Below are positions 1 through 64,000 of a stretch of 64,000 nt of DNA, piece by piece. Positions within the stretch are counted from its first letter, which is position 1. The number at the start of each line of letters is the position of its first letter. The DNA is from Nostocoides sp. HKS02. GTDB taxonomy: Bacteria; Actinomycetota; Actinomycetes; Actinomycetales; Dermatophilaceae. A model generated the notes under the pieces. The model saw nothing but the letters and a program-made list of their open reading frames with translations, had not been told where the DNA came from and made no database searches. The stretch covers positions 1,922,001 to 1,986,000 of the forward strand of contig NZ_CP046121.1 in assembly GCF_009707485.1 (NCBI RefSeq), written 5' to 3'. The position numbers were made by a program, and so were the translations under genes.

Positions 1-539
1 CTGCCGGGGACGCTGACCGGCACCCTCCCGGAGGCGGCGTCGTCGGAGACGGTGCGGTCCACTGTCGCGCCGTTGCCGAGGTACGCCCCGGTGGCGGGGT
101 CGAAGGCGGACGCGGTGTCCTGGGTCCCGGCGAAGACCGGGCGGCCGGCGTACTGCGTGTTGGCCAGCTGCAGGATCCCAGCGCGCAGCTGGTCGACCTC
201 GGCGGCCATCGCCTGGCGCTCGGCCGGGCCGTTCGTGGCGTTCGAGCCGGCGAGGACGAGCTGGCGCACGCGGGTCAGGGAGCTGCCCGCCTGGCTGAGG
301 GCCGAGTCGGCGGTGTTGAGCCACGCCAGGCCGTCGTCGATGTTGCGCGAGAGCTGCTCCTGCTGGCCCTGCTGGGCGCGCAGCTGCATGGCCACGACCG
401 TGTCGACCGGCGAGTCGGACGGCCGGTTGAGCCGGCGACCCGAGGAGAGCTGCTCCTGGGTCTGCTGGAGCCTGGCGAGGCTGGACTGCAGCCCGGCCAT
501 CACACCGCTGCTGAGGGTGACGGGGGTGACGCGGGTCAT
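1..539 (-). CDS. flgL: Flagellar hook-filament junction protein FlgL (3' end outside window)
   Basis: FlgL (HAP3) joins the hook-side junction protein FlgK to the flagellin filament, outside the cell. The visible ~179 codons begin MTRVTPVTLSSGVMAGLQ and contain the helical flagellin-like N-terminus with QLSSGRRLNRPSDSP, the SSG(R/L)R hallmark shared by FlgL and flagellin. The ATG at 539 lies 55 bp after the flgK stop on the same strand, so it is the last visible gene of the leftward flagellar run. The C-terminal helix that should pair with the N-terminus lies beyond position 1. Family assignment is firm because FlgL normally follows FlgK. Confidence 0.95.
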   Translation of the reverse strand, partial: MTRVTPVTLSSGVMAGLQSSLARLQQTQEQLSSGRRLNRPSDSPVDTVVAMQLRAQQGQQEQLSRNIDDGLAWLNTADSALSQAGSSLTRVRQLVLAGSNATNGPAERQAMAAEVDQLRAGILQLANTQYAGRPVFAGTQDTASAFDPATGAYLGNGATVDRTVSDDAASGRVPVSVPG

Positions 540-594
540 GGCTTGCTCCGGGTGAGGTCGTCGTCGGTCGGGGTTGAGGCTGGCGGTGCAGCGG

Positions 595-1962
595 TCAGTG
601 CGTCATCGTCATCAGGGTGCTCAGCGCGTCGTCGACGGCGGTGACGAACCGCGCTGCCGCGGCATACGCGTGCTGGTAGCTCATGAGGTTGGTCATCTCC
701 TCGTCGAGGCTGACGCTCGAGACGCCCTGGCGCGCGGTGTCGACCTGGCGCAGCACGACGCCCTGGACGTCGGCCTGCCGGGAGGCGCTCTGGGACTGGA
801 CCCCCAGCTGCACGACCAGACTGCGGTAGCTGGCGTCCGGACCGGTCGCGTCGCCGAGGTGCGCGGCCATGGCCGAGGCGTTGCCACCGTCGTATGCCGG
901 CGGCGGCGCCGAGGACGCCGCGATACCCGCGGGGTCGGTCACCGCGACCCGGAGACTCCCCGCGGTGGTGCCGCTGAAGAGCGGGCTCCCCAGCGCGCCG
1001 GCGCGGTCGTACCCGGCGGCCTGCTGGGTGTTGGTCGTGGAGGCCACCGACGCAGCGACCGCGTCCAGCGCGTCGGTGTAGGACGGGATCGTCTCCGTGA
1101 GTGCAGTGAGCAGCCCCTGCGCGGTGCCACCCCCGAGGGAGGCGGGGGTGCCCGAGGCGGCCCAGGCAACCCCGGCCCCTCCCCCGGCCGCGCGGGTGGC
1201 CTGCCCAGTGACGGCGAGCGCGGACGCGTGGGAACCGCTCACGAGGGCGGTGCCGCCGATGGTCACCGTGACGGTGCCGTCGTCGGCGAGGCGACCGACG
1301 GCTCCCGCCGTCTCGCCGAGCCGCAGGACGAGCTGGTCGCGTTGGTCGGACAGCTCGTGCGCGGGGACCCCGGATGCCGTGGCGCTGCGGATCGCGTCGT
1401 TGAGCCGCGCGACGTCGGCCGCGCTCTGGTTGACCTCGGCCACCGTCGCCGTGAGCTGCTCGCGGCTGTCGGTCCACTGCTGGTCCAGGTCGCCCGCGAC
1501 CCGACCGAAGGCCCCGGCCAGCTGGGTGGCGTTGGCCAGCAGCGCGGCGCGCGGCGCAGTGCTCGTGGGGTCGTTGGCGACGTCGTGCCAGGCGTTCCAG
1601 AACGACGACAGCTGGGACTGCAGGCCGGTGCTGCCCGGCTCGCCGAGCGCACCCTCGATCGAGCCGAGGGTGGACTGGGTCGTCGCGGCCAGGGCCTGCG
1701 AGCCGTGCACCTGCTGGGCGTGCGACTCCAGGAACTCGTCGCGGACCCGCTGCGTGCCCCGGACCAGGACGCCGTCTCCGGTGATCGGTCCGGCGGACCA
1801 CATCGAGGGCACGACCGAGGAGCCCTGCGCGACCTGGTCGAGGCGCTGGCGCGAGTACCCGGGAGTGTTCACGTTGCTGATGTTCTGTCCGGTGAGGTCG
1901 AGCCCACGCTGGGCGGCCTGGAGGGCACGAGCCGCGAGGCCCAGGCTGGCGAAGTCCGACAT
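595..1962 (-). CDS. flgK: Flagellar hook-associated protein FlgK (HAP1)
   Basis: FlgK forms the first junction layer between hook and filament. The 455-residue protein starts MSDFASLGLAARALQAAQRG, and its N-terminal helix carries ISNVNTPGYSRQR, the rod/hook/HAP signature NxNTPGY. The C-terminal coiled segment (VSLDEEMTNLMSYQHAYAAA) is the conserved FlgK end, with its V-N-L-DEEM-type motif. I chose the ATG at 1962 rather than in-frame sequence further upstream because homology begins there and the codon overlaps the upstream stop as TGATG. This implies translational coupling to the small gene before it. The length is typical for actinobacterial FlgK. Confidence 0.96.
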   Translation of the reverse strand: MSDFASLGLAARALQAAQRGLDLTGQNISNVNTPGYSRQRLDQVAQGSSVVPSMWSAGPITGDGVLVRGTQRVRDEFLESHAQQVHGSQALAATTQSTLGSIEGALGEPGSTGLQSQLSSFWNAWHDVANDPTSTAPRAALLANATQLAGAFGRVAGDLDQQWTDSREQLTATVAEVNQSAADVARLNDAIRSATASGVPAHELSDQRDQLVLRLGETAGAVGRLADDGTVTVTIGGTALVSGSHASALAVTGQATRAAGGGAGVAWAASGTPASLGGGTAQGLLTALTETIPSYTDALDAVAASVASTTNTQQAAGYDRAGALGSPLFSGTTAGSLRVAVTDPAGIAASSAPPPAYDGGNASAMAAHLGDATGPDASYRSLVVQLGVQSQSASRQADVQGVVLRQVDTARQGVSSVSLDEEMTNLMSYQHAYAAAARFVTAVDDALSTLMTMTH

Positions 1963-2327
1963 CAGGCCCTCGTGTCCAGGTAGGCCGGGTGCCGGTGGTG
2001 GTCGGGTGCGCGGGGGTGGTCCGGCAGCCGGTGCGTGAGGTCGCGCAGGGCACGATCGGTGCGGGACAGCTCGCCCGCCACCCGGTGGGCGAGCGCGTCG
2101 GTGCGAGCCAGCAGGCCCCGGGCCCGGTCGACCAGGCGCTCGGGCAGGGGCTCGGGCAAGCGCTCGGGCAGGTCCCCGCCGAAGGTGGGCAGCGGCTCGA
2201 GGCCTGCGACGGCGTCGGCCAGCTCGGCCCCGCCCCGGGCTTCGATTCGGTCGAGTCCTCGCTCCAGGCGATCCAGCGCGGCGTCCCAGGGCTGGCCGCC
2301 CGAGGGCGCCCACATCGCGGCGCTCAC
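1962..2327 (-). CDS. Small flagellar protein, FliT-like export-chaperone candidate
   Basis: This 121-residue acidic, helical protein lies between fliS and flgK. It starts with GTG at 2327, overlapping the fliS stop as GTGA, and ends in TGATG with flgK, so it is translated within the operon. No domain is recognisable by eye. The composition (leucine/arginine/glutamate-rich helices, proline-rich middle, histidine-rich tail) and the position fit a FliT-type chaperone, since the genuine FlgN candidate is encoded separately at 6801. The function is inferred from location only. Confidence 0.7.
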   Translation of the reverse strand: MSAAMWAPSGGQPWDAALDRLERGLDRIEARGGAELADAVAGLEPLPTFGGDLPERLPEPLPERLVDRARGLLARTDALAHRVAGELSRTDRALRDLTHRLPDHPRAPDHHRHPAYLDTRA

Positions 2328-2731
2328 GACACGCCCCGGAGCTGACTGGCGTCGGGGGTCTGCGCCGCTGTCACGAAGGCGTCTCGCAACGGCTCGACGA
2401 CCTCGAGGCAGTCCATGACGTAGGACTGCGACTTGGCGAGGTTGGCCCGGACGAGGGTGTACCCGAGGTACTCGTAGAGCGAGGCCAGGCTGCGCGCCTC
2501 CTCCCACCGCGCGACGTCCAGCGAGCCGGCCAGCTCGGCCACGATCTCCTGGGCGTGGACCAGCTCGTGGTGCGCGACCGGGATGTCGGCCGACCCGATG
2601 GCCGCGTGCGCGGCATACAGGTCCTTGACGAGCCGGTCGTACAGCATGATGACGAGCCGGCTCGGGGAGGCGGTGGTCACGGCCTCCGACTGGTAGCGGC
2701 GGCGCAGAATCTCGGGGGTGGTCACGGTCAC
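2324..2731 (-). CDS. fliS: Flagellar export chaperone FliS
   Basis: FliS binds the disordered C-terminus of flagellin in the cytoplasm and prevents early polymerisation. The 135-residue protein shows the family pattern: an N-terminal YQSEAVTTASPSRLVIMLYD segment (FliS proteins have Y-x3-x-v-x-tA-sPxxLvxMLYdg), a helical bundle and the YEYLGYTLVRAN helix. It sits 24 bp after fliD and overlaps the next gene by four bases. The length matches the family. Confidence 0.96.
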   Translation of the reverse strand: MTVTTPEILRRRYQSEAVTTASPSRLVIMLYDRLVKDLYAAHAAIGSADIPVAHHELVHAQEIVAELAGSLDVARWEEARSLASLYEYLGYTLVRANLAKSQSYVMDCLEVVEPLRDAFVTAAQTPDASQLRGVS

Positions 2732-2755
2732 GACTCCTGGGTTGTCGCCGTCGGC

Positions 2756-4639
2756 CTAGTTCTTGCCGGTGGACGGGGTGGGCAGCGAGGCGATCTGGCC
2801 CGTGAGCCACTGGCTCTGGGACTGCAGGCTGCCGAGCATGGTCTCGAGCGCGGCGTACTGCCGCTGGAGGCTGTCCTGACGCATCGACATCCGGACCTCG
2901 AAGTTCGCGATCTGGTCGGTGTAGTCCCGGACCTGCTCCTGTTCGAGGTTCAGCTGGCCGGTGACGTAGCCGTTGGTGGGGTCGGACGCGGCCTTGACCG
3001 TGTCGGAGAGCGCGCTCGCCATGGTGGTGAGGGTCCCGGCCACTGCGTTCGGGTCCTTCGTGTAAGCGGCCAGGAACGTCGCGCGGTCGAAGGTCAGGCT
3101 GCCGTCACGGGCCACCCCGACGCCGACCAACCCCGGCGTACTCGCAGCGGTGCCGACCGCGGTGTCGGTGAGCCGCTGGGCGAGGTCGCGCGCCATCGAG
3201 CTGCCGAGCAGCGGGCCACCGGTCTTGGTCGTGGTGTCGTAGCCGGACTGGGCGTTGAGGTAGGCCAGCACGTCGTTCGCGGCCTTCACCATCGCCTGGA
3301 CCTTGTCGGCGATGCCGGCGCTGTCGCGGTCGACGGTGAGGGTCACCGGCGTCGTCGGGTCCGCCTTGGTCGCTGTGATGGTGACGCCGGGCAGGAGGCC
3401 TGCGACCGTCGCGGTCGGGGACGTCGCGTCGTACGCGCCCGGGCCGGTGCCGACCCGCAGCACCGTGTCGGAGCCGGCCTGCAGCTGCACCATCGAGCCG
3501 AGGGTGGACAGCGAGTTGGGAAAGGCGTCGCCGCCGAGGGTGACGTCGGACCCCGCCCCCGTGGTCATCGAGTTGAGCTGGAGCCGGTATGCCGTGGGCG
3601 AGACCTGCACGGCCGTCGCCCGGACCCCCGCGCCGGCGCCGTTGATCGCCGAGACCACGGCGGTCATCGAGGCGCCTGCCGCAACGTCGACGAGGCTCGC
3701 CGACGCGGTGCCGGCCCGCAGGCCGCCGCCCAGGGTGAAGACGAGGCTGTCGCCACCCGCGCCACTCAGGGTGAGCTGGGCGCCACGCGTCAGGCTGGAG
3801 ACCGTCGTCGCGACGCCGTCGAGCGAGACGACCGCGTCGGTGCCGCTCGCGGTGGTCGAGGTGTCGGTGAGGCCGAGCGCGGCGCTCGGGGCGGCCAGCG
3901 CCAGGGTGGCGGCCGACCCCTCGTGCGTCGTGGCGAGGCGCAGCGCGCCGGCGGCGGTGCTCGACGCCGTGAGGGTGCCGGCGGACGCCCGGGTCACCTC
4001 GGCAGCGAGCTGGTCGCGCGAGTAGGTCCCCTGCGCCAAGGTGATCGTCGTCGCGGTGGACGAGCCGTCCAGGAACACCGAGAACCCGGCGTTCGAGGCG
4101 TCGATGGTCACGGTGTCGGCCACCGGCGCCCCGGTCAGGGCGGCGCCTGCCGAGGACTGGGTCACGGTCACGGTGTGGGCACCGGTCGAGAGAGTGGGGC
4201 CGGCCGTGGGCGAGGCCAGGCCGAGCGCGCCCAGGCCCGTGGCCAGCACGAACGGGCCGTTCGCGACGGCGGAGGTGAGGCTGCCCACCGAGCCGGACGA
4301 GACGGCCGCGCCGGCGGTGGCCACCGACTGCACGGTGAAGGTCGTGCTCCCGGGCATCGCGGTGGCGTCAGTCGTGGCGGTGGCGAGCGCCGTCTGCGAC
4401 GAGGTGGCGGTGGTTGCCGTCCAGCCGGATGCGCCGGTGATGCTGTCGGGCACGAGAACGCTCGCCGCCGTCTGGAGCGTGGCGAGACTGGTGTTGAGCG
4501 ACTGCAGCACGCCGATCATCGTCTGGCTGGCGGTCTTGCCGGTGGTCAGGTAGGCCCCTGACTGCCGCTCGACCTGCATGAGCGAGCTGATGATCTGCGT
4601 CGTGTTCAGTCCCGAGACGAGTCCGTCGACCCCGGCCAT
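2756..4639 (-). CDS. fliD: Flagellar filament cap protein FliD (HAP2)
   Basis: FliD caps the filament tip and guides flagellin assembly. The 627-residue protein begins MAGVDGLVSGLNTTQIISSL, the usual FliD start (xGlaSGLdt..iI..Lm), and ends with the coiled C-terminus around MSMRQDSLQRQYAALETMLG, the FliD C-terminal domain. The long middle is Ala/Thr/Ser-rich beta sequence, longer than the ~450-residue E. coli protein and likely surface-exposed and variable. The gene follows fliC after a strong hairpin, so its expression probably depends on read-through or an unrecognised promoter. Confidence 0.96.
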   Translation of the reverse strand: MAGVDGLVSGLNTTQIISSLMQVERQSGAYLTTGKTASQTMIGVLQSLNTSLATLQTAASVLVPDSITGASGWTATTATSSQTALATATTDATAMPGSTTFTVQSVATAGAAVSSGSVGSLTSAVANGPFVLATGLGALGLASPTAGPTLSTGAHTVTVTQSSAGAALTGAPVADTVTIDASNAGFSVFLDGSSTATTITLAQGTYSRDQLAAEVTRASAGTLTASSTAAGALRLATTHEGSAATLALAAPSAALGLTDTSTTASGTDAVVSLDGVATTVSSLTRGAQLTLSGAGGDSLVFTLGGGLRAGTASASLVDVAAGASMTAVVSAINGAGAGVRATAVQVSPTAYRLQLNSMTTGAGSDVTLGGDAFPNSLSTLGSMVQLQAGSDTVLRVGTGPGAYDATSPTATVAGLLPGVTITATKADPTTPVTLTVDRDSAGIADKVQAMVKAANDVLAYLNAQSGYDTTTKTGGPLLGSSMARDLAQRLTDTAVGTAASTPGLVGVGVARDGSLTFDRATFLAAYTKDPNAVAGTLTTMASALSDTVKAASDPTNGYVTGQLNLEQEQVRDYTDQIANFEVRMSMRQDSLQRQYAALETMLGSLQSQSQWLTGQIASLPTPSTGKN

Positions 4640-4674
4640 GGCACTGCCTCCTTCCCATCGGTGGTGCAGGGCGG

Positions 4675-4726
4675 GTGCGGGCCCGGGGGCCGGGGAGGAT
4701 CAGTCCCCAGCGCCCCCGGGCCGCAC
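4675..4726 (-). terminator. Terminator hairpin between fliC and fliD
   Basis: Arms 4675-4690 and 4712-4726 pair over about 15 bp with a single bulge, and an inner GGGGA/TCCCC pairing closes the loop. The hairpin starts eight bases after the fliC stop. It probably ends most fliC transcripts and lets a minority continue into fliD, which would match the high flagellin:cap stoichiometry. No U-run is visible, as is common in actinobacteria. Confidence 0.7.
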
Positions 4727-4733
4727 CACGGAC

Positions 4734-5561
4734 TCAGCCGAGCAGCTTGAGAACCGACTGCGGAGCGGAGTTGGCCTGCGCCAGCATCGAGACACCGGCC
4801 TGCTGGAGGATCTGCGACCTGGTGAAGGACGTCATCTCCTTGGCCATGTCGGTGTCACGGATCCGGGACTCGGCCGCAGCCGAGTTCTCGGACGCCACGT
4901 TGAGGCTGTTGATGGTGTGCTGCAAGCGGTTCTGCACGGCACCGAGGTCGGCCCGGTCACCCGAGACGGTCTTGATGGCCGCGTCGACCGCGGTCAGGGC
5001 GCTCGCGGCACCGGCCTGGGTGGTGACGTCCAGCGCGTTCGTACCCAGCGTGGTGGTGTCCGCCTTGGCGAAGGCCACCGAGACCGTCTGGCCGTTGTTG
5101 GCGCCGATCTGGAAGGTGAACGACCCGGCCGTCCCGCCCGTGCCGTCGAGCAGGTTCTGGCCGTTGAACTGGGTGGTGCTGGCGATCCGGTCGAGCTCGC
5201 CGTTGAGCGCCGTGACCTCCTTCTGGATGGCTGCCCGGTCGTCCGAGGTGTTCGTGTCGTTGGCCGACTGGACGGAGAGCTGGCGCATGCGCTGGAGGAT
5301 GGAGTGCGTCTCGTTGAGCGCGCCCTCAGCGGTCTGCACGAGGCTGATCGCGTCCTGCGCGTTCGAGGTGGCCTGGTTGAGGCCGTTGGTCTGGGCGCGC
5401 AGCTTCTCGCTGATCGCCAAGCCGGCGGCGTCGTCGGCGGCCCTGTTGATGCGCAGACCCGAGGACAGTCGCTCGAGGCTGGTGGCCATCGAACCCTGCG
5501 TCGAGCTCAGGTTCCGGTACGCGTTCATCGCCGCAACGTTGGTGTTGATCTGCAGACCCAT
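4734..5561 (-). CDS. fliC: Flagellin FliC/Hag
   Basis: This is the filament subunit. The 275-residue protein has only the conserved D0/D1 ends with a short middle. The N-terminus is MGLQINTNVAAMNAYRNL with RLSSGLRINRAADDAAGLAI (classic flagellin). The C-terminus has SRIRDTDMAKEM and QAGVSMLAQANSAPQSVLKL. There is no large D2/D3 domain, so the filament surface is minimal. The ATG at 5561 is preceded by AAGGAGAGGA. A FliA-type promoter lies at 5643-5670 and a GGA hairpin in the leader suggests CsrA control. Confidence 0.98.
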   Translation of the reverse strand: MGLQINTNVAAMNAYRNLSSTQGSMATSLERLSSGLRINRAADDAAGLAISEKLRAQTNGLNQATSNAQDAISLVQTAEGALNETHSILQRMRQLSVQSANDTNTSDDRAAIQKEVTALNGELDRIASTTQFNGQNLLDGTGGTAGSFTFQIGANNGQTVSVAFAKADTTTLGTNALDVTTQAGAASALTAVDAAIKTVSGDRADLGAVQNRLQHTINSLNVASENSAAAESRIRDTDMAKEMTSFTRSQILQQAGVSMLAQANSAPQSVLKLLG

Positions 5562-5567
5562 GGTGGT

Positions 5568-5609
5568 TCCTCTCCTTGGATGGGGTCACGAGGAGCCATC
5601 CGTGGCTCC
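5568..5609 (-). promoter_or_regulatory. Candidate CsrA-binding leader of fliC
   Basis: On the coding strand a 7-bp stem GGAGCCA/TGGCTCC (5592-5609) encloses the loop CGGA, presenting the sequence ACGGAT. A second GGA pair lies in the Shine-Dalgarno AAGGAGAGGA at 5568-5577. CsrA dimers typically bridge a GGA hairpin loop and the ribosome site. The csrA and fliW genes are 1.7-2.2 kb away. The structure is seen; the binding is inferred. Confidence 0.55.
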
Positions 5610-5642
5610 CCGCGTCGGCCCCCGTGGGGGTCGACACCGGCC

Positions 5643-5670
5643 CTATCGGCCGGTTCGAGCAGTCCCTGAG
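5643..5670 (-). promoter_or_regulatory. FliA/WhiG-type promoter of fliC
   Basis: On the minus strand CTCA (5670-5667), a 16-nt spacer and GCCGATAG (5650-5643) match the motility-sigma consensus (actinobacterial -35 CTCA-like, -10 GCCGATAA-like). The start site would fall near 5637, giving a ~75-nt leader. The same pattern and spacing recur at 6763-6790. Confidence 0.75.
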
Positions 5671-5698
5671 GACTTCTCGTCGGGCTCGCCGGGTGGGG

Positions 5699-6571
5699 TC
5701 ACTCCCCCACGGCGTGGACCGGGCTGTGGCTGCCACGGACCCCACCGGTGCGGCGGTGGGCGTGGCTGGCACGACCCGCGATCTCGGCGTAGTACGCCGC
5801 CCGTCGTCGGGCGACCACGCCGTCAGTGCGGGCGGGCACGAGCTCGGGGTCGAGGTTGGTGTTCAGCCCGTCGCGCAGCAGACCGAGCGCCTCGGTGCGC
5901 AGCTGGGAGACGCGCGACTCGGTGACCCCGAGCTCCTCGGCGACCTCACGGACAGACCGGTCCTCGAAGAAGGTGCCCCGGACGACGGAGCGCAGCCGCT
6001 CGGGCAGTGCCTCGACGGCGGCGAGCAGGTAGGTACGCCGCTCCTGTTCGACCACGACGGACTCCGGCGTCTGGGTCGTGTGCGGCAGCAGGTCGTCGGC
6101 GTCACCGTCCGCACCCACCGCGTCGATCCGCAGCACGACGGACCGGTGCAGGTCGCGGCGCAGCTCGTGCAGCTCCTCCACGCTCGCACCCATGGCAGAC
6201 GCGAGCTCGTGCTCGTGCGGCTCGCGGTGCAGGGTTCCAGTGAGCGCCTCGCGATGGGTCTCGCGCTCACGCGCCCGAGCCCGCAACGACCGAGATGCCC
6301 AGTCCATCGAACGCAGCTCGTCCAGGAGGGCGCCCCGGATCCGTCGCGCGGCATACCGGCCGAACGGGACCCCCAGGTGCGGGTCGAAGGAGCGAGCGGC
6401 GGCGACCAGCGCACCGAGCCCGGCCGACGTCAGGTCGTCCAGCGCGACGTGTCCGGGCAGGCGCGCGCTCAGCGAGCGGACCTCGTAGTGAACGATCGGC
6501 AGATGGTCACGGCAGGCCGTTTCGAGGTCAAACGAACCCAAATGCGCTTGAGTGCACTCATTGACAGTCAC
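5699..6571 (-). CDS. Motility sigma factor of the FliA/WhiG family
   Basis: An alternative RNA polymerase sigma factor for flagellar promoters. The 290-residue protein has region 2 with DDLTSAGLGALVAAARSFDP and FGRYAARRIRGALLDELRSM, then the family's DW.sRs segment. The helix-turn-helix of region 4.2 is VREVAEELGVTESRVSQLR. After about residue 240 there is an unusual ~45-residue basic, His-rich tail. The start is GTG at 6571, because the ATG two bases upstream is followed at once by TGA. It lies just upstream of fliC and diverges from flgN-fliW-csrA, both of which carry matching promoters. Confidence 0.92.
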   Translation of the reverse strand: MTVNECTQAHLGSFDLETACRDHLPIVHYEVRSLSARLPGHVALDDLTSAGLGALVAAARSFDPHLGVPFGRYAARRIRGALLDELRSMDWASRSLRARARERETHREALTGTLHREPHEHELASAMGASVEELHELRRDLHRSVVLRIDAVGADGDADDLLPHTTQTPESVVVEQERRTYLLAAVEALPERLRSVVRGTFFEDRSVREVAEELGVTESRVSQLRTEALGLLRDGLNTNLDPELVPARTDGVVARRRAAYYAEIAGRASHAHRRTGGVRGSHSPVHAVGE

Positions 6572-6677
6572 ATGGCGGAGCCTTTCGTAGCCAATTGGGT
6601 GTCTCTGACCACGAAAGCCTGCGTTTGGACCTTCAGGTAGCCAAAATCATCTGAACGGATGAGTTTTGTTAAGAAGG

Positions 6678-6700
6678 AGGTAAATAACGCGTGTTTACCT
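6678..6700. promoter_or_regulatory. Inverted repeat in the divergent sigma/flgN promoter region
   Basis: AGGTAAA, nine bases, TTTACCT forms a perfect 7-bp inverted repeat in an AT-rich patch 107 bp upstream of the sigma-gene start. It is a candidate operator for the regulator switching on the motility sigma gene. No cognate regulator is visible in the window. Confidence 0.4.
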
Positions 6701-6801
6701 GCACTCGGTATGCCGTGCCTGTGGGTCCCGAGGTCGCGGCGCCACCGTACTGTGGCAAAAGGCTCAGCCGTGGCGCGGGGTTGCCGATGGGTCGAAGGTG
6801 A
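6691..6801 (+). CDS. Possible 36-codon leader ORF upstream of flgN
   Basis: A GTG at 6691 follows a near-perfect ribosome site AAGAAGGAGG (6671-6680, ten-base spacing). It opens a 36-codon frame that ends TGA at 6799-6801, overlapping the flgN ATG at 6801 by one base (TGATG). The peptide (start FTCTRYAVPVG, end GLPMGRR) resembles nothing I know. The FliA-type promoter lies inside the frame, so only a transcript from further upstream could carry it. It could equally be chance. Confidence 0.25.
   Translation: MFTCTRYAVPVGPEVAAPPYCGKRLSRGAGLPMGRR
6763..6790 (+). promoter_or_regulatory. FliA/WhiG-type promoter of flgN-fliW-csrA
   Basis: CTCA (6763-6766), 16 nt, GCCGATGG (6783-6790) repeats the fliC promoter arrangement exactly. 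The predicted start at ~6797 coincides with the flgN initiation codons (GTG 6798, ATG 6801), so this transcript would be leaderless. Confidence 0.65.
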
Positions 6802-7310
6802 TGATCGACACCCGTGAAGCCGCCGAGAAGTGCGCCGAGCTCTCCGGCGCCCTCTGGGCGGTGCGCGACCGGCTCGAGCGGCTGGCCTACTGCGTCGAGG
6901 TCCAGCGTGCCCTCGTCGAGACCGGCCGGGCGACCTGGGTCGCCCGCGCCGCCCAGGAGGTCGAGCTCGCCCTGGAGCAGGTCCGTGGGACCGAGCTCGG
7001 GCGAGCCGTCGACACCGTCCCCGCCGCCACCGTCCTGGGGCTCGACCCGCAGGCGAGCCTGTCGCAGATCGCCGCCCTGGCCCCAGCGCCCTGGGACGAC
7101 CTGCTCGCCGAGCACCGTTCCGCGCTGCTGGAGGTCACCCGCGACCTCACCGAGTCGGCCGCGGCCAACCGCGACCTGCTCGCGGCCGGCGCCCAGGCTG
7201 TCGAGGACGTGCTGGCCCGGTTCTCCGGGCCGGCTCCCGCCGGCACGTATGGCCCCAGCGGCGCCAGACGGACCGACGCCACCAGCCGACTATTCGACCA
7301 GAGCACGTGA
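6801..7310 (+). CDS. flgN: FlgN-like flagellar chaperone
   Basis: FlgN is the cytoplasmic export chaperone for FlgK and FlgL. The 169-residue, almost wholly helical protein has the family shape: an N-terminal helix with WAVRDRLERLAYCVEVQRAL, then RATWVARAAQEVELALEQVR, and a loose C-terminal tail rich in Gly/Ser/Arg ending SRLFDQST. ATG 6801 is taken as start, but GTG 6798 is equally possible. It is followed by fliW after eight bases, forming a regulatory/assembly operon with csrA. Confidence 0.75.
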   Translation: MIDTREAAEKCAELSGALWAVRDRLERLAYCVEVQRALVETGRATWVARAAQEVELALEQVRGTELGRAVDTVPAATVLGLDPQASLSQIAALAPAPWDDLLAEHRSALLEVTRDLTESAAANRDLLAAGAQAVEDVLARFSGPAPAGTYGPSGARRTDATSRLFDQST

Positions 7311-7318
7311 GGCCGCAC

Positions 7319-7732
7319 ATGACCATGGTGACCATCGACGCCCCCACCTCCACGACGCTGCCCGTCGCGCATTTCGCCGAGGGGCTGGTCGGATTCCCGG
7401 ACGCGCACGACTACGCGCTGTTCGGCGGCGAGGGCGGGGTCTTCGAGATGCTGCCGACCGACGACGCTGGACCAGGTTTCGTGGTCGCGGCAGCGGCCGT
7501 GTTCTTCCCGGGCTACCACCCGGTTCTCGACGACGCGACCGCCCAGCGCCTCGGTCTGGATGACGCCGGTGACGCCTTGGTTCTGACGATCGTTACTGTG
7601 GGGGCGGATGTCAGCGTCGCTCACGCCAACTTGCTCGCACCGGTCGTGGTGAACACCCGCACCGGTCGTGCCGAGCAGGTCGTCCTGAGCGGCCAGGACT
7701 TCCCGCTGCGGACGCCACTCGGCGCGAACTGA
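7319..7732 (+). CDS. fliW: Flagellar assembly factor FliW
   Basis: FliW binds flagellin or, when released, CsrA, and so couples flagellin synthesis to secretion. The 137-residue beta-rich protein shows FAEGLVGFPD near the N-terminus (family: F.....GF.....y.l) and the C-terminal block SVAHANLLAPVVVNTRTGRA, matching the FliW signature (tvNLlaPivin). ATG 7319 has GTGAGG nearby upstream. It lies between flgN and csrA, the standard partner arrangement. Confidence 0.96.
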   Translation: MTMVTIDAPTSTTLPVAHFAEGLVGFPDAHDYALFGGEGGVFEMLPTDDAGPGFVVAAAAVFFPGYHPVLDDATAQRLGLDDAGDALVLTIVTVGADVSVAHANLLAPVVVNTRTGRAEQVVLSGQDFPLRTPLGAN

Positions 7733-7784
7733 CCACCGCAGCCGCCGTCGATACTGGCCTGCGAGCCAGGAAAGGAGCCGGGGC

Positions 7785-8105
7785 GTGCTCGTGCTCAGCC
7801 GCCGTCCCTACGAGAGCTTCCGCATCGGCCACGATGTCGTGATCACGGTGCTGGAGGTCAATGGCGACAAGGTCCGCATCGGCATCGACGCGCCGCCGCA
7901 GGTGCAGGTGCACCGCCAGGAGATCTACGACGAGGTGCAGCGCGCCAACGCCGACGCCGCAGCAGCGTCGCCCAGCGCGACGACCGACCTCGCTCGTGCC
8001 GTCCGCGGCGCCACCAAAGGCCTTCCCGCGTCCGCTCCGGCATCCGACGCCGACGCCGCCTCGGGCGCCGACGTGGTCGATGGACCCGGCAGTCCCGAGA
8101 ACTGA
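7785..8105 (+). CDS. csrA: Carbon storage/translational regulator CsrA with C-terminal tail
   Basis: CsrA is a dimeric RNA-binding repressor that blocks the flagellin ribosome site. Residues 1-48 are a standard CsrA core (MLVLSRRPYESFRIG, VRIGIDAPPQVQVHRQEIYDEV). A further ~58 Ala/Asp/Pro-rich residues follow, unlike the usual 60-75 residue length; the tail is probably disordered. GTG 7785 has AAAGGAG eight bases upstream. The target is most likely the fliC leader at 5568-5609. Confidence 0.96.
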   Translation: MLVLSRRPYESFRIGHDVVITVLEVNGDKVRIGIDAPPQVQVHRQEIYDEVQRANADAAAASPSATTDLARAVRGATKGLPASAPASDADAASGADVVDGPGSPEN

Positions 8106-8296
8106 CTGCCCACGACAGCAGAGTCCTCCCGCGGCCCGCGGGTGACACGCGCACCACGTGAGGAGTCGAGGCCGTGCGGCACCTTCCGCATGGGTCGGCG
8201 TGATCGTGCCCCGGGCAGGAACCCCGGCCGCGCCGTACCCCGTGACGGAGCGGGTGTGCGCCGGTCAAGCGCCGAAGGCCGAGACCGTCCGGGCCC

Positions 8297-8323
8297 CCCC
8301 GCCATGGGTGAGCCATGGCGGGG
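8297..8323. terminator. Bidirectional terminator between csrA and a convergent gene
   Basis: A perfect 11-bp stem (CCCCGCCATGG at 8297-8307, CCATGGCGGGG at 8313-8323) with a five-base loop lies between the csrA stop and the stop of the convergent gene at 8336. Confidence 0.75.
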
Positions 8324-8335
8324 CGGGGTCTCCCC

Positions 8336-8833
8336 TCACGAGGTGTAGCCCTCTGCCGTCAGGCAGCGGGCGGCGATGACGCCGGACTTGCCCACCGAGC
8401 CACTGATCCTCCAGTAGGGACGAATCGTGTGCCAGCCGGCAGGCACGTAGATGACGACCATGCTGTGCCGGGTCTGCCAGTACTGGGTGTAGTTGGCGAA
8501 GTTCTGCGCACCGGGCGTCTGGACGGCGCCACCGTCGACCCGGTAGCCGACCCGGATCTCGGCCAGGGTGCTGACCCCGGCATCTGCGTTGAAGTTGACG
8601 ACGACGAAACGGCCGGTTGCGCCGTTGTTGACCAGGACGGAGGAGTTGACCGGCTGCCAGCCGTTGACGGCCGTGTTGGTCCGGACGTCGAACGCACAAG
8701 CCTTCTGGTAGAAGGGGATCGCCTGGGCGGGGGCGGTCAGCATCGCTGACAGTCCGATGCCTGCGGCGACGGCGACGCTGGCGCCGACGGCGGTCTTCTT
8801 GGTGCGGGACAGTGATGCCAGTGCAGAGGACAT
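8336..8833 (-). CDS. Secreted protein of unknown function
   Basis: This 165-residue protein has a clear Sec signal peptide: a basic start (SLSRTKKTAV), a hydrophobic core and an AQA cleavage site near residue 38. The mature part has two cysteines (ACAFDVRT and AARCLTAEG), consistent with one disulfide, and is rich in beta-type sequence with many aromatics. I do not recognise the family. The gene lies downstream of a two-component operon but is separated by a hairpin and ~260 bp of its own leader, so it is probably a separate transcript. Confidence 0.8.
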   Translation of the reverse strand: MSSALASLSRTKKTAVGASVAVAAGIGLSAMLTAPAQAIPFYQKACAFDVRTNTAVNGWQPVNSSVLVNNGATGRFVVVNFNADAGVSTLAEIRVGYRVDGGAVQTPGAQNFANYTQYWQTRHSMVVIYVPAGWHTIRPYWRISGSVGKSGVIAARCLTAEGYTS

Positions 8834-8889
8834 GGTGAACCTTCATTCGTGCGGGTGCTGCCTGATGTGGGTTGCCCGGGTGGGCGGTG

Positions 8890-8905
8890 CCGGAACGTGT
8901 TCCGG
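8890..8905. promoter_or_regulatory. Inverted repeat upstream of the secreted-protein gene
   Basis: CCGGAAC-GT-GTTCCGG is a 7-bp perfect inverted repeat 57 bp before the start at 8833. It is a possible operator, but there is no direct link to a regulator. Confidence 0.3.
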
Positions 8906-9024
8906 TTCTCAGATGGCTTGCGGCTACGCCCTGCTCGGGCCGGTTCCATCGGGCGACTCGTGTGGTGTTCTTGTCGACGACCCGCGTCGAGCTACTGGCA
9001 AGTCTGGGAGAGTTGCCGACGCCG

Positions 9025-9049
9025 CAGATCGGGGTTTCCCCGTCGATCT
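9025..9049 (-). terminator. Hairpin after the response-regulator gene
   Basis: The coding strand reads AGATCGA-CGGGG-AAA-CCCCG-ATCT, a two-tier stem with a three-base loop about 50 bases beyond the stop at 9096. It is the likely terminator of the two-component operon. Confidence 0.5.
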
Positions 9050-9095
9050 CTCGGTGAAAACCCGTAGGGCCGCGACCCGTTCGGCGAGGTGCGGC

Positions 9096-9812
9096 CTAGC
9101 CGTGGTGCTCGTGCAGGTAGGCCAGGACCGCCAGCACTCGACGGTTCACCGTGGTGTCCTGGCCCTGCAGCGGCAGCTTGCCGAAGACGGAGGCCACATG
9201 AGTCTCGACCGTCCGCGGCGAGAGGTGGAGCTGCCTGCCGATTCCGGCGTTCGACATCCCCTCGGCCATGAGGGCGAGTACTTCGCGCTCGCGTTCGGTC
9301 AGCCGGTCCAGGGCCGAGGACTGCCTACGGCTCCCCGCGAGCAGTTCGGACACGATTGCGGGGTCCACGGCGGTCCCGCCCTCCGCGACCCGGTTGATGG
9401 CGTCGATCAGGGTGGGTACGTCGTTGACCCTGTCCTTGAGCAGGTAGCCCAGACCCGCTGCGCCGTCCTGGAGCAGGCGACGCGCCCACTCGGCCTCCGC
9501 ATACGTGCTCAGGACAAGGACACCCACCTGGGGCCACTGCCTGCGGATGAGGTGTGCGGTGACGATTCCCTCGTCCGTGTGAGTGGGCGGCATCCGGACG
9601 TCGAGCACCACGGCGTCGGGGCGCAGGTGCCGCACCAACGCGAGCAGAGGCTCGGCGTTGCCCAGCTGACCGACGACGTCGAGGCCTGCCGCGGCGAGCA
9701 GGCCTGCGAGGCCCTGGCGGAACAGGGACGAGTCGTCGACGAGGACGACCCGGAGCCGGCGTGCGGAGCTCGTTGCCGCCGACAGCTCCGCGGGTCCGGG
9801 AGTGTGGCTCAT
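9096..9812 (-). CDS. NarL/FixJ-family response regulator
   Basis: A DNA-binding response regulator of 238 residues. The receiver has the acidic pair VDDSS, the phospho-acceptor in VVLDVRMPPTHTDEG and the lysine in YLLKDRVND. The output is a LuxR-type HTH (LTEREREVLALMAEGMSN, HLSPRTVETHV). The MPPTHTDEG form is common in actinobacterial LuxR regulators paired with HisKA_3 kinases. The start is ATG 9812, overlapping the kinase stop (ATGA), so the pair is translationally coupled. The target is unknown, possibly the neighbouring secreted-protein gene. Confidence 0.92.
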   Translation of the reverse strand: MSHTPGPAELSAATSSARRLRVVLVDDSSLFRQGLAGLLAAAGLDVVGQLGNAEPLLALVRHLRPDAVVLDVRMPPTHTDEGIVTAHLIRRQWPQVGVLVLSTYAEAEWARRLLQDGAAGLGYLLKDRVNDVPTLIDAINRVAEGGTAVDPAIVSELLAGSRRQSSALDRLTEREREVLALMAEGMSNAGIGRQLHLSPRTVETHVASVFGKLPLQGQDTTVNRRVLAVLAYLHEHHG

Positions 9813-11557
9813 GACGCACGGGGAGCGTTGAAGGGAAACCCGACTCGCAGCCGACTTCCGTGGGTCAGCGGGTGGTCGGCACACGGGTCGCAGTGCAAGG
9901 TCAGGTCACCGTCCAAGGCATGCACGCGGTCGCGTAGACCGGACAGTCCGCCCTGCGCGGTGAAGTGTGCCTGGCCGTTTCCGTCGTCGGCGACCTCGAT
10001 GGAGAGGTACTCACTCTCCGACAGGACGGTCACCATCGCCGAGGTGGCACCGGCATACCGCGTGATGTTGGCGAGCCCCTCCGCCACGACGAAGTACACC
10101 GCCGACTCCACGCCGGGCTCGAGCCGGTGGTCCGCCAGGGCCGGATCGAGCCGCAGCGAGACGGGTTCGGGCGCGCTCTGGCACAGGTACGGCAGCGCAG
10201 CACTGAGGCCACCCTGGGTCAGGGTTGCGGGATGAATGCCGCGGGCGAGCCGGCGCAGCTCGGCCAGCGCCTCGGTCAGGCGACTGCGAGCCTGGCCCAC
10301 GAGGTCGCGCATCTCGTCCTCGGTCGCGAAGTCCGACTGCGCCAAGGTGGCCACGACGGCGAGGAACTGCTGCTGCGCGCCGTCGTGGAGGTCGCGCTCG
10401 ACCCGGCGTCGCTCGGCCATGCCGGCCTCCACGATGCGCGCTCGGGACGCCCGCAGCTCCTCCATCCGTTCGAGGAGCTCGAGCGTGAGCCGAGTCTTCT
10501 CGATCCCCAGCTGGGCGGCGGCGAGCGCACCACGCAACAGGGTTGGATCACCGACTGCGCGAGGGTCGTACCCCACGGCGACCAGGGCGGTGCCGTCCTC
10601 CTTCATCAAGGCGACGTTCTCCCGGGCTTCGCCGCCGTCCTCGGGCTCCTCTGCTGGCCGAGCAACCGGAGTCACCGTGAGCGACGGGTCGAGGAGCACG
10701 TGCCGCAGCGCGCCTTCGAGCTGGGCGAGGTCACCTGAGCTCGCCGCCCGGAGGATCTCCGACGTCACGGCAGCCGCAGCGGCGCGCCTGCGGAGCAGGT
10801 CAGCAAGCAACGCCACCGGGATGGCCGCTGCACTGAGATTGCGGACGAGGGCGACCGGCGCCCATGCGTCGCCGGGAACGCCCATGATCCACACGATCTG
10901 GTCCACCGCGGCCGAGGTGGCGCAGATTGCCCCGATGATGGCGAGCGGGGCCAAGGACTGCCGGGTGACCCCGCGGGAGCTCACCGCGCGCAGGACCAGC
11001 ATGCCGCCGGCCACCGCGAGAAGCAGCGTCGTCACGGTGAAGGTGGCCCGCAGGAACACCCAGTCGTGCCACCAGGGGCTCAGGCCCCACACCCGGCGAT
11101 CGGCCGAGGCGTGCAGTGGGCTGGGCAGACTCCCCCGCGTCAACGCCAGCGGCACGCGCATCACGGTGCCCGTGGCCACCAGTCCCCAGACCACCTGCCG
11201 CGCTGTCTTCGTGAGCCGCGGCGCCGGATACCGCAACACGAGGGCCACCGCGGCGGCAAGGTACAGCGGCTCGAGCACGAAACCGCCCAGCACCAACGCC
11301 TGCGGGTATGCCGGGTTGTTGAGATCGCCCGGAATGGTGGCCGCAGCGACGGTCAGGCAGGCCCAGCCGTTCACGGGCGGGATGTCCGTGGCGAATAGCG
11401 CCAGCCCCACCACGACGAAGGCCGTGACGACGAACCACGTGATGGCGACGACGGCGAGGTCAGTGCGCAGCTGCGGCGCCGAGAGGGCGACCTTGAGTAC
11501 GAGGATGCCGATCCCTGCGGTGGTGGCCAGCCGAGACTGGGTCAGGCGGTTTCCCAT
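9809..11557 (-). CDS. Membrane sensor histidine kinase (HisKA_3 type)
   Basis: A 582-residue kinase with about seven N-terminal membrane helices and little periplasmic sequence, so it probably senses a membrane or intracellular signal. Around residue 385 is the HisKA_3 box ERRRVERDLHDGAQQQ with the phosphorylatable His. The HATPase domain follows with EGLANITRYA (N box), DDGNG and GLSGLRDRVHALDGDL (G boxes). It is cotranscribed with the response regulator at 9096. The signal is unknown. Confidence 0.93.
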   Translation of the reverse strand: MGNRLTQSRLATTAGIGILVLKVALSAPQLRTDLAVVAITWFVVTAFVVVGLALFATDIPPVNGWACLTVAAATIPGDLNNPAYPQALVLGGFVLEPLYLAAAVALVLRYPAPRLTKTARQVVWGLVATGTVMRVPLALTRGSLPSPLHASADRRVWGLSPWWHDWVFLRATFTVTTLLLAVAGGMLVLRAVSSRGVTRQSLAPLAIIGAICATSAAVDQIVWIMGVPGDAWAPVALVRNLSAAAIPVALLADLLRRRAAAAAVTSEILRAASSGDLAQLEGALRHVLLDPSLTVTPVARPAEEPEDGGEARENVALMKEDGTALVAVGYDPRAVGDPTLLRGALAAAQLGIEKTRLTLELLERMEELRASRARIVEAGMAERRRVERDLHDGAQQQFLAVVATLAQSDFATEDEMRDLVGQARSRLTEALAELRRLARGIHPATLTQGGLSAALPYLCQSAPEPVSLRLDPALADHRLEPGVESAVYFVVAEGLANITRYAGATSAMVTVLSESEYLSIEVADDGNGQAHFTAQGGLSGLRDRVHALDGDLTLHCDPCADHPLTHGSRLRVGFPFNAPRAS

Positions 11558-11770
11558 GTCAGCCGCCTGCCTGTCGCTGGCGCATCCGTGGTGTCACGCA
11601 GGCGGTTTCGGCGTTGGCACGAGCCCTTTCCCCGCGTGCCCACGGATCTCGTGGGTGGCAGCGCGACCTACGTTGGCGCAGAAGCTCCAGACCGCGGCCC
11701 GGACGGGTGAGGTCAAGGACGGGGCAACGGGTCCCGCACAGGAGCCTCGGTGCACGGTTCGGAGAGAAAG

Positions 11771-11953
11771 ATGAAACGACACAGAAGCCGCCGCAGCGAC
11801 ATCCACCACCCGCATGTGCACCGCTCCCCCACCGGGGGCTGGGGGTGGCAGTGTGACTGTGGGGGCGCCTCGCCACGGAGTCATCCATGCGACTCGTCCT
11901 GGCACGTGGTCTTGGTCGGCGCACTGCACCACGCCAGCTCGGTCATGGCCTGA
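11771..11953 (+). CDS. Small cysteine-containing protein (60 aa)
   Basis: A short frame starts with ATG 11771 after GGAGAG. It is basic and His-rich at the start (MKRHRSRRSDIHH), then has WGWQCDCGGAS and a hydrophobic end WHVVLVGALHHASSVMA. The pattern W-x-C-x-C-G followed by W..(A)..ALhH.s resembles small uncharacterised actinobacterial proteins. Its last 73 bases lie antisense to the 3' end of the patatin gene. The case rests on ribosome site and composition, so it is moderate. Confidence 0.5.
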   Translation: MKRHRSRRSDIHHPHVHRSPTGGWGWQCDCGGASPRSHPCDSSWHVVLVGALHHASSVMA

Positions 11954-14463
11954 CGCACCAGGCTGCAACCCAGCTCGCGATACGCCTCGAAGGTGAACTC
12001 GTCGAAGAGCTCGTACTCCGTCGTCGTCGAGGGAAAGCCAGGGTTGCGGTCGCGGTAGCTCTCGAGGTCCCAGGGCTGTCCCTTCGGCAGGAGCGCCTTG
12101 ATGTAGACGATGTCGCAGCTCGTCTGGTCCGGGTACGTGGCGGTGCAGACGGTCCAGCCACTGCGTGGATAGGCGCGGGTACCGCGCCGCATCCGCCGTG
12201 GGTCGAACTCGATCTCGATCTGCTGGTCCATCCGGGCGGTCGCGATGGCGTTGGCCATCGTCGGAAAGCCGTCCTCGGGGTCACCGGAGCCGTCCAGCAT
12301 GATGATGCGCCGCGGCTTCTTCCGCAGCGCCTCCACGAGCCCCAGGTTGTCGTAGTGGCCGCCGTCGGTGACATAGAGGAACGGCATGATGATCCTGGGC
12401 AGCCCGATGGCCTCGTGGAACAGCAGCGAGGGCGCGAAGTTGTCGAGGTAGTCGTTCAGCCGGAAGACCCACTGGGCCCAGCCTCGTGTCGGAGGGCCCG
12501 AGCGTCTGGCGTCGTTCATCACCCAGTACGGATTCCTCACCCAGAGGCCGAGGCGGATGTTCGCCAGTGCGAGCAGCAGCCGGTACCTGCCGAGGACCTT
12601 GTCGTCGCGGCCGGCTATCGGCGCGACGGCCGCACCAGACATGGCCACGGCCATGGCCACGGTGAGTCGTCTCCGGCCTCGAGGAGACCACTTGAGGTCC
12701 AGGTCGTAGCTGTAGGCATCTGCGCCGAGCAGGGCGGTGCCGCCGGGCAGCCGTGGGTCACTGATGCCGACCTCGTCCGACAACACGAACGGCGTGCCGT
12801 GCCGGTCGACAGGGAGCATGTCGGGATCGCGCACGTTTGCGGTCCCCAACAGCATGAGGGTCGGCCAGACGCCCGGGGATGCGTCGTTCACCTCCGCCAG
12901 CGTGGGAGTGGTGTGCGGCGACGGCGGCTGGCCCGCCGGCTGGTACGAGAGGTATGCCGTGTCGAGCCGGTCGCGGTAGAACTGGAAGATCGACGTGTCG
13001 TTCACCTTGAAGAAGAACGCCATCACGATCGGCACCAGGGCAAACGCCCAGCCGAGACGCGCCAGGACCCACACGTCTCGTAGCGCCAGCCAGGTGAAGA
13101 GCACCAGCGCCAGGTACAGGCCGATGAAGAACACGGCGATGGCAAGCAACGGTGCGACCTGTCGCCTGAACCAGGTGAGGAAGCCCCTCTGCCCAGTCGG
13201 CAGGACGTCCTGGCGCAGCCCGGAGCGAGCGGTGCCCAGCAACCCGAGGAAGGCCGCGAACGTCGTCAGCAGGCTCGCTGCGCTGGCCACTCCCGCAGCG
13301 AGGTCGGAAAGGCTCTGCAACGGGCCGATCCGCTCCAGCTCGTATGCGCACCACAGGACGCCCGGGAAGACGGGGAGGAAGAGCAAGGCCGTCTGGGAGG
13401 TCCGTGCGCCCAGGTTCCCGATGGCGAACTGCCAGGCCTCGGAGCGCTCCCAGCTGTTGCGCCGCTCGGAGAACGTCGTGGCAGCAGCCCCGTCCGCACC
13501 CGCCTTCGAGGTCTGGTCGGACCAGCGGGCAGGGTTGCGACGGGCCGCGAGGAACCAGACGAGCGCCACGGCCAGAAGGAAGATGGAGGGAACCATCAGC
13601 AGGGGAAAGACTTGGCGCTCAAGGGGATTCCACACCCACGCGCCCTGCCGCGGTGCGCTCAGCAGCTTGCTGTGCACGGCATACCTGGTCATCAACCACG
13701 CAAGGACGATGCAGGTGCAGCCGAGCAGGAGGAGGTTGGAGATGATCCCCAGCAGCAGCGATGCGACGAGCTCGAAGCGCACCTCGGGGGACGAGGCCAG
13801 GTACTTGGTCGAGCGGCGCAGCCGGTTCAGCTCGTCGGAACCGCTGGCGAATGGACCCGGATCCGCACCGCTCGGTGCGCCATTGCCCACGGGCGGAGGC
13901 GGCGGCGGGCCCGAGCCCCCCAGCACGGCCTGCCTGCGGCGCCAGGCCAGCGTGCTGAACGCCGCGGCCATGTACCCACCACCGCTCACACCGACCAGGT
14001 AGTGAGCCTGCTCGAGGATCCGGTCGTGCGACAGCTGCTGGAGCGCCCCAAGGCAGAACGACGCGGACTTGATGCCGCCGCCCGAGCAGCAGATCGCCGT
14101 GGTGGCCGGGGGTTCCCTGGCACCGTCGGGAGCGGACGCCCGCTGCTCGAGGTCGTCGTACTCGGGCCGAGCGTCACCCGAGTCGGTGGTTGCGCCGCCC
14201 GCTGCGGACACCAACCGGTCCATGGCAACCAGAGCCAGGTAGCGGAGCACGGTCATGAGCAGCAGCACCACGACCACCACGACCATGAAGACCAGCGCCC
14301 AGTTGTCGTCCAGCACACCGGTGTCGAGCCAGCTCAGGTAGACCAGAAGCAGCAGCAGTGCCCCCGTCAGGACTGCCAGATGGGCGAGCGCGCACTTGCG
14401 CCCCCTGCGCTCGACCCACAGCGAGTCGCAGGCCGCCCCGCCAGGTCGCGCTTCGAGGCTCAT
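11881..14463 (-). CDS. Large membrane-embedded patatin-like protein
   Basis: A patatin-type acyl hydrolase fused into a membrane protein of 860 residues. Two N-terminal helices precede the oxyanion motif CCSGGGIKSASF (about residue 128) and the nucleophile elbow GVSGGGY (about 158). The catalytic Asp motif appears only near residue 698 (VTDGGHYDNLGL). Between them are roughly 500 residues with about six membrane helices, whereas patatins usually keep Ser and Asp within ~200 residues. A Ser-Asp dyad hydrolase at the membrane acting on lipids is likely. The gene is transcribed alone. Confidence 0.85.
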   Translation of the reverse strand: MSLEARPGGAACDSLWVERRGRKCALAHLAVLTGALLLLLVYLSWLDTGVLDDNWALVFMVVVVVVLLLMTVLRYLALVAMDRLVSAAGGATTDSGDARPEYDDLEQRASAPDGAREPPATTAICCSGGGIKSASFCLGALQQLSHDRILEQAHYLVGVSGGGYMAAAFSTLAWRRRQAVLGGSGPPPPPPVGNGAPSGADPGPFASGSDELNRLRRSTKYLASSPEVRFELVASLLLGIISNLLLLGCTCIVLAWLMTRYAVHSKLLSAPRQGAWVWNPLERQVFPLLMVPSIFLLAVALVWFLAARRNPARWSDQTSKAGADGAAATTFSERRNSWERSEAWQFAIGNLGARTSQTALLFLPVFPGVLWCAYELERIGPLQSLSDLAAGVASAASLLTTFAAFLGLLGTARSGLRQDVLPTGQRGFLTWFRRQVAPLLAIAVFFIGLYLALVLFTWLALRDVWVLARLGWAFALVPIVMAFFFKVNDTSIFQFYRDRLDTAYLSYQPAGQPPSPHTTPTLAEVNDASPGVWPTLMLLGTANVRDPDMLPVDRHGTPFVLSDEVGISDPRLPGGTALLGADAYSYDLDLKWSPRGRRRLTVAMAVAMSGAAVAPIAGRDDKVLGRYRLLLALANIRLGLWVRNPYWVMNDARRSGPPTRGWAQWVFRLNDYLDNFAPSLLFHEAIGLPRIIMPFLYVTDGGHYDNLGLVEALRKKPRRIIMLDGSGDPEDGFPTMANAIATARMDQQIEIEFDPRRMRRGTRAYPRSGWTVCTATYPDQTSCDIVYIKALLPKGQPWDLESYRDRNPGFPSTTTEYELFDEFTFEAYRELGCSLVRQAMTELAWCSAPTKTTCQDESHG

Positions 14464-14685
14464 GAGAGGTCCCGTCCCTTCTCATTGCCTCCGTCGCGTC
14501 GAAGGGCGCACCGTCACGGTGACACCCGAGTCTGCGTGGAAGGCCCCGAGCGGCGACCGCGAGGGTACGAAGGCAAAACCATGCTAAGGGGGTGAAGCGT
14601 GGCCGCATAGGGCCAGACAGGCGAAGTGAGGCGTCACGCTTCGCCGACGCATCGTTGTCGAGCCCGCCTGGCTGTCGGCGGATAG

Positions 14686-14718
14686 CAGAAGGCCCGGACC
14701 AGTGGTCCGGGCCTTCTG
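14686..14718. terminator. Orphan 15-bp terminator hairpin
   Basis: CAGAAGGCCCGGACC (14686-14700) and its complement (14704-14718) form a perfect 15-bp stem with a three-base loop. No protein gene ends nearby on either strand. On the minus strand it lies 12 bases downstream of a tRNA-3'-end-like sequence, so it may be the old terminator of a tRNA gene. Confidence 0.75.
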
Positions 14719-14730
14719 TCGCTGACGCGT

Positions 14731-14743
14731 TGGTAGCGGGGGG
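14731..14743 (-). other. Possible initiator-tRNA 3'-end remnant (attachment-site scar)
   Basis: On the minus strand CCCCCGCTACCA matches the acceptor end plus discriminator and CCA of actinobacterial tRNA-fMet genes. The T-arm that should precede it is absent, and unrelated sequence with a perfect palindrome begins instead. The match is short, so it may be coincidence. The adjacent terminator and the change in gene content to the right support it. Confidence 0.35.
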
Positions 14744-14746
14744 ACC

Positions 14747-14760
14747 GCGCAGATCTGCGC
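14747..14760. repeat. Perfect 14-bp palindrome beside the tRNA-like end
   Basis: GCGCAGATCTGCGC is its own reverse complement and lies four bases from the tRNA-like end. It is a candidate recombinase or regulator site. Confidence 0.4.
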
Positions 14761-15139
14761 TCGCCCCGTTGAGCGGCGAAGCTCACCTGCAGCGCTCGGA
14801 GCCTGCCCTGGCATCTGCCACCCATTGCCCATGGCTGCATGTTAAGCATGGCCCACGGACACCGGCGCCGCGCGCGTGATCACACCCGGCGGGCCCGCAT
14901 CTCCAGCGAAACGGGAAGGTCCTCAGACCTCAGCTCGCCCGTCGCCAGGACCCGATCAGGGCCTTGTCGGTACCAGTCCGAAAGCGGGAACGGCAAGGCC
15001 GTGAACCGGTTCGCCCGCGCGAAGGGAAGCGGCATACCTCATGGGGACGCTCAGGGTGAGACGTAACCATTCCGGTCGGGAAGTGGATCAAGGCTCGCAG
15101 GCTTCGTCGTCGCGGACGCACGAATGGGACTGCAGCGGA
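14761..15139. other. Intergenic stretch without recognised features
   Basis: No convincing gene, promoter or repeat was seen between the palindrome and the stop of the large regulator gene. Confidence 0.5.
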
Positions 15140-17434
15140 CTATTGCTCGGCGGAGCCGGTCTCCTTCAGGGCAAGTCGCGTGGCCTCCTCAATGGGCATC
15201 GTGGCGCCCCTGAGTACGGCTTCGTGCCAGCGGTCTTCGCCGAGCATCGTTCGGGCGTGTGTCAGAAACGGTGCCGCAAGCGCTGCGTCAGGTGCGATGG
15301 AGCGGGTTGAGATCTGTGCGTAGGTGGCGTCGCTGGCGCCGGTGAGCTCGGCGGCGGCTTCGGGCTGGCCGCGGGTGACGGCGAGAACTGCAATGGCGGC
15401 GAGCGCTTCGGCGACGCCCCACTGCTCGTCCAGTGCGACAAATCTGCGCAGCGCGTCGGATAGATGACGGGCTGCGCGGTTGAGGTCGCCGCGGAACAGT
15501 GAGGCGTAGCCCAGCTCGGTCAGTGAGCGGGCGGTGAAGTGCTGGTCGCCGGTGGCCTGGTGGCCAGCGACGGCGTCGGCGAGGAGTTCTTCCGCGCGCT
15601 CGGGGTTGCCGTGGCGAAGGAGGGCGGTGCCGAGGTTCAGTAAGGAGGTCGCGATATGCCAGGTAGCCGTGTTCGCCTTGGCAATGTGAAGGGCGTCCTG
15701 CAGAAGTGCCACCGCGTCGCCGTGGCGTCCTTCGGCCATGGCGATATGACCCAGGATCGTCAGTGCGTTGCGCCGATCCAGCGCGGCGGGGGCGTCGGTC
15801 GAGCATGCGAGCAGCTCGTCGCCGAGGGCTGTGGCGGTCGACAGGTCACCTTGCTGGTAGGCCAGCCACGCGGCTCCCCACAGTGCGGCGGTCCGGTGCG
15901 GTGACCCAGTGGCGCCGGGCAGGGCGAGTGCCCGCTGCAGCCAGGCCCGGCCTTCGTCGAAAGCGCCCTCCATGCGCCAGAACATCCACAGCGCACCGCC
16001 CAGCCGCAGCGCCAGATCAACAGCTCCCGTACGGGTTGCCCAGCTGAGTGCGGTACGCAGGTTGGCGGTTTCCTCACGCAGCTGGGTTCGGCCAGCTTCT
16101 TGTTCGGGACCCAGGATGCGGGGGGCGGCTCTCTCGGCGAGGAACGTGTAGTACTGGGCGTGTCGCGTGCCCATCTCGGTCGCCTCGCCCGCGCAAGCCA
16201 GTTGCTCGGCGGCGTAGTCGCGGATGGGGTCGAGGACATCCCACCGTGAGCCAACGGATTCGTCGTCGGTGTAGACCAAACCTTGCTCGCATAACCGGCC
16301 CATCGCTGGGAGTACGCCGTGGCCTGACGCGTCGACGCCGAGCTGTTCGGCCGCCTCGAGTGTCCAACCCCCGGCGAAGGGTGCCAGCCGACGGAAGAGA
16401 GTGCGGTCGTGTTCGCTGAGCAGGTCGTGGCTCCAGGCGATCGCGGCGCGCATTGTCCGCTGACGCTCGGGCAGGTCCCGCTCCCCGTCGGTCAGCACAT
16501 CCAACGGTCGCTCGAGTGCGGCGCTAAGCACGCGCAACGGCATGTGCCGTACGTTGGCGGCGGCCAGCTCGAGTGCCAGCGGCATTCCGGACAGGCGACG
16601 GCAGATCGCCGCCACCAGATGCGCTGCCTCGGGGTTGTCGACGCCCAGCCTGGGCCGAGCCGCGTGAGCCCGCTGCGTGAACAGCTCCGCTGCTGACACA
16701 TCCGACAGCGACCGAAGTGGGAGTTCGCGCTCCCCACGGATGCGCAGGGGCGCGCGGCTCGTGACGAGAATCTGCAAGTCCGTCGTGTGATCGAGCAACC
16801 CACCGACGTCCGGTCCGGCTGAGACCACGGTCTCGAACGTGTCGAGCACGAGAAGCGCAGCGCGCTCTTCGAGCACTCGCGCCAGCGCCGGGACCAGCGC
16901 GCCGCCGCCGGCTGACGCCTCCACGGTCGTGGCCAGCGTCGCGAGCAACATGTCCGGTTCCTGGAGCCTCGCGAGCTCGACCCAGATGACCTTCCCCGGT
17001 GCGGCAGCGGCGATTCTCCAGCAGACCTCGGCGGCGAGCCGGGACTTCCCGATCCCACCCGGGCCGGTGACCGTGACCAGCCGGACGCCACCGTTGAGCA
17101 TGCTGAGCAGCTCGGTCAGTTCGCTGTCGCGGCCCACTAACGGCGTACGCCGCAACTCGGACCATTGATCCGAGGGCCATCCCGTACTTGGGCCAACCGG
17201 TTCCGTAACGCGCCCGGCTGCGGCAGCCTCGAACGCAACCCGATCCTGGGGGTCGAGATCGAGCGCGTCCGCGAGCGCGCGGGCGGTCACGGGGTACACC
17301 CGGCGGCGCAGGGCACGTTCGATGTCGCTGACCGCACGTTCGCTGATGCCAGCACGCTCGGCGAGCTGCGCCTGGGTGAATCGCGCACGGACGCGATACC
17401 GACGAACAAGATCAGCGAACGCCGCCCCAGTCAC
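15140..17434 (-). CDS. XRE-NB-ARC-TPR transcriptional regulator
   Basis: A 764-residue STAND-type regulator. Residues 1-75 hold an XRE helix-turn-helix (FTQAQLAERAGISERAVSDIE). A NB-ARC-like ATPase follows with Walker A GPGGIGKSRLA (about 125), Walker B ALLVLDTFE and the GLPL-like SGMPLALELAAANV. The C-terminal ~300 residues are TPR-like helices (LGTALLRHGNPERAEELL, LGYASLFRGDLNRAARHL). Such proteins act as ATP-gated activators. The start is GTG 17434. The gene diverges from a SnoaL-like gene at 17570, its most likely target. Confidence 0.9.
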   Translation of the reverse strand: MTGAAFADLVRRYRVRARFTQAQLAERAGISERAVSDIERALRRRVYPVTARALADALDLDPQDRVAFEAAAAGRVTEPVGPSTGWPSDQWSELRRTPLVGRDSELTELLSMLNGGVRLVTVTGPGGIGKSRLAAEVCWRIAAAAPGKVIWVELARLQEPDMLLATLATTVEASAGGGALVPALARVLEERAALLVLDTFETVVSAGPDVGGLLDHTTDLQILVTSRAPLRIRGERELPLRSLSDVSAAELFTQRAHAARPRLGVDNPEAAHLVAAICRRLSGMPLALELAAANVRHMPLRVLSAALERPLDVLTDGERDLPERQRTMRAAIAWSHDLLSEHDRTLFRRLAPFAGGWTLEAAEQLGVDASGHGVLPAMGRLCEQGLVYTDDESVGSRWDVLDPIRDYAAEQLACAGEATEMGTRHAQYYTFLAERAAPRILGPEQEAGRTQLREETANLRTALSWATRTGAVDLALRLGGALWMFWRMEGAFDEGRAWLQRALALPGATGSPHRTAALWGAAWLAYQQGDLSTATALGDELLACSTDAPAALDRRNALTILGHIAMAEGRHGDAVALLQDALHIAKANTATWHIATSLLNLGTALLRHGNPERAEELLADAVAGHQATGDQHFTARSLTELGYASLFRGDLNRAARHLSDALRRFVALDEQWGVAEALAAIAVLAVTRGQPEAAAELTGASDATYAQISTRSIAPDAALAAPFLTHARTMLGEDRWHEAVLRGATMPIEEATRLALKETGSAEQ

Positions 17435-17569
17435 AAGCCTGCTCCTCCTCGTCGAGACGCCGAACTCAAGTTGGTGGGCCAGACGGTGGGAGACGTCGTG
17501 GTCTCGCCTCGGGTCCCGCCGCCATGCTCAGTCCTGACCGCATCATCCACCCTCACCACGGAGGCCACC

Positions 17570-17992
17570 ATGAGCACGCAAACCAACAAGGCGGTCGTTC
17601 GCCGCTACTACGAAGAGGTCCTCAACGCCGGACACGTCGACGCGCTCGATGAGCTGGCGACCCGGGATTACGTCGAGCATGACCCGCTCCCCGGCCAAGG
17701 CGATGGCCGCGATGACCTCAAGCGCCGTGCCACGACGCTGCTCGCGGCGTTCTCCCCGCTCACCTTCATCATCGAGGACCTCATCGCCGAGGACGACAAG
17801 GTCGTCGTTCGCTGGTCCAGCAGCGGGACCCACAACAGTGACTTTCTCGGGATCGCGGCCACGCATCGGCCCTACACCATCAGCGGGATCGACATCCACC
17901 GCCTGGAGGGCAACCAGCTCGCCGAGCACTGGCACGTGGTCGACCAGCTCAGCCAGCTCCAACAGCTCGGTTTGATCCCTGCCCCGGCCTGA
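17570..17992 (+). CDS. SnoaL-like (NTF2-fold) protein
   Basis: A 140-residue protein of the SnoaL/ester-cyclase group: cone-shaped alpha+beta proteins that include polyketide cyclases and many uncharacterised stress enzymes. Typical elements are VVRRYYEEVLNAGHVDALDE at the start, DYVEHDP and the late HRLEGNQLAEHWHVVDQL strand pair. ATG 17570 follows GGAGGCCACC. It diverges from the NB-ARC regulator and precedes an SRPBCC gene by nine bases, suggesting a two-gene operon. The substrate is not predictable. Confidence 0.88.
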   Translation: MSTQTNKAVVRRYYEEVLNAGHVDALDELATRDYVEHDPLPGQGDGRDDLKRRATTLLAAFSPLTFIIEDLIAEDDKVVVRWSSSGTHNSDFLGIAATHRPYTISGIDIHRLEGNQLAEHWHVVDQLSQLQQLGLIPAPA

Positions 17993-18001
17993 GCCACGGC
18001 C

Positions 18002-18580
18002 ATGACAACCGTTGTCTCCCGGTGGGGCGAGCACGGGGCCCGCCCCACTCCGCTCCCCGCCAACACAGCACTCTTCGCTGAACTCGAGGCAGCGGAGTCG
18101 ATCCTCGTGACATGCGACCCACTCGCAGCCTGGACGCTAGCCGCGGACATACCGCGGGTCGGCGAGTTCAGCCCCGAGTGTGTCAGCGCCCGGTGGATCG
18201 GCTCTACTCCGGGGCCACGCGCCGGAGCCCGGTTCGAAGGAACCAACCGCAAGGTCGACGACTCCGACGAGTACATCTGGACCCGGCCCGGCACCGTGGT
18301 CTTAGCCGACGTGGGCCGGTCGTTCGGCTTCGTCGTCGGCGACCGCTACCGCGGCGCCCCGGCCTCCCACTGGGTCTACACGTTCACCCACACCGAGTCG
18401 AACATCTGCCGCATCGACCTCACCTTCCACCATGTGCCCGACGGCCTCACCGGCCTGCGCCTCGCCGCAGATGAAGACCCCGCGCACGCAGTGGAGATCG
18501 TGGCAGCTCGCATGGCTGAACTTCGAGCCGGCATGCAGACCACCCTCGCGGCAATGAAGACCACGCTTGAAGACCGCTGA
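18002..18580 (+). CDS. SRPBCC-family protein
   Basis: A 192-residue START/Bet v1-fold (polyketide cyclase/dehydrase-like) protein. It shows the pattern AAESILVTCDPLAAWTLAADIPRVGEFSP, then a ligand-pocket strand set (GARFEGTNR, EYIWTRPGTV, HWVYTFTHTE) and a long C-terminal helix typical of the fold (HAVEIVAARMAELRAGMQTT). It is probably co-expressed with the SnoaL-like gene nine bases upstream. The ligand is unknown. Confidence 0.82.
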   Translation: MTTVVSRWGEHGARPTPLPANTALFAELEAAESILVTCDPLAAWTLAADIPRVGEFSPECVSARWIGSTPGPRAGARFEGTNRKVDDSDEYIWTRPGTVVLADVGRSFGFVVGDRYRGAPASHWVYTFTHTESNICRIDLTFHHVPDGLTGLRLAADEDPAHAVEIVAARMAELRAGMQTTLAAMKTTLEDR

Positions 18581-18749
18581 TCGCCGCTGTGGCCCGCCGC
18601 TCAAGGACGTGGTAGGCCGAGCGAGAGGGTCCTGCGCCGGTTCGGTGGGGGCCCCATTGGTCCCGCGCCCGCCTACCGGCAGCTGCGCGCCCGGGCCGAG
18701 ACGCAATGGGTGCCAGAGAGATGCGCGCACACCTGGGCACCGAACTCAG

Positions 18750-18941
18750 GATCTGCCGGTCATCTGGGACGCCGACTTCCTGAACGGGCCCAGGACCGCA
18801 GCCGGCATCGACAGCTACGTCCTGTGCGAGATCAACGATTGCGCCGTGTGGCCCTTCCCACCAACGGCTCCATCCACCATTGCCCGCGCCGCGTTCGCCC
18901 GCGTCCGGTCCTGGAAACCAGCCCCGGGCTCAGATCGATGA
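18750..18941 (+). pseudogene. C-terminal remnant of a Cj0069-type ATP-grasp protein
   Basis: The frame carries DLPVIWDADFLNGP, DSYVLCEIND and VWPFPPTAPSTIARAAF, which match the C-terminus of Cj0069-like ATP-grasp domain proteins (DADFLYGP...DTYVLCEINVS...PFP). No start or N-terminal ATP-grasp domain lies upstream, so only the last ~63 codons survive. It is a decayed gene. Confidence 0.55.
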
Positions 18942-19115
18942 TGGAGCCCTGGGACGTCTGCTCGGTGGTGATGAGCCGACGGACGCGCCCTAAAAAGCGG
19001 CGAACCTCCGCGGCTGCTATTGCCGTTGTTGGCGCCTGCTCGCCTCGAGGACGGCTACCGAATGAGCCCGGCCTCGCCTTCCAGTCGACGTCAACACGCG
19101 TGACGCCCCAAGCCT

Positions 19116-19175
19116 ATTCAAGGTTTCTCTTGACAAGGTGCGATGTCAGGATCATATTCAAGTGATTACTTGAAT
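19116..19175 (+). promoter_or_regulatory. Promoter with two ArsR-rhodanese-type operators
   Basis: ATTCAA-N8-TTGACA (19116-19135) contains a consensus -35 TTGACA. After 17 bases comes CATATT, overlapped by ATTCAA-N8-TTGAAT (19156-19175), whose halves are fully palindromic with two further bases on each side. The two sites are 40 bp apart. The same motif flanks the ArsR-rhodanese regulator gene at 23537-23598. Confidence 0.75.
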
Positions 19176-19192
19176 CTATCGGAGGTGCTGAC

Positions 19193-19612
19193 ATGACTCA
19201 GACCACGACCCCAATCGTCCGCCCGGACCCGGCGGGTCGAAGGTCGGCAGGCCGCGAGCTCCTCGAAACTCTGGCCGCACGCGACTTCGACCGGGTGCTG
19301 GACTGCCTCGAGACCGACGCGACCATGCGGGCCCTGCTCCCCAGTGGGCCCGCCGAGTTTCACGGAGCAATCCAGATCGTCGAGAACCTTCGGACCTGGT
19401 TCGGCTGCGCCCACGAGTTCGAAGTACTGAACGGCACCTTTGACGAGGTTGGAGGCAGGCCCCACGTGACATGGCGGTTCCGCCTGCATCCGACTCCGTG
19501 GGGCGATGACGCCTGGCACGTCATCGAACAACAGGCCTACCTGCACGACGGTGAGCGCATCGCGTCAATCGACCTCCTGTGCTCAGGGTTCCAGCCCGAC
19601 GGCCTCAGCTGA
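19193..19612 (+). CDS. SnoaL-like protein under ArsR-type operators
   Basis: A 139-residue NTF2-fold protein (RELLETLAARDFDRVLDCLE, MRALLPSGPAEFHGA, an F/W-rich central sheet). Such folds are often small-molecule cyclases or binders; the role here is unknown. ATG 19193 has GGAGG nine bases upstream. Its promoter carries two copies of the operator found at the ArsR-rhodanese/methyltransferase promoters 4.4 kb away, so it probably belongs to that regulon. Confidence 0.85.
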   Translation: MTQTTTPIVRPDPAGRRSAGRELLETLAARDFDRVLDCLETDATMRALLPSGPAEFHGAIQIVENLRTWFGCAHEFEVLNGTFDEVGGRPHVTWRFRLHPTPWGDDAWHVIEQQAYLHDGERIASIDLLCSGFQPDGLS

Positions 19613-19844
19613 CCCTGAACAGGGATCGGACGATGAAGCCGGGACAACCCACCGGAGAACCACGAAGGACTCTAGGACTCCAAGGACGTCGTCCCGTTCA
19701 CGGTCACCGACCAGGGCAGCGGGGCTTGCCACCTGACCACCTCGAGGCCATCCCACCGGTTCACCCCAGGCCGACGCATCCGACACCCGCGCGAACGGCG
19801 CCACCCGCCCGGGCCTGCGATCTGTCCCGGCATCGGCTACCGGG

Positions 19845-20145
19845 CAGCCCTGCGCCGTGACAACGGGCCAGAGCTCGCCTGCGCAGCGACAGCCGTCTGG
19901 GCGGGAAGACGCGTCGGACTCTCGTTCATTCCGCCTATCGACCGGGGCGCAACGGATACGTCGAGTCGTTCAACAGCCGCATCCGTGACGAATGCCTGCA
20001 CATCAACATCTTCTGGTCCCCCCAAGCCCGCATCGTGATCACCGGCTGGAAGGAGGACGACAACCAACGCCGACAGCAGCGTCCTCGGCTTCGAGGCCCA
20101 AGCGGTCTATGCGGCAGCCTGCACCCAGCGATGAAGATCGACTGA
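19845..20145 (+). pseudogene. IS3-family transposase remnant (frameshifted)
   Basis: Two frames carry the end of an IS3-type DDE transposase: RRDNGPELACAATAVWA with GLSFIPP, then after a frameshift near 19945 GRNGYVESFNSRIRDECLH and ARIVITGWKEDDNQRR. These hold the second Asp (DNGPE) and final Glu (ESFNSR) regions. The N-terminal part and the insertion ends are missing, so it cannot be active. Confidence 0.75.
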
Positions 20146-20284
20146 TTCAGTCATCGTGCGACCCCGAACTTCTGGCAGGTGACCTGGCTGGAAGAACGTC
20201 CGGTCCGGCTATGGATTCATCAGGGCCTCGGGGGCAGGCTGGGCAGGCAGGTCGGATCGCACCTACCAGGGGACGGAAACAGAT

Positions 20285-20707
20285 ATGGATCTCGATGAGT
20301 TCGTCAGCCAGTGTGAGCAGGCATGGCAGATCTTCGTGACCGGCGACCCCGGTCCGGCCAAGCTGCTGTTCTCACGCCGCGACGACGTGACTCTGGCCAA
20401 TCCGTGGGGCCCGGCCGTAACGGGATGGGCGGATGTATCGGCGACGCTCGACGCGGCGGCGGCTCGCTTTCGGAACGGCCACCTGTCAGAACTCGACGTC
20501 CTTAGCAGGTTCGTCTCGGACGGCCTCGCCTGTTATCACGAGATCGAACGGGGCGAGGCAATGATTGGCGGTCGCACGGAGCCGGAGGCTTTTGCTCTTC
20601 GGGTGACCTCCATCTACCGGCGGGAGGATGAACAGTGGCGCATCGTGCTCAGGCATGCGGACCCGATCCTGGCCCCGAGACCAGTCGATGCGTCGATCAG
20701 CAGCTAA
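20285..20707 (+). CDS. SnoaL/DUF4440-like protein
   Basis: A 140-residue NTF2-fold protein, the third in this region. It has an N-terminal helix pair, LANPWGPAVTGWADV and the conserved late strands TSIYRREDEQWRIVLRHADP, as in YybH/DUF4440-type proteins. ATG 20285 is supported by GGGGACGGAAACAG upstream. It stands alone after a transposase scar. Function unknown. Confidence 0.85.
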   Translation: MDLDEFVSQCEQAWQIFVTGDPGPAKLLFSRRDDVTLANPWGPAVTGWADVSATLDAAAARFRNGHLSELDVLSRFVSDGLACYHEIERGEAMIGGRTEPEAFALRVTSIYRREDEQWRIVLRHADPILAPRPVDASISS

Positions 20708-20939
20708 TGCACGATCCGGTGGACGGGGAAGCTCCTTCGGCTACCAGATCCGCTCCGGGGACCGAGGCATGCGGTGCGAGTCCACACCCTGCAGTGGGCC
20801 GAGCTCGCGAGCGGATGTGGCAGGTGGGCTCCGTCATTTGAGGCAGGTGCCTGGTCGGCGCGCTCTCTAGCATCGCGAGCAGGCTGCCGGTACGACATCG
20901 GGTCGTCCGGGACCTGTTCTGTTGAGGGGGAGCATCACG

Positions 20940-21335
20940 ATGCGTCGAACCTTGCTCACTGGCGTTGCCACGCTGCTCATGGTCGCCGCCACGGCCGGTA
21001 CCGCGCTGGCCGACTCCTGCGCGAACGTCAGTCGAGCCGCCCCGGCCGGGTGGACCCCGGCAACGACGTACACCGCGCCGCTGGTCCAGGGCGGCTGGGT
21101 GTGGCTGCCAAGCTTGACCGCAGTGTTCGGGCCGACCGCGCAGTTCCCGCCGTTCTGGGGGAAGATCACGCCTGGAACCGCCGACTCGGTGTTGCTGGGC
21201 GCGCCTGGGATGAATGGCAACTACACCAACGGAAAGACGGTGTCCCTGCTCGGGGTGTCGGCCGTGTGCGACCAGGCCAGTCAGGCGTTCGTGGTCCGTC
21301 AGACCGACCACGGCATCCAGTCCGGCTGCGAGTAG
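20940..21335 (+). CDS. Small secreted protein with cysteine pairs
   Basis: A 131-residue protein with a Sec signal peptide (MRRTLLTGVATLLMVA, cleavage after ALA near residue 24). The mature part is Trp/Pro-rich with cysteines in DSCANVS, SAVCDQ and a terminal SGCE. I do not recognise the family. ATG 20940 follows GAGGGGGAGC. It converges with another secreted-protein gene across the hairpin at 21354. Confidence 0.75.
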   Translation: MRRTLLTGVATLLMVAATAGTALADSCANVSRAAPAGWTPATTYTAPLVQGGWVWLPSLTAVFGPTAQFPPFWGKITPGTADSVLLGAPGMNGNYTNGKTVSLLGVSAVCDQASQAFVVRQTDHGIQSGCE

Positions 21336-21353
21336 CCACTGCGGGTTGAACGG

Positions 21354-21393
21354 AGGCCCACCACGTCGCGGAATGCGCTGGGATGGTGGGCCT
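21354..21393. terminator. Terminator between convergent secreted-protein genes
   Basis: AGGCCCACCA (21354-21363) pairs with TGGTGGGCCT (21384-21393), a perfect 10-bp stem with a 20-base loop. Confidence 0.55.
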
Positions 21394-21413
21394 TCGCGTG
21401 CGGTTCTGGCGGG

Positions 21414-21896
21414 TCAGCGTCCGCAGGAGGCGTGGTCGAAGCTGACCGTGACGGTGCCGTTCGCGTTCATGGTGGCCTGGGCGTTGTCGTGGAACTGCAG
21501 GTGTGAACCGTCGGTGCCGGTGGCGTTGACGTTGAAGGTGGAGTGTTCGACGCCGTTGCGCAGGTTGTTCTCGTCGCCGAACCAGGTCGCGAAGTGACCG
21601 GTGTACGTCACCTTGGACGGGTCGTCGGGGGTGAACGTGAACTGGCCCTCGACCGTGCCGGTGAACCAGGACCCGGTGGAGTTGATGGTGCCGTGGAAGA
21701 TCTGGTTCTCGATGGCGGACACGGTTCCCGGGTCGCCGGTGCACGGGTTCATGTCATGGAACACGTCGACGACCCCATGCAGGTTCTGGGTGAAGGTCGT
21801 CGCGCCGTTCCCGCCGGCGATGGCCGAGGTCGCGCTCAGGGCGAGCGCGGGAACGCTGACCAACGTGGCCAGCAGCAGCTTTGTCCTGGTGTACAT
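21414..21896 (-). CDS. Secreted protein, NPCTGD family (copy 1)
   Basis: A 160-residue protein with a Sec signal (LLLATLVSVPALALSA, cleavage around AIAGG). The mature part has NPCTGD, a run of beta strands with VTYTGHFATWFG and a C-terminus MNANGTVTVSFDHASCG. It is homologous to the protein at 32863-33378, sharing NPCTGD, VTY(T/S)GHAT.W, TGSDGS/TGTDGS..HD.A and MNANGTVTV.FD. The two cysteines could form a disulfide. No function is known to me. Confidence 0.85.
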   Translation of the reverse strand: MYTRTKLLLATLVSVPALALSATSAIAGGNGATTFTQNLHGVVDVFHDMNPCTGDPGTVSAIENQIFHGTINSTGSWFTGTVEGQFTFTPDDPSKVTYTGHFATWFGDENNLRNGVEHSTFNVNATGTDGSHLQFHDNAQATMNANGTVTVSFDHASCGR

Positions 21897-22369
21897 CCGA
21901 ACCTCCTAGGTGCCTGGCCAGTGGTGGGTATGCCGCTGCGCCAACCCCTACGTCAGCACCGGGCGAGCTCGGTGTCATCGTCCAAAATGACGACGGGCCC
22001 ACACCCGCCGAATCTGCTCGGACTGCCACCAGGCGTCACGTCGGGGCACTGTCCAGGGATCGCCTCCTGCCAGCATCCGGAACTGGACCCGCAGGGCAAC
22101 CCCTGGCGCCTACATCACAAGCGGTGCGCACGGCTCGCAGCTGACTAGTCCCCATGGGTGCACAGGGCCTCCTGTGCATAACCGCCCGGCGAGTCTGTCG
22201 AGTTGCGGAAAGGGTGTCGGCGCCACGGGTCTCCCACTCACATCCGGTTGCCAGGGGAAGAGGACTAGTCACCCGAAATCGCCGCTCAAACATTCGTTTG
22301 CCACGTGTGCGGGGAGCGCACATTCCGGCAACGCAAACGCTGGCGCCCTCCGCCCCATTCGCGGCTGGG
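21897..22369. other. Intergenic stretch without recognised genes
   Basis: It holds the promoter region of the secreted-protein gene at 21896 and the trailer of the cupin gene. I see no gene or strong hairpin here. Confidence 0.5.
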
Positions 22370-22723
22370 TCAGCTGGGCTTGGCGTACGCCTTGACGCCG
22401 GTGTCCAGCAGGATGCACGGCTCGTCGCCGTCGGTCCAGGCGTCGTGGCCAGGGTCGAGGTCAAGGACGTCCCCGGGGGTGATGGACAGCTCGGAACCGT
22501 CGTCGAACCGGACGGTCATCTGCCCGGACAGGCAGATGCCGGTGTGGTGGGTCTGGCAGGACTCGGTGCCAGCGATGGGCTTGACGTCGTTGGACCAGCG
22601 CCAGCCTGGTTCGAACACGCCGCGGCCGAGTGTGAAGTCGCCGAGCGTGACTACATCCATGTGGCCGTGTCCGTGGAACGGGCGTTGCTCGTGTGGTGTG
22701 TCGATGTTCTGCTTCTCGGACAT
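22370..22723 (-). CDS. Cupin-domain protein
   Basis: A 117-residue single-domain cupin. Motif 1 appears as GTESCQTHHTGICLSGQMTV and motif 2 as ITPGDVLDLDPGHDAW, the small beta-barrel metal/ligand site with His residues. It starts at ATG 22723, 21 bp after the stop of the ArsM-like methyltransferase on the same strand, so both are probably transcribed from the operator-bearing promoter at 23537-23598. Its role may be sensing or converting a small molecule; the substrate is unknown. Confidence 0.88.
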   Translation of the reverse strand: MSEKQNIDTPHEQRPFHGHGHMDVVTLGDFTLGRGVFEPGWRWSNDVKPIAGTESCQTHHTGICLSGQMTVRFDDGSELSITPGDVLDLDPGHDAWTDGDEPCILLDTGVKAYAKPS

Positions 22724-22744
22724 GGTGACCTCCGGTGGTGTTTG

Positions 22745-23518
22745 TTAGGTGCCGGCCTTGGTGGCCAGGAGGGAGATGCTCTTGACGCCGTAAATGGCGC
22801 TGGCGTCGCGCGCTCGTTCGGAGATGAACGCGTAGGCGTTCTCGCGTTGGTGGGTGATGGCGAACCCGGCAGACTCGATGGCTTCCAGGTAGTGGTCGTG
22901 TTGCGCGGCCCCGCCGATGCAGGAGGCCCACAGGTCGGCGTTGCAGACGATGGCGTCGGTGAGCTGCCGTTCGGTGATGATGTCGGCGATGGCGAGCCGA
23001 CCGCCCGGTCGCAGGACGCGGGCGGCCTCGGCGAACACCGCCTTCTTGTCCGCGCACAAGTTGATGACGCCGTTGGAGATCACGGCGTCGACGCTCGCTT
23101 CGCCGAGTGGGAGGGCCTCGATGCAGCCCTCGCAGAACTCGACCTGGGTGAACCCGGCCTCTTCGGCGAGTCGGCGAGCCTTGTCCAGCTGTTCGGTGGT
23201 GAAGTCGATGCCGTACACACGGCCGGTGTGACCGACGATCCCGGCGGCGTAGAAGGCGTCCATCCCCGAACCGCTCCCGAGGTCGACCACGCTCTCGCCG
23301 GGCGCAAGGTCGGCCAGGTCGAAGAAGTATCCAACTCCGGCGAACGATTCGACTGCGCCGGTCGGCACGTCGCGAAGCCGGTCCGCGTCATAGCCGACGC
23401 GCAGTGCGACCGGCGCCCCCAGCTCGAAGTGGAACTGGTCGTGTGGCTGCTGGGCCACGTGACGGTACATGTCCTTGACCTTGGCCGTGAGCTCCTCGAT
23501 GTCCACCGTGACGCTCAT
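22745..23518 (-). CDS. ArsM-like SAM-dependent methyltransferase
   Basis: A 257-residue class I methyltransferase resembling arsenite methyltransferases. Motif I is VVDLGSGSGMDAFYAA and motif II VYGIDFTTEQLDKAR. The ArsM-type blocks ISNGVINLCADK and ASCIGGA follow, with cysteines at FCEGC, INLC and SCIGG. In canonical ArsM the block reads SNCVINL, so the usual Cys is Gly here with a Cys five residues later. Arsenite is therefore only a guess. ATG 23518 has GGAGG. It diverges from an ArsR-rhodanese gene, with operators between them. Confidence 0.85.
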   Translation of the reverse strand: MSVTVDIEELTAKVKDMYRHVAQQPHDQFHFELGAPVALRVGYDADRLRDVPTGAVESFAGVGYFFDLADLAPGESVVDLGSGSGMDAFYAAGIVGHTGRVYGIDFTTEQLDKARRLAEEAGFTQVEFCEGCIEALPLGEASVDAVISNGVINLCADKKAVFAEAARVLRPGGRLAIADIITERQLTDAIVCNADLWASCIGGAAQHDHYLEAIESAGFAITHQRENAYAFISERARDASAIYGVKSISLLATKAGT

Positions 23519-23536
23519 CGCACACCTCCAGTCCGT

Positions 23537-23598
23537 ATTCAATAGTTCTCTTGAATAAGACTCCTGTATGGTGGGCGTTGTCAAGGAAAATCTTGAAT
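23537..23598. promoter_or_regulatory. Paired ArsR-rhodanese operators in the divergent promoter
   Basis: ATTCAA-N8-TTGAAT at 23537-23556 and TGTCAA-N8-TTGAAT at 23579-23598. Read leftward, the second contains TTGACA as a -35 for the methyltransferase-cupin operon, and the first covers its -10/start region. The starts of the two sites are 42 bp apart. The arrangement mirrors the promoter at 19116-19175. Confidence 0.75.
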
Positions 23599-23620
23599 AA
23601 TGCTGGGACGAGGTGGCGAG

Positions 23621-24283
23621 ATGGCGGATCACGCAGCGAAGGCCGCCTTGTACGATGCGCTGGCGGAGGCGGCCAAAGCCTTGGCCAACGGACGGCGTGC
23701 AGAGCTGGTCGACGTGCTCGCCCAGGGCGAGCGTTCGGTCGAGGAGCTCGCGCGGGAGATCGACCAGACCGTGGCCAACACGTCCCAACACCTCCAGCGA
23801 CTGCTGCGCTCAGGCCTGGTCGAGTCACGCCGGGAAGGAACTCGGATCTACTACTCCCTGTCCGGCCCGGTGGTCGGCGACCTGTGGCGTACCCTGCGCG
23901 AAGCAGCGCAGCAGCACGTGGCCGGGCTCGAGCAGCTCGCCGCGGACTATCTCGGTGACCGCAGCACGCTGCGCACCATCACTCGCGATGACCTTCGCGA
24001 CCGACTGCGCGACGGCGATGTCGTCGTGCTCGATGTACGACCCGCGGCCGAGTACGCCGCAGGTCACATCCGAGGCGCGATCTCGGTTCCCGTCCAAGAC
24101 CTGAAGGCTCGCCTGCGCGAGATTCCCGACGGCGCCGACGTGGTCGCATACTGTCGCGGGCCGTTCTGCGTGTTTGCCGACGACGCCGTGCGCCTTCTCA
24201 CCCAAACTGGTGCCACGGCCGCGCGCCTGCAGGACGGGTTCCCTGAATGGGCCGAGGCTCACCTCCCGGTCGAACGCTCATAA
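23621..24283 (+). CDS. ArsR-family repressor fused to rhodanese domain (copy 1)
   Basis: A 220-residue regulator. The N-terminal ~100 residues are an ArsR winged helix (LANGRRAELVDVLAQGERSVEELA, TSQHLQRLLRSGLVESRREGTRIYYSL). The C-terminal rhodanese domain has VVLDVRPAAEYAAGHIRGA and the active loop YCRGPFC, with two cysteines able to carry a persulfide or disulfide. ATG 23621 is preferred over 23600 because GAGGTGG precedes it and homology to the paralogue starts there. It probably represses its own region through the ATTCAA-N8-TTGAA(T) sites. It is 48 bp from the second operator. Confidence 0.92.
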   Translation: MADHAAKAALYDALAEAAKALANGRRAELVDVLAQGERSVEELAREIDQTVANTSQHLQRLLRSGLVESRREGTRIYYSLSGPVVGDLWRTLREAAQQHVAGLEQLAADYLGDRSTLRTITRDDLRDRLRDGDVVVLDVRPAAEYAAGHIRGAISVPVQDLKARLREIPDGADVVAYCRGPFCVFADDAVRLLTQTGATAARLQDGFPEWAEAHLPVERS

Positions 24284-24319
24284 GGACGGCCAGCCTCGAG
24301 CTCGATCGATATCAAGTGG

Positions 24320-24970
24320 TCAGGCTGGTGTTCGCTGCAGACCGACGATCTGCCACACCGGGCCGTGGTGGGCGTAAACCGGGGTCAGGCCGCACTCGGC
24401 CAGGACCGCGAGCATCCGGGCGGGTGGATGGCTGAAGGTTCTGAAGGTGCGCCCGGTGAGCCGAAAGGCGATGTTCTGCGCGCCGAGCACGGTACGGCTT
24501 GCAAGGTTGCGTGGGGGGTGGCTGAACACGAGCAGCCGCCCAGCGTGGTCGGCGGCGGCGCCGAGCAGGCGTTCGACGTCCGGGTAGCAACAGACCACCC
24601 GGTGCAGGACTACCACGTCCGCGCGTTCGACCTGCTGCGGTGCGGTTGCGATGTCGAGGATGCGTCGTTCGATACGGTCGGCGACACCGGCCTCGTCGGC
24701 GAGCTGGCGCGCGGGGCCGTCGTAGGCGTCGACGAGCTCGAGGTTCGTGGCCCGGGCGGCGCCGCGGCGCAGCAGCTCGATCTGCAGCTCGCCGACGCCG
24801 CCGCCGATCTCCAGGACGGTCGCCCCTTCGATGTCGTGGCCGACCAGGAAGTCGACGATGCGCGCCTGGGCACGACCCAGGCCGCGCTTGCGGTAGCGCG
24901 CCTCGACATGGCGGGCGAAACGGTCCCCGAACACGCCGTCGCACCCGCGCGGGTCACAGCAGTTGGCCAC
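24320..24970 (-). CDS. Class I SAM-dependent methyltransferase
   Basis: A 216-residue methyltransferase with a Cys-rich start (ANCCDPRGCDGVFG), motif I TVLEIGGGVGELQIELLRRG and the acidic motif II LVDAYDG. It resembles the Mg-protoporphyrin-methyltransferase-like group of actinobacteria (RHVEARYRKRGLG, VVLHRVVCCYPDVE). Four cysteines in the first 30 and middle residues might bind a metal or thiol-reactive ligand. GTG 24970 lies six bases from CATAAT, so the transcript may be leaderless. It diverges from the MBL-rhodanese operon. Confidence 0.85.
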   Translation of the reverse strand: MANCCDPRGCDGVFGDRFARHVEARYRKRGLGRAQARIVDFLVGHDIEGATVLEIGGGVGELQIELLRRGAARATNLELVDAYDGPARQLADEAGVADRIERRILDIATAPQQVERADVVVLHRVVCCYPDVERLLGAAADHAGRLLVFSHPPRNLASRTVLGAQNIAFRLTGRTFRTFSHPPARMLAVLAECGLTPVYAHHGPVWQIVGLQRTPA

Positions 24971-24976
24971 AGCTGG

Positions 24977-25049
24977 ATTATGCGCCCGGCTGGCCCGGGC
25001 CTATGGGCGAAGTACACAACCAGGGTCATTCCATGAAAGTGTAGAATGA
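24977..25049. promoter_or_regulatory. Divergent leaderless promoters with an ArsR-like operator
   Basis: Leftward -10 CATAAT (24982-24977) ends six bases before GTG 24970. Rightward -10 TAGAAT (25042-25047) ends six bases before ATG 25054. The inverted repeat TCATTC-N12-GAATGA (25026-25049) covers the rightward -10 and would block both start regions. Neither gene has a clear ribosome site. Confidence 0.6.
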
Positions 25050-25053
25050 AGAA

Positions 25054-26436
25054 ATGACCGATTCGCTCGTGGCAAGGACACCGTCGCTCGAGGTTGTCCC
25101 GTTGGTCGACGAGGGGTTGGGTAACTCCGCCTACCTGGTCTCGCTGGGCGATGGCAGGGCGTTGGCCGTTGACGCCAGCCGTGACCTGCGCGCGCTGCGG
25201 GTGGCTGCGGACCAGCGGGGTTTGAGCGTGGCGTATGCCGCCGACACCCACCTGCACGCCGACTTCTTGTCCGGTGCCGTCCAGCTGGCCGCCACCGACG
25301 GCGCGGTCGTGCTGGCCTCAGCGGCCGGTCGCCGCGAGTTCGCGCACCGTGCCCTGTCCGACGGGGACGAGTTCGACCTCGGTGGGCTGACCCTGCGGAC
25401 CCTGGCGACCCCAGGACACACCCATGAGCACATCGCGTTCGTACTGCTCGACGGCCCCAGCGTGCTCGGGGTGTTCACGGGAGGTTCGTTGCTGGTCGGG
25501 TCCGCGGCCCGCACCGACCTGGTCTCCCCAGACCGGACCGAGGAGCTCGCCCGCGCGCAATATGCCTCCCTGCAGCGGTTGGCCGCTCTGGATGACGACG
25601 TCGCCGTATGGCCCACCCACGGCGCCGGGTCATTCTGCTCGGCGCCTCCCGGTGCGGCCCGTACCTCCACCATGGGCACCGAACGCGCCACCAACGCCCT
25701 GCTCCGCGCCGATTCGGAGGACACCTTCGTCGCCCAGCTGCTGGGCTCCCTGGGCACGTTCCCGCCGTACTTCCTACGGCTCGGTGAGATCAACCGGCGC
25801 GGACCGGCCCTGGCAGATGGGGACACCCTGACCCAGTTGTCGCCCGCGCAGGTGCGCGCGCTGGCTGCGGCGGGCGGGACCGTCGTCGACGTCCGCCCGG
25901 TGGCGGCGTTCGCGGCCGGTCACATTCCGGGGTCGGTGTCCATCCCGCTGCGTGACCAGTTCGCCACCTGGCTCGGCTGGCTGGTTCCCTACGACCGGCC
26001 GGTGGTCGTCGTCCGCGACGCCGGACAGGACCCCGCCGAGATCGTGTGGGCGGCCCGCAAGGTCGGTCACGACCACCTGGCCGCTGAACTGGCCGGTGGT
26101 TTGGGTTCGTGGACCGCGGCCGGCCAACCGGCGTCGTCCATCCCCGTCGTGGGCGCGGCCGCCCTCGCCGATGCCGTCGTCCTGGACGTCCGGCAGACCA
26201 GCGAGTTCACCGCCGGGCACGTCCCGGGCGCCTTGCACGTGGAGCTCGGCGACCTCGCCGCCCGGGTGCCGTCGTTGGCTGCCGGCCCAATCGTGGTCAT
26301 GTGCGCTCACGGGGAGCGGGCGATGGGTGGGGCTAGCCTGCTGCGTCGCGCCGGTCGCCGCGACGTGGCCGTCCTGGCCGGCGGCCCGCACGACTGGGAA
26401 CAGGTCAACGATCGGTCCCTGGAGACCGGGCTATGA
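25054..26436 (+). CDS. MBL-fold hydrolase fused to two rhodanese domains
   Basis: A 460-residue protein. Residues 1-230 are a metallo-beta-lactamase fold of the persulfide-dioxygenase-like group: THLHADFLSGA, TPGHTHEH, FTGGSLLVGSAARTDL and PTHGAGSFC. The usual THxHxDH His is Phe here. Rhodanese 1 (about 265-350) has VVDVRPVAAFAAGHIPG but RDAG instead of a catalytic Cys. Rhodanese 2 (about 365-455) has VLDVRQTSEFTAGHVPG with MCAHGERA. A role in persulfide or sulfane-sulfur handling is inferred. It overlaps the MFS gene by four bases. Confidence 0.9.
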   Translation: MTDSLVARTPSLEVVPLVDEGLGNSAYLVSLGDGRALAVDASRDLRALRVAADQRGLSVAYAADTHLHADFLSGAVQLAATDGAVVLASAAGRREFAHRALSDGDEFDLGGLTLRTLATPGHTHEHIAFVLLDGPSVLGVFTGGSLLVGSAARTDLVSPDRTEELARAQYASLQRLAALDDDVAVWPTHGAGSFCSAPPGAARTSTMGTERATNALLRADSEDTFVAQLLGSLGTFPPYFLRLGEINRRGPALADGDTLTQLSPAQVRALAAAGGTVVDVRPVAAFAAGHIPGSVSIPLRDQFATWLGWLVPYDRPVVVVRDAGQDPAEIVWAARKVGHDHLAAELAGGLGSWTAAGQPASSIPVVGAAALADAVVLDVRQTSEFTAGHVPGALHVELGDLAARVPSLAAGPIVVMCAHGERAMGGASLLRRAGRRDVAVLAGGPHDWEQVNDRSLETGL

Positions 26437-27761
26437 CGGATTCGACGCTCCGCGTCGGGCGACCGGCACGGCTCGGGCTGGCCCAGAACGCGGCCCAGTT
26501 CGGGCTGCTCGTGGTGGTCAACGCCCTGGTCGGCGGCATGCTCGGCGAGGAGCGCACTGTCCTGCCGCTGCTCGGGGAACGTCAGTTCGGGCTCAGGGCG
26601 TACACGGCGGGGCTGACGTTCATCCTCGTGTTCGGCCTAGCCAAGGCCGTCACCAACTACCTCGCCGGCACGCTGGGCGACCGGTACGGCCGCAAACCGG
26701 TCCTGGTCGGCGGGTGGCTGGTGGCGGTGCCGGTCCCGCTGCTGCTGATCTGGGCGCCGTCGTGGGGGTGGGTCATCGTCGCGAACGTTCTGCTCGGCAT
26801 CTCCCAAGGGCTGACCTGGTCGACCACCGTCGTCATGAAGATCGATCTGGTCGGTCCGGCCCGCCGCGGGCTGGCCATGGGCCTGAACGAGGCCGCCGGG
26901 TACGGGGCCGTCGCCGTGACCGCATTGGCCACCGGGTACCTCGCGCAGGCGTACGGGCTGCGCCCGGCCCCGTTTCTGCTTGGCATCGCGTTCGCCGCCC
27001 TGGGCCTTGGCCTGTCCACCCTGACCGTCAAGGAGACCCGCGACCATGCCCGCCTCGAAGCAGCCGGACACGCGCCGCGCCCTGACGGCAAACACGACCA
27101 CCTGCATGCCGACCTGACCACCGCCCAGGTGTTCGCCCAGACCAGCTTCCGTGAACCGGCGCTGTCCTCGGCGAGCCAGGCCGGGCTGGTGAACAATCTC
27201 AACGACGGGCTCGCCTGGGGACTGTTTCCCATCCTGTTCGCGGGCGCAGGTCTGTCCGTGGCCCGCATCGGCGTCCTCGCCGCCCTGTACCCGGCCGTGT
27301 GGGGCGTCGGGCAGCTGCTCACTGGCGCCCTGTCCGACCGGTGGGGTCGCAAATGGCTCATCGCCACAGGCATGGGCATCCAGGGCGTCGCCTTGGGCGT
27401 GGTGGCCCTCGCCGATACCTTTACCGTCTGGGCCTTCGCCGCCATCTTGCTGGGAGCCGGGACGGCCATGGTGTACCCGACCCTGTTGGCCGTGTCCGCG
27501 GACGTGTCCCACCCGGCGTGGCGGGCCCGCGCCGTCGGCATCTACCGGTTGTGGCGCGACGCGGGATTCGCCGCCGGCGCCCTGCTTGCTGGCCTGGTCG
27601 CCGATGCGCTCGGGGTCCGGGCCGCCGTGTGGTCGGTCGCGGCGCTGACGGTCGCATCCGGGGTGGTCGTCGCCGGGCGCATGTACGAGACTCACCCGCC
27701 CGCCCATCGCGGGAACGACCCACACCCGCAGCAGGATACGCAGGAGGTCAGCCATGGGTGA
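26433..27761 (+). CDS. MFS transporter in the rhodanese operon
   Basis: A 442-residue major facilitator with about 12 helices. The loop-2/3 motif is GTLGDRYGRKPVLVGG and the matching second-half motif is GALSDRWGRKWLIATG. It starts ATG 26433 inside the end of the MBL-rhodanese gene (ATGA) and overlaps the following ArsR-rhodanese gene by eight bases, so all three are coupled. The substrate is unknown; the context suggests export of a thiol, sulfite or metalloid compound. Confidence 0.92.
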   Translation: MTDSTLRVGRPARLGLAQNAAQFGLLVVVNALVGGMLGEERTVLPLLGERQFGLRAYTAGLTFILVFGLAKAVTNYLAGTLGDRYGRKPVLVGGWLVAVPVPLLLIWAPSWGWVIVANVLLGISQGLTWSTTVVMKIDLVGPARRGLAMGLNEAAGYGAVAVTALATGYLAQAYGLRPAPFLLGIAFAALGLGLSTLTVKETRDHARLEAAGHAPRPDGKHDHLHADLTTAQVFAQTSFREPALSSASQAGLVNNLNDGLAWGLFPILFAGAGLSVARIGVLAALYPAVWGVGQLLTGALSDRWGRKWLIATGMGIQGVALGVVALADTFTVWAFAAILLGAGTAMVYPTLLAVSADVSHPAWRARAVGIYRLWRDAGFAAGALLAGLVADALGVRAAVWSVAALTVASGVVVAGRMYETHPPAHRGNDPHPQQDTQEVSHG

Positions 27762-28419
27762 GCGCGCCGCCAAGCACGCCCTGTTCGCGCAGTTCGCCGC
27801 CGTCGGCAAGGTCCTGGGCAACCCGGCCCGCCTGGAGCTGCTCGACCTGCTCGCCCAGGGTCCACGCAGCGTCGAGGACCTCGCCGCCGCCGCACACCAG
27901 GGCATGAGCACATGCTCCGCGCACCTGCAGACGCTACGTGAGGCCGGGATGGTCGAGCCCCGACGCGACGGCAAGCGCGTCTTCTACTCCCTGGCCGGTG
28001 ACGACGTCGCCGCCCTGTGGGCGCAGCTGCGGCAGGTGGCCCACGAGCATCGCCCGCACACCGAACCTGCGGCCCGCGCCTACCTCGGGCCGGACGACAC
28101 CCAGGCCGTGGACACCACTGAGCTGCTGCGTCGCCTGCGCACCGGGGACAGCGTCGTCCTCGACGTCCGACCCGGTGTCGAGTACGCCGCCGGCCACCTA
28201 CCCGGCGCCCTGCACATCCCGCTCGAGGAGCTCGCCGACCGCCTCGGCGAACTACCCCCAGGCACGGACATAGTCGCCTACTGCCGCGGCCAGTACTGCG
28301 TCCTTGCCCACGACGCGGTGCGCGTGCTCAACGCCCACGGCCTACACGCCAGAAGGGCCGCCGACGGCTTCCTGGAATGGCGGGTCGCGGGAGTGCCCAT
28401 CGAATCGGGCGCCGCGTAG
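27754..28419 (+). CDS. ArsR-family repressor fused to rhodanese domain (copy 2)
   Basis: A 221-residue paralogue of the protein at 23621. It has the ArsR winged helix (LGNPARLELLDLLAQGPRSVEDLA, MSTCSAHLQTLREAGMVEPRRDGKRVFYSL) and a rhodanese domain (VVLDVRPGVEYAAGHLPGA) with loop YCRGQYC. It is the last gene of the MBL-MFS operon, with AGGAGG upstream of ATG 27754. It probably controls this operon through the inverted repeat at 25026-25049, whose sequence differs from the copy-1 operator. The recognition region differs accordingly (MSTCSAHLQ against TSQHLQ). Confidence 0.92.
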   Translation: MGERAAKHALFAQFAAVGKVLGNPARLELLDLLAQGPRSVEDLAAAAHQGMSTCSAHLQTLREAGMVEPRRDGKRVFYSLAGDDVAALWAQLRQVAHEHRPHTEPAARAYLGPDDTQAVDTTELLRRLRTGDSVVLDVRPGVEYAAGHLPGALHIPLEELADRLGELPPGTDIVAYCRGQYCVLAHDAVRVLNAHGLHARRAADGFLEWRVAGVPIESGAA

Positions 28420-28649
28420 CGCCAAGGCCAGAATCCCAAGCGTCGCCCCGCGAGAAGCTCGCATCGTCGCATGCGACGCCATCCGAAGGAGCGACGGCCA
28501 CGGCGATCCAGACGCCAGCGCGGTTTTCGCTGCGTTGGGCTCTCAGGCACCCCAGGAGGTAGGGAGCCCGTTGCGGAACAGTCTGGTGGGCGGGCGGATG
28601 GCGTCCGGCTGGGTGCGAGCCATGCCCTCTTGGATGCCTACGGTCAGCC

Positions 28650-28970
28650 ACCGATCCGCAGAGTTGGTGCACTGGCCACACGGGAGAGCACCATTCCACC
28701 GGCTGCTGCCCCGCCGCTGCCTGAGGCGAGCATGGCCCCGCCGAGCCTGGTGCCTGTCGGCTGGTCGGTGCGCTCCGGGCTCACTGGCCCGCGGGCGTCC
28801 CGTCCGCGACCAGGCGGACCAACGGGCGGCTCAAGCCCCATTCGTGTGTCAGTAGGCCGGGGAACCCGAACAGGGCAACGCTGAGGACGAAGTTGAGGAC
28901 AAACGGGGAGAAGCACGACCCAGAGGAGAGCCCAGGCCCGGATGTCCGCTGGAAGGGGTGGGACGTTCAT
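28650..28970 (-). pseudogene. Possible decayed membrane-transporter fragment
   Basis: Three successive frames on the minus strand read IRAWALLWVVLLP, then FVLNFVLSVALFGFPGLLTHEWGLS, then RLGGAMLASGSGGAAAGGMVLSR. Joined, they resemble helices 7-8 of an MFS carrier (hydrophobic stretch, then G..L.a.G.gG...Gg..l.R). The frameshifts and short length mean it is dead if real. Confidence 0.35.
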
Positions 28971-29000
28971 GATCAGCCGCGCGGGTTCACATCCTGGGTT

Positions 29001-29465
29001 TCAGCCGAGGCCGGGGTCCTGGCGGCGGGGTTCGCCAGTGTTCGGGTCAAGGAACAGCTTGCGCGCATAGTGGCCTGAGGCGAAGTCGAACATGCCCGTC
29101 AGGGGACCGGCGAGCGCGTCATAGGACCCGCCTCCGAGGCGCTGGCCGCGGAGCCAGTTGTCCTCGACGAAGCGGATGATGGAGGTCTGGTCTGTCAGCG
29201 TGTGGTCGACGTGGTTGACCCGGGCCCACGGCGAGATGACCAGCAACGGCAGGCGTGGGCCGTACCCGCAGCGGCCCTGGTATCCGCCGAGCCGCGGCGC
29301 CTCGGTGCCGCACTGGCCCGGACCGGTGCGCCCGTCGTGGGCGGTTTGGGAGGTGTTGCGGATCGGCGACGCCTGGTGGCCGCTTGGCCGGTCTCCAGGC
29401 CGAGACCCCGTCGCCACGGCGACGTGGACGAACTGGGCCTGCTGGCCTGCCGGGATGACAGTCGT
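29001..29465 (-). pseudogene. C-terminal fragment of a phospholipase C/acid phosphatase-like enzyme
   Basis: The frame contains YQGRCGYGPRLPLLVISPWA, NHVDHTLTDQTSIIRFVEDNW and FDFASGHYARKLFLDP, the conserved C-terminal end of the phosphoesterase (PLC/AcpA) family. The enzyme normally has 450 or more residues, and its N-terminal metal and nucleophile motifs are missing. The F420-type gene starts 73 bp beyond the broken end on the opposite strand. Confidence 0.7.
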
Positions 29466-29537
29466 CCGGCCCTCGAGACCGGCACGACCTTCGACGCACC
29501 GCGGGCGTGGCGGGGCCCCTCCGGGTAGCGTCGCCTC

Positions 29538-29939
29538 GTGCCCAACGAGACCACGCTCGATGACCTCGCCGACGAAAAGTTCGTCTCGCTCACGAGCTTT
29601 CGCAAGAACGGCGTCGGCGTCCCGACCCCTGTCTGGATCGGGCGTGACGGCGATGCCCTCGTCGTGACGACACCGGTCGGCAGCGGCAAGGTCAAGAGGC
29701 TGCGTAAGAACCGCACGGTCGAGCTGCGGCCGTGCAGCCGCCGCGGCACCGTCGAGGAGGACGCGCCCACGGTCAGGGCCGTGGCCGAGGTTGTCGAGGG
29801 CGACGCTGCCATGCGCCGGCTCGACGAGGTGCTGAAGCCGAAGTACTCCTTCGAATACCGCGTCGCCATGAGCATCGAACGGCTGCTGCGACGAGGGAGC
29901 CCTCAGCGGGTCATGCTGCGCATCACTCCGGTGGGCTGA
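29538..29939 (+). CDS. PPOX-class F420-dependent enzyme
   Basis: A 133-residue split-barrel flavin/F420-binding protein. It shows FVSLTSFRKNGVGVPTPVW, the LVVTTPVGSGKVKRLRKN phosphate-binding strand and VELRPCSRRG, the pattern of actinobacterial PPOX-class proteins that reduce or bind with F420. GTG 29538 is the only start matching the N-terminal homology. The gene stands alone after the phosphoesterase scar. The substrate is unknown. Confidence 0.85.
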   Translation: MPNETTLDDLADEKFVSLTSFRKNGVGVPTPVWIGRDGDALVVTTPVGSGKVKRLRKNRTVELRPCSRRGTVEEDAPTVRAVAEVVEGDAAMRRLDEVLKPKYSFEYRVAMSIERLLRRGSPQRVMLRITPVG

Positions 29940-30196
29940 CCGCACCCTCGGTCGCGTCGGCAGACACGGCTTGACCCTTCAGGATCGGCCTCTGTCATGA
30001 CCCCGTGGCCACGCGTGCTCCCTCGCCGCCACCCAAGCTCGCGGAGACGACGTTCACAATGCAGACAACGACACCCCCGATCGAGAGCGGGCGGGGGTGC
30101 CGCGCCCACACCCCCATACCCCAATGTGCACCCCGACACCCCGGCCTGACCCTCCCGAGTGACTGGGGGTATGGCTCTACTACCGTGTGCGCGGGG

Positions 30197-30284
30197 CGCG
30201 CCGCCTCCCTGCCCCCCGTAGGTTGAGGCGGCGCGTTCAGGGGCGACGCGCGTCTCCCGGCCTTCACACCAGGAGGCGCGCGTC
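30197..30284. repeat. Tandem hairpins in a long non-coding stretch
   Basis: Hairpin 1: CGCGCCGCCTC (30197-30207) with GAGGCGGCGCG (30225-30235), perfect 11 bp. Hairpin 2: GACGCGCGTCTCC (30245-30257) with GGAGGCGCGCGTC (30272-30284), 13 bp with one G-T pair. They are nine bases apart with no gene boundary adjacent, so they may be a structured RNA or a double terminator. Confidence 0.5.
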
Positions 30285-30882
30285 GTGCACGCCACCCTCG
30301 GATCGGACGGGGGCGCTCAGGGCTGGGCTTCAATCATGTGCGGAGCCGCCGTACGCAGATCGGCAACGCCAGCCCCTGAACGGCTACGGCAAATGATGCA
30401 GCCACACCGTCGCCGTCGTCTCTAGCATCGGGCACACAACCCTCGGCACGACGGTGGGTCGCGCCGGGCCAGCCGGATTTAGCGGGCGAGGCTCCACAGG
30501 TATCAGCGTTTGCGCAGGTCAGCAGACCTTCCGGCCCAGGCATCGAGCAAACGCCGTCATCTGTGTGGTCTACATCTGGCCGGTCGGATCTCTGCTCGCT
30601 TGCTTGGCTCAGTTGCCATGTGACGACTAGATGTACTCACGCCATCGTGCTCGCGGCCGCGCACCGACGAAAGCCTTCCGTCTCGTAGAGATGTTTGGCG
30701 AAGCTTCCGGCCTCCCCCGAATGACTCATGGCGAGCTCCCGTCCGTCCAGACGCTCGTACTGTCGACACTCACAAGGTTGTAGCCGTTGGCGTCACGGGT
30801 CGGCGGTAGGCGGGAAATGCCAGCCTCGATCGCGTGCTGCGGCTACCGTGGCCGTTGAGCGGCGGCTTTCGAGGAGCGATGC
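30285..30882. other. Intergenic stretch, no gene recognised
   Basis: This lower-GC, featureless sequence runs from the tandem hairpins to the small membrane-protein gene. No frame with convincing codon bias or ribosome site was found. Confidence 0.5.
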
Positions 30883-31224
30883 GTGGGCGTAGACGGCGAG
30901 CGGTTGGCCGAGGCGAGCGGCGCGCGGACGCTCGCCTCGCTGGTCGCCGCTGTCGCCTGTGCAGGCATCGCCCTGTCTCTCACCGTCGCAGCTGGGGTCA
31001 TCACGTTCGGGCTCTCACAGAGTTATGGCTTCGGGGCAGGCTGGGACCGGTCGGCCTTCATGATGACGGGCGCTGCCGGGGTGTTGGCTGGCGCCGCCCT
31101 GGGCGCCGCAATCCGCCTTGCGCGACTGCGTTTGCGAGCGCTGCCCGTCATGGCGGGGTGGGCGGCGCTCGTATTCGCCGTGGGCTACATCGCTGGAGTA
31201 GCCGGCAACGGTCTGAACCACTAG
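30883..31224 (+). CDS. Small membrane protein with three helices
   Basis: A 113-residue protein with three hydrophobic segments (ASLVAAVACAGIALSLTVAA, MMTGAAGVLAGAALGAAI, ALPVMAGWAALVFAVGYIA) and a basic loop between helices 2 and 3. GTG 30883 has GAGGAG six bases upstream. The family is not recognised. It is monocistronic, just before the TetR gene. Confidence 0.65.
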   Translation: MGVDGERLAEASGARTLASLVAAVACAGIALSLTVAAGVITFGLSQSYGFGAGWDRSAFMMTGAAGVLAGAALGAAIRLARLRLRALPVMAGWAALVFAVGYIAGVAGNGLNH

Positions 31225-31287
31225 CGCACTAAGTAGCTCAGCCATGCATCTCTCGGCTCGAAATACCTTCTGTCGTCCGGACTCCCG

Positions 31288-31334
31288 TTGACGAGAGGCG
31301 GCTCCAGGGTAGACACTCCTAACAATGTTAGGAG
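31288..31334 (+). promoter_or_regulatory. TetR promoter with operator over the start codon
   Basis: TTGACG (31288-31293), 16 nt, TAGACA (31310-31315) predicts a start near 31322. The perfect inverted repeat CTCCTAAC-AAT-GTTAGGAG (31316-31334) is centred on the ATG at 31325. Autorepression of a nearly leaderless message is the likely reading. Confidence 0.7.
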
Positions 31335-31942
31335 AAACGAACGTCGATAGGGTCTCGCGTCGTCGTCAAGGCACGCGAAACGAAATACTCGACGCCGCCT
31401 GGGCGGTGGTGCGTGAGTCGGGCTGGTCCGGGCTCACCCAGCGCAGTGTCGCGCAGCGAGTGGGCATGCGCGCACCCTCGCTATACGGACACTTCGACTC
31501 CAAGCTGACGATCATTGATGCGATGTTTGGCCAGGCGTGGGCGGAGTTCGACGCGACTGCCGCGGTGCAAGAGCGCGACCTACCTGACGACCCGCGCGCA
31601 GCGCTGCTGACGGCCGCGACGACCTGGCTGGACGCGATGGCAGCGGACCCGGAGCGGAACGCGCTGATGAACCAGCGACCCGTCCCCGGCTTCACGCCCA
31701 GCGCCGAGTCCTACGCGTTCGCCGTCCAGGCGATCGAGCGCCTGCACCGCCTCCTGAACCGTCTAGGCATCACCGACCCCGACGCCGCTGATCTGTGGAC
31801 CGCGATCCTCGCGGGCCTGGCCAGTCAGCAGAACGCCAACGACCCCGGGGGCCAGCGCTGGCGCCGGCTCCTGCCCCGGGCCGTTGACATGTTTCTCACC
31901 GAAGTCCGACCGGATACAGCACGCAGGAAGAAGGCCCGATGA
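31325..31942 (+). CDS. TetR-family transcriptional regulator
   Basis: A 205-residue repressor. The N-terminal helix-turn-helix reads RNEILDAAWAVVRESGWSGLTQRSVAQRVGMRAPSLYGHF (shown here as the family pattern with SLYGHFDSK). The C-terminal ligand domain is helical. ATG 31325 is the only start upstream of the homology and lies in its own operator. It overlaps the following MDMPI-type gene (ATGA), so the enzyme is the likely regulated partner and its substrate or a toxic electrophile the likely inducer. Confidence 0.92.
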   Translation: MLGETNVDRVSRRRQGTRNEILDAAWAVVRESGWSGLTQRSVAQRVGMRAPSLYGHFDSKLTIIDAMFGQAWAEFDATAAVQERDLPDDPRAALLTAATTWLDAMAADPERNALMNQRPVPGFTPSAESYAFAVQAIERLHRLLNRLGITDPDAADLWTAILAGLASQQNANDPGGQRWRRLLPRAVDMFLTEVRPDTARRKKAR

Positions 31943-32715
31943 ACGCCACAGACCATCAACCAACTGGGACCGGGCCGCGTTGGCCACGGATGGACCGCGA
32001 CCTTGCGATGCGGCTCGCGACCACGGAGTACCAGCGCTTCCTCGACCTGCTGCGCTCTCTGTCTGGAGACGACTGGACCAAGCCCACCGACTGCGCTCAG
32101 TGGGACGTCAGAGCGATAGCGGGCCATACCACCGGCATGGCGCTGATGGCGACCGGCTTGAAGGAGACCCTCCGGCAGTCCCTGATGTCCAAGCGTCGCG
32201 GCGGCGTCCCCCTGGATGCCCTCACGGCCCTGCAGGTCGAAGAACATGCCGACCTCACCACGGGCGAGCTCGTCGACCGGTTCGCCGCGATCGGTCCCCG
32301 GGCCGCACGCGGTCGCATGCGAACTCCCGCCCTCGTACGTCGAATGAAGCTGCCGGACCCCCAGGACGTCGCGGGCAAGACCGAGCACTGGACAAACGGC
32401 TACCTCATCGACACGATCCTGACCCGCGACCCGTGGATGCACCGAATGGACATCTGCCGAGCGACCGGGCGCGCACCGGCGCTCACACCCGACCACGACG
32501 GTTTCCTGGTCGCCGATGTCGTCCAGGAGTGGGCCGACCGGCACGGCCGCCCCTACCAGCTGCACCTCACCGGACCGGCCGGTGGCAGATTCTCCAAGGG
32601 CAACGACGGGCCCGAGCTGACTCTGGACGCCATCGACTTCTGCCGTGTCCTATCCGGACGCACCACCGGCCACACGATGACCAGCGACCTCCTCGAGGTG
32701 GCGGTGCCCTTCTAG
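31939..32715 (+). CDS. Maleylpyruvate-isomerase-family mycothiol-dependent enzyme
   Basis: A 258-residue DinB/MDMPI-fold protein. It has the metal-site histidine in WDVRAIAGHTTGM, a second metal region TRDPWMHRMDICRATGR (family D.w.HR.Di..A.G) and a C-terminal sheet ending DLLEVAVPF. Members transfer or isomerise substrates using mycothiol and a divalent metal. It is translationally coupled to the TetR gene. The substrate is not known; detoxification is inferred from the regulator pairing. Confidence 0.88.
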   Translation: MNATDHQPTGTGPRWPRMDRDLAMRLATTEYQRFLDLLRSLSGDDWTKPTDCAQWDVRAIAGHTTGMALMATGLKETLRQSLMSKRRGGVPLDALTALQVEEHADLTTGELVDRFAAIGPRAARGRMRTPALVRRMKLPDPQDVAGKTEHWTNGYLIDTILTRDPWMHRMDICRATGRAPALTPDHDGFLVADVVQEWADRHGRPYQLHLTGPAGGRFSKGNDGPELTLDAIDFCRVLSGRTTGHTMTSDLLEVAVPF

Positions 32716-32814
32716 GGAGAGCTAGGCGTACTTGGGCAAGTTCGCGAATCGACCAAGGGTGGTGTGCCGCCGAATGGTGGCCGCTCAGGCCGTCACATCC
32801 AGGCGGCGTGAGGG

Positions 32815-32844
32815 CGCCCGCCCAGGATTCAACCGGGGCGGGCG
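32815..32844. terminator. Terminator between convergent genes
   Basis: CGCCCGCCC (32815-32823) pairs with GGGCGGGCG (32836-32844), a 9-bp stem with a 12-base loop between the MDMPI-type gene and a convergent secreted-protein gene. Confidence 0.5.
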
Positions 32845-32862
32845 TCAAGCTTTCTCGCTTGC

Positions 32863-33378
32863 CTAGCCGCAGGTGAGACTGAACTTGTCGAAGTTGACCG
32901 TGACGGTGCCGTTGGCGTTCATGACGAACACGGCCGTGTCGTGCGCGGAGATCGTCGAGCCGTCCGACCCGGTTGCATGGATGGTGAGAGTGAACGCGTT
33001 GTTCGTGTTGCGCTGGTTCATGTTGAAGTTGCCCCACGCGGTCGCGTGTCCGCTGTAGGTCACTCCGGTCCCGTCATCAGTCCCGAGGATGGCGCCCGTT
33101 TCGGTGAAGGTGGCCCACACCTCGTCGCTGGCCGTGAAGAAGGTGACGTGGTTGACCAGGTTTCCGGTGAACTGGATGCCCTGGCCGCCGTTGAACGTGT
33201 CACCGGTGCACGGGTTGGTCGCCTGCGGCTCAAGAAAGACGCCATGCACGTTAGTGGTGGACGTGACGGTCTGACCGTTGGGACTGGCGGCAGTGGCGGG
33301 TGCCACCACCGCGGTCGCTGCAGTCAGGCCTATCGCGATCGGCAGACCCAGCCGTCGCACCAGCTTCGTTGCGCTCAT
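32863..33378 (-). CDS. Secreted protein, NPCTGD family (copy 2)
   Basis: A 171-residue protein with a Sec signal (LVRRLGLPIAIGLTAATAVV, cleavage near ATA-AS). The mature part has TNPCTGDTFNG, a beta-rich middle with VTYSGHATAWGNF and the C-terminal MNANGTVTVNFDKFSLTCG. It is a homologue of 21414-21896, which is 11 kb away. ATG 33378 follows GGGGGAG. The family function is unknown to me. Confidence 0.85.
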   Translation of the reverse strand: MSATKLVRRLGLPIAIGLTAATAVVAPATAASPNGQTVTSTTNVHGVFLEPQATNPCTGDTFNGGQGIQFTGNLVNHVTFFTASDEVWATFTETGAILGTDDGTGVTYSGHATAWGNFNMNQRNTNNAFTLTIHATGSDGSTISAHDTAVFVMNANGTVTVNFDKFSLTCG

Positions 33379-34035
33379 GTAACTCCCCCGTTCTGCGGGG
33401 TCGGCCCCGCCCAACCCCGACCATGTTCCGTCGATGGAAGGAAGCGGCGACCGCATTCCAGTCGCTACCTTGGGTGACCGTAGTGCCGGAGCGCGGGCAG
33501 TAGATCATGCGTTCATACGAGCACATGCCCGTTATTTGGCCGTAGTCGATAGGGCCGCCGAGAACGACTCGAACGACCCGTTTCGCGGCCCGACGTGCAA
33601 CGACGCCGGTGCAGGCAAGGTCAGTGACGGCCAACTTCCCAAGTTGCCGGGACTTGCGACGGCCTTTCACTCTGACCGGGTGTGCCCCCTCTGATTGCGG
33701 TGTGATTATTCGGCGACAACAGACTGCGTCTTCGACCTGGCTGGAGTTGACCAGCGCACGCATCCCTCATAGTTCGGCCCGCGCCAGTCGCCTCTGACGG
33801 CGGGCCCGTCGAGGGTGCCGACCCGACCGGCATGTCGCCGTCAAGCGCGTCCTCTTCGTCCTCGTGGTCGCGGGTCGCGTCGGCGTCAGCTCGCCTCCAT
33901 CGGGTCCGCACCCGCCGAGCAGCCTCCTGCACGTCAACGCCCTCACAAAGTCCACGACGTCGCCCGCTCGGTCGCGCTCGCAAGGCCCCGCAGCAGCTGG
34001 TTGCGCTTTGCGCGAGGGCCCTCACAGTCCACCCC
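33379..34035. other. Intergenic stretch, no gene recognised
   Basis: It carries the promoter side of the secreted-protein gene at 33378 and sequence before the zinc-ribbon gene. No frame with a ribosome site or family match was seen. Confidence 0.5.
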
Positions 34036-34290
34036 ATGACACTCGAACCCAATGCCACAGACGCCGAGCCGACTAACGCGGTCTGCCCCGACTGTGGCCA
34101 AGAAGGCAGCATCACCAACGTTCAGGAAGTCGAACAGGAGCACATCTACCCCATCTTGGGGTTCGACCCCAACGGTGAGCCTCGCTACGGCCCGCGGGTC
34201 ATCACCTGGACCGTCTACACGCTCAACGAAGCCCGGTGCGACCAGTGCGGTTGGGAGGACGACTTCGACCACTGGCTCACCAACCTCTAA
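34036..34290 (+). CDS. Small zinc-ribbon-like protein
   Basis: An 84-residue acidic protein with two CxxC knuckles, VCPDCGQEG near residue 17 and RCDQCGWED near residue 68, spaced as in a zinc ribbon. The strand segment VITWTVYTLNEA lies between them. The C-terminus DDFDHWLTNL is acidic and aromatic. Its start, ATG 34036, lacks a strong ribosome site. It could be a metal-binding adaptor; no family is recognised. Confidence 0.7.
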   Translation: MTLEPNATDAEPTNAVCPDCGQEGSITNVQEVEQEHIYPILGFDPNGEPRYGPRVITWTVYTLNEARCDQCGWEDDFDHWLTNL

Positions 34291-34427
34291 GACGCAAGCC
34301 TGACCTGACCCCACCCGGACGTACCCGCCTCACAGCGGGTACGTCCTAGTCGTCGCGGGCGAATCCCAGCCCGAGCACGACCACCCGTGCGCCTGCGCGC
34401 GCCTAGGGCGGGGCATGCGATGGGTCG

Positions 34428-35243
34428 TCAGTTGGTAGCCGCGGGCCGACCGACCCAGACCGTCGGGCCACTCGTGTCGAGGTCGGGGCCGTCGACGACC
34501 TGCACGTGCGGGGCGTACCGGTGGACCGCCTCCGTGAGCGCGGCGCGCTGCGCGGGGTCCAGTCCGTTGGCGAGACTTTGGTAGGGCAGCCTGGGCGAGG
34601 GGCTCCCTGCCTCGCCGGCAGGACCGCCCTGGAGCATCGCCGCCAGATCGGGACGAGTCCTGCGCAGCTCCTCCAGGGCCGCCGGGTCCACCGAGGACAC
34701 GTCCACGGCGTTCGGGGCGTAGGGCACCATTCCCTGGACCTGCGGCAGCTGGGCCAACCCCGGCGTAGCCGTGCTTTGTGCCGGTTCGGCCGCCACCACC
34801 GCGAGCGCCGGTTGCCTGAAGCGGGGGGAGCCCACCCCGGGCCCTGACTCCAGTGCGCAGCACACGACCAGTCGACGCAGCTGGGCCCAGGGGACCACCT
34901 GGGCCCGCCGGTCGCCCGGCGCCATGCCGAGGCCGCTGAGGTACAGGCCGCCGGGTCCGGCGGCGAGCAGCGGCACCGAGGCCGCGCGCACGCCTGGACG
35001 TGCCGCGAGCCCGGCTCCGCCAGCCACCAGACCGCCGATGGCGAAGCCGACGAGGGATAGGTGGACGAGCGCGACGACGGCAAGAGTCGCGCCGAAGGCG
35101 GCGCCCAACACGGGAACCATGATTCCTGCGGCTGCGCTGCCACGGGGCATCTGGAGGACGAATGCCGTGGGGTCGCCTGCCGTCGCCGACATCGGAGATG
35201 CCCCTGCGCCGGTCTGGTCGAAGGTCACGGTGAACCGCTGCAT
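34428..35243 (-). CDS. Predicted membrane protein with C-terminal cytosolic domain
   Basis: A 271-residue protein. The N-terminal ~45 residues are soluble, followed by two membrane helices (AAGIMVPVLGAAFGATLAVV and LSLVGFAIGGLVAGGAGL). A PH-like beta segment follows (LLAAGPGGLYLSGLGM, VVPWAQLRRLVVC), then a Pro/Ala-rich linker and a C-terminal helix pair with RAALTEAVHRYAPHVQVV. ATG 35243 has GGGAGGG before it. The function is unknown; the PH-like part suggests membrane-associated sensing. Confidence 0.75.
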   Translation of the reverse strand: MQRFTVTFDQTGAGASPMSATAGDPTAFVLQMPRGSAAAGIMVPVLGAAFGATLAVVALVHLSLVGFAIGGLVAGGAGLAARPGVRAASVPLLAAGPGGLYLSGLGMAPGDRRAQVVPWAQLRRLVVCCALESGPGVGSPRFRQPALAVVAAEPAQSTATPGLAQLPQVQGMVPYAPNAVDVSSVDPAALEELRRTRPDLAAMLQGGPAGEAGSPSPRLPYQSLANGLDPAQRAALTEAVHRYAPHVQVVDGPDLDTSGPTVWVGRPAATN

Positions 35244-36149
35244 ACGCCCTCCCGCGTGGATCGAGTCGCTCGGAACGGTACCGGGCGGGGGCACCGACGA
35301 ACTGGGCGAAACGGGAACGATCGTACGAACGGCTGAAGGGCGCCACGGATAGTGCCGCGGGGTGCGTTCGGCAACCGCGTAGTAATCGGGGTGGCGCTGC
35401 GGCCCAGACCAGCGATTTGCGGGCACACGAACCACATTCAGTGGCTGCGTTTTACGCCATGTCCGTAGTTCGGCAAGGGCGTTGGCATATGCGCCGTACT
35501 CATCCTTGGGCTGTGAGAAACCGGGTCGGATCCAAGGTCATGCGTCCATGCTGTCGGGGGTCTTCACCGGTCGAAATGTTGGACCGCATGGTCATCCGGA
35601 CCAGCTTAGGGCCGTGGCCCGAACGCTGATCGCTCACCTACGCGACGCCCCGGAGTATCTGCCGCCAGTCGGGCTGGTCGCGCACGCCACCGCCGAGCCC
35701 GGTGGTCCATGACCCCGGACCGGCGGTCCTGCCGGAGCCGAGGCTGCGGGCTGGGAGTGCGCCGACACCAACAGGGCGGTGGGCACGCGTCCGACGACGA
35801 GGGACGGGTGATCTAGGCGCTCCTGTGCGTGCTGGAGGCGCCCGGCAGCAGCCAGCAGCGCGCCGACCCTGACCGTATGCGCCATGCTCAACGGCATCAG
35901 CGACCCGTCCTGAGGCAACCCGACGGGGCCGCCGACCTGCGCTGACTCTCCACCCGCGTCCGGGCCGCATCAAGGGCGCTGTGAGGAGTCTCGCTCTTGT
36001 GTCCCGGAACGCATCTGTTCCCACCGGAATGCTCCCGCCGATCCGTGTGGGGGGTGTAGATCACCGTAGGGGTCTGGTCGGAGCGCGGCGGCCACGCCGG
36101 GTCGGGCTCAGCTCGCCGGTGGGAACCGCGCCCGAGGCTGGAGGGTGAC
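35244..36149. other. Long intergenic stretch, no gene recognised
   Basis: About 900 bases between two leftward genes. Short frames exist on both strands (for example 35482-35712 plus), but none has family similarity with a good start. Decayed sequence is likely. Confidence 0.45.
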
Positions 36150-36548
36150 TTACGCGTGGGCGATGCGGGTGCGGCGGCCGCGAGCTGCGGTCAGGGCGCC
36201 TGCGGCGGCGAGTGCCGCACCGCCGACGGCGCCCAGACCGATCTGGAGGTACTGAAGGGTGGGCCCGGCGTTGCCCGCGACAGATACCGTCGAGGTCCCG
36301 GAATGGGCGTTGTTCTGGTGCGGCCAGGTGTTGTAGGACGGGGGGCCGGGGTTGTACGGGCGTGCGGCAGGGTTCGTCGAGGCGGCGACTCCGGTCGTCC
36401 ACGTGTTGTACACGGGAGGTTCCGGCCTGGCGGACGCGGGGCCGGCCAGAGCGGCAGCGAGAACGGCGGCGGCGCCGAGGCTGTATGCGCAGCGGCGCGG
36501 CGTAGCGCCCAGAGGGCTCCTGGGCTGCGGCAGGTAGTGGCTGTTCAT
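36150..36548 (-). CDS. Secreted/wall protein with repeated YNTW motif
   Basis: A 132-residue protein with a signal sequence (SLGAAAVLAAALAGPASA). The mature part contains two copies of the motif YNTW (VYNTWTTG, SYNTWPHQ) in a Pro/Asn-rich segment. A C-terminal membrane helix (IGLGAVGGAALAAAGALTA) and a basic tail (ARGRRTRIAHA) complete a cell-surface anchoring layout, but no LPXTG motif is present. Function unknown. Confidence 0.7.
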   Translation of the reverse strand: MNSHYLPQPRSPLGATPRRCAYSLGAAAVLAAALAGPASARPEPPVYNTWTTGVAASTNPAARPYNPGPPSYNTWPHQNNAHSGTSTVSVAGNAGPTLQYLQIGLGAVGGAALAAAGALTAARGRRTRIAHA

Positions 36549-36820
36549 GGTGCGCCCCTTTCGTGCGTGGTTTTGCGGATGACTTCACGGTAGGAAGCCG
36601 GGGCCGGGGCCGTCGTCGGGGTGCGCCCCCCTTTCCGCCCAGTCCGGTGCGTGCTGGCCCGTAGGTGGCGCCGGGTCGTCTCTCTGGGCCGCGTTGGGTC
36701 TGCGTGTCACTATCAGGTCATGGGGGTCGGGACCTCGGGGCTTCTGGTGTGTCTTTCGCGGCTGGCTCAGCGATGCCGTGCAGCGCTGAGCCCGCGGGCT
36801 TGCCAAAGGCGTGGTGCCTG

Positions 36821-38290
36821 ATGGCGCCGGACGAGGTCCTGCTCGACACCGTAGGCGTGGCCTTCGTCTGCGCTGGCGTGGTTGTCGGGTCGCGAGGTCG
36901 CCGTCGACGCATGGCTCTGCTGCTGTTGGCGACCGGCGTCACGTGGTGGCTCGGCGGTCTGGGTGACTGGGCCCTGTTCTGGCATCGGGGGCCGCTGACC
37001 CACGCGCTGCTGGCCTACCCGACCGGGAGGTTGCGTGGGCGGGGGCCGCGGGTGGTCGCTGCGGGCGGGTACGTCCTGGCGGTCGCGGCCCCGCTGGACC
37101 GGTTCGCGGTGGTGAACGTCGGGATGGCCCTGTCCGTGGTTGGTGCCGTGACCTGGTCCGCGTTCGGCTCCCAGGGTCCGCAGCGCAGCCAGCGGTGGCA
37201 GGCTGTCGCAGCCGCCACGGTGGTCATGGGCGTCCTCGCCGGCGGAGCGCTCGCGCGGACGCGTGGCGTTGGCGCGCAGCCGGCGGCCCTGCGCACGTAC
37301 GAGCTCGGACTGGTCCTCGGCGCGCTGGTGCTTGCCGGTGGTGACGTGTGGGACCGGTGGAGCGAACCGACGACGACCCGACTGGTGGTCGAGCTGGGGG
37401 CGGCCCCTGCCGGTGGACGGATCAGCGGGCTCGTGGCCGACGCCCTGGGTGACCCGTCGGCGGAGCTGTTCTACTGGCTGCCGGACGGGGGCGGGTTCGT
37501 GGACGAGGCGGGTCGCGCGGTCCCCGACCCGGGTGCCCGTGCTGCCGGTGCGCAGGTCACCGAGCTGGACCACGATGGGGAACGGGTCGGGGTCCTGGTC
37601 CACGACGTCGGGGTCGGGCAGGACCCGGAACTGCTGGCCCGAGTGGCAGCGCTGGCCAGCCTGGCCGTTGCCGGGGTCCGGTTGCGGGCCGATGTGGAGG
37701 CGCAGCTGGCGGCCGTCGAGGCGTCACGCCGCCGGATTGTCACCGCAGGCGAGCTTGAGCGGCAGCAGCTGGCCGCCGAGGTGCGCCGCGGGGCTGCGCG
37801 CCATCTGGAGGTGGTCTCGGGGCTGCTCGCAGACTCTGGCCACCCGGACGCTGAACTCGCGGACGCCACGGCGATGGCTCAGCGGTCCCTGGATGCGTTC
37901 GCCGACGGCATGGACCCGGTCGCCGGCTCCGACAGCGGCCTGGCCGGGGCGCTGGCCGAGCTCGTCCGGAACTTCCCGGTGCCGGCCACTGTGGCGCTGG
38001 AGGGCGGCCCGAGCTCTCCGTCGGCGGAGTCGACCGCGTACTTCGTGTGCGCCGAGGCCCTGTCCAACGTCGGGAAGCACGCCGCCGCCTCACAGGTGTC
38101 GATTCGCGTGGCGGCGACCCCTGGGTGGGTGCGGGTCGTCGTGAAAGACGACGGGGTCGGCGGCGCGACACCGTGGGCTGGCACGGGCCTGGCGGGGCTC
38201 CGGGACCGGGTGGAGGCCCTCGGCGGGACCCTGACCGTGCACAGTCCCGCGGGTGGTGGGACTCGGGTGGAGGCCGTCATCGGCGCTTAA
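36821..38290 (+). CDS. Histidine-kinase homologue lacking the phospho-acceptor histidine
   Basis: A 489-residue protein with about six N-terminal helices, a GAF-like middle and a HATPase domain (ESTAYFVCAEALSNVGKHA, VVVKDDGVGG, GLAGLRDRVEALGGTL). The HisKA_3 position reads ELERQQLAAEVRRGAARHLE where family members have RD-LHDGAQQ, so Arg replaces His. It may bind ATP without autophosphorylating, acting as a partner or decoy for the kinase at 40901. ATG 36821 begins at the homology. Its 3' end overlaps the convergent lipoprotein gene by 14 bases. Confidence 0.85.
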   Translation: MAPDEVLLDTVGVAFVCAGVVVGSRGRRRRMALLLLATGVTWWLGGLGDWALFWHRGPLTHALLAYPTGRLRGRGPRVVAAGGYVLAVAAPLDRFAVVNVGMALSVVGAVTWSAFGSQGPQRSQRWQAVAAATVVMGVLAGGALARTRGVGAQPAALRTYELGLVLGALVLAGGDVWDRWSEPTTTRLVVELGAAPAGGRISGLVADALGDPSAELFYWLPDGGGFVDEAGRAVPDPGARAAGAQVTELDHDGERVGVLVHDVGVGQDPELLARVAALASLAVAGVRLRADVEAQLAAVEASRRRIVTAGELERQQLAAEVRRGAARHLEVVSGLLADSGHPDAELADATAMAQRSLDAFADGMDPVAGSDSGLAGALAELVRNFPVPATVALEGGPSSPSAESTAYFVCAEALSNVGKHAAASQVSIRVAATPGWVRVVVKDDGVGGATPWAGTGLAGLRDRVEALGGTLTVHSPAGGGTRVEAVIGA

Positions 38291-38879
38291 GCGCGTCGGC
38301 TGGAGGCGGGCACCGGCGGCTGAACCAGGCCAGGCTCGGGGTGCGGCTGACCTGGCGGAACGGCTTGATCCAGAACCGTTCCGGAGAGAACGGGTCCAGT
38401 GTGAGGACGCCGCGGTACAGCGTCCAGCGGATCAGGTCCACGGGTTCGCCGACCTTGGCGTTGGCGTTGTTCGGCGCGATGCCGCCGGCAGCCAGGGTCG
38501 GAAGCGTGATCACGCCGGGGCCTTGGCCGGTGACCGAGTGGATGGACCAGGTGCACGCGTGGGGCGACTCCTGGCCCTGGACGTTGATGCCGTGGTCGAA
38601 GACGAACACGAAGTGGCCGATGTTCTCGTCGAGCGCATCGGGCGAGCCGTGGCTGAGGACCTCGGCCGGGCTCACGTCCGAGACGTAGGCCCCGTCCAGG
38701 GCCGCCAGCTCCCGCCCCCCGGGCTTGCTCCCGGTCGTTGACGGGCGCATCTGCTGGGACTTGTTGGTCGTGACCGTCGCTGCGCTGTTTCCGCACCCCG
38801 CCAGTGCCAGCGCACACGTCAGCCCGGCCGACACTGCAAGGACGACCACACCCGGACGGGTTCGCGGGCCGGGGTTCAT
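38277..38879 (-). CDS. Lipoprotein with the shared C-terminal domain
   Basis: A 200-residue lipoprotein with signal and lipobox LALAGC (Cys about 29). The mature domain (LDGAYVSDVSP, ENIGHFVFVFDHG, HACTWSIHS, RWTLYRGVLTLDPF, SRRCPPPADAL) is homologous to the domains at the C-terminus of the protein encoded just upstream. Its start overlaps that gene's stop (ATGA). Extracytoplasmic binding is likely; the ligand is unknown. Confidence 0.85.
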   Translation of the reverse strand: MNPGPRTRPGVVVLAVSAGLTCALALAGCGNSAATVTTNKSQQMRPSTTGSKPGGRELAALDGAYVSDVSPAEVLSHGSPDALDENIGHFVFVFDHGINVQGQESPHACTWSIHSVTGQGPGVITLPTLAAGGIAPNNANAKVGEPVDLIRWTLYRGVLTLDPFSPERFWIKPFRQVSRTPSLAWFSRRCPPPADALKRR

Positions 38880-40768
38880 GGCGTCCCGACCCTGGCGAAT
38901 GGCTGAAGGACCATCGGGGTGGGTCCAACGCCCAGGGACGTGTCGCGGCGCAGGGTCAGCTGGTTGCGGTAGATGTTCCAGCGCATCCCGAACACCTCGC
39001 CGCTCTCGTTGCGCATCGTCAACGCATCGCCGGCGACGCTCAAGGTTCCCCAGTCCTGGCCGTGGGTCAGCGGGTTGCGCTGGTCGACCGTGTAGCGGTC
39101 GCCGTGGAAGGTCAGGGTGAGCGTGCCCCAGTTCTGGTCGTTGATCTCCTCGGCGTCGAGCAGCAGTGGGCTGCTAGCGAGGGCCTGTTTGCTGTAGCTG
39201 GTGCGCCAGGCGCCTTCCAGCGGGCTTGGGATCGCGAACGCGGCCGGTGGCGGTGGGCACCGTCGGCTCAGGGCGGCCGACGACGGGGTGGCGTTGAGCC
39301 GGTGCCAGGGCCGAGCGCGGAAGTTCGACGGTGAGTTGTCGTCGACGGCCTTCCCGGGGGTGGTGGGGGCGACCGGGCCGAGGGTGAGCACCCCCTCGTA
39401 CAGGCTCCAGCTGAACACGAAGTGTTCGCCGGGCTTGTTGAATGCGCCGGTGGGAGCCAGTCCGCCGCCGCCGGAGATGTCCCACACCATCTGCTGACCG
39501 CGCAGGGTGTAGCGGCCGTACCCCCATGTGCACGCGGTCGCGTTCTCCTGGGTGAAGGCCAGACGCCCCCGGTCGAGCAGGTACACCCAGTGGCCCCAGT
39601 TCTCCGGTACATAGTCGCCATCGGCGGGGCTGGTGGTGACTGTGTACACCCCGTCCAGGGTCGGCGAATCGCTGGAGCCGCCACCCGTGCCGGACGTGGT
39701 GGCACCGCACACCGGTGCCTCGGCATTGGCCGCGTTCTCGTACCCGGCGCGCAGCGCGCTGATGTGGTCGATCTCTGCGGCGGTGGTGCGGTCGCGCCGC
39801 AGCTCGGTGGTCACCGGTGCCAGCGCCGTGCGCAACGCGGCAAGTTGGGCTGCTGTCGCCCGGACGAACCGCACGTTGCCGCGCCGGCACAGCATGGTGA
39901 TGCCGTCCGCGGCGGCCGCGGCGTTGGCCTGGGTCGTCGGGTCCACCGCCAGGGCTGCTGCCTGCCGCAGGATGCGTTGGTCCGCTGGGGCCAGGCGGCG
40001 CAACGCCGTGGTGTTGGCGAACAGGACCAGCGGTCGCGGGGACAGGTTGACGTTGGCGGTGATGGTGCTGCCGGGTGGGTCGTACTGGTTGCCGGCGACG
40101 CTTTCGGTCTGCTGTTCCAGGCCGTCGACGCCGGTCATGGCCGCGCCCTCGAACGCGCTGGGGACCCCTACGGCACCCAACGCTCGCAGGACTTTCTGGC
40201 CGACCACCGACGGTGACAGGGCGATCCGCGCCCCGCGGTAGTCGCCCGGCCCGACGAGCTCGTGGCTCAGCCCGACCGGTTTGCGCATGGGCCCAGGCAG
40301 GATGCCCAACCCGGTCAGCCCCAACGGCCGCAGGCCCGCGAGCATTGGACCGGTCAGGTCGCTGCTGTCGAGAACCTTGGTCTCGAAGGCGAGGCTGTCG
40401 ACCAGCAGGGGCGCGTCCAAGGCGTCGAACGAGGTGACGCCAATGGTGTCGAACGCCCGAGCCGGAACCAGACCCAGAGTGGCCTGGCCGTCGGCGACAG
40501 CCTTGATCGCGTCGGGTTCGGCTGAAAGTTGGTGCACATGCCACTTCGACGCCGCGCCTTGCAGCACGAGATGGCCATGGCTGAGACGGGTCACCGTGTC
40601 GACGTAAGCGCGCATCTCATCCCCACGTGTGCTGATCGCCGTGACCACCACCGGCGCCGGCGCCAGGTCGCCGCCGGCGCGGTCCCCGGTCAGCCGGCAC
40701 CCGCTCAGCCCCACGGCCCCCACGGCTCCCACGACCAGCCCGACGGTCCACGATGACAGCAGGCGCAT
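38876..40768 (-). CDS. TRAP-type binding lipoprotein fused to two repeat domains
   Basis: A 630-residue lipoprotein (LSGC lipobox, Cys about 25). Residues ~35-350 form a DctP-like periplasmic binding domain (VTRLSHGHLVLQGAASKWHV, LADGQATLGLVPA-like VADGQATLGLVPA, LGLTGLGILPGPMRKPVGL). Two copies of the neighbouring lipoprotein's domain follow: copy A at ~395-520 (LDGVYTVTTSP, NWGHWVYLLDRG, RRCPPPP) and copy B at ~530-630 (LEGAWRTSY, NWGTLTLTFHG, WNIYRNQLTL). No TRAP permease genes are nearby, so a sensory rather than transport role is possible, given two sensor-kinase-type genes on either side. Confidence 0.82.
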   Translation of the reverse strand: MRLLSSWTVGLVVGAVGAVGLSGCRLTGDRAGGDLAPAPVVVTAISTRGDEMRAYVDTVTRLSHGHLVLQGAASKWHVHQLSAEPDAIKAVADGQATLGLVPARAFDTIGVTSFDALDAPLLVDSLAFETKVLDSSDLTGPMLAGLRPLGLTGLGILPGPMRKPVGLSHELVGPGDYRGARIALSPSVVGQKVLRALGAVGVPSAFEGAAMTGVDGLEQQTESVAGNQYDPPGSTITANVNLSPRPLVLFANTTALRRLAPADQRILRQAAALAVDPTTQANAAAAADGITMLCRRGNVRFVRATAAQLAALRTALAPVTTELRRDRTTAAEIDHISALRAGYENAANAEAPVCGATTSGTGGGSSDSPTLDGVYTVTTSPADGDYVPENWGHWVYLLDRGRLAFTQENATACTWGYGRYTLRGQQMVWDISGGGGLAPTGAFNKPGEHFVFSWSLYEGVLTLGPVAPTTPGKAVDDNSPSNFRARPWHRLNATPSSAALSRRCPPPPAAFAIPSPLEGAWRTSYSKQALASSPLLLDAEEINDQNWGTLTLTFHGDRYTVDQRNPLTHGQDWGTLSVAGDALTMRNESGEVFGMRWNIYRNQLTLRRDTSLGVGPTPMVLQPFARVGTP

Positions 40769-40900
40769 GGCGTCACCTCCCGGCAAACCACGATAGGCAC
40801 CGGCGGTTGTACACGCATGCGTGCCAACTCGTAGTTGTGGTGGCTGGGCTACGTCAAAGGGACGAGCGGTGCCGATGACCCCACCGAGGATGATGGCAGG

Positions 40901-42624
40901 GTGCGCGCAACGCGGACCGTTTCGCTGCTGCTCGTGGTCGCCGGCGGGCTGGCCGCCGCGCAGACGGTCAGGGTCGTGCGGGCCCAACCCGAGGTCACCT
41001 ACGCCGACGCCAGCGGCTGGCTGCTGGTGCTGGAGCTCGGCGCCGGCTTGGCCGTGGTGGGCGCGGGCTCGGTCACCACGCTGCGAGCCCCAACCCGCAC
41101 GACGGGCCTGCTGGCCGTGGCGGCCGGCGTCGCGTGGCTGACCCGGGAGTGGGGCTCTCCGTCAGCGGGGTCGTCGCTGGCCTTCACCACCGGTCTAGTC
41201 CTGGCGGGGGTCGCCCCGGCCCTGCTCGCGCATGCTGCCTTCCGATTCCCCGGGGCACCGCGGGTGGGGCGGGCGGTCATCGTCGTCGGGTACGCGGTGG
41301 TCGTGGGCTGGCAGGGCGTGGCGCCGGTGTTGTTCCTCGACCCCGTGGCCGGGGGTGCGCGCTGTGCCCGGCCAACCTCGTGCTGCTGGCGGACCGCGCC
41401 GGGTGGGCGAACGCGTTGGAGCGCTCCGGGTTGTGGGCCGGGGCCGGGTGGGGGGTGATGGCCGCCGCGAGTCTGGTCTGGGTCGTCGCAAAGGCGTCGC
41501 CGGCCTGGCGGCGCGTCGCGGCGCCGTTCATGGCGGCGGTCGCCGCGCTGCTGGTCGTGACCGTTTGGGGGGACGTGCGCACGGCGTTGAGCTGGACCCC
41601 GCAGGCGCTGGTGGACGATCGGCTGTGGGTCCTTGACGCGGCGATGCTGACCCTGGCCGGCGCCGGGCTGCTGTACGAGCGCGTCCACGCCCGCCAGGTC
41701 AGGGTGTCCCTGGCCCACCTCGCGGTGGACCTCGCCCGCCGCGGACCAGACACCGGTCTCGTGCCGACCTTGGCGCGAGTGGTCGGCGACCCGACCCTGA
41801 CCGTGCTGTACCCGCTGGAGGACCAGACCCTGGTCGACGCCGTCGGGAACCCCGCCGAGCTCCCGCCCGACCTGGCACCGACCGTGCTGTCGCGCGCCGG
41901 CAAGCCGATCGCGTACCTGCTGCACCGGCCCGGGGCACTTGACGACGAGGTGGCCATGGCCGAAATCGGCACCGTTGCCACGATGTCGGTTGACCACGAG
42001 CGACACCAGGCCCTGTCGCACGCGCACGTGGCCGCGCTGCGAGCCTCCCGAGCCCGGATCGTCGCCGCCCGCGACGCCGAACGCCGCCGCCTCGAACGGG
42101 ACCTGCACGACGGTGCCCAGCAGCGCCTGGTCACCCTGGCCCTGCTGCTGCGCCTGGCCCAAACAACCTCACCGGCCGGCAGTGCCGACACGGCCCTGCT
42201 GGAACGGTGCACCGCAGAGGTGACCGCAGCGCTGGACGAGCTGCGCGGGCTGGCCCACGGCATCTACCCGGCCGCGCTGGCCGACGAGGGCATCGAGGCC
42301 GCCCTGCAGGTGCTCGCCGAGACAGCCCCGCTGACGCTCGACACCGGCCCCATCGCGGATCGGCGCTACCCCGAGCCGGTCGAGTCCACCGCCTACTTCA
42401 CCATCGCCCAGCTCGTGCGGCACTGCGTCCACGACCAGGGATGGCTGTCGGCAACCCAGACCGATACCACCCTGCGCTTCGAGCTCGACATCGACGGCGA
42501 CGCCCCCACCCAGGAGACCGTTGGCCCGCTCGAGGACCGGGTCGGCGCCCTGGACGGCCACCTCACCCTCGCACGACGCGCAGGCCGTCTCGCCACGTTG
42601 GTACTGGAGCTGCCATGCGAGTGA
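40901..42624 (+). pseudogene. Sensor histidine kinase with a frameshift
   Basis: Two frames make one HisKA_3 kinase. Frame 1 (from GTG 40901, or TTG 40835) encodes the membrane helices to VLFLDPVAGG. Frame 2 continues CALCPANLVLLADRAG through more helices, a GAF-like segment, ERRRLERDLHDGAQQRL (intact His) and a HATPase domain. The shift falls at the five-G run 41351-41355; one extra base restores DPVAGGCALCPANL. It may be a sequencing error or a recent knockout. The HATPase N box is weak (TIAQLVRHCVHD). It overlaps the regulator gene by ten bases. Confidence 0.8.
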
Positions 42625-43289
42625 TCGTCGCCGACGACGAGGCCCTGCTGCGCCAGGGCCTGACCGCCCTGCTCGCCACAACCGACATCGACGTCGTCGC
42701 CACCGTCGGCGACGGACGATCGTTGACCCGCGCCGTCGACACGCTGCACCCCGACGCGGTCCTGGTCGACATCAAGATGCCTCCCACGCACACCGACGAA
42801 GGCATCCGCGCCGCCCTCGACATCCGCCGACGCCACCCCGACACCGGCGTCCTAGTGCTCTCGCACTACCTCGACTCCCGGTACGCGATGCGACTGATCG
42901 AAACCCGGGAAGGGTCCGTCGGCTACCTGCTCAAGGAACGCGTCTCCGACCTCGCCGTGCTCGTCGAGGCGTTGCACCGCATCGCGGACGGTGAGTCGGT
43001 CGTCGACCCGACCATCGTCGCGCGCCTGATCAACCGGCGCCCCAGGTCACCGATCCAGCGGCTGTCCGAGCGGGAACGCGAGATCCTCGCCCTCATGGCC
43101 GAAGGTCAGTCCAACGCCCGCATCGGCGCCCGGCTGTTCCTGAGCCCACGCACCGTCGAAGCGCACATCGGGCACATCTTCGGCAAGCTCGACCTGGCCC
43201 CCTCCGACGACTACCACCGCCGCGTCCTGGCCGTCCTGGCCTACCTGCGCGGGGTCACCCCACCGGTTCAGGACGAGACCCGCGCCTGA
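42615..43289 (+). CDS. NarL/FixJ-family response regulator
   Basis: A 224-residue response regulator with receiver motifs VADDEALL, AVLVDIKMPPTHTDEG and YLLKERVSD, and a LuxR HTH (LSEREREILALMAEGQSN, FLSPRTVEAHIGHIFGKL). It starts ATG 42615 within the end of the kinase gene, so it is its cognate partner. It is closely similar in layout to the regulator at 9096. If the kinase is truly broken, the regulator depends on another phosphodonor. Confidence 0.93.
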   Translation: MRVIVADDEALLRQGLTALLATTDIDVVATVGDGRSLTRAVDTLHPDAVLVDIKMPPTHTDEGIRAALDIRRRHPDTGVLVLSHYLDSRYAMRLIETREGSVGYLLKERVSDLAVLVEALHRIADGESVVDPTIVARLINRRPRSPIQRLSEREREILALMAEGQSNARIGARLFLSPRTVEAHIGHIFGKLDLAPSDDYHRRVLAVLAYLRGVTPPVQDETRA

Positions 43290-43318
43290 CAGCGGACTCG
43301 GACTGCACGGCCCGCAGG

Positions 43319-43355
43319 GGCGGACACTCACGGTCCCCGGCCGCAAGTGTCCGCC
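43319..43355. terminator. Terminator between convergent genes
   Basis: GGCGGACACT (43319-43328) pairs with AGTGTCCGCC (43346-43355), a perfect 10-bp stem six bases before the stop of the convergent gene. Confidence 0.65.
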
Positions 43356-43361
43356 GCCCCG

Positions 43362-43859
43362 CTAGCCGGTGGTCAGGACGGTTCCGGTGATGTTCCCGAA
43401 TCCCTGATCGCCGACCCTGGCTCCGGTGTCGACCCCTTGCCCACTCAGCTCCGCGCACGCGCCGGTGCCACCGTGGATCTGCACCGGTCCGGTGCCGGTG
43501 AACCCGGTGTCGGTGAAGGTGAGGAGCACGTGCTTGAGCATGTTGAACGTGCCACTGCCGTCCGCGCACGTGTACACCGTGTGAATCAGCAGATTCAGCC
43601 CATTGGAGTGGCTGTTCCCCGCACTGGGCGCGAAGACGCTGACGTCGTCGGCGAACGTCCCGCTCGGACACAGTGGACCGGTTGCCGTGAACGCGGATAC
43701 ACCCGCGGCAGGGATGATCGTCTCGGTGATCGTGAACGGCTGGGGCGCACCGGACGCGTTGGCGGTGGCCGCAGTCGCGGCATTCGCCGCGACCAGACCA
43801 AGGAGCGCCGCGGTCAGGCTCACCCGCGCAAACCGCGATGAGCGTGGCAGTGTGAGCAT
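43362..43859 (-). CDS. Secreted beta-rich protein
   Basis: A 165-residue protein with signal peptide (FARVSLTAALLGLVAANA). The mature part has a repeated beta pattern (FTATGPLCPSGTFADDV, YTCADGSGTFNMLKH, GTGACAELSGQG). The layout of cysteines and 'ADGSGTF...GTGACA.L.G.G' resembles secreted actinobacterial proteins of unknown function in which a G-T-G-x-(Y/C) strand ends the barrel. It does not obviously match the NPCTGD pair. It converges with the two-component operon. Confidence 0.8.
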   Translation of the reverse strand: MLTLPRSSRFARVSLTAALLGLVAANAATAATANASGAPQPFTITETIIPAAGVSAFTATGPLCPSGTFADDVSVFAPSAGNSHSNGLNLLIHTVYTCADGSGTFNMLKHVLLTFTDTGFTGTGPVQIHGGTGACAELSGQGVDTGARVGDQGFGNITGTVLTTG

Positions 43860-43992
43860 CGCATGTACCTCCTGTCAGGCGTTTTTGGACGGTCTAAGCC
43901 TTGACCGGCCACTGGCTCTGGATCATCCGTGTGACCCTCGTCCTGTGCAGGCGCTCGTTTCGGGTTCCGCTGTGGCGCCGGGCCGATGGGCC

Positions 43993-44346
43993 CTACTCGA
44001 GCAGCGCCCTCACGGCGGCGCCGGTCAGGTCCTCCTTCGCGACGAACCCGCGCGCCGAGCTCCGCTCGAGGCGCCCCCCGTATGCCGTGGCGGGCCGGCT
44101 GGAGACCAAGATGACCACCACCGGTGCACCATCGAGAGCAAGCCGGCGACACACCTCGAACCCGTCCATGTCGGGCAGTTGCACGTCCAGCAGGACCACC
44201 TCCGGCGCGAGCCTTCGCACCGCAGCCAGCGCCGCCGCCCCGTCGGCGGCCTCCCCCACAATGGAGAAGCCGCCCGCCTCGAGGAGACGGCGCGCCGTGA
44301 GGCGGAACTGCGCGTCATCGTCGACGACCAGCACGCCAGCACCCAT
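43993..44346 (-). CDS. Single-domain response regulator
   Basis: A 117-residue receiver without an output domain: acidic pair VVDDDAQF, phospho-acceptor VVLLDVQLPDMDGFEV, Ser/Thr switch in ILVSSRPA and Lys in GFVAKEDL. ATG 44346 begins at the homology. Such proteins act as phosphate shuttles or sinks, and the neighbourhood has several kinases. It stands alone on the minus strand. Confidence 0.88.
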   Translation of the reverse strand: MGAGVLVVDDDAQFRLTARRLLEAGGFSIVGEAADGAAALAAVRRLAPEVVLLDVQLPDMDGFEVCRRLALDGAPVVVILVSSRPATAYGGRLERSSARGFVAKEDLTGAAVRALLE

Positions 44347-44444
44347 ACCTCGATCTTTCCACCAGCGCCCCAGGACCACGTCAGGGCTGGCACTAGGCCA
44401 CGTCATGCCGCAGCGCGAAGGCTCAGTCCGGACCGCGGTCAGGG

Positions 44445-44720
44445 TCATCGAGAGGTGAGCCGGTGCTCCTCGGCGTTGGCGCTGCCCTCCGAACGCGACA
44501 GCTTGGCCATCAGGAGCCGGTGCTCAACCGCGTTGGCGCTGCCATCGGTTCCCAGTGATAGGCCTTGGTAGGCACTCGGAGTATGCACTTGGTGGTGAGG
44601 GGTGGGCGCCGGGCGGGGTCCCAGTCCCATCGCGGACGTGGGTGCGAGGGACACCGCGAGCATCAGGCAGGCCGATGCGGCGCTGCGGTGCCAGATGGTT
44701 CGTGTTTCGTTGGGCTTCAT
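44445..44720 (-). CDS. Small secreted peptide with two ANAxEHRL repeats
   Basis: A 91-residue pre-peptide: signal sequence (SAASACLMLAVSLAPTSAMG), then a His/Pro spacer and two C-terminal repeats, DGSANAVEHRLL and EGSANAEEHRLTSR, separated by MAKLSR. ATG 44720 follows GGGGAG. The small size, signal and C-terminal repeats suggest a processed extracellular peptide. A decayed copy of the same end lies at 48504. No family is known to me. Confidence 0.65.
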   Translation of the reverse strand: MKPNETRTIWHRSAASACLMLAVSLAPTSAMGLGPRPAPTPHHQVHTPSAYQGLSLGTDGSANAVEHRLLMAKLSRSEGSANAEEHRLTSR

Positions 44721-45387
44721 GACGACTCCCCTGTTGAGCTGGTGCCGACCCACTTGTCGGCCCTGTTCACGGTAGGAACCCATCCGGGCCCTGCCTTCCG
44801 AGCGGACACCGCTAAACCGCACTGCCTCTAGGGGCTGACACGTACGTCTGCGGACGGCAAGGGACAGGCCCGGCAGCGTTTGAACAACTGGACCAAGCGA
44901 CCACTTCTGGGGCGCCGCAGCCACAGTGGGGAATCTGACGGCGCCTTGGCAACGAGCCCACGTTGGCCAGGCGCGAAAGGACGACGCCCGCATCAGGCTC
45001 GTGCATTCGGGATGACCACCAGGGAGTCCGCGCGGGTCTCCCGGACCGCCACGGATGAGCAACCGTCGGAAGCACACGCGGGCAGCAGCGACCCAGCCAG
45101 GACCCGGCTGCTCGAGCTTTCGAAAGTGTAAGAACCAGACCCACGGGCACCCCGGCACGACTCCGCAAACGACGGGCCCCACCGACGACTGTGCTGAGGC
45201 AAGAACGTTGCCCGACGGCGGTTCACGGGTACACCCGTGGCCGACGTTCGTTCCTGACTGAGGCACGCCACTGGGGCTCCAGCGCGAAGTCGGCTGAGCC
45301 CAGAGATGGGCCTATTGCCCACTTCGGCCCTTCGGCGACTGTCCTCGCCAAGGGCGCAGAAGGCGCCCTCTCACGAAGGAGCAACAG
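44721..45387. other. Intergenic stretch with one inverted repeat
   Basis: No gene was recognised. CACGGGT-AC-ACCCGTG at 45224-45239 is a 7-bp inverted repeat, a possible operator. Confidence 0.45.
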
Positions 45388-45606
45388 ATGACGTACAACC
45401 AGCCGAGCCAGGCCGGCATCGAGAACGCGTCCGCGGATGTGTTCGCGGCTGCGCGGTGGTTCGGGTCACTGTGGAACAGCAGCGCCAAGGCAGTCTCCCT
45501 GGATGAGATCGAGTGGCAGTGCAACACCTGGGGTAGCGGACACGGCCGAGGAGACTGGCTCGAGACCGCGAACTTCAGGTCGCTCCCGTCTGCCCGCAGG
45601 GTGTAG
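45388..45606 (+). CDS. Small ORF with good ribosome site (72 aa)
   Basis: ATG 45388 is preceded by GAAGGAG. The peptide begins MTYNQPSQAGIENASADVF and continues with AARWFGSLWNSSAKAVSLDEIEWQC. From about codon 58 it runs antisense into a TolB-like remnant, so its natural end may have been replaced by rearrangement. No family is recognised. Confidence 0.4.
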   Translation: MTYNQPSQAGIENASADVFAAARWFGSLWNSSAKAVSLDEIEWQCNTWGSGHGRGDWLETANFRSLPSARRV

Positions 45607-45780
45607 ATGTCGGAGCGGCCCACGGACCCGAGGTAAAGGCGGGTCACGATCCGGGTGCCGTCCGGAGACCAGGCTGGTGCCGCCGCGAACGTCTGCCCTC
45701 CGGCTGCGCGGACCGGCACACTGGCCAGCCCGGCCCACCCCGGCAGGGGACCGGGGCGGAGCAGCTCCGTCCCCGGCGTA
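45560..45780 (-). pseudogene. TolB/WD40-like beta-propeller remnant
   Basis: The frame contains APAWSPDGTRIVTRLYL and RSDIYTLRADGSDLKFAV, one full blade of a PD40/TolB repeat (pawSPDGtrI...iy.l..dGs....). There is no start, signal or further blade. It is a fragment of a larger gene. Confidence 0.55.
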
Positions 45781-46031
45781 CCGGGGCGGCAACGAAACGC
45801 TAGCCCCGTACGGACGTGGCAGGATCCACCATCAGCCGTACCGCCTCCCGCCGACGGCCACAGTCAGCGACGACGTCTGGAGGGGATCCGGCCGCACCCG
45901 GAATCGGGCGTGGCCCAACCACCCCTAGCGGGCCAGGCCCGACACCCGGACGACACCGGGCGGGCACCTGTGCTGCCGAGCGCTCAGGCCCGGCAGCACA
46001 GCCTCAAACGATGGAACTTGTTGGTTGTGGA

Positions 46032-47966
46032 CTACGGGCTCGAGACGGTCCCGCCGTTGGCGATGGTCAGGCTCGACGTCTCCTGGCAGCTGGCTGGGAT
46101 GTCCCGCTGCCCGGGGTTGGTGCTCGAGTAGCTGACCGACCACGAGAAGCTGCCGCTCGCACTGAAGGCCGTGCTGTTGGCCGTGCCCACGGTCTGCGGC
46201 GAGGCTCCCGCAACCGCCACCCCGTTCGGGGTGCTGTACAACGCGGTGCCGGTGCAGTCGCTCGTCCCGTACAGCGTGAAGAACACCTTGCCGGCCAGGT
46301 TCCCACCGGCTGGCGCACTGATCGTGGCCGAGTCGTTGGGCACCCAGGTCTGCCCGGTGCTCACCGACGACGCCACGGTGCTGACGACGACGTCCTCAGC
46401 GGTGTCCGTGCACGTCGTGTTGTGGGTCGTGCCGTTGGTGTTCGGCGAGCTGCCGGTGTAGCTGGCTGCCCAGTGGTAGGTGCCAGGCAGTGTCGGCACG
46501 AACTGCGGGTTTGGTGTGCTGTAGGTGCCGTTCCCGCTCACCGCCACCGTCGCTGAGGTGTACGCGACGGTCGAGCAGTCGTTCGGGCCGTACAACGTGA
46601 ACGTGATGGTGCCGCCCGCGGCCGCTCCGCCCGTTCCGGTCAGGTTGATCACCGGGTTGGCCGGCTGGGTTGCCGTCCCACCCAAGGTGGCCGTGTCGGA
46701 CACGGCGTTGCCGAGGATCACGCCTGCGCTGGCTGTGGTGCCCAGACTCGTTGGTACCGGGTTGACGGTGAAGCACTCACCGGACGAGGAGTCGCTCGAG
46801 CCGGGGATGCCGTTGGCCGAGTCGCCGGTCCAGGTGGCTCGCCAGCAGTACCGGCCGGCCGAGGTGACGTATCCCGTGGGCGAGACCACTGTGGCCGGGT
46901 AGGTCGTCCCGGTGAGGTTCGTCGAGCCGACCGAGGTGCCACCGCTGGTGCACAGTCCGGGAGCGTCCACCTTGCACAGCGAGAACGCGACCGAGCCGGT
47001 CGGCGCAGCGGTGCCGCCGGTCAGGCTGACGACGGCCGAGTCCTTCACCGATGCGACACCGGTGCCGATGGACAGGCCACCGGACGGGATGGCGGTGCCA
47101 TCACCCTGCTTCGGGGTGGTGACGGTGGTGGAGGTGCAGTTGGTGATGGGCGGTGCGTTCTTGAGGATGGTGTCCTTGTAGTCCGCGGAGTCGGAGTTGC
47201 CCGTCACGGTGCTGGGGATGGTGTTCGCGAACGACTTGCACGCGGTGCTGCCGCCGAAGATGGTCGCGGTCAGGTCGACCGCAGCCTCGCCACGGAACCC
47301 GTCGGGGCTGTAGGCGGCTTGGGACACCGACGCGTCCAGCGTGGTCCCAGTGCTGAGGGTCAGGTTGGGTGCGGTGCCGGACCAGGTGCGCAGGATCAGG
47401 TCCTTGCTGCTGCCGCTCTGGTCCCACAGGATCATGAAGTCGCCGGCCTTGCGGTTCGCCCACGGGTTGCAGTTGGCGATGAGCTGGGCGTCGGTGGCGG
47501 TGTCGTAGGCGCACCCTGCCGGTGCCGGGTTCTGCATGAACTCATACGCGATGAAACCGCTGCCGCTGTTGGCGTCGCGCTCCCACGCGAAGTAGAGCCA
47601 GTCGTGCTGGGTGCCAGTGTCGCGGGCGGTGCCCAGCCAGGCGCGGCGCAGGTCGACCTGCCCGTTCGGGTTGGTCAGCCCGAGCATCGGAACGGCAGCC
47701 GAGTTGATGACCCCGATCTTCGTGGTGCTCGAGTTGATCGGGCCCAGCTCCTTGACGTTGCCGAACCCGTCGGGCAGCTCGGTGGTGCCGGCGTCGGGCA
47801 CGTTCCCGTCGATGCTGTACGGGCCGCTCGCGGCGAACGCCGTCAACGGTCCGGTCAGTGCCCCTGCGACGACCAGTGCGGTCACGGCCAGTGCGGCCTT
47901 GAGCCGGGTCGGCCTGCGTAATCCCCTGACGCCGTCCCCTGCAAGGGCGTGGATGGTTCGCGCCAT
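46032..47966 (-). CDS. Large secreted protein with Ig-like repeats
   Basis: A 644-residue surface protein. Signal peptide (KAALAVTALVVAGALTGPLTAFA), an N-terminal ~270-residue domain with HDWLYFAWERDANSGSGFIAYEF, then at least three Ig-like repeats near 305-400, 405-520 and 525-640. Each has a strand ending in Cys (FSLCKVD, FTLYGPNDC, FTLYGTSDC) and a later W.ASY/W.vsY strand. No sorting signal or C-terminal helix follows, so it is released or non-covalently held. ATG 47966 has GGAG upstream. An adhesion role is inferred only. Confidence 0.85.
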   Translation of the reverse strand: MARTIHALAGDGVRGLRRPTRLKAALAVTALVVAGALTGPLTAFAASGPYSIDGNVPDAGTTELPDGFGNVKELGPINSSTTKIGVINSAAVPMLGLTNPNGQVDLRRAWLGTARDTGTQHDWLYFAWERDANSGSGFIAYEFMQNPAPAGCAYDTATDAQLIANCNPWANRKAGDFMILWDQSGSSKDLILRTWSGTAPNLTLSTGTTLDASVSQAAYSPDGFRGEAAVDLTATIFGGSTACKSFANTIPSTVTGNSDSADYKDTILKNAPPITNCTSTTVTTPKQGDGTAIPSGGLSIGTGVASVKDSAVVSLTGGTAAPTGSVAFSLCKVDAPGLCTSGGTSVGSTNLTGTTYPATVVSPTGYVTSAGRYCWRATWTGDSANGIPGSSDSSSGECFTVNPVPTSLGTTASAGVILGNAVSDTATLGGTATQPANPVINLTGTGGAAAGGTITFTLYGPNDCSTVAYTSATVAVSGNGTYSTPNPQFVPTLPGTYHWAASYTGSSPNTNGTTHNTTCTDTAEDVVVSTVASSVSTGQTWVPNDSATISAPAGGNLAGKVFFTLYGTSDCTGTALYSTPNGVAVAGASPQTVGTANSTAFSASGSFSWSVSYSSTNPGQRDIPASCQETSSLTIANGGTVSSP

Positions 47967-48503
47967 GGTGACTCCTCCACTCGGATGCTCCCGACCCGGA
48001 TGTCGCGCCGGGAGGGCATTGCGGCGGCGGTGCGGAACCGCGGCTCGAACGCGCCAGACACCCCAAAGCCCCTCAAGGCCAGAACGACGGGTCGCTGCGC
48101 AAGGTCGTCGTATGCCGCTCACCACGGTAGGCACCAGCCAGCGTTAGCGGGTCCGTCAGAACGCGCAGTACACCCGACCCAAGCAGACCCCGATTCACCC
48201 CTTTTCGGACCACCCGGCGGCGTTCGGGCAGGGCCCGGTGCTCGCAGACCCGCCTACCAGGAGGCAGCGGTGTGGCCGCAGGCCGTGAGACCCACGGGGC
48301 GCTGACCCGGTGCGATCAGGCGCCCGGGTCGGCGCCCGTCACAGCACGGCCAATCCCAGGAGCCACCCTGCGGGGTGAGCCGGACGCGACTCATCGCCGT
48401 GCCGTGCGTCGATCTTGCACCAGCCACCTACGCTCACGTCCGGGCTGGCACGGGTCAAGTTCGCGCACCGGGCCGGCGAGTCCCCCTGTGAGCACGGCCC
48501 GGC
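47967..48503. other. Intergenic stretch, no gene recognised
   Basis: It holds the promoter side of the Ig-like protein gene. No family-matching frame or strong hairpin was seen. Confidence 0.5.
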
Positions 48504-48640
48504 TCACCGGGACCCCAGCCGATGCTCCTCGGCGTTCGCCCGACCAACGAGACAGCTTGCGCGCTGTCTCTGACGATGGATCGGGGCGCACTGTCCGATG
48601 GGTGGCCGTCGCGTCCCTCGCGCACGTGAAGGACCCATGA
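48504..48640 (-). pseudogene. Decayed copy of the ANAEEHRL peptide gene
   Basis: The end of a minus-strand frame reads GRANAEEHRLGSR, and a neighbouring frame just before it reads ARKLSRWSG, matching AKLSRSEG-SANAEEHRLTSR of the peptide at 44445. About 48 bases align at DNA level with one frameshift. No signal peptide is attached. Confidence 0.5.
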
Positions 48641-48788
48641 GGCCGAGCCACGTCAAGCTGTCGCAGCCTGGCTCGAGCGTCCTGCCCATCAGCCCCAGCT
48701 TTCTCCGTGGGTGCCACCTCGGGCATCGCTATTCCTATGCCCCGATGACGCGCGGTGCCGTGTCCGGCCCGTCCGGCACCATGGGACC

Positions 48789-50048
48789 GTGAGCGATGCG
48801 GAACTGCCTGTAGAGGTGACCGGGGTGCGAACCGGCCCCGGGTTCGTCCTCGAGTTGACGTTCGCCGACGGCGCGTCCGGGTCTTTTGACGTCGGCCCAT
48901 ACCTGTGGGGGCCGGTGTTTGAGGTGGTGCGGTCCGATCCGCAGGTGTTCGCGACCGCCCGGGTCGACCCCGAGATCGGGACCGTGGTGTGGCCGGGTGC
49001 TGCGGGAGGTGAGGGCGTGGACCTGGCCCCGGAGTTCCTGTACGACCATGCGGTGTTTGGGGAGCTGTACGACCACGACCCGCGCGCCGACCCGGCCGAG
49101 TGCGTCTTCCACGCCCAAAGAGACCTCGCCATCGCAGCCATGCCCGGCGCGACGGTCGAGGCGTGGCGGCGACACCAGATGCTTCAGCACGCGGACGCGG
49201 CGCTTGCCGAGCTCAAGGCGCAGACCGGCGAGGCCAGGGCGTGGGCGTGGGCGCAGTGGCACCGCGCCTACGACAAGAAGCTCACCGACTGGGAGCACCC
49301 GCCGGCCTGGCTCGAGGACGACGTGCCCGCGGCGCCCCGAGCGGCGATCAAGGCCTGGGCGCCGCCGCGGCCCAGCTATGAGCAGCGCCGGCTCGTTGTG
49401 GACTGGGCCGCTTACTCCAACCCCGGCCCGGGGGCCGTCGTGGTTGCCCACCGCGCGGCGTACACCGAGAGCACCCCAGGTGTGGACACGACGCTGTACG
49501 CCGGTGACCGGGTGCTGCTCAGCTCGGGTACGCACCCGCCGACGCCCGCCGTCGTGGCGACCGACACCACCGGTGCGGACGTTCCGGTGGTGGTGCTGGC
49601 GCACCCGGTGCCGGAGGTGTCCACCTCGCTGCAGTCCCTGGACGACACGGGGATGCCGTGGGTGTTCGTCGACGAGACCGCCCATCCGCGCGACATCGTG
49701 CCCGGCAGGGTTGTGCGTGTCGGGGACGGACCGCGGGTCCGCGCGTGGGCACAGGTCGTCGTGCCCGCGACAGTGGTCACCGCGAGCCTCGTCCACCTTG
49801 GCCTGCTGCCGGTGGTCGTGTCGGACGACTCGCTGCCCCCGCACCCGCAGGGCGCGACCGTGTGGTCCACCGACCCTGGCAACGACAGCATCCAGCATCC
49901 GCTGAAGGTGGGCGACCTGGTCGCAGAGCGGGACATGGGCGACCCGCCCGGGACGGAGCTGCCGTCCAGGGTCACGTGGGTTCAGTCGGACCCTGACCGT
50001 TTTGGCGGGTGGGTGTATCGGGTGTTGCCGCTGATCCCGCCGACGTAG
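48789..50048 (+). CDS. Protein with N-terminal DUF2442-like domain
   Basis: A 419-residue protein. Residues 1-80 resemble DUF2442 (VTGVRTGPGFVLELTFADG, FDVGPYLWGPVFEVV, ARVDPEIGTVVWPGA, LAPEFLYDHA), a small fold usually found alone beside toxin-antitoxin-like genes. The rest (HQMLQHADAALAELKAQ, WLEDDVPAAPRAAIKAW, DRVLLSSGTHPPTPAVV) is unrecognised and may form a beta-rich domain. GTG 48789 is the best start, but no ribosome site is clear; longer in-frame sequence exists upstream. Confidence 0.7.
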   Translation: MSDAELPVEVTGVRTGPGFVLELTFADGASGSFDVGPYLWGPVFEVVRSDPQVFATARVDPEIGTVVWPGAAGGEGVDLAPEFLYDHAVFGELYDHDPRADPAECVFHAQRDLAIAAMPGATVEAWRRHQMLQHADAALAELKAQTGEARAWAWAQWHRAYDKKLTDWEHPPAWLEDDVPAAPRAAIKAWAPPRPSYEQRRLVVDWAAYSNPGPGAVVVAHRAAYTESTPGVDTTLYAGDRVLLSSGTHPPTPAVVATDTTGADVPVVVLAHPVPEVSTSLQSLDDTGMPWVFVDETAHPRDIVPGRVVRVGDGPRVRAWAQVVVPATVVTASLVHLGLLPVVVSDDSLPPHPQGATVWSTDPGNDSIQHPLKVGDLVAERDMGDPPGTELPSRVTWVQSDPDRFGGWVYRVLPLIPPT

Positions 50049-50178
50049 CGTGGCGTCCCCTAGGGTTTTCTGTGCTTTGCCGGCATAGTGCGGGATTCCG
50101 TTCGGCTCGGTCACTGATCGATACACACTCATCTCCGTGGCGGGAACGGTCACTCGCTCGGTGGAACCCGGAGGACGC

Positions 50179-50241
50179 ATGAGTGAGGCAAGTTCAAGAG
50201 GGGCGCCAGGACTTCACGTGTTCAACCGTCTATGGCTCTGA
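50179..50241 (+). CDS. Possible 20-codon peptide with strong ribosome site
   Basis: CCCGGAGGACGC precedes ATG 50179, opening a 20-codon frame (starts MSEASSRGAPG, ends NRLWL). It may be the surviving start of a lost gene or a real small peptide. The spacing is ideal, but nothing else supports it. Confidence 0.25.
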   Translation: MSEASSRGAPGLHVFNRLWL

Positions 50242-50744
50242 TGACTTTGCTGAGGTTGGTTGCCCGACGCTGGAGACGCCTTCCTTGTGGAGAAGGTTGG
50301 CCCCCAGCTCCACGGCTCTGCACTCGTGGCTTGCAGGGAGCTCAAGACCCCCACCCCGGCCGTGGATCCGCGCGGATCAACGGCGCAGAGGGCCCAGTGA
50401 AAGCAGACGGTCGCACGTAGGGTCGCCAACGCGTGGAGCTCGAGGAGGGATGGGCTCGTCGATGGTGGGGTCGCTCCGACGACCGCCGGCGACGCCGTTG
50501 CGCTGCGCTGCGAACGGTCAGTTCCCGATGCTGGCGGATGACGGCGGCAGGTGTCCGTGCCGCGGGCCCTGCCTGTCTTGGGGGCTAGCGGCGCCACGAG
50601 CTTGACCTCGTTGTCGCTGCCATCGAAGCAAGCGAAGTCGGCGACACTGTGGTCGCGCCAGCAACTGCGGTGACCATTGAGCCGGTAGCGGGTTCCGCGG
50701 TCACGTGATCGGGGTTGTCGTGGGCGGGTGGCAATGTGCGGGGT
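50242..50744. other. Intergenic stretch, no gene recognised
   Basis: No convincing gene. A minus-strand frame around 50590-50650 (DFACFDGSDNEVKLV) looks protein-like but has no start or family I recognise. Confidence 0.4.
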
Positions 50745-51365
50745 ATGGCTGGAGAGTTGGTTCCGGGTTGGTTGGTCGTGCCGGAGACGGTCATTGAGGC
50801 TGGCGCGCTGGCCGAGCGGGCGTTCGGCACGCTGCCCAGGCTCGTGGCGGTGGACTGCGGCCTTGGTTCCGTGGGCTGGGAGCTTTCGATCCCAGTGCTG
50901 GTGCCGGTGCCGATGTACGTCGCTGGTCGCTTTGCTGTGCAAGGTTCGGCGAAGCGGCCGTGGAGGTTGCGTGAGGCAACATTGTCGCCGGACTGCAGCG
51001 CGGCGCAGACTGGTCCGGGTTTCCGGTTGGGATTCGAGACTGGCGGAGTTGGGGGTGGGCCCGTCGACGAGCTTGGGGCTGCGCTAGCCCGGGCATGGAA
51101 GGATGCCGCGTGGCCTGTCTGGGAGACCATGGCGCTGTTGGGTGCCTTGGAACAGGTGCGATGGTGGAGTGATTTGGCGGATCGGGGGATCCTGTCACCG
51201 ACGTGGGTCGGGCGAGCCCTGATCGATGTTCGTCCGAGGCTGGCGCAGCTAGCTGCCCTCTACGCCCCCGTTGGTCCGGTGCGAGAGGTGGCTGAGCGTC
51301 TGGCGCCTGGGTGGTTGGGGACACCCGAAGACCTCCTTGCTGCTGCCGCGGCAGTCGCCAGCTAG
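50745..51365 (+). CDS. Hypothetical protein of 206 residues
   Basis: It starts at ATG 50745 (MAGELVPGWLVVPETVIEAG) and has balanced codon use. The N-terminal half is beta-type (SIPVLVPVPMYVAGRF); the C-terminal half is helical, ending TPEDLLAAAAAVAS. There are no signal peptide, helices or motifs I recognise. Its GC at third positions looks lower than that of its neighbours, suggesting a different origin. Confidence 0.6.
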   Translation: MAGELVPGWLVVPETVIEAGALAERAFGTLPRLVAVDCGLGSVGWELSIPVLVPVPMYVAGRFAVQGSAKRPWRLREATLSPDCSAAQTGPGFRLGFETGGVGGGPVDELGAALARAWKDAAWPVWETMALLGALEQVRWWSDLADRGILSPTWVGRALIDVRPRLAQLAALYAPVGPVREVAERLAPGWLGTPEDLLAAAAAVAS

Positions 51366-51485
51366 CGCCTCGAGGGGTACGCCGCCTTTACGGGGTGTGT
51401 CCCATTCCGGACCCGTTGGGGCCCTGAAATCCTTACGCACTCTCATGCCGATGAGCGACTTCTCGCTCTGGGGCTGGCCTGCTCG

Positions 51486-51600
51486 GCTCATCGACTGGTT
51501 CTAACCATCGACGGCTGCACGGCGAGATCGGGTGCGCCCCTTGTCTTCGAAGGCAACTACTACCCGCAGGGGCTGGCGCGCACTACCGTCGATGCATCAG
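51486..51600 (+). pseudogene. IS3-family transposase C-terminal scar
   Basis: Successive frames read RLIDWF, HRRLHGEIGCAP and LVFEGNYYPQGLA, which join to the usual end of IS3-type transposases (DWfNhRRLHgeiG..pPvefE..YY.q). Two frameshifts and the absence of upstream sequence mark it as a remnant. Confidence 0.65.
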
Positions 51601-51670
51601 GTCCGAGCTTCCAAAGAACCCGGCACGGGACGGCTACGTCGGTTGCGCAACAGGCCATGCGGGGAGCGTG

Positions 51671-54004
51671 ATGTTGAAGGGTGAGCCCACAGACGGCGGC
51701 GCGGCGGACGACGCGCAGCTGTCGCAGGAGCGTCTGATGACGGTCCTGCGGGCCTTTGCTGCCGCTCCGGCGAGCGAGGAGTTGCCGAGCCTGGTGCTCT
51801 CGCAAGCGGTGGAAGCCCTGCACGCTGCCGGCGGCGTCATCGCTCTCGTGGACGCGGACATGGTCGAACCCTTGGTGAGGCAGGGCTACACCCGCTCGGA
51901 GCTGACCGCATGCGGGCCGTTGCTGCCGGGAGACCGGTCGCTGCCCCTGACCTGGGCGGCAGCCACCGGCGAGCCGGTGTGGCTGGTCTCGCAGGCCGAT
52001 GCTGCCCAGCGGTTCCCGCGCATCGTCGAGCTGGTCCCCAGGGACGAACGGGCCTACGCGGTGCTCCCGCTGCGAGCCGCAGGAGCCGTGCTCGGCGTCA
52101 TCGGCGTCAGCTGGGTCGAGCCGCACGCCTTCAGCGCCTCGGACCGAGAGCTCCTGCTGGGGTTGGCCGACATCTGCGCCCTGCACCTGCAGCACTGGCG
52201 TCGCCTGGGAGACGCTCGCACCGACAAAGACACGTCAAGCGGCCGGTCGTCTTCATTGGGCGTCGCGCTGGCGCCGCTCGTGCAGGCGCTGACCGGCTCA
52301 GACACCATCGAGGACCTGGCCCGAGCCATCGCCGAACAGGGCGCCGCAGCCGTCGGCGCCGCGTTCTCCAACATCGCAGTGGTCGAGCGCGGGCCAGCCG
52401 GGGACACCGCGCGGCTTTACCACAGGTCCACCCTGGTGCCGCAGGTCGCCCAGCGCTACCAGACCATCCTCCTCGACTGTTCCACGCCCCTCGGCGCGGC
52501 CATGTCCGGGCGCGGCGAGGTCTGGCTCGGCGACCTGCCCCAGGTGGGGGCGCAGTTCCCGCTTCTGCTGGCCGACACTTCGGCGGTAGGGCTGGCCGCG
52601 ACCGCGTCACTGGCGTTGACCGGACGGGCCGGCGAGGTGATCGGCGCGCTCGGCCTGGGCTGGGACGCCCCACAGACCTTCCCGGCCGCGCAGTGCGACG
52701 AGCTGCGGGTATTCGCCAAGCTCGTCGCAGACGCGCTCCTGCGGGCACAGCTGCTCGCGGCCGAACGCGCGGCGCTGGAACGGTCCGAGCGGCTGCATCA
52801 TACGTTCACCGCGCTGGTCGCCTCGGCCTCGCTCAGCGAGGCGATCGAGGCGGTGTTTGTCGACGGCACGGCGCCGTACGACGCCGCTGCCGCGCGGCTG
52901 GCCCTCGTCGACCACGAGCACCCCGACACCCTGGTCACCATCGCCGAGATCGGACTACCCGAGGAGGATCTCGAAGCCCTCTGGAAGCCCCCCGTCGGTG
53001 CGGCGCCCTGCGCGCTGGCCGACGAACGCCTCACCGCCGCAACCGTATACCTCTCCACCCTGGACGACCTGGCCGTGGCGAACCCGGACACGAAGGCCGC
53101 ACTGGAACGCGCCGGCCTGCGGTGCTGGGTCGGGCTGCCGCTGCGCAGCGGGTCGCACACACTCGGCGCCCTCGTGCTGGCGTTCTCCCGGGAAAACGCC
53201 CTCGGACCGAGCGACATGACCGCGCTCTCGGACCTGGGCGCAGCCCTGTCCGAGGCCATCCGCCGCGCCGTGGACCGTGACAGCGACCACGACCTGGCAG
53301 TACTGGTGCAGCGCAGCCTGTTGGCCGAGCCGCTGCCGGACCTGTGCGGGATGCAGGTGAGCGCGAGCTACCTGCCTGCTGACGCCCGCTACGGCATCGG
53401 CGGCGACTGGTACGACGCCATCGCACTCCCCGACGGCCGGACCCTGCTGATGATCGGTGACGTCGCCGGTCATGACACCAGTGCGGCCGTGGCCATGGGC
53501 CAGATCCGCGCCGCAGCCCGCGCACTGGCCCCCACCCACGAACCGGCGAGGCTGCTCGAGGAGCTCGACCGGTTCGTCACAGCCGCAACCAGCCAGACGA
53601 TCGTGACAGCCGCCGCCGTGCTGCTGGCCCCCCAGCAAGGCAGCCTCACCTACTCGCTCGCGGGCCATCCGCCCCCGATGCTGCGCAGACCCGGCTCGAA
53701 ACTCACCCTCCTGGAACAGGTCGACCCGCCCCTGGGCGTCATGGTCGCCACCCGCGCGCAGCACACCATCGAGCTGAGCCCGGGCAGCGCTCTGGTCCTC
53801 TACACCGACGGGCTCGTCGAACGACGCGGTGAGTCCATCGAGGCCGGTCTGCGCCGACTCGCGGCCGCCATCGACGACGGCCCCGCCGGCCATGCCGATG
53901 CCCTCTGCGCCTCGCTACTCGACAGGTGCATGCGCGACGTACCGCGCAGGGACGACACGGCCCTCCTCTGCGCCGTCATCGAGCCGCACGGGCCACCGAA
54001 CTGA
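51671..54004 (+). CDS. GAF-domain SpoIIE-type protein phosphatase
   Basis: A 777-residue cytosolic signalling protein. Three GAF-like domains occupy about 20-180, 195-365 and 375-535. The C-terminal PP2C/SpoIIE domain (about 550-777) has intact metal residues: GIGGDWYDAIALPDGR, GDVAGHDTSAA, YTDGLVERR and RRDDTALL. Such enzymes dephosphorylate anti-anti-sigma factors; no such partner is in the window. ATG 51671 is preferred over GTG 51668 because GGGGAG is better spaced. Confidence 0.92.
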   Translation: MLKGEPTDGGAADDAQLSQERLMTVLRAFAAAPASEELPSLVLSQAVEALHAAGGVIALVDADMVEPLVRQGYTRSELTACGPLLPGDRSLPLTWAAATGEPVWLVSQADAAQRFPRIVELVPRDERAYAVLPLRAAGAVLGVIGVSWVEPHAFSASDRELLLGLADICALHLQHWRRLGDARTDKDTSSGRSSSLGVALAPLVQALTGSDTIEDLARAIAEQGAAAVGAAFSNIAVVERGPAGDTARLYHRSTLVPQVAQRYQTILLDCSTPLGAAMSGRGEVWLGDLPQVGAQFPLLLADTSAVGLAATASLALTGRAGEVIGALGLGWDAPQTFPAAQCDELRVFAKLVADALLRAQLLAAERAALERSERLHHTFTALVASASLSEAIEAVFVDGTAPYDAAAARLALVDHEHPDTLVTIAEIGLPEEDLEALWKPPVGAAPCALADERLTAATVYLSTLDDLAVANPDTKAALERAGLRCWVGLPLRSGSHTLGALVLAFSRENALGPSDMTALSDLGAALSEAIRRAVDRDSDHDLAVLVQRSLLAEPLPDLCGMQVSASYLPADARYGIGGDWYDAIALPDGRTLLMIGDVAGHDTSAAVAMGQIRAAARALAPTHEPARLLEELDRFVTAATSQTIVTAAAVLLAPQQGSLTYSLAGHPPPMLRRPGSKLTLLEQVDPPLGVMVATRAQHTIELSPGSALVLYTDGLVERRGESIEAGLRRLAAAIDDGPAGHADALCASLLDRCMRDVPRRDDTALLCAVIEPHGPPN

Positions 54005-54163
54005 CGGTCCCCGAACCTCCTCACGCCACACTTGAGAGCCGCTACCCCAGATCTGCGGCCCCGTGGAACCGCCTATGCCGCGATCCGCTCGAGGCGTCGT
54101 GCGTGAGCGGAACTGGCGTGAAGATGGGGACAGCGCGATGGAAGTGGTCGAGGCCTGTCTCGC

Positions 54164-54949
54164 TTACGCGACGGCGCGGTGGGTCCGGCTCCATGTCTGC
54201 GTGAGTGCTGCTGCGACGCGGGCCGGTTCGACGCGGTGTGGGGGGTCGAAGTGGTGTCTGCCCTCGAATACCTCGAGGTGGAATGTGGGGAAGACTCGGC
54301 CGAGGCGTTCGGCGATCTCGACGTACTCGTCGGGGTTGCTCAGCGAGCCGAGCGCGAAGTAGACGGGCTGGGCGAACGCTGCCAGGGCGGCGCGGTCGAG
54401 GTCGTACGTCGCGAAGGTTCGCATGAAGGCTCGGATGCCGGCAGGCCGCTTGGCCATCCAGGGTGGCTGCGGCCCTGTGCCGGTGGGCAGCCCGGCGGTG
54501 ACTCCGGGTCGTACGCCGAGGCGCACGAACTGGGCCATGAACTCCTCGGGTGGCAGGTCGCGCAGGGCGTCGAACTTTTTCCACAGCTCGGTGTGGGCCG
54601 GGCTCCAGTCCCAGTTCCCGGCCCAGGCCGGCTCGAGCAGCGCCAGGGAGCGAAGGCGGTGGGGGTATCGGGCGGCGAAGGCGAGCGCGGACGCGCCACC
54701 ACCGGAGTAGCCGACGAGGTGGAAGGTGTCCCACCCACGGTTGTTGGCCTCCCGCAGGACGCCGTCGACCTCGTGGTCCAGGGAGTAGTCGGCGGGTGGC
54801 TCGTCGGTGGCGTACACCTCGAGGTCCTTGGCGACCGCCTCAAGTTGGTCGCCGAGTTGGTCGTGGAGGGCCTCGATCAGGGCGCCGTAGGCCGGGGCGG
54901 CGGGCAGCACGCTGCCCGGCAGCAGGATGACTTGTTCGGTGGTGTTCAT
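54164..54949 (-). CDS. Alpha/beta hydrolase
   Basis: A 261-residue hydrolase. Oxyanion region VILLPGSVLPA, nucleophile elbow FHLVGYSGGGASALAF (GxSxG), acid region after LGSLSNPDEY and catalytic His in FEGRHHFDPPHR. Homologues are often placed beside HD/LuxR regulators in actinobacteria, and here the gene diverges from one 76 bp away. The substrate is unknown. Confidence 0.9.
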   Translation of the reverse strand: MNTTEQVILLPGSVLPAAPAYGALIEALHDQLGDQLEAVAKDLEVYATDEPPADYSLDHEVDGVLREANNRGWDTFHLVGYSGGGASALAFAARYPHRLRSLALLEPAWAGNWDWSPAHTELWKKFDALRDLPPEEFMAQFVRLGVRPGVTAGLPTGTGPQPPWMAKRPAGIRAFMRTFATYDLDRAALAAFAQPVYFALGSLSNPDEYVEIAERLGRVFPTFHLEVFEGRHHFDPPHRVEPARVAAALTQTWSRTHRAVA

Positions 54950-55025
54950 GAGGTCGAGTCTTGGCTTCTCTGGGTTCGGGCACCATCGCGTGATCGCGCT
55001 ATCTGACGGGCCGCCCGGTGCGAGA

Positions 55026-56540
55026 ATGGCCGCCGTGACCGAGCATCCGCGGTTGGCTGAGCTGGTGGCGGCGCTATCGCTGGCCACCGACCTCGGGATG
55101 GGCCAGCCGATGGAGCAGGGCCTGCGCACGTGCCTGGTCGCCGTCGCCCTCGCCGACCTGGCCGGCGCCGACGCTGAGATGTTGGCCGAGGTGTACTACG
55201 CGGCCCTGCTCCGGTTCCTGGGCTGTACCGCGGACGCCCACGACACCGCGGTGTCGGTGGGCGGGGATGACATTGCGCTGCGTCGCGCGATCGCTCCAGT
55301 GTTGGGCGGGAGCTCGGTTGAGTTTCTCCGCGGCGTGCTGCCCGTGGTCGGCGCCGGCGCACCGGCGGCGCGGCGCCCGATGCTCGTGGCAAGGATGCTC
55401 TTGCAGGGGAGGGAACGAGCGCGGACCGGGGTGCGGGCGCACTGTGAGGCGGCGGAGGTACTGGCCACCCGGCTCGGGCTGCCCGAGCGGGTTCGCGTGG
55501 CTCTTGCTGGCGGTTTCGAGCAGTGGAACGGTGCCGGCCTTCCCAACGGGGTCGCCGGTGAGGCGATCCCGTTCAGTGCTCGGGTCGTGGCGATCGCCCG
55601 CGACGCGGAGGTGTTGAACCGGGTGGGTGGGCCGGCCCTCGTGGAGTCGGCCCTGGCGGAACGGACCGCCTACGACCCGGCCCTGGCCGAACTGGCACGC
55701 CGCAACTTGGGTGACCTGGCGGCGGCAGCTACGCGGGCCGACCCGTGGGAGGCGGTCCTGAGCCTGGACCCGAACCCCCAGACCCTGGTGCTTGATCTCG
55801 AGGCCGCGTTCGAGGTCCTTGCTGACTTCGCCGACCTCAAGTCGCCGTACTTCGCTGGTCACTCACGCGCCGTCTCAGCCCTCGCGTCGGCAGCCGACCA
55901 CGGGCACGCCGATCTGTTGCGCCAAGCCGGGTTGGTCCACGACCTGGGCAGGGTCGCCGTGCCGAGCGGTGTCTGGGCGCGGCCCGAGCCACTGTCGGTG
56001 TCGGACTTCGAGGTGGTGCGGTTGCACCCGTACTACACCGAGCGGATCCTGGCCCGGATTCCCGGTACGGCAGCGTTGGTCCGCGTGGCCGGTCTGCACC
56101 ACGAACACCTGGACGGGTCTGGCTACCACCGCGGCGCCGTCGCCACCGAAATCCCCTACCCGGCGCGCGTGCTGGCCGCCGCCGACACCTGGGCCACCCT
56201 GACCGAGGCACGCCCACACCGGCCGGCCCTGACTTCGCAGGCAGCGACCGCCAATCTCCGAGCGTTGGCAACAAGCGGCAAGCTGGACAGTGATGCTGTG
56301 GAGGCGGTCCTCGCGGTCGCTGACAGGCGGCCCGGCCGCCGCGTCCGGGGCGGTCTCAGCCAGCGCGAGCTGGAGGTGCTGCGCCTGCTCTGCCACGGTG
56401 CCACCAAGAAGGACGTCGCCGCCGCGCTCGTCATCTCGCCAACCACCGCGGACCACCACACCCGGCACATCTACGCCAAGATTGGTGTTCACTCTCGAGC
56501 TGCGGCGACGCTCTACGCCGCCGACCATGGACTCCTCTGA
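55026..56540 (+). CDS. HD-GYP-type domain protein with LuxR DNA-binding end
   Basis: A 504-residue protein. The N-terminal half is a degenerate HD-like region (YYAALLRFLGCTADAHDT). The second half is an HD domain (GLVHDLGRVAVPSGVW, HPYYTERIL, LHHEHLDGSGYH, AADTWATLTEARPHR) followed by a LuxR HTH (LSQRELEVLRLLCHGATKKD, SPTTADHHTRHIYAKIG). Canonical GYP is GYH here. It may bind or cleave a nucleotide signal and act on DNA directly; the divergent hydrolase gene is the probable target. Confidence 0.9.
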   Translation: MAAVTEHPRLAELVAALSLATDLGMGQPMEQGLRTCLVAVALADLAGADAEMLAEVYYAALLRFLGCTADAHDTAVSVGGDDIALRRAIAPVLGGSSVEFLRGVLPVVGAGAPAARRPMLVARMLLQGRERARTGVRAHCEAAEVLATRLGLPERVRVALAGGFEQWNGAGLPNGVAGEAIPFSARVVAIARDAEVLNRVGGPALVESALAERTAYDPALAELARRNLGDLAAAATRADPWEAVLSLDPNPQTLVLDLEAAFEVLADFADLKSPYFAGHSRAVSALASAADHGHADLLRQAGLVHDLGRVAVPSGVWARPEPLSVSDFEVVRLHPYYTERILARIPGTAALVRVAGLHHEHLDGSGYHRGAVATEIPYPARVLAAADTWATLTEARPHRPALTSQAATANLRALATSGKLDSDAVEAVLAVADRRPGRRVRGGLSQRELEVLRLLCHGATKKDVAAALVISPTTADHHTRHIYAKIGVHSRAAATLYAADHGLL

Positions 56541-56867
56541 CGATGCCTTCCAGAAGGCTAACCGGGGCGGGACGGCAACCCTGGTGTCGGCTCATGGCTT
56601 TGAACTGCATTCTGCAGGGATGCCGGTGCGGACAGCCCCCGAGCGATGAGCGTGCTTAGCGCGCTCCGGTGCCGGTCACGGTGTGATGGCGGCAAGCGCA
56701 CACCTTGGGCTTGATGCTCGCGCTCTAAGGCATGGCGGCCCGGCACCATCGCTTCAGAACCCTGAGCGAACTCCCGCCGTATTCGGCTGCGGGCAATGAA
56801 GCGAGGGGGCAGGATCGGAGTGGGCGGGCATCGACCGGTGCCGGCTTGCAGCGTCGAAAGAGCACTC
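56541..56867. other. Intergenic stretch, no gene recognised
   Basis: No gene, hairpin or recognisable repeat was seen between the HD/LuxR gene and the YCII-like pseudogene. Confidence 0.5.
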
Positions 56868-57175
56868 ATGTCGAAGTACATGGTTTTCTACGACACCACG
56901 AGCGCGATGCGCGCCCAAATGGCGGAGATCCCCCCCAAGCAGGCCGCCGCAGCATGCAAGAGTGGATGAACTGGGGCGAGCGGGTCGGGGACCGACTTGT
57001 CGACATGGGCTCACCGCTGGTGAACGAGGGCGACGCGGACGTTCAGGTGTCCGGCTATTCAGCCATCGACGCCGACTCCCAGGAGCAGCTGAACGGGCTT
57101 CTTGAGGGGCACCCGCACACGGCCGCTGGCGGGACGATCTCGACCCAGAAGTTCATGGATATCCCTGGCATGTGA
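56868..57175 (+). pseudogene. Frameshifted YCII-like domain gene
   Basis: Frame 1 starts MSKYMVFYDTTSAMRAQMAE and stops early. After a one-base loss near 56950 the sequence continues MQEWMNWGERVGDRLVDMGS, VSGYSAIDADSQEQLNGLL and FMDIPGM. The joined protein is a YCII-family protein (start MsKYMvlY, end ...pGM) of about 100 residues. Sequencing error is possible. Confidence 0.65.
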
Positions 57176-57291
57176 CGTTTCGCAGACTCGCCGCCCCCGC
57201 GCTATCTGCCGGTTCATGGACGGTGGTGCAGGTCGACACCGCGAACTGCATGCTCGCGCCGTGCCCGCCGCGCGCCCTCGACCAACCCGGG

Positions 57292-57606
57292 CTATGCGGG
57301 CGCCAGCCGCTGCCGTAGGAGCTCAACAAGCTGCCCGACCGAGGGCGCGCCGGCCATCCGGCGGTCCGGCGACGCATACAGCCGACAGGCCATGTCCACG
57401 ACCCGAGGGGCAGGGAACAAGTCCCGACCGTCGATCAGGATGGTCGGTGAACCGCCGAAGCCAAGACGCTGCGCGTCGGCCGCGTCAGCCACCCGATGCT
57501 GCTCGATGACCAGGTCTACCTCGGCAAGGCGCGCCGCCTCCCGGAGCCGCTCAACCGCGGTCTCGTGGTGGGGGCAGCCGTCGATGAACAAGACCTGAGC
57601 CTTCAC
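57292..57606 (-). CDS. Thioredoxin-like protein with GCPHH motif
   Basis: A 104-residue thioredoxin-fold protein. The redox loop reads FIDGCPHHETAVERL with only one Cys, so a thiol-disulfide exchange with a single cysteine or a metal-binding role is likely. The cis-Pro loop is GFGGSPTILIDGRDLF. Small proteins of this kind occur beside organomercury or thiol-stress genes. The start ATG overlaps the HAD gene's stop (ATGA). Confidence 0.85.
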   Translation of the reverse strand: MKAQVLFIDGCPHHETAVERLREAARLAEVDLVIEQHRVADAADAQRLGFGGSPTILIDGRDLFPAPRVVDMACRLYASPDRRMAGAPSVGQLVELLRQRLAPA

Positions 57607-58307
57607 CCGTGGCCCTCCCCAACGACCTCAGCCAGCTCGACCAGGGAGGCGACCTCGAGGTCAGGGCGGCTGAAGAAAGCCGGGTACGGCGTCCCGGCGC
57701 GGTTCACAAAGGCCGTGGTGAGGCCGGCCGCCGCCGCGCCGTGGATATCCCACGGATGGACCGCGACCAGCATCGTCTCCGCCGGCGAGGCGTCACACGT
57801 GCGCAGCGCGTACTCGTACGCCGACGCGGCCGGCTTCCAGGCCGGAGCGTCGGCGACCGATAGCAGCTGCTCGAAGCAGTCCGCGATGGCATGCCGCTCG
57901 AACAAGCCGCGGGCCACGGACGCGGCCCCGTTGCTCAGGGTGACCAAACGCACCCCGCCAGCGGCCAGCCCCCGGACCCCCTCAACGACGTCGCCATGCA
58001 CGGGCAGCCCAGCGAACGCATCCATCACGGCATCGACGGCCGTGTCCGGGTTCGGGACACCGTGGGAGTCCAGCAATGGTCGAAGGGACTGTCTGGCCAG
58101 GGCACCGAAGTCGGGGTTGTCACCGGTCACCGTCAACGCGAAACCGTCGCGCAGCAGACCTGAGAACCAGATCGCGGCGAGCTCAGGTCGCGCGCAGAGC
58201 TCCGCGAACACCGCGGCGAGGCCGCTCATGTCCGAAAGGGTCTCGTTCACGTCGAAGACGACCAGCTTTGGCCGCGAAGCCGGCTGGGCGAACAGGTCGC
58301 GTTGCAT
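57603..58307 (-). CDS. Haloacid-dehalogenase type II-like hydrolase
   Basis: A 234-residue HAD enzyme: motif I VVFDVNETLSDM (nucleophile Asp), motif II VTLSNGAASV, motif III Lys in APAWKPAASAYEYAL, motif IV VAVHPWDIHGAAAAG with an unusual His-Pro-Trp-Asp. This matches L-2-haloacid dehalogenase-like proteins. ATG 58307 (AGGAG nine bases upstream) is preferred over 58325. It is cotranscribed with the thioredoxin-like gene. Confidence 0.9.
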   Translation of the reverse strand: MQRDLFAQPASRPKLVVFDVNETLSDMSGLAAVFAELCARPELAAIWFSGLLRDGFALTVTGDNPDFGALARQSLRPLLDSHGVPNPDTAVDAVMDAFAGLPVHGDVVEGVRGLAAGGVRLVTLSNGAASVARGLFERHAIADCFEQLLSVADAPAWKPAASAYEYALRTCDASPAETMLVAVHPWDIHGAAAAGLTTAFVNRAGTPYPAFFSRPDLEVASLVELAEVVGEGHG

Positions 58308-58522
58308 GCGTTGTGCTCCTGACATTTCAGGTGGAGGTAACCAGCCTCGCATGCTCGGGCGCATCGCCAGAGGCCCGGAGCAATCGAAGGCTCTGTCCGG
58401 TGGCCGGGGCCGACGCGCCCGCGTCGCCCCTCTCCTCAGCTCAAGATAGTTGCGCCGGGGAGGATGATTGGAGCCGAACGATACGCGGGCCAGTCATCGT
58501 CATCGACGGGAGCGTTCCACGC

Positions 58523-59284
58523 ATGAATGCCGTCCAGTCTCGAGGTCACCAAGGTCATAAGCGCCCTATCACCCCGTCGGCGGCGGTGCTCGATCGCCGC
58601 CGCGGTCGGCCGAACAGGGTGCGCGGCGCCGCTCTGGCAGCCGCGATGGCCGGGCTGACCTTGTCTGGATGCGGCACAGCTGGGACCCCCGTAGTTGACT
58701 CGACCCGCGCGGTCGCGGTCCCTGTCGTCTCCGCAGGGCCGTTCCACGGCGTGGCCGACCTACCGGCAACCGTTGGTGGGTCCACGTTTGACGCCGCATC
58801 GCTTGCAGGGCGCCCGGTCGTCCTGTGGTTCTGGGCGCCATGGTGCGCTATTTGCCGCAGCGAGGCACCCGCCGTGACCAAGGTCGCCAGCGAGTACGCC
58901 GGCCGGGTGAGTTTTGTCGGCGTCGCCGGGCAAGGAAGCCTCAGCGACATGAACGTGTTCGTCAACCAGACTCACGCCGGGGCCTTCCCGCAGCTTGCCG
59001 ACGTGAACAACGTGCTCTGGAAGCGGTTCGCCGTCAGCGCTCAACCCGCGTTCGCGTTCATCACCGCCACCGGCGGCACCAACCTGGTCGTCGGCAGCAT
59101 CGACCAGCAAAGCCTGCGTGCGCGTGTGGCCCAGCTGACCGCGGGCCTTGTCGGCACTGCGCCTGACACCGGTCGGTCGTGCACGTCCGGGGCGAGCCAC
59201 AAGCCGGGCAGCCTCGACTGCGGCTCCGCCGGGCCGCACCACACCTCAGGCGGCCCATCCACCGCCCCGATGACGACCCGCTGA
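58523..59284 (+). CDS. TlpA/redoxin-like lipoprotein
   Basis: A 253-residue thioredoxin-fold lipoprotein. The signal is preceded by a long basic N-terminus, with lipobox LSGC (about residue 51). Redox motif WAPWCAICRSEAP, then VGVAGQGSLSDMN and AQPAFAFI (cis-Pro). The C-terminus has two further cysteines in a Gly/Ser-rich tail. It reduces or oxidises extracytoplasmic thiols and is followed 29 bp later by ccdA, its expected electron supplier. The start at ATG 58523 is uncertain. Confidence 0.88.
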   Translation: MNAVQSRGHQGHKRPITPSAAVLDRRRGRPNRVRGAALAAAMAGLTLSGCGTAGTPVVDSTRAVAVPVVSAGPFHGVADLPATVGGSTFDAASLAGRPVVLWFWAPWCAICRSEAPAVTKVASEYAGRVSFVGVAGQGSLSDMNVFVNQTHAGAFPQLADVNNVLWKRFAVSAQPAFAFITATGGTNLVVGSIDQQSLRARVAQLTAGLVGTAPDTGRSCTSGASHKPGSLDCGSAGPHHTSGGPSTAPMTTR

Positions 59285-59313
59285 ACAGCTCACGGCTGAC
59301 GGCGGCGGCACCC

Positions 59314-60153
59314 ATGAGCACCCAGCTGGCTTTCGCGGCGACCGCGGGCATGCTCGCCGCGTTCAACCCGTGCGGGTTCGCCCTCCTGCCCGGATACCTG
59401 ACCATGTTCCTTGCTCACCCGCCATCCCGAAGATCAGTGGTTGGCCGCGCAGTCCTGGTCGGGGCCGCGGTGACCACGGGCTTCGTTGCCGTGTTCGGTG
59501 CCGTCGGCGGCGCCATCGCCGCGCTGTCCCTGACCCTGGGTCCGTGGCTTGCCGTCGTCACCCTCGTCGCTGGGGTCGCACTCCTCGTCGTCGGCGCGAC
59601 GCAGGTCCTGGGTCGCGACATCTGGGTGCCCTTCCCCCGGTCACGGCTGCCCGTCAACGGCACCGTGGCGGGCATGGCCGCCTACGGCATCGTCTACGCC
59701 ATGGTGTCCCTGTCCTGCACGCTGCCCGTGTTTGGGGCCGCGGTCGTCTCCGCGTTCGCTGGCCCCGGTCCAACCTTTGCCGGGGGCGCCCTGTCCGCGG
59801 CGGCGTACGCGGTCGGGATGGGTCTGGTCATGGTCACCCTCGCCCTGGTTGTCGGGCTCCTCGGCCAGGACGCGATCGCCCGGACGCGCGGCTGGGTCAG
59901 GCACGTCGGGCGAGCCTCGGGAGTCATGGTGCTCGCCGCGGCCGCATACGTGCTCTGGTACGGCTGGGTGGAGCTGGCAACAGACCGGGGCGCCACGGTC
60001 AGCCCGGGTCCGGTGACATTGGTGTCCGCCGCCTCCGGCCGGGTCAGCCAGCTCGTCACCGACAGGGGCGCTGGAGCAACATTGCTCGCGCTCGCCTGTG
60101 GTCTGGCCGCGGCGGCTGGCGCGACCTTCGTCACCCGACGTCGCAGAGGCTGA
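59314..60153 (+). CDS. ccdA: CcdA/DsbD-type transmembrane electron carrier
   Basis: A 279-residue membrane protein with about six to seven helices. The paired cysteines appear as AFNPCGFALLPGYL and VSLSCTLPVFG, the CcdA pattern for moving reducing power from cytosolic thioredoxin across the membrane. It lies just after the TlpA-like lipoprotein gene, its likely substrate. ATG 59314 begins at the homology; the ribosome site is weak. Confidence 0.92.
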   Translation: MSTQLAFAATAGMLAAFNPCGFALLPGYLTMFLAHPPSRRSVVGRAVLVGAAVTTGFVAVFGAVGGAIAALSLTLGPWLAVVTLVAGVALLVVGATQVLGRDIWVPFPRSRLPVNGTVAGMAAYGIVYAMVSLSCTLPVFGAAVVSAFAGPGPTFAGGALSAAAYAVGMGLVMVTLALVVGLLGQDAIARTRGWVRHVGRASGVMVLAAAAYVLWYGWVELATDRGATVSPGPVTLVSAASGRVSQLVTDRGAGATLLALACGLAAAAGATFVTRRRRG

Positions 60154-60207
60154 GCGGGCTCAGACTTCCAGGTGTCGTCGTGGGAGCGGCGTGATGGCGT
60201 ACCGGTC

Positions 60208-60301
60208 TGTGCGATTATCCGCACACCGACGTTGGATGCGGCTAGTGTGTTGATATTGGCACAACGCTCCGGGTCGCGTACAGTGTGCGATTATCCACAC
60301 A
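60208..60301 (+). promoter_or_regulatory. hipBA promoter with three operators 38 bp apart
   Basis: TGTG-N10-CACA occurs at 60208-60225, 60246-60263 and 60284-60301, exactly 38 bp apart. The outer two share TGTGCGATTATCC(G/A)CACA. A promoter TTGGCA (60256-60261), 17 nt, TACAGT (60279-60284) overlaps the second and third copies. HipB-type repressors bind such repeats. Confidence 0.75.
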
Positions 60302-60314
60302 GCCAGGAGGGATC

Positions 60315-60566
60315 ATGGCCCGTCAGATGCTCGTGCGGTCCGGGGCGGACCTGGGCGCTGCTGTGGCTGAGGCACGTCGGCTTCGCGGACAGACCCAGGA
60401 CCAGCTTGCGGCGGCGGCTGGCGTCGAACGCAGCTACCTGGCCAAGCTTGAGGCAGGGGCCAGCGTTCTGCTCCTGGATCGGGCACTGAAGCTGCTGCGC
60501 CGCCTGGGCGCGGAGGTCGTCGTCCAGTTGTCAGACGCTTCCGCGGCCGTGGAGCCGCGGCCGTGA
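60315..60566 (+). CDS. hipB: HipB-like antitoxin/repressor
   Basis: An 83-residue XRE helix-turn-helix protein (LRGQTQDQLAAAAGVERSYLAKLEAG), the antitoxin partner that binds HipA and represses the operon. AGGAGG precedes ATG 60315, 13 bases after the third operator. The stop overlaps the hipA start (GTGA), coupling the two. Confidence 0.9.
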   Translation: MARQMLVRSGADLGAAVAEARRLRGQTQDQLAAAAGVERSYLAKLEAGASVLLLDRALKLLRRLGAEVVVQLSDASAAVEPRP

Positions 60567-61798
60567 AGGCGCGGACACTGTCGGTATGGCGCGACGGGAC
60601 CCGTATCGCCGAGCTGGTCGCCCGCAGGCCGGGGAAGGTCGAATGCCGGTACACCGACGAAGCCCTCGACGCGTGGCCGGGCAACGTCCCGCTCATGTCG
60701 TGCTCGCTGCCTCTGCGCACCGGACGTCTTCAGGCGTGGGCGTTCACCACCGGCCTGCTCCCTGAAGGGCAGCACCGGCAGGCCATGGCCGGGCTGGCCG
60801 GGGTCCCGACCCATGACGTCATCGGGATGCTGGCCCGCTTTGGGCGCGACGTCGCCGGTGCGCTGGTCATCAGCGACGTCGACCCGCCGGTCAGGGACGG
60901 CAGCGTCGACCCATACAGCGCAGCCGACCTGGAAGTGGCGGTCGCCGAGCTCGCCGACCACCCCCTGGGCCTGTACGAGGACTCCGAGCTGTCCATCGCT
61001 GGACTGGCCGACAAGATGCTGCTGGCGCAGACCGCCCCGGGCCGCTACGGGCGCCCGCGGCACGGCGCGCCCTCAACCCACATTCTCAAGGTCGACGACC
61101 GAACCCGCACAGGGCTGGTCCGCGCCGAACACGCATGCCTCGAGCTTGCCCGGTCCGTGGGTGTGCCGGCCGCGGCCAGTGAGCTGATGCCGGTCGGGGA
61201 CACCGAATGCATCATCGTGACCCGCTACGACCGGCGCATCACCGAAGCCGGTGTGGAGCGGGTCCACCAGGAGGACGCGTGCCAGGCGCTGGGCATCGAC
61301 CCGGAGGGCAACCAGCGGAAGGCGAAGTACGAGCGACATGGCGGCCCGTCCCTGGCTGACGTGGCAGGGGTTCTCGAGCGGTGGGCGGCCGACCCGGACG
61401 CGCAGCTACGTGCGCTGCTGAGGGCGGCCGCGTTCACAGTGCTCATCGGCAATGCGGACGCGCACGGCAAGAACGTGTCGCTGCTGCACCCTCAGCCCGG
61501 TCAGGTGGCCTTGGCGCCGTTGTACGACACCGTCCCCACGGCGATGTGGCCCAAGCTGCGCAGGGAGGCTGCGATGGCGGTCAACGGCCGCTGGCACCTG
61601 CCGGCGATCACCCAAGCGGACCTGGTCGCCGAAGCCGCCGCCTGGGGACTGTCACCCGTACGCGCACAGGAGATGGTCGTCGAGCTCGCGGAGGCTGTCC
61701 GCACGGCTGCGGGTGCCGGTCTGCGTGCGGCTGAGGGGTCCACCTTGAGCGAGACGGTCGCCGCCCGCGCGGACAAGCTTCTGACGTCACCGCGCTGA
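60563..61798 (+). CDS. hipA: HipA-family serine/threonine kinase toxin
   Basis: A 411-residue HipA kinase. The N-terminal subdomain runs to about 110 (WAFTTGLLPEGQHRQAMA). The phosphate-binding/autophosphorylation segment is LSIAGLADKMLLA, the catalytic loop IGNADAHGKNVSLLH and the metal motif LYDTVPTAM. Family members phosphorylate glutamyl-tRNA synthetase or other translation targets and cause dormancy. GTG 60563 overlaps the hipB stop. All key residues appear intact. Confidence 0.92.
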   Translation: MKARTLSVWRDGTRIAELVARRPGKVECRYTDEALDAWPGNVPLMSCSLPLRTGRLQAWAFTTGLLPEGQHRQAMAGLAGVPTHDVIGMLARFGRDVAGALVISDVDPPVRDGSVDPYSAADLEVAVAELADHPLGLYEDSELSIAGLADKMLLAQTAPGRYGRPRHGAPSTHILKVDDRTRTGLVRAEHACLELARSVGVPAAASELMPVGDTECIIVTRYDRRITEAGVERVHQEDACQALGIDPEGNQRKAKYERHGGPSLADVAGVLERWAADPDAQLRALLRAAAFTVLIGNADAHGKNVSLLHPQPGQVALAPLYDTVPTAMWPKLRREAAMAVNGRWHLPAITQADLVAEAAAWGLSPVRAQEMVVELAEAVRTAAGAGLRAAEGSTLSETVAARADKLLTSPR

Positions 61799-62535
61799 GC
61801 TGCCTAGGGGCCCACTTGCCGCCGGGTGCGGCCGCGGGGGGCTCAGTGCGGCGAGCCCTGCATCGCCGCGCGAGTGTGGCGCGTCCGGCGGCCGCTGCTG
61901 AGCAACGCCATCAGGCAGACAGCGGTCGCTGTCGGTAGGCAGGCGACGAAACACCGTGCCGACGCCCCATAGGTCACTGGCCCTCCAAAGGCGCCGAGGG
62001 TCAGCGGGGCCCAGCCGCCAGCCAAAGGTCGGGATGCCGCTGACCCCGCCCGACCTACGGCGCCGGTCCGAACCAGACCGCCAAGACACACCGGCTGAAC
62101 GCCGCAGTCTCCGGTCAGCGACGGCCTTCGGGCGTGGTGCCGCACGCAGCTCGACCCCGTCACCTTGAGGGTGACGGGGTCGAGCCGATGGTGAACTTGC
62201 CCACCGGTGCACTTCGATTCCGGGGTGGGTCCAGTTCGGGAACCGGGAATCAGCCGGTTGTGCCCGCATGGTGGTTGCGACGCTGCGCTGCGTCGACGAA
62301 CCGCGGGGGTGTCAGGTGACTCTTGCGCCACCTGACATGGAAGGTCCGGCGGTTGGTCGGCACGTCAATCAGGTCGCAGTGTGAACTGGATCACTGTGGT
62401 GACCTGCACCTGTGCTTGGTCGGAGACGCGCGTTGTGCGCTCGTGGGATTGAAGGCCCTTCGAGTCGCTGTGGATCAGGGGCCACGCCTGTCCGGAGCCA
62501 GGGGATTCCCAGGGCGACGCGTGACTGAGGCAGCT
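61799..62535. other. Intergenic stretch around the hipA terminator
   Basis: Apart from the hairpin at 62150-62184, no gene was recognised. A minus-strand frame near 61850-62010 has a hydrophobic run (TATAVCLMALLSS) that may be a decayed membrane segment. Confidence 0.45.
62150..62184. terminator. Strong terminator hairpin downstream of hipA
   Basis: CTCGACCCCGTCACC (62150-62164) and GGTGACGGGGTCGAG (62170-62184) form a perfect 15-bp stem with a five-base loop, usable from both directions. Confidence 0.7.
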
Positions 62536-63411
62536 TCATCCGGCGAGGACTTGGGTTGCGTTGGCCCTTGGGGGTATGGGGTGGGCGGCGTCATAGCCGG
62601 ACAACGCCACGCCGGTGGGAAGTGTGGTGGCGTGGAAGATGATTCGGCCGCGGTGGGCGACGGCGTGCGCGCGCGGCGAGCCGGTGCGTTGTTCCCGGTC
62701 CGCGATGTCGCGTCGAACGCTGCGCCATCTGGTGCTGCCTGCGGATGGGTACCCGTTGGCCTCGAGCCGGGCGCAGAGCTCCATCAGGTCGATGCCGCGG
62801 CGTTCGAGCTTGCTGGCTCGTTGGATGATGCGAGTAGCGGCTTCGCGACAGTTCGGAGCCGGCGCTGGCCACGGATTCTCCCAGCACCCGAGTGCGCGGG
62901 TCCAGATGAGCTGAGCGATCGTGTCGCCGAGTGTGACGGCGGCCGCCAGACGCTGGGGGGTTAGGCGGGCGGCGGCGGTCTGGGCTGAGCTGTGCGTGTT
63001 GGTGAGGGCGAGGGAGCCCATGTCGGTGGCCAGTCGGGCGATGACGCGTGCTTCGGTGACGGAGAGCTCGTCGGGGTCGTAGGGCTGGCTGCGGTGCAGC
63101 AGGATCATGGCGTGGGGGTCGATGGCCCGCTGGGCGAGCACCCAGTAGCGCCATGAGGTTCCGGCTCGGCCTGTGAGCGCGTCGGACTTGCCGACGTACC
63201 CACCGATGAACGGGCTTTGCGCGGTGGGCGGGAGGTCGATGCGAGGGCCGACGAACGCGTAGAGGGTTGAGCCGTCGACGGCTGCGCGGCGCAGGGCGGC
63301 CGCGAACGGGACCTGGGGTACGAAGTGCAGGACGCCTCCGTCGTGGAGGGGTATCTGCCGGGCGGTGATGTCGGGCAGCGGTCGGTGCGCTACGTGGTCG
63401 AGCGGGTGCAT
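62536..63411 (-). CDS. Possible GIY-YIG-fold protein
   Basis: A 291-residue protein. Residues ~40-130 contain GSTLYAFVG, PFIGGYVGKSDALTGRAG, HAMILLHRSQ and ELSVTEARVIARL, which fits a GIY-YIG nuclease-like fold (two strands with Y..G, Arg, then Glu helix). The C-terminal half is helical with TRIIQRASKLERRGIDL. ATG 63411 has AGGAGG. Such proteins occur in mobile DNA and restriction contexts. The assignment is moderate. Confidence 0.65.
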   Translation of the reverse strand: MHPLDHVAHRPLPDITARQIPLHDGGVLHFVPQVPFAAALRRAAVDGSTLYAFVGPRIDLPPTAQSPFIGGYVGKSDALTGRAGTSWRYWVLAQRAIDPHAMILLHRSQPYDPDELSVTEARVIARLATDMGSLALTNTHSSAQTAAARLTPQRLAAAVTLGDTIAQLIWTRALGCWENPWPAPAPNCREAATRIIQRASKLERRGIDLMELCARLEANGYPSAGSTRWRSVRRDIADREQRTGSPRAHAVAHRGRIIFHATTLPTGVALSGYDAAHPIPPRANATQVLAG

Positions 63412-63663
63412 GGGTGTCCTCCTGTCGCTTGGTGTCTGCAATGCAAGGCGACGGGCAGGACAGGGGCTTGATCGGTCAGGCGTGTGACAGGTGCCGGTGG
63501 CGGAGCAGCCGTGAGCGTACGAGGCAGGCGCGGGCATCGGACGTGCCCGGCGGGGTGGCCCGCACTCCGGACTGGCGGGGTGATTGACGTCGCGGGGCAG
63601 ATGAGGACCTTCGGGGTTTCGCCGCGCTAGCGGTTCGATCCCGACACTGCTCTAGGAGAAAGC

Positions 63664-63834
63664 ATGACGATCTACGACGATCGCAATGAGGTGACCATCG
63701 TGGTGCGCCTGCCCGCAAGCCTGCGCGACGCCATCAAGGCCCGCGCCGCCATGGAGGACCGCAGCGTTGCTTCATTGTTGCGCCTCGCTGCCCGTGACTA
63801 CCTGGCGAGCCTGCCTGCGGTGGGGCAGTCATGA
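63664..63834 (+). CDS. Ribbon-helix-helix (CopG/Arc-type) DNA-binding protein
   Basis: A 56-residue protein with the N-terminal strand EVTIVVRLPASLRDAIKARA and the helix pair VASLLRLAARDYLAS, the classic RHH fold of antitoxins and plasmid/phage repressors. CTAGGAG lies before ATG 63664. It overlaps the next gene as ATGA, consistent with a two-gene operon in which it is the repressor. Confidence 0.85.
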   Translation: MTIYDDRNEVTIVVRLPASLRDAIKARAAMEDRSVASLLRLAARDYLASLPAVGQS

Positions 63835-64000
63835 GCATTCGCGTCTGCCCTGGGGACGTCGGGGCACCGGAGGTCATCGACCTGCTTTCCGCTAGCCGGG
63901 AGCGGGATGCGTATGAGCTGCTCGGCCAGCTCCGGCTGGCGCGAATGCTTCGGTTCCGTAAGGAGGAACCTGAGTTCGACCGGACGGCCCTGTACGGGTT
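63831..64000 (+). CDS. Unidentified gene, cut by window edge
   Basis: The frame starts at ATG 63831 overlapping the RHH gene's stop. The visible ~56 residues (MSIRVCPGDVGAPEVIDLL, YELLGQLRLARMLRF) show no motif I recognise. From its position it may be the partner toxin or a mobile-element protein. Confidence 0.7.
   Translation, partial: MSIRVCPGDVGAPEVIDLLSASRERDAYELLGQLRLARMLRFRKEEPEFDRTALYG

Follow-up and report, generated by a model that had tools for sequence, protein, structure and literature searches.

Four 20-bp palindromes in the window (the whole 64-kb stretch of DNA that was analysed, probably actinobacterial) are very likely the operators of ArsR1, a regulator which, by its sequence, combines an ArsR-type winged-helix domain with a rhodanese domain. 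A variant site further downstream is assigned to a paralogue from the same cluster, ArsR2, and both proteins would be released from DNA by sulfane sulfur; to this explanation as a whole we give a probability of about 0.8. The sites, their pairing, their conservation, the match with the recognition helix and their rarity in the genome are all read from the sequence.

The paired operators and their promoters

The features around the two promoters are as follows.

19116-19135, no strand: putative operator 1 (distal, before the SnoaL-like gene), ATTCAAGGTTTCTCTTGACA; the TTGACA right half serves as -35 box
19130-19158, plus strand: sigma-70-like promoter of the SnoaL-like gene, TTGACA (19130-19135), 17-bp spacer, CATATT (19153-19158)
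19156-19175, no strand: putative operator 2 (proximal, SnoaL-like gene), ATTCAAGTGATTACTTGAAT; overlaps the -10 CATATT
19193-19612, plus strand: SnoaL/NTF2-fold protein, 139 aa; candidate ArsR1 target by position
22370-22723, minus strand: small cupin, 117 aa, second gene after the ArsM-like gene; PF07883 under cut-off
22745-23518, minus strand: ArsM-like SAM methyltransferase, 257 aa
23537-23556, no strand: putative operator 3 (ArsM-side copy), ATTCAATAGTTCTCTTGAAT
23555-23584, minus strand: candidate promoter of the ArsM-like gene, found by eye, TTGACA (23584-23579), 18 bp, TCTTAT (23560-23555)
23579-23598, no strand: putative operator 4 (ArsR1-side copy), TGTCAAGGAAAATCTTGAAT; one half is the minus-strand -35 TTGACA
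23621-24283, plus strand: ArsR1, 220 aa, winged-helix plus rhodanese; recognition helix 51-64 with Gln56; Cys178 and Cys183

The sequence-only reading had described four 20-bp palindromes with spacings of 40 and 42 bp, and it was correct: a scan for TTCAA-N8-TTGAA with up to one mismatch returned exactly four matches in the window, all at the operators, against a mean of 0.12 sites and a maximum of one in 100 dinucleotide shuffles of the window. The four palindromes are thus genuine and far above chance expectation. That they are AT-rich promoter elements, palindromic by chance, might be suggested by the half-sites that double as -35 and -10 boxes; given the frequency in the shuffles, and relatives that keep both halves outside the promoter hexamers, this has practically no probability.

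The genome-wide scan for which the same reading had called confined the exact motif, ATTCAA-N8-TTGAA, to two places in 3.48 Mb, these two promoters only (control, 0). When one mismatch was allowed in TTCAA-N8-TTGAA, nine places were found in the whole genome, namely the four operators and five others, each of the latter lying in a mechanically defined open reading frame 164 aa or longer; the idea that the ArsR1 regulon extends further in the genome was accordingly discarded, as were two initially attractive weak sites near 2348705 and 2348920, both within reading frames. The statement that there were no further copies stands for this motif within the window, but it overlooked the variant site at 25028-25047.

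The match TTGACA-17-CATATT agrees with the consensus at 10 of 12 positions, and no other promoter-like match turned up between 18600 and 28600, a stretch for which the promoter scan expected 0.5. The promoter of the ArsM-like gene, with a weaker -10, was not flagged by that scan. The proposal that the distal TTGACA doubles as a -35 box is borne out by the first pair; the TTGACA of the second pair is a minus-strand element that faces the ArsM-like gene.

In the mechanism proposed, ArsR1, with its winged-helix and rhodanese domains fused, would act as a repressor in dimeric form, and the two operators of each promoter, about four helical turns apart, would hold one dimer on the -35 and another on the -10. 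The single pair between the ArsM-like gene and ArsR1 would serve both divergent genes, so that resting ArsR1 would repress the ArsM-like and cupin genes, its own gene and the SnoaL-like gene.

Distribution of the pairs and of the neighbouring genes

Among 15 genomes, all picked for containing a relative of ArsR1, the paired-site pattern was found in 13 including its own (12 of the 14 others), with one to four matches each and none in the reversed control; in one genome (G902), one of the two paired matches is a different motif, TTCAACC. It is on account of this recurrence that the four sites are assigned to ArsR1. The operator pairs of relatives are usually 41-42 bp apart and have one TTGACA half, the 16 pairs in 13 relatives' loci being spaced by 42 bp (10), 41 bp (5) and 45 bp (1). 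Among the 16 full relatives, TTCAA-N8-TTGAA with up to one mismatch was absent in three (L018, L019 and L021), and another (L022) has a single site, 421 bp upstream.

Paired operators that include a TTGACA half are found next to genes of another ArsR class as well, so that pairing alone cannot identify the ArsR-rhodanese family; pairing as a family mark was abandoned, since TTCAACC-type pairs stand beside other ArsR-like genes, and three of the five genomes matched in one search carry the TTCAACC motif instead. The use of similar paired palindromes by that other class could also be taken to mean that an unlinked regulator owns the sites, with ArsR1 as a bystander, which is hardly credible given that the sites track ArsR1 relatives across genomes and vary with their recognition helix.

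Relatives have the pair next to varying subsets of ArsM-like, cupin, MBL-rhodanese and MFS genes, and similar clusters are found on plasmids of other phyla. Regulators of this family are common: 252 plasmid records had a match, which in 196 of them covers at least 80% of the protein. The combination of methyltransferase, cupin, ArsR and NTF2-fold protein that had been singled out from the sequence does have sites at its genes, but it is not a free-standing set. A cupin orthologue adjoins the ArsM-like genes in four loci (L008, L009, L012 and L059), and in L008 and L013 other methyltransferase-like genes stand under such pairs.

The SnoaL-like protein scored 23.3 bits against PF12680, under the cut-off of 27, and a PDB search gave no match. 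Homologues were found in four of the 14 other genomes searched, and TCAA-N8-TTGA with up to one mismatch was absent from the stretches scanned at three of these four loci (L153-L155); the homologue at the fourth (L156) has two internal stops. Its inclusion among the targets is sustained by the sites at its promoter, but for this genome only; as a general target it was rejected, being operator-linked nowhere else among the loci scanned.

The second regulator and its site

The second group of features lies immediately downstream of ArsR1.

24320-24970, minus strand: MT2, second methyltransferase-like protein, divergent from the MBL gene
25028-25047, no strand: variant operator, assigned to ArsR2, ATTCCATGAAAGTGTAGAAT, ATTCCA-N8-TAGAAT; heads the MBL-rhodanese/MFS/ArsR2 operon
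25054-26436, plus strand: MBL-rhodanese-rhodanese protein; metal-ligand Asp of the GD motif missing (FTGGSLL)
26433-27761, plus strand: MFS transporter; 4-bp and 8-bp overlaps with the adjacent genes
27754-28419, plus strand: ArsR2, paralogous ArsR-rhodanese, 50% identical to ArsR1; Ala56

The variant site is the single exact ATTCYA-N8-TRGAAT in the genome, it ends 6 bp ahead of the MBL start codon and, by hand count, it is symmetric at only five of seven positions. It is assigned to ArsR2 as its predicted operator, where ArsR2 would act on the MBL-rhodanese/MFS/ArsR2 operon as ArsR1 does at its own sites. MT2 is possibly also controlled from here, and a homologue of it (57%) adjoins an operator pair in L008. 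The idea of one regulon under one repressor thus survives for ArsR1 and the four palindromes, but the cluster as a whole contains two ArsR-rhodaneses and two operator types. The two recognition helices differ at position 52 (Ala in ArsR1, Ser in ArsR2) and position 56 (Gln and Ala, respectively), and these differences would insulate the two regulons.

Recognition helix and operator type

A TTC-X-A-N8-T-X'-GA site was found at most 250 bp upstream in 44 of 70 ArsR-rhodanese genes (0.6 expected from shuffles). The other 26 had no call within this distance, in some cases because the operator sits before an upstream operon start. All 17 genes with the helix ANTSQ or ANTSR have A on both halves, and the 26 genes with Ala or Asn at position 56 and a call comprise 24 C/C, one T/T (L019), one T/A (L021) and no A/A.

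When 18 plasmid loci were added, residue 56 agreed with the site in 57 of 57 hand-labelled, unambiguous cases, Gln or Arg going with TTCAA and Ala or Asn with TTCCA or TTCTA; these labels cover 57 of 87 proteins, leaving out the genes with no site call, those with mixed sites (L021, L069, L158 and the window ArsR2), L109, L172 and the helices whose last residue is H, M or G. In four of the 57 (L070, L071, L131 and L133), the site lies 1.3-2.7 kb upstream, ahead of the operon. L064, which was not entered, has a TTCTA/TTCTA site and agrees through its Ala56. Furthermore, of 220 columns only 50, 52, 56 and 106 separate 24 TTCAA from 31 TTCCA regulators (the window ArsR2 counted as TTCCA, and L019, L163 and L168 left out), and three of these four sit at the recognition helix. 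Both traits, residue 56 and site type, changed only about twice on the tree (three times for the Gln/Arg group on an earlier tree), and the independent-pairs test had one or two pairs, too few to reach significance; the second gene of L126 (CRSSHC), one of the 70, was left out of the trees.

The mixed sites are those of L021 (ANASA, T/A), L069 (GNTSH, T/C) and L158 (ANASQ, A/T), and discordant ones occur in L109 (ANASR, TTCAC/TTCGC) and, by eye, in L172 (SNTSR, TTCGC). Sites with a longer spacer, seen by eye, belong to this group too, TTCTA-N16-TAGAA in L165 (GSASQ) and TCAA-N16-TTGA in L018 and L106 (ANTSH). Asn53 was considered as the determinant and rejected, the SNTSA regulators L125 and L129 having TTCCA sites.

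An operator predictable from the recognition helix would make regulons readable from genomes and, with two paralogues and separate operators in one cluster, the switch could be tested with few substitutions.

Sensor and inducer

ArsR1 is placed among the ArsR/SmtB winged-helix proteins by NF033788 (HTH_metalloreg, 73.6 bits, cut-off 55) and PF01022 (38.5 bits, cut-off 22), the structural model showing the helix at 51-64 and the wing strands at 67-80, and its rhodanese domain is recognised by PF00581 (61.6 bits, cut-off 22.2). Its only cysteines, Cys178 and Cys183, both belong to the rhodanese loop (CRGxxC) and are invariant in 18 of 18 sequences. The winged-helix domain, having no cysteine, offers no As(III) site of the kind found in arsenic-sensing ArsR proteins.

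An arsenic resistance regulon, in which ArsR senses As(III) and turns on an arsenite methyltransferase, would fit the family names, HTH_metalloreg for the regulator and PRK11873 (arsenite methyltransferase) as the best model for the ArsM-like protein; the latter's score, however, is 217.5, under the cut-off of 263. The conserved cysteines of CmArsM, which we take to be numbered Cys72, Cys174 and Cys224, are represented by Val, Gly and Cys, only the last (C200) being kept; among aligned homologues Gly occurs in 7/7 and C200 in 6/7, with a stop codon there in L018. CmArsM itself (PDB 4fr0, 4fs8) is a homologous SAM methyltransferase (E 1.1e-24). Judged by its sequence, then, the ArsM-like enzyme does not qualify as a canonical arsenite methyltransferase, and the lack of two of the three cysteines makes a role in arsenic unlikely. 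Moreover, the ten proteins scanned in the neighbourhood of the sites included no recognisable ars efflux protein or arsenate reductase. We hold the arsenic regulon to be highly improbable, and it was dropped on the cysteine content of both ArsR1 and the ArsM-like protein.

In rhodaneses the loop cysteine carries sulfane sulfur, and from the CRGxxC loop we infer that ArsR1 may sense sulfane sulfur there; the redox or persulfide sensing put forward by the sequence-only reading likewise stays a prediction. Persulfide or polysulfide would load Cys178, which would bridge to Cys183, and ArsR1 would come off the DNA. Dimers, repression, release, the cysteine bridge and the base-contacting residue are all suggested parts of this scheme. 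The plasmid loci (18 in all, 17 annotated, L171 being without annotation) bear on the inducer: DsrE, rhodanese, YeeE/YedE, TSUP or cysteine desulfurase genes lie near six of the 17 annotated homologues and MBL or MFS genes near 11, about five or six having none of these named neighbours in view. In L012 a DsrE gene follows an operator pair, and in L132 DsrE and a pyridine-nucleotide-disulfide oxidoreductase are divergent from the regulator.

The same operators and repressor could respond to another inducer, either oxidants, through a C178-C183 disulfide, or tellurite or selenite. The CRGxxC dithiol could indeed form a plain disulfide, and the methyltransferase-like genes (ArsM-like and MT2; L008 and L013) would suit methylation of metalloids or of sulfur compounds alike. 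Furthermore, the MBL protein has FTGG where PDB 3tp9 and 3r2u have FSGD, GG replacing GD in 34 of the 35 long relatives that cover the motif (L060 included in the count); it has the MBL plus rhodanese layout of persulfide dioxygenases and CstB, but the missing metal-ligand Asp makes its activity on persulfide unsure and weakens the argument from persulfide dioxygenase. We nevertheless consider another inducer unlikely, in view of the sulfur genes near plasmid homologues, under or beside operators in L012 and L132, and of a sensor whose profile match is to rhodaneses and in which the loop cysteine is retained.

Going beyond the cluster, a wider reading is advanced tentatively, as one that we find rather more doubtful than probable. 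ArsR-rhodaneses may be widespread sulfane-sulfur repressors with the CRGxxC loop dithiol, rather than the winged helix, as sensor and a residue-56 code for their 20-bp operators, Gln or Arg reading TTCAA and Ala or Asn reading TTCCA or TTCTA; in this genome duplication and a switch at that residue would have given two insulated, adjacent regulons, in control of an undescribed sulfur pathway with ArsM-like methylation and the Asp-less MBL-rhodanese. In a literature search with subscription papers mostly outside its scope, no operator or inducer was found for the family, and the term 'ArsR-rhodanese' matched no paper.

Comparison with known systems

SqrR (Rhodobacter capsulatus) and YgaV (E. coli) are likewise ArsR-family and are both sulfane-sulfur regulators; the DNA-binding half of ArsR1 is 43% identical to SqrR, sixth among its structural matches. 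According to PMC9774250, sensing by both relies on two cysteines within the winged-helix protein, and the deduced SqrR site is ATTC-N8-GAAT. Unlike them, ArsR1 has a rhodanese domain and no winged-helix cysteines, and the sites here, ATTC-N12-GAAT, are 20 bp long and usually paired, sharing their ends with the SqrR site but not its spacing. BigR (Xylella, Agrobacterium) is described, in PMC5823870, as a winged-helix repressor on the -10 of an operon for a sulfurtransferase-dioxygenase and a sulfur transporter, and as using Cys42 and Cys108. ArsR1 lacks the two conserved cysteines of SqrR and BigR and scores 42.5 bits against the NCBIfam BigR model NF040642 (cut-off 155); the bigR operon encodes Blh (DUF442-ETHE1) and a TauE-related transporter, whereas MBL-rhodanese-rhodanese and MFS proteins are found here. 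A rhodanese-loop sensor, if true, would be a different solution from those of SqrR and BigR.

The best structural match to the winged helix is an N-terminal fragment (residues 1-100) of Mb0332 (PDB 2kko, 3gw2), 48% identical, for which no operator or inducer was found in the accessible part of the literature searched. Full-length Mb0332 (Rv0324 in M. tuberculosis) is presumably an ArsR-rhodanese. The MBL-rhodanese proteins 3tp9 and 3r2u, the latter of which we take to be staphylococcal CstB, have the same layout as the window MBL protein over nearly the full length (E 4e-74 and 2.7e-47).

Probable operator sites and neighbouring genes

The four 20-bp palindromes taken as probable operators of the ArsR-rhodanese regulator ArsR1 lie at 19116-19135, 19156-19175, 23537-23556 and 23579-23598, as placed by the sequence-only reading, which saw no other copies; the window has exactly four matches to TTCAA-N8-TTGAA at up to one mismatch, with 0.12 expected. 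In the whole genome, a single contig of 3.48 Mb of which the window is 1922001-1986000, exact ATTCAA-N8-TTGAA occurs at two places, one per promoter, and each of the remaining five matches to TTCAA-N8-TTGAA at up to one mismatch falls within a reading frame. The genes concerned are the following:

19193-19612, SnoaL-like (below the Pfam cut-off)
22370-22723, small cupin
22745-23518, ArsM-like methyltransferase
23621-24283, ArsR-rhodanese ArsR1
24320-24970, second methyltransferase-like protein
25054-26436, MBL-rhodanese
26433-27761, MFS
27754-28419, second ArsR-rhodanese, ArsR2 (50% identity to ArsR1)

The ArsR1 start codon at 23621 is consistent with the alignment of relatives, and the closest regulators in the tree come from Nocardioides, Intrasporangium and another genome of the same genus, which makes an actinobacterial host likely. 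One half-site of each pair had been proposed to double as a -35 box. In the first pair this stands, TTGACA (19130-19135) being followed 17 bp further by CATATT, the sole promoter-like match in 18600-28600; in the second, TTGACA is on the minus strand, directed toward the ArsM-like gene. Directly after the SnoaL-like gene, 19620-20130 holds broken frames resembling, by eye, a transposase remnant, and at 20285-20707 there is a second SnoaL/DUF4440-like gene, near which TTCAA-N8-TTGAA was not found at up to one mismatch.

A probable second operator type

The earlier view of one ArsR-rhodanese regulon was essentially correct but of incomplete scope. At regulators close to ArsR2, ATTCCA-N8-TGGAAT replaces the ArsR1-type site. 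A matching site in the window, ATTCCATGAAAGTGTAGAAT at 25028-25047, ends 6 bp upstream of the MBL start, and ATTCYA-N8-TRGAAT occurs once in the genome with zero mismatch. The related locus of a same-genus genome (L064) carries ATTCTATATAAATGTAGAAT upstream of its MBL gene. In several relatives ArsR1-type sites head MBL and MFS genes; here, the matching site before the MBL start makes control of both genes by ArsR2 most likely. The ArsR1/ArsR2 system would be a variant form within the ArsR-type sulfur repressors, its main interest being the split into two operator types and the code which that split suggests. ArsR2 (27754-28419) and its near relatives have an extra cysteine within the recognition helix (STCSAHLQ).

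Conservation of the paired sites

The search for relatives gave 18 loci, 16 of them with a full regulator. Two sites, at least one of them TTGTCAAG, lie upstream of the regulator in L007-L016. A single site within one mismatch is present at L017 and L020; at L022 the only such site lies 421 bp upstream, and L018, L019 and L021 lack any. A further pair is found elsewhere in L008 (between two methyltransferase-like genes), L011 (upstream of a 167-aa protein without Pfam match), L012 (upstream of a DsrE-family gene) and L013 (upstream of a methyltransferase). The gene order around the regulator varies. In L012 the regulator diverges from ArsM-like, cupin, MBL-rhodanese and MFS genes; its divergent partners are MBL-rhodanese and MFS genes at L013, L014 and L015, and ArsM-like and cupin genes at L008 and L009, with L009 also having MBL and MFS on the opposite side.

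The pair pattern matched 13 of 15 whole genomes (own included), all chosen for carrying an ArsR1 relative, and the reversed control none; the two lacking it are those of L017 and L018. A stricter pattern was found in 3 of 186 genomes of the same family (own included). The module is thus patchy within its own family, which suggests horizontal movement.

A proposed recognition code

The pattern TTC-X-A-N8-T-X'-GA is present within 250 bp upstream of 44 of 70 ArsR-rhodanese genes, against 0.6 in shuffles. With ANTSQ or ANTSR in the recognition helix (the last letter being residue 56), X is A on both halves (17/17); with Ala or Asn at 56, it is C on both halves in 24 of 26 genes with a call, the others being L019 (T/T) and L021 (T/A). 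Two of these C/C genes have SNTSA, sharing Asn53 with the ANTSQ/ANTSR group. L069 (GNTSH) has T/C.

As a fresh test, 18 plasmid loci drawn from five phyla were scanned, where chance would give 0.16 symmetric sites. Seven Gln/Arg-56 regulators have exact TCAA sites (L157, L160, L161, L166, L167, L171, its helix taken from the tree analysis, and L173); the others show, TCCA at L170 and L174, T/T at L163, C/T at L168 and A/T at L158. The exact-site search gave no call for L159, L162, L164, L165, L169 and L172; visual inspection shows TCAA-type sites at one mismatch in L162, L164 and L169, TTCGC in L172 and TTCTA-N16-TAGAA in L165.

All 57 hand-labelled sites agree with helix class. On the tree, however, site type and helix class each change only twice, which leaves the independent-pairs test a mere one or two contrasts: the agreement is tidy but goes back to few separate changes. 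Columns 50, 52, 56 and 106 (of 220) fully separate the operator classes, and the predicted fold (mean pLDDT 88.2, pTM 0.55) places residues 51-64 together in a single helix that precedes the wing.

By eye, many Ala/Asn-56 genes (e.g. L108, L114, L117, L122, and also L174 of Streptomyces mirabilis) have a TTCCA operator whose right half, TGGAGGA, coincides in part with the regulator gene's apparent Shine-Dalgarno, and L018 and L106 (helix ANTSH) have upstream TCAA-N16-TTGA rather than N8.

Proposed sensing and gene setting

The only cysteines of ArsR1 are C178, which follows strand 173-177 in the predicted fold, and C183, early in helix 180-195. Both are invariant across 18 aligned proteins, and CRGxxC was read by eye in 69 of 70 ArsR-rhodanese genes. 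From the domain and the chemistry of other ArsR proteins (PMC9774250, PMC5823870), we infer that ArsR1 senses persulfide.

Among the 17 annotated plasmid loci (L171 has no annotation), an MBL or MFS gene appears in the stretch viewed at 11, and a gene for DsrE, a rhodanese, YeeE/YedE, TSUP or a cysteine desulfurase at 6; 5 have neither kind. Such settings lean towards sulfur over arsenic, short of proof. Other ArsR-like genes (L030, L031, L033, L143) are accompanied by a different paired operator, TTCAACC-N4-GGTTGA, its copies spaced by about 41-45 bp; some of these genes have a neighbour that by eye looks SRPBCC/AHSA1-like.

Associated enzymes

Aligned with CmArsM, the ArsM-like protein has Val and Gly at two of the three ArsM cysteines; among its homologues this Gly is conserved in 7/7 and C200 in 6/7. 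These proteins, that at 22745-23518 among them, read ISNG instead of ISNC and would form a separate methyltransferase family adjoining ArsR-rhodaneses.

The MBL-rhodanese (25054-26436) resembles 3tp9 and 3r2u in layout, but has GG for GD, the metal-ligand Asp being absent (FTGGSLL). Given this change and the altered ArsM cysteines, neither enzyme can be assigned its textbook activity. GG is shared by 34 of the 35 long relatives whose sequence spans the position (the fragments from L011 and L127 lack it), which indicates a distinct Asp-less MBL-rhodanese subfamily; the exception is the second protein in L063, 34% identical. Finally, five short MBL proteins (L159, L160, L164, L166, L172) have GH at the same position, and L163 has GD.
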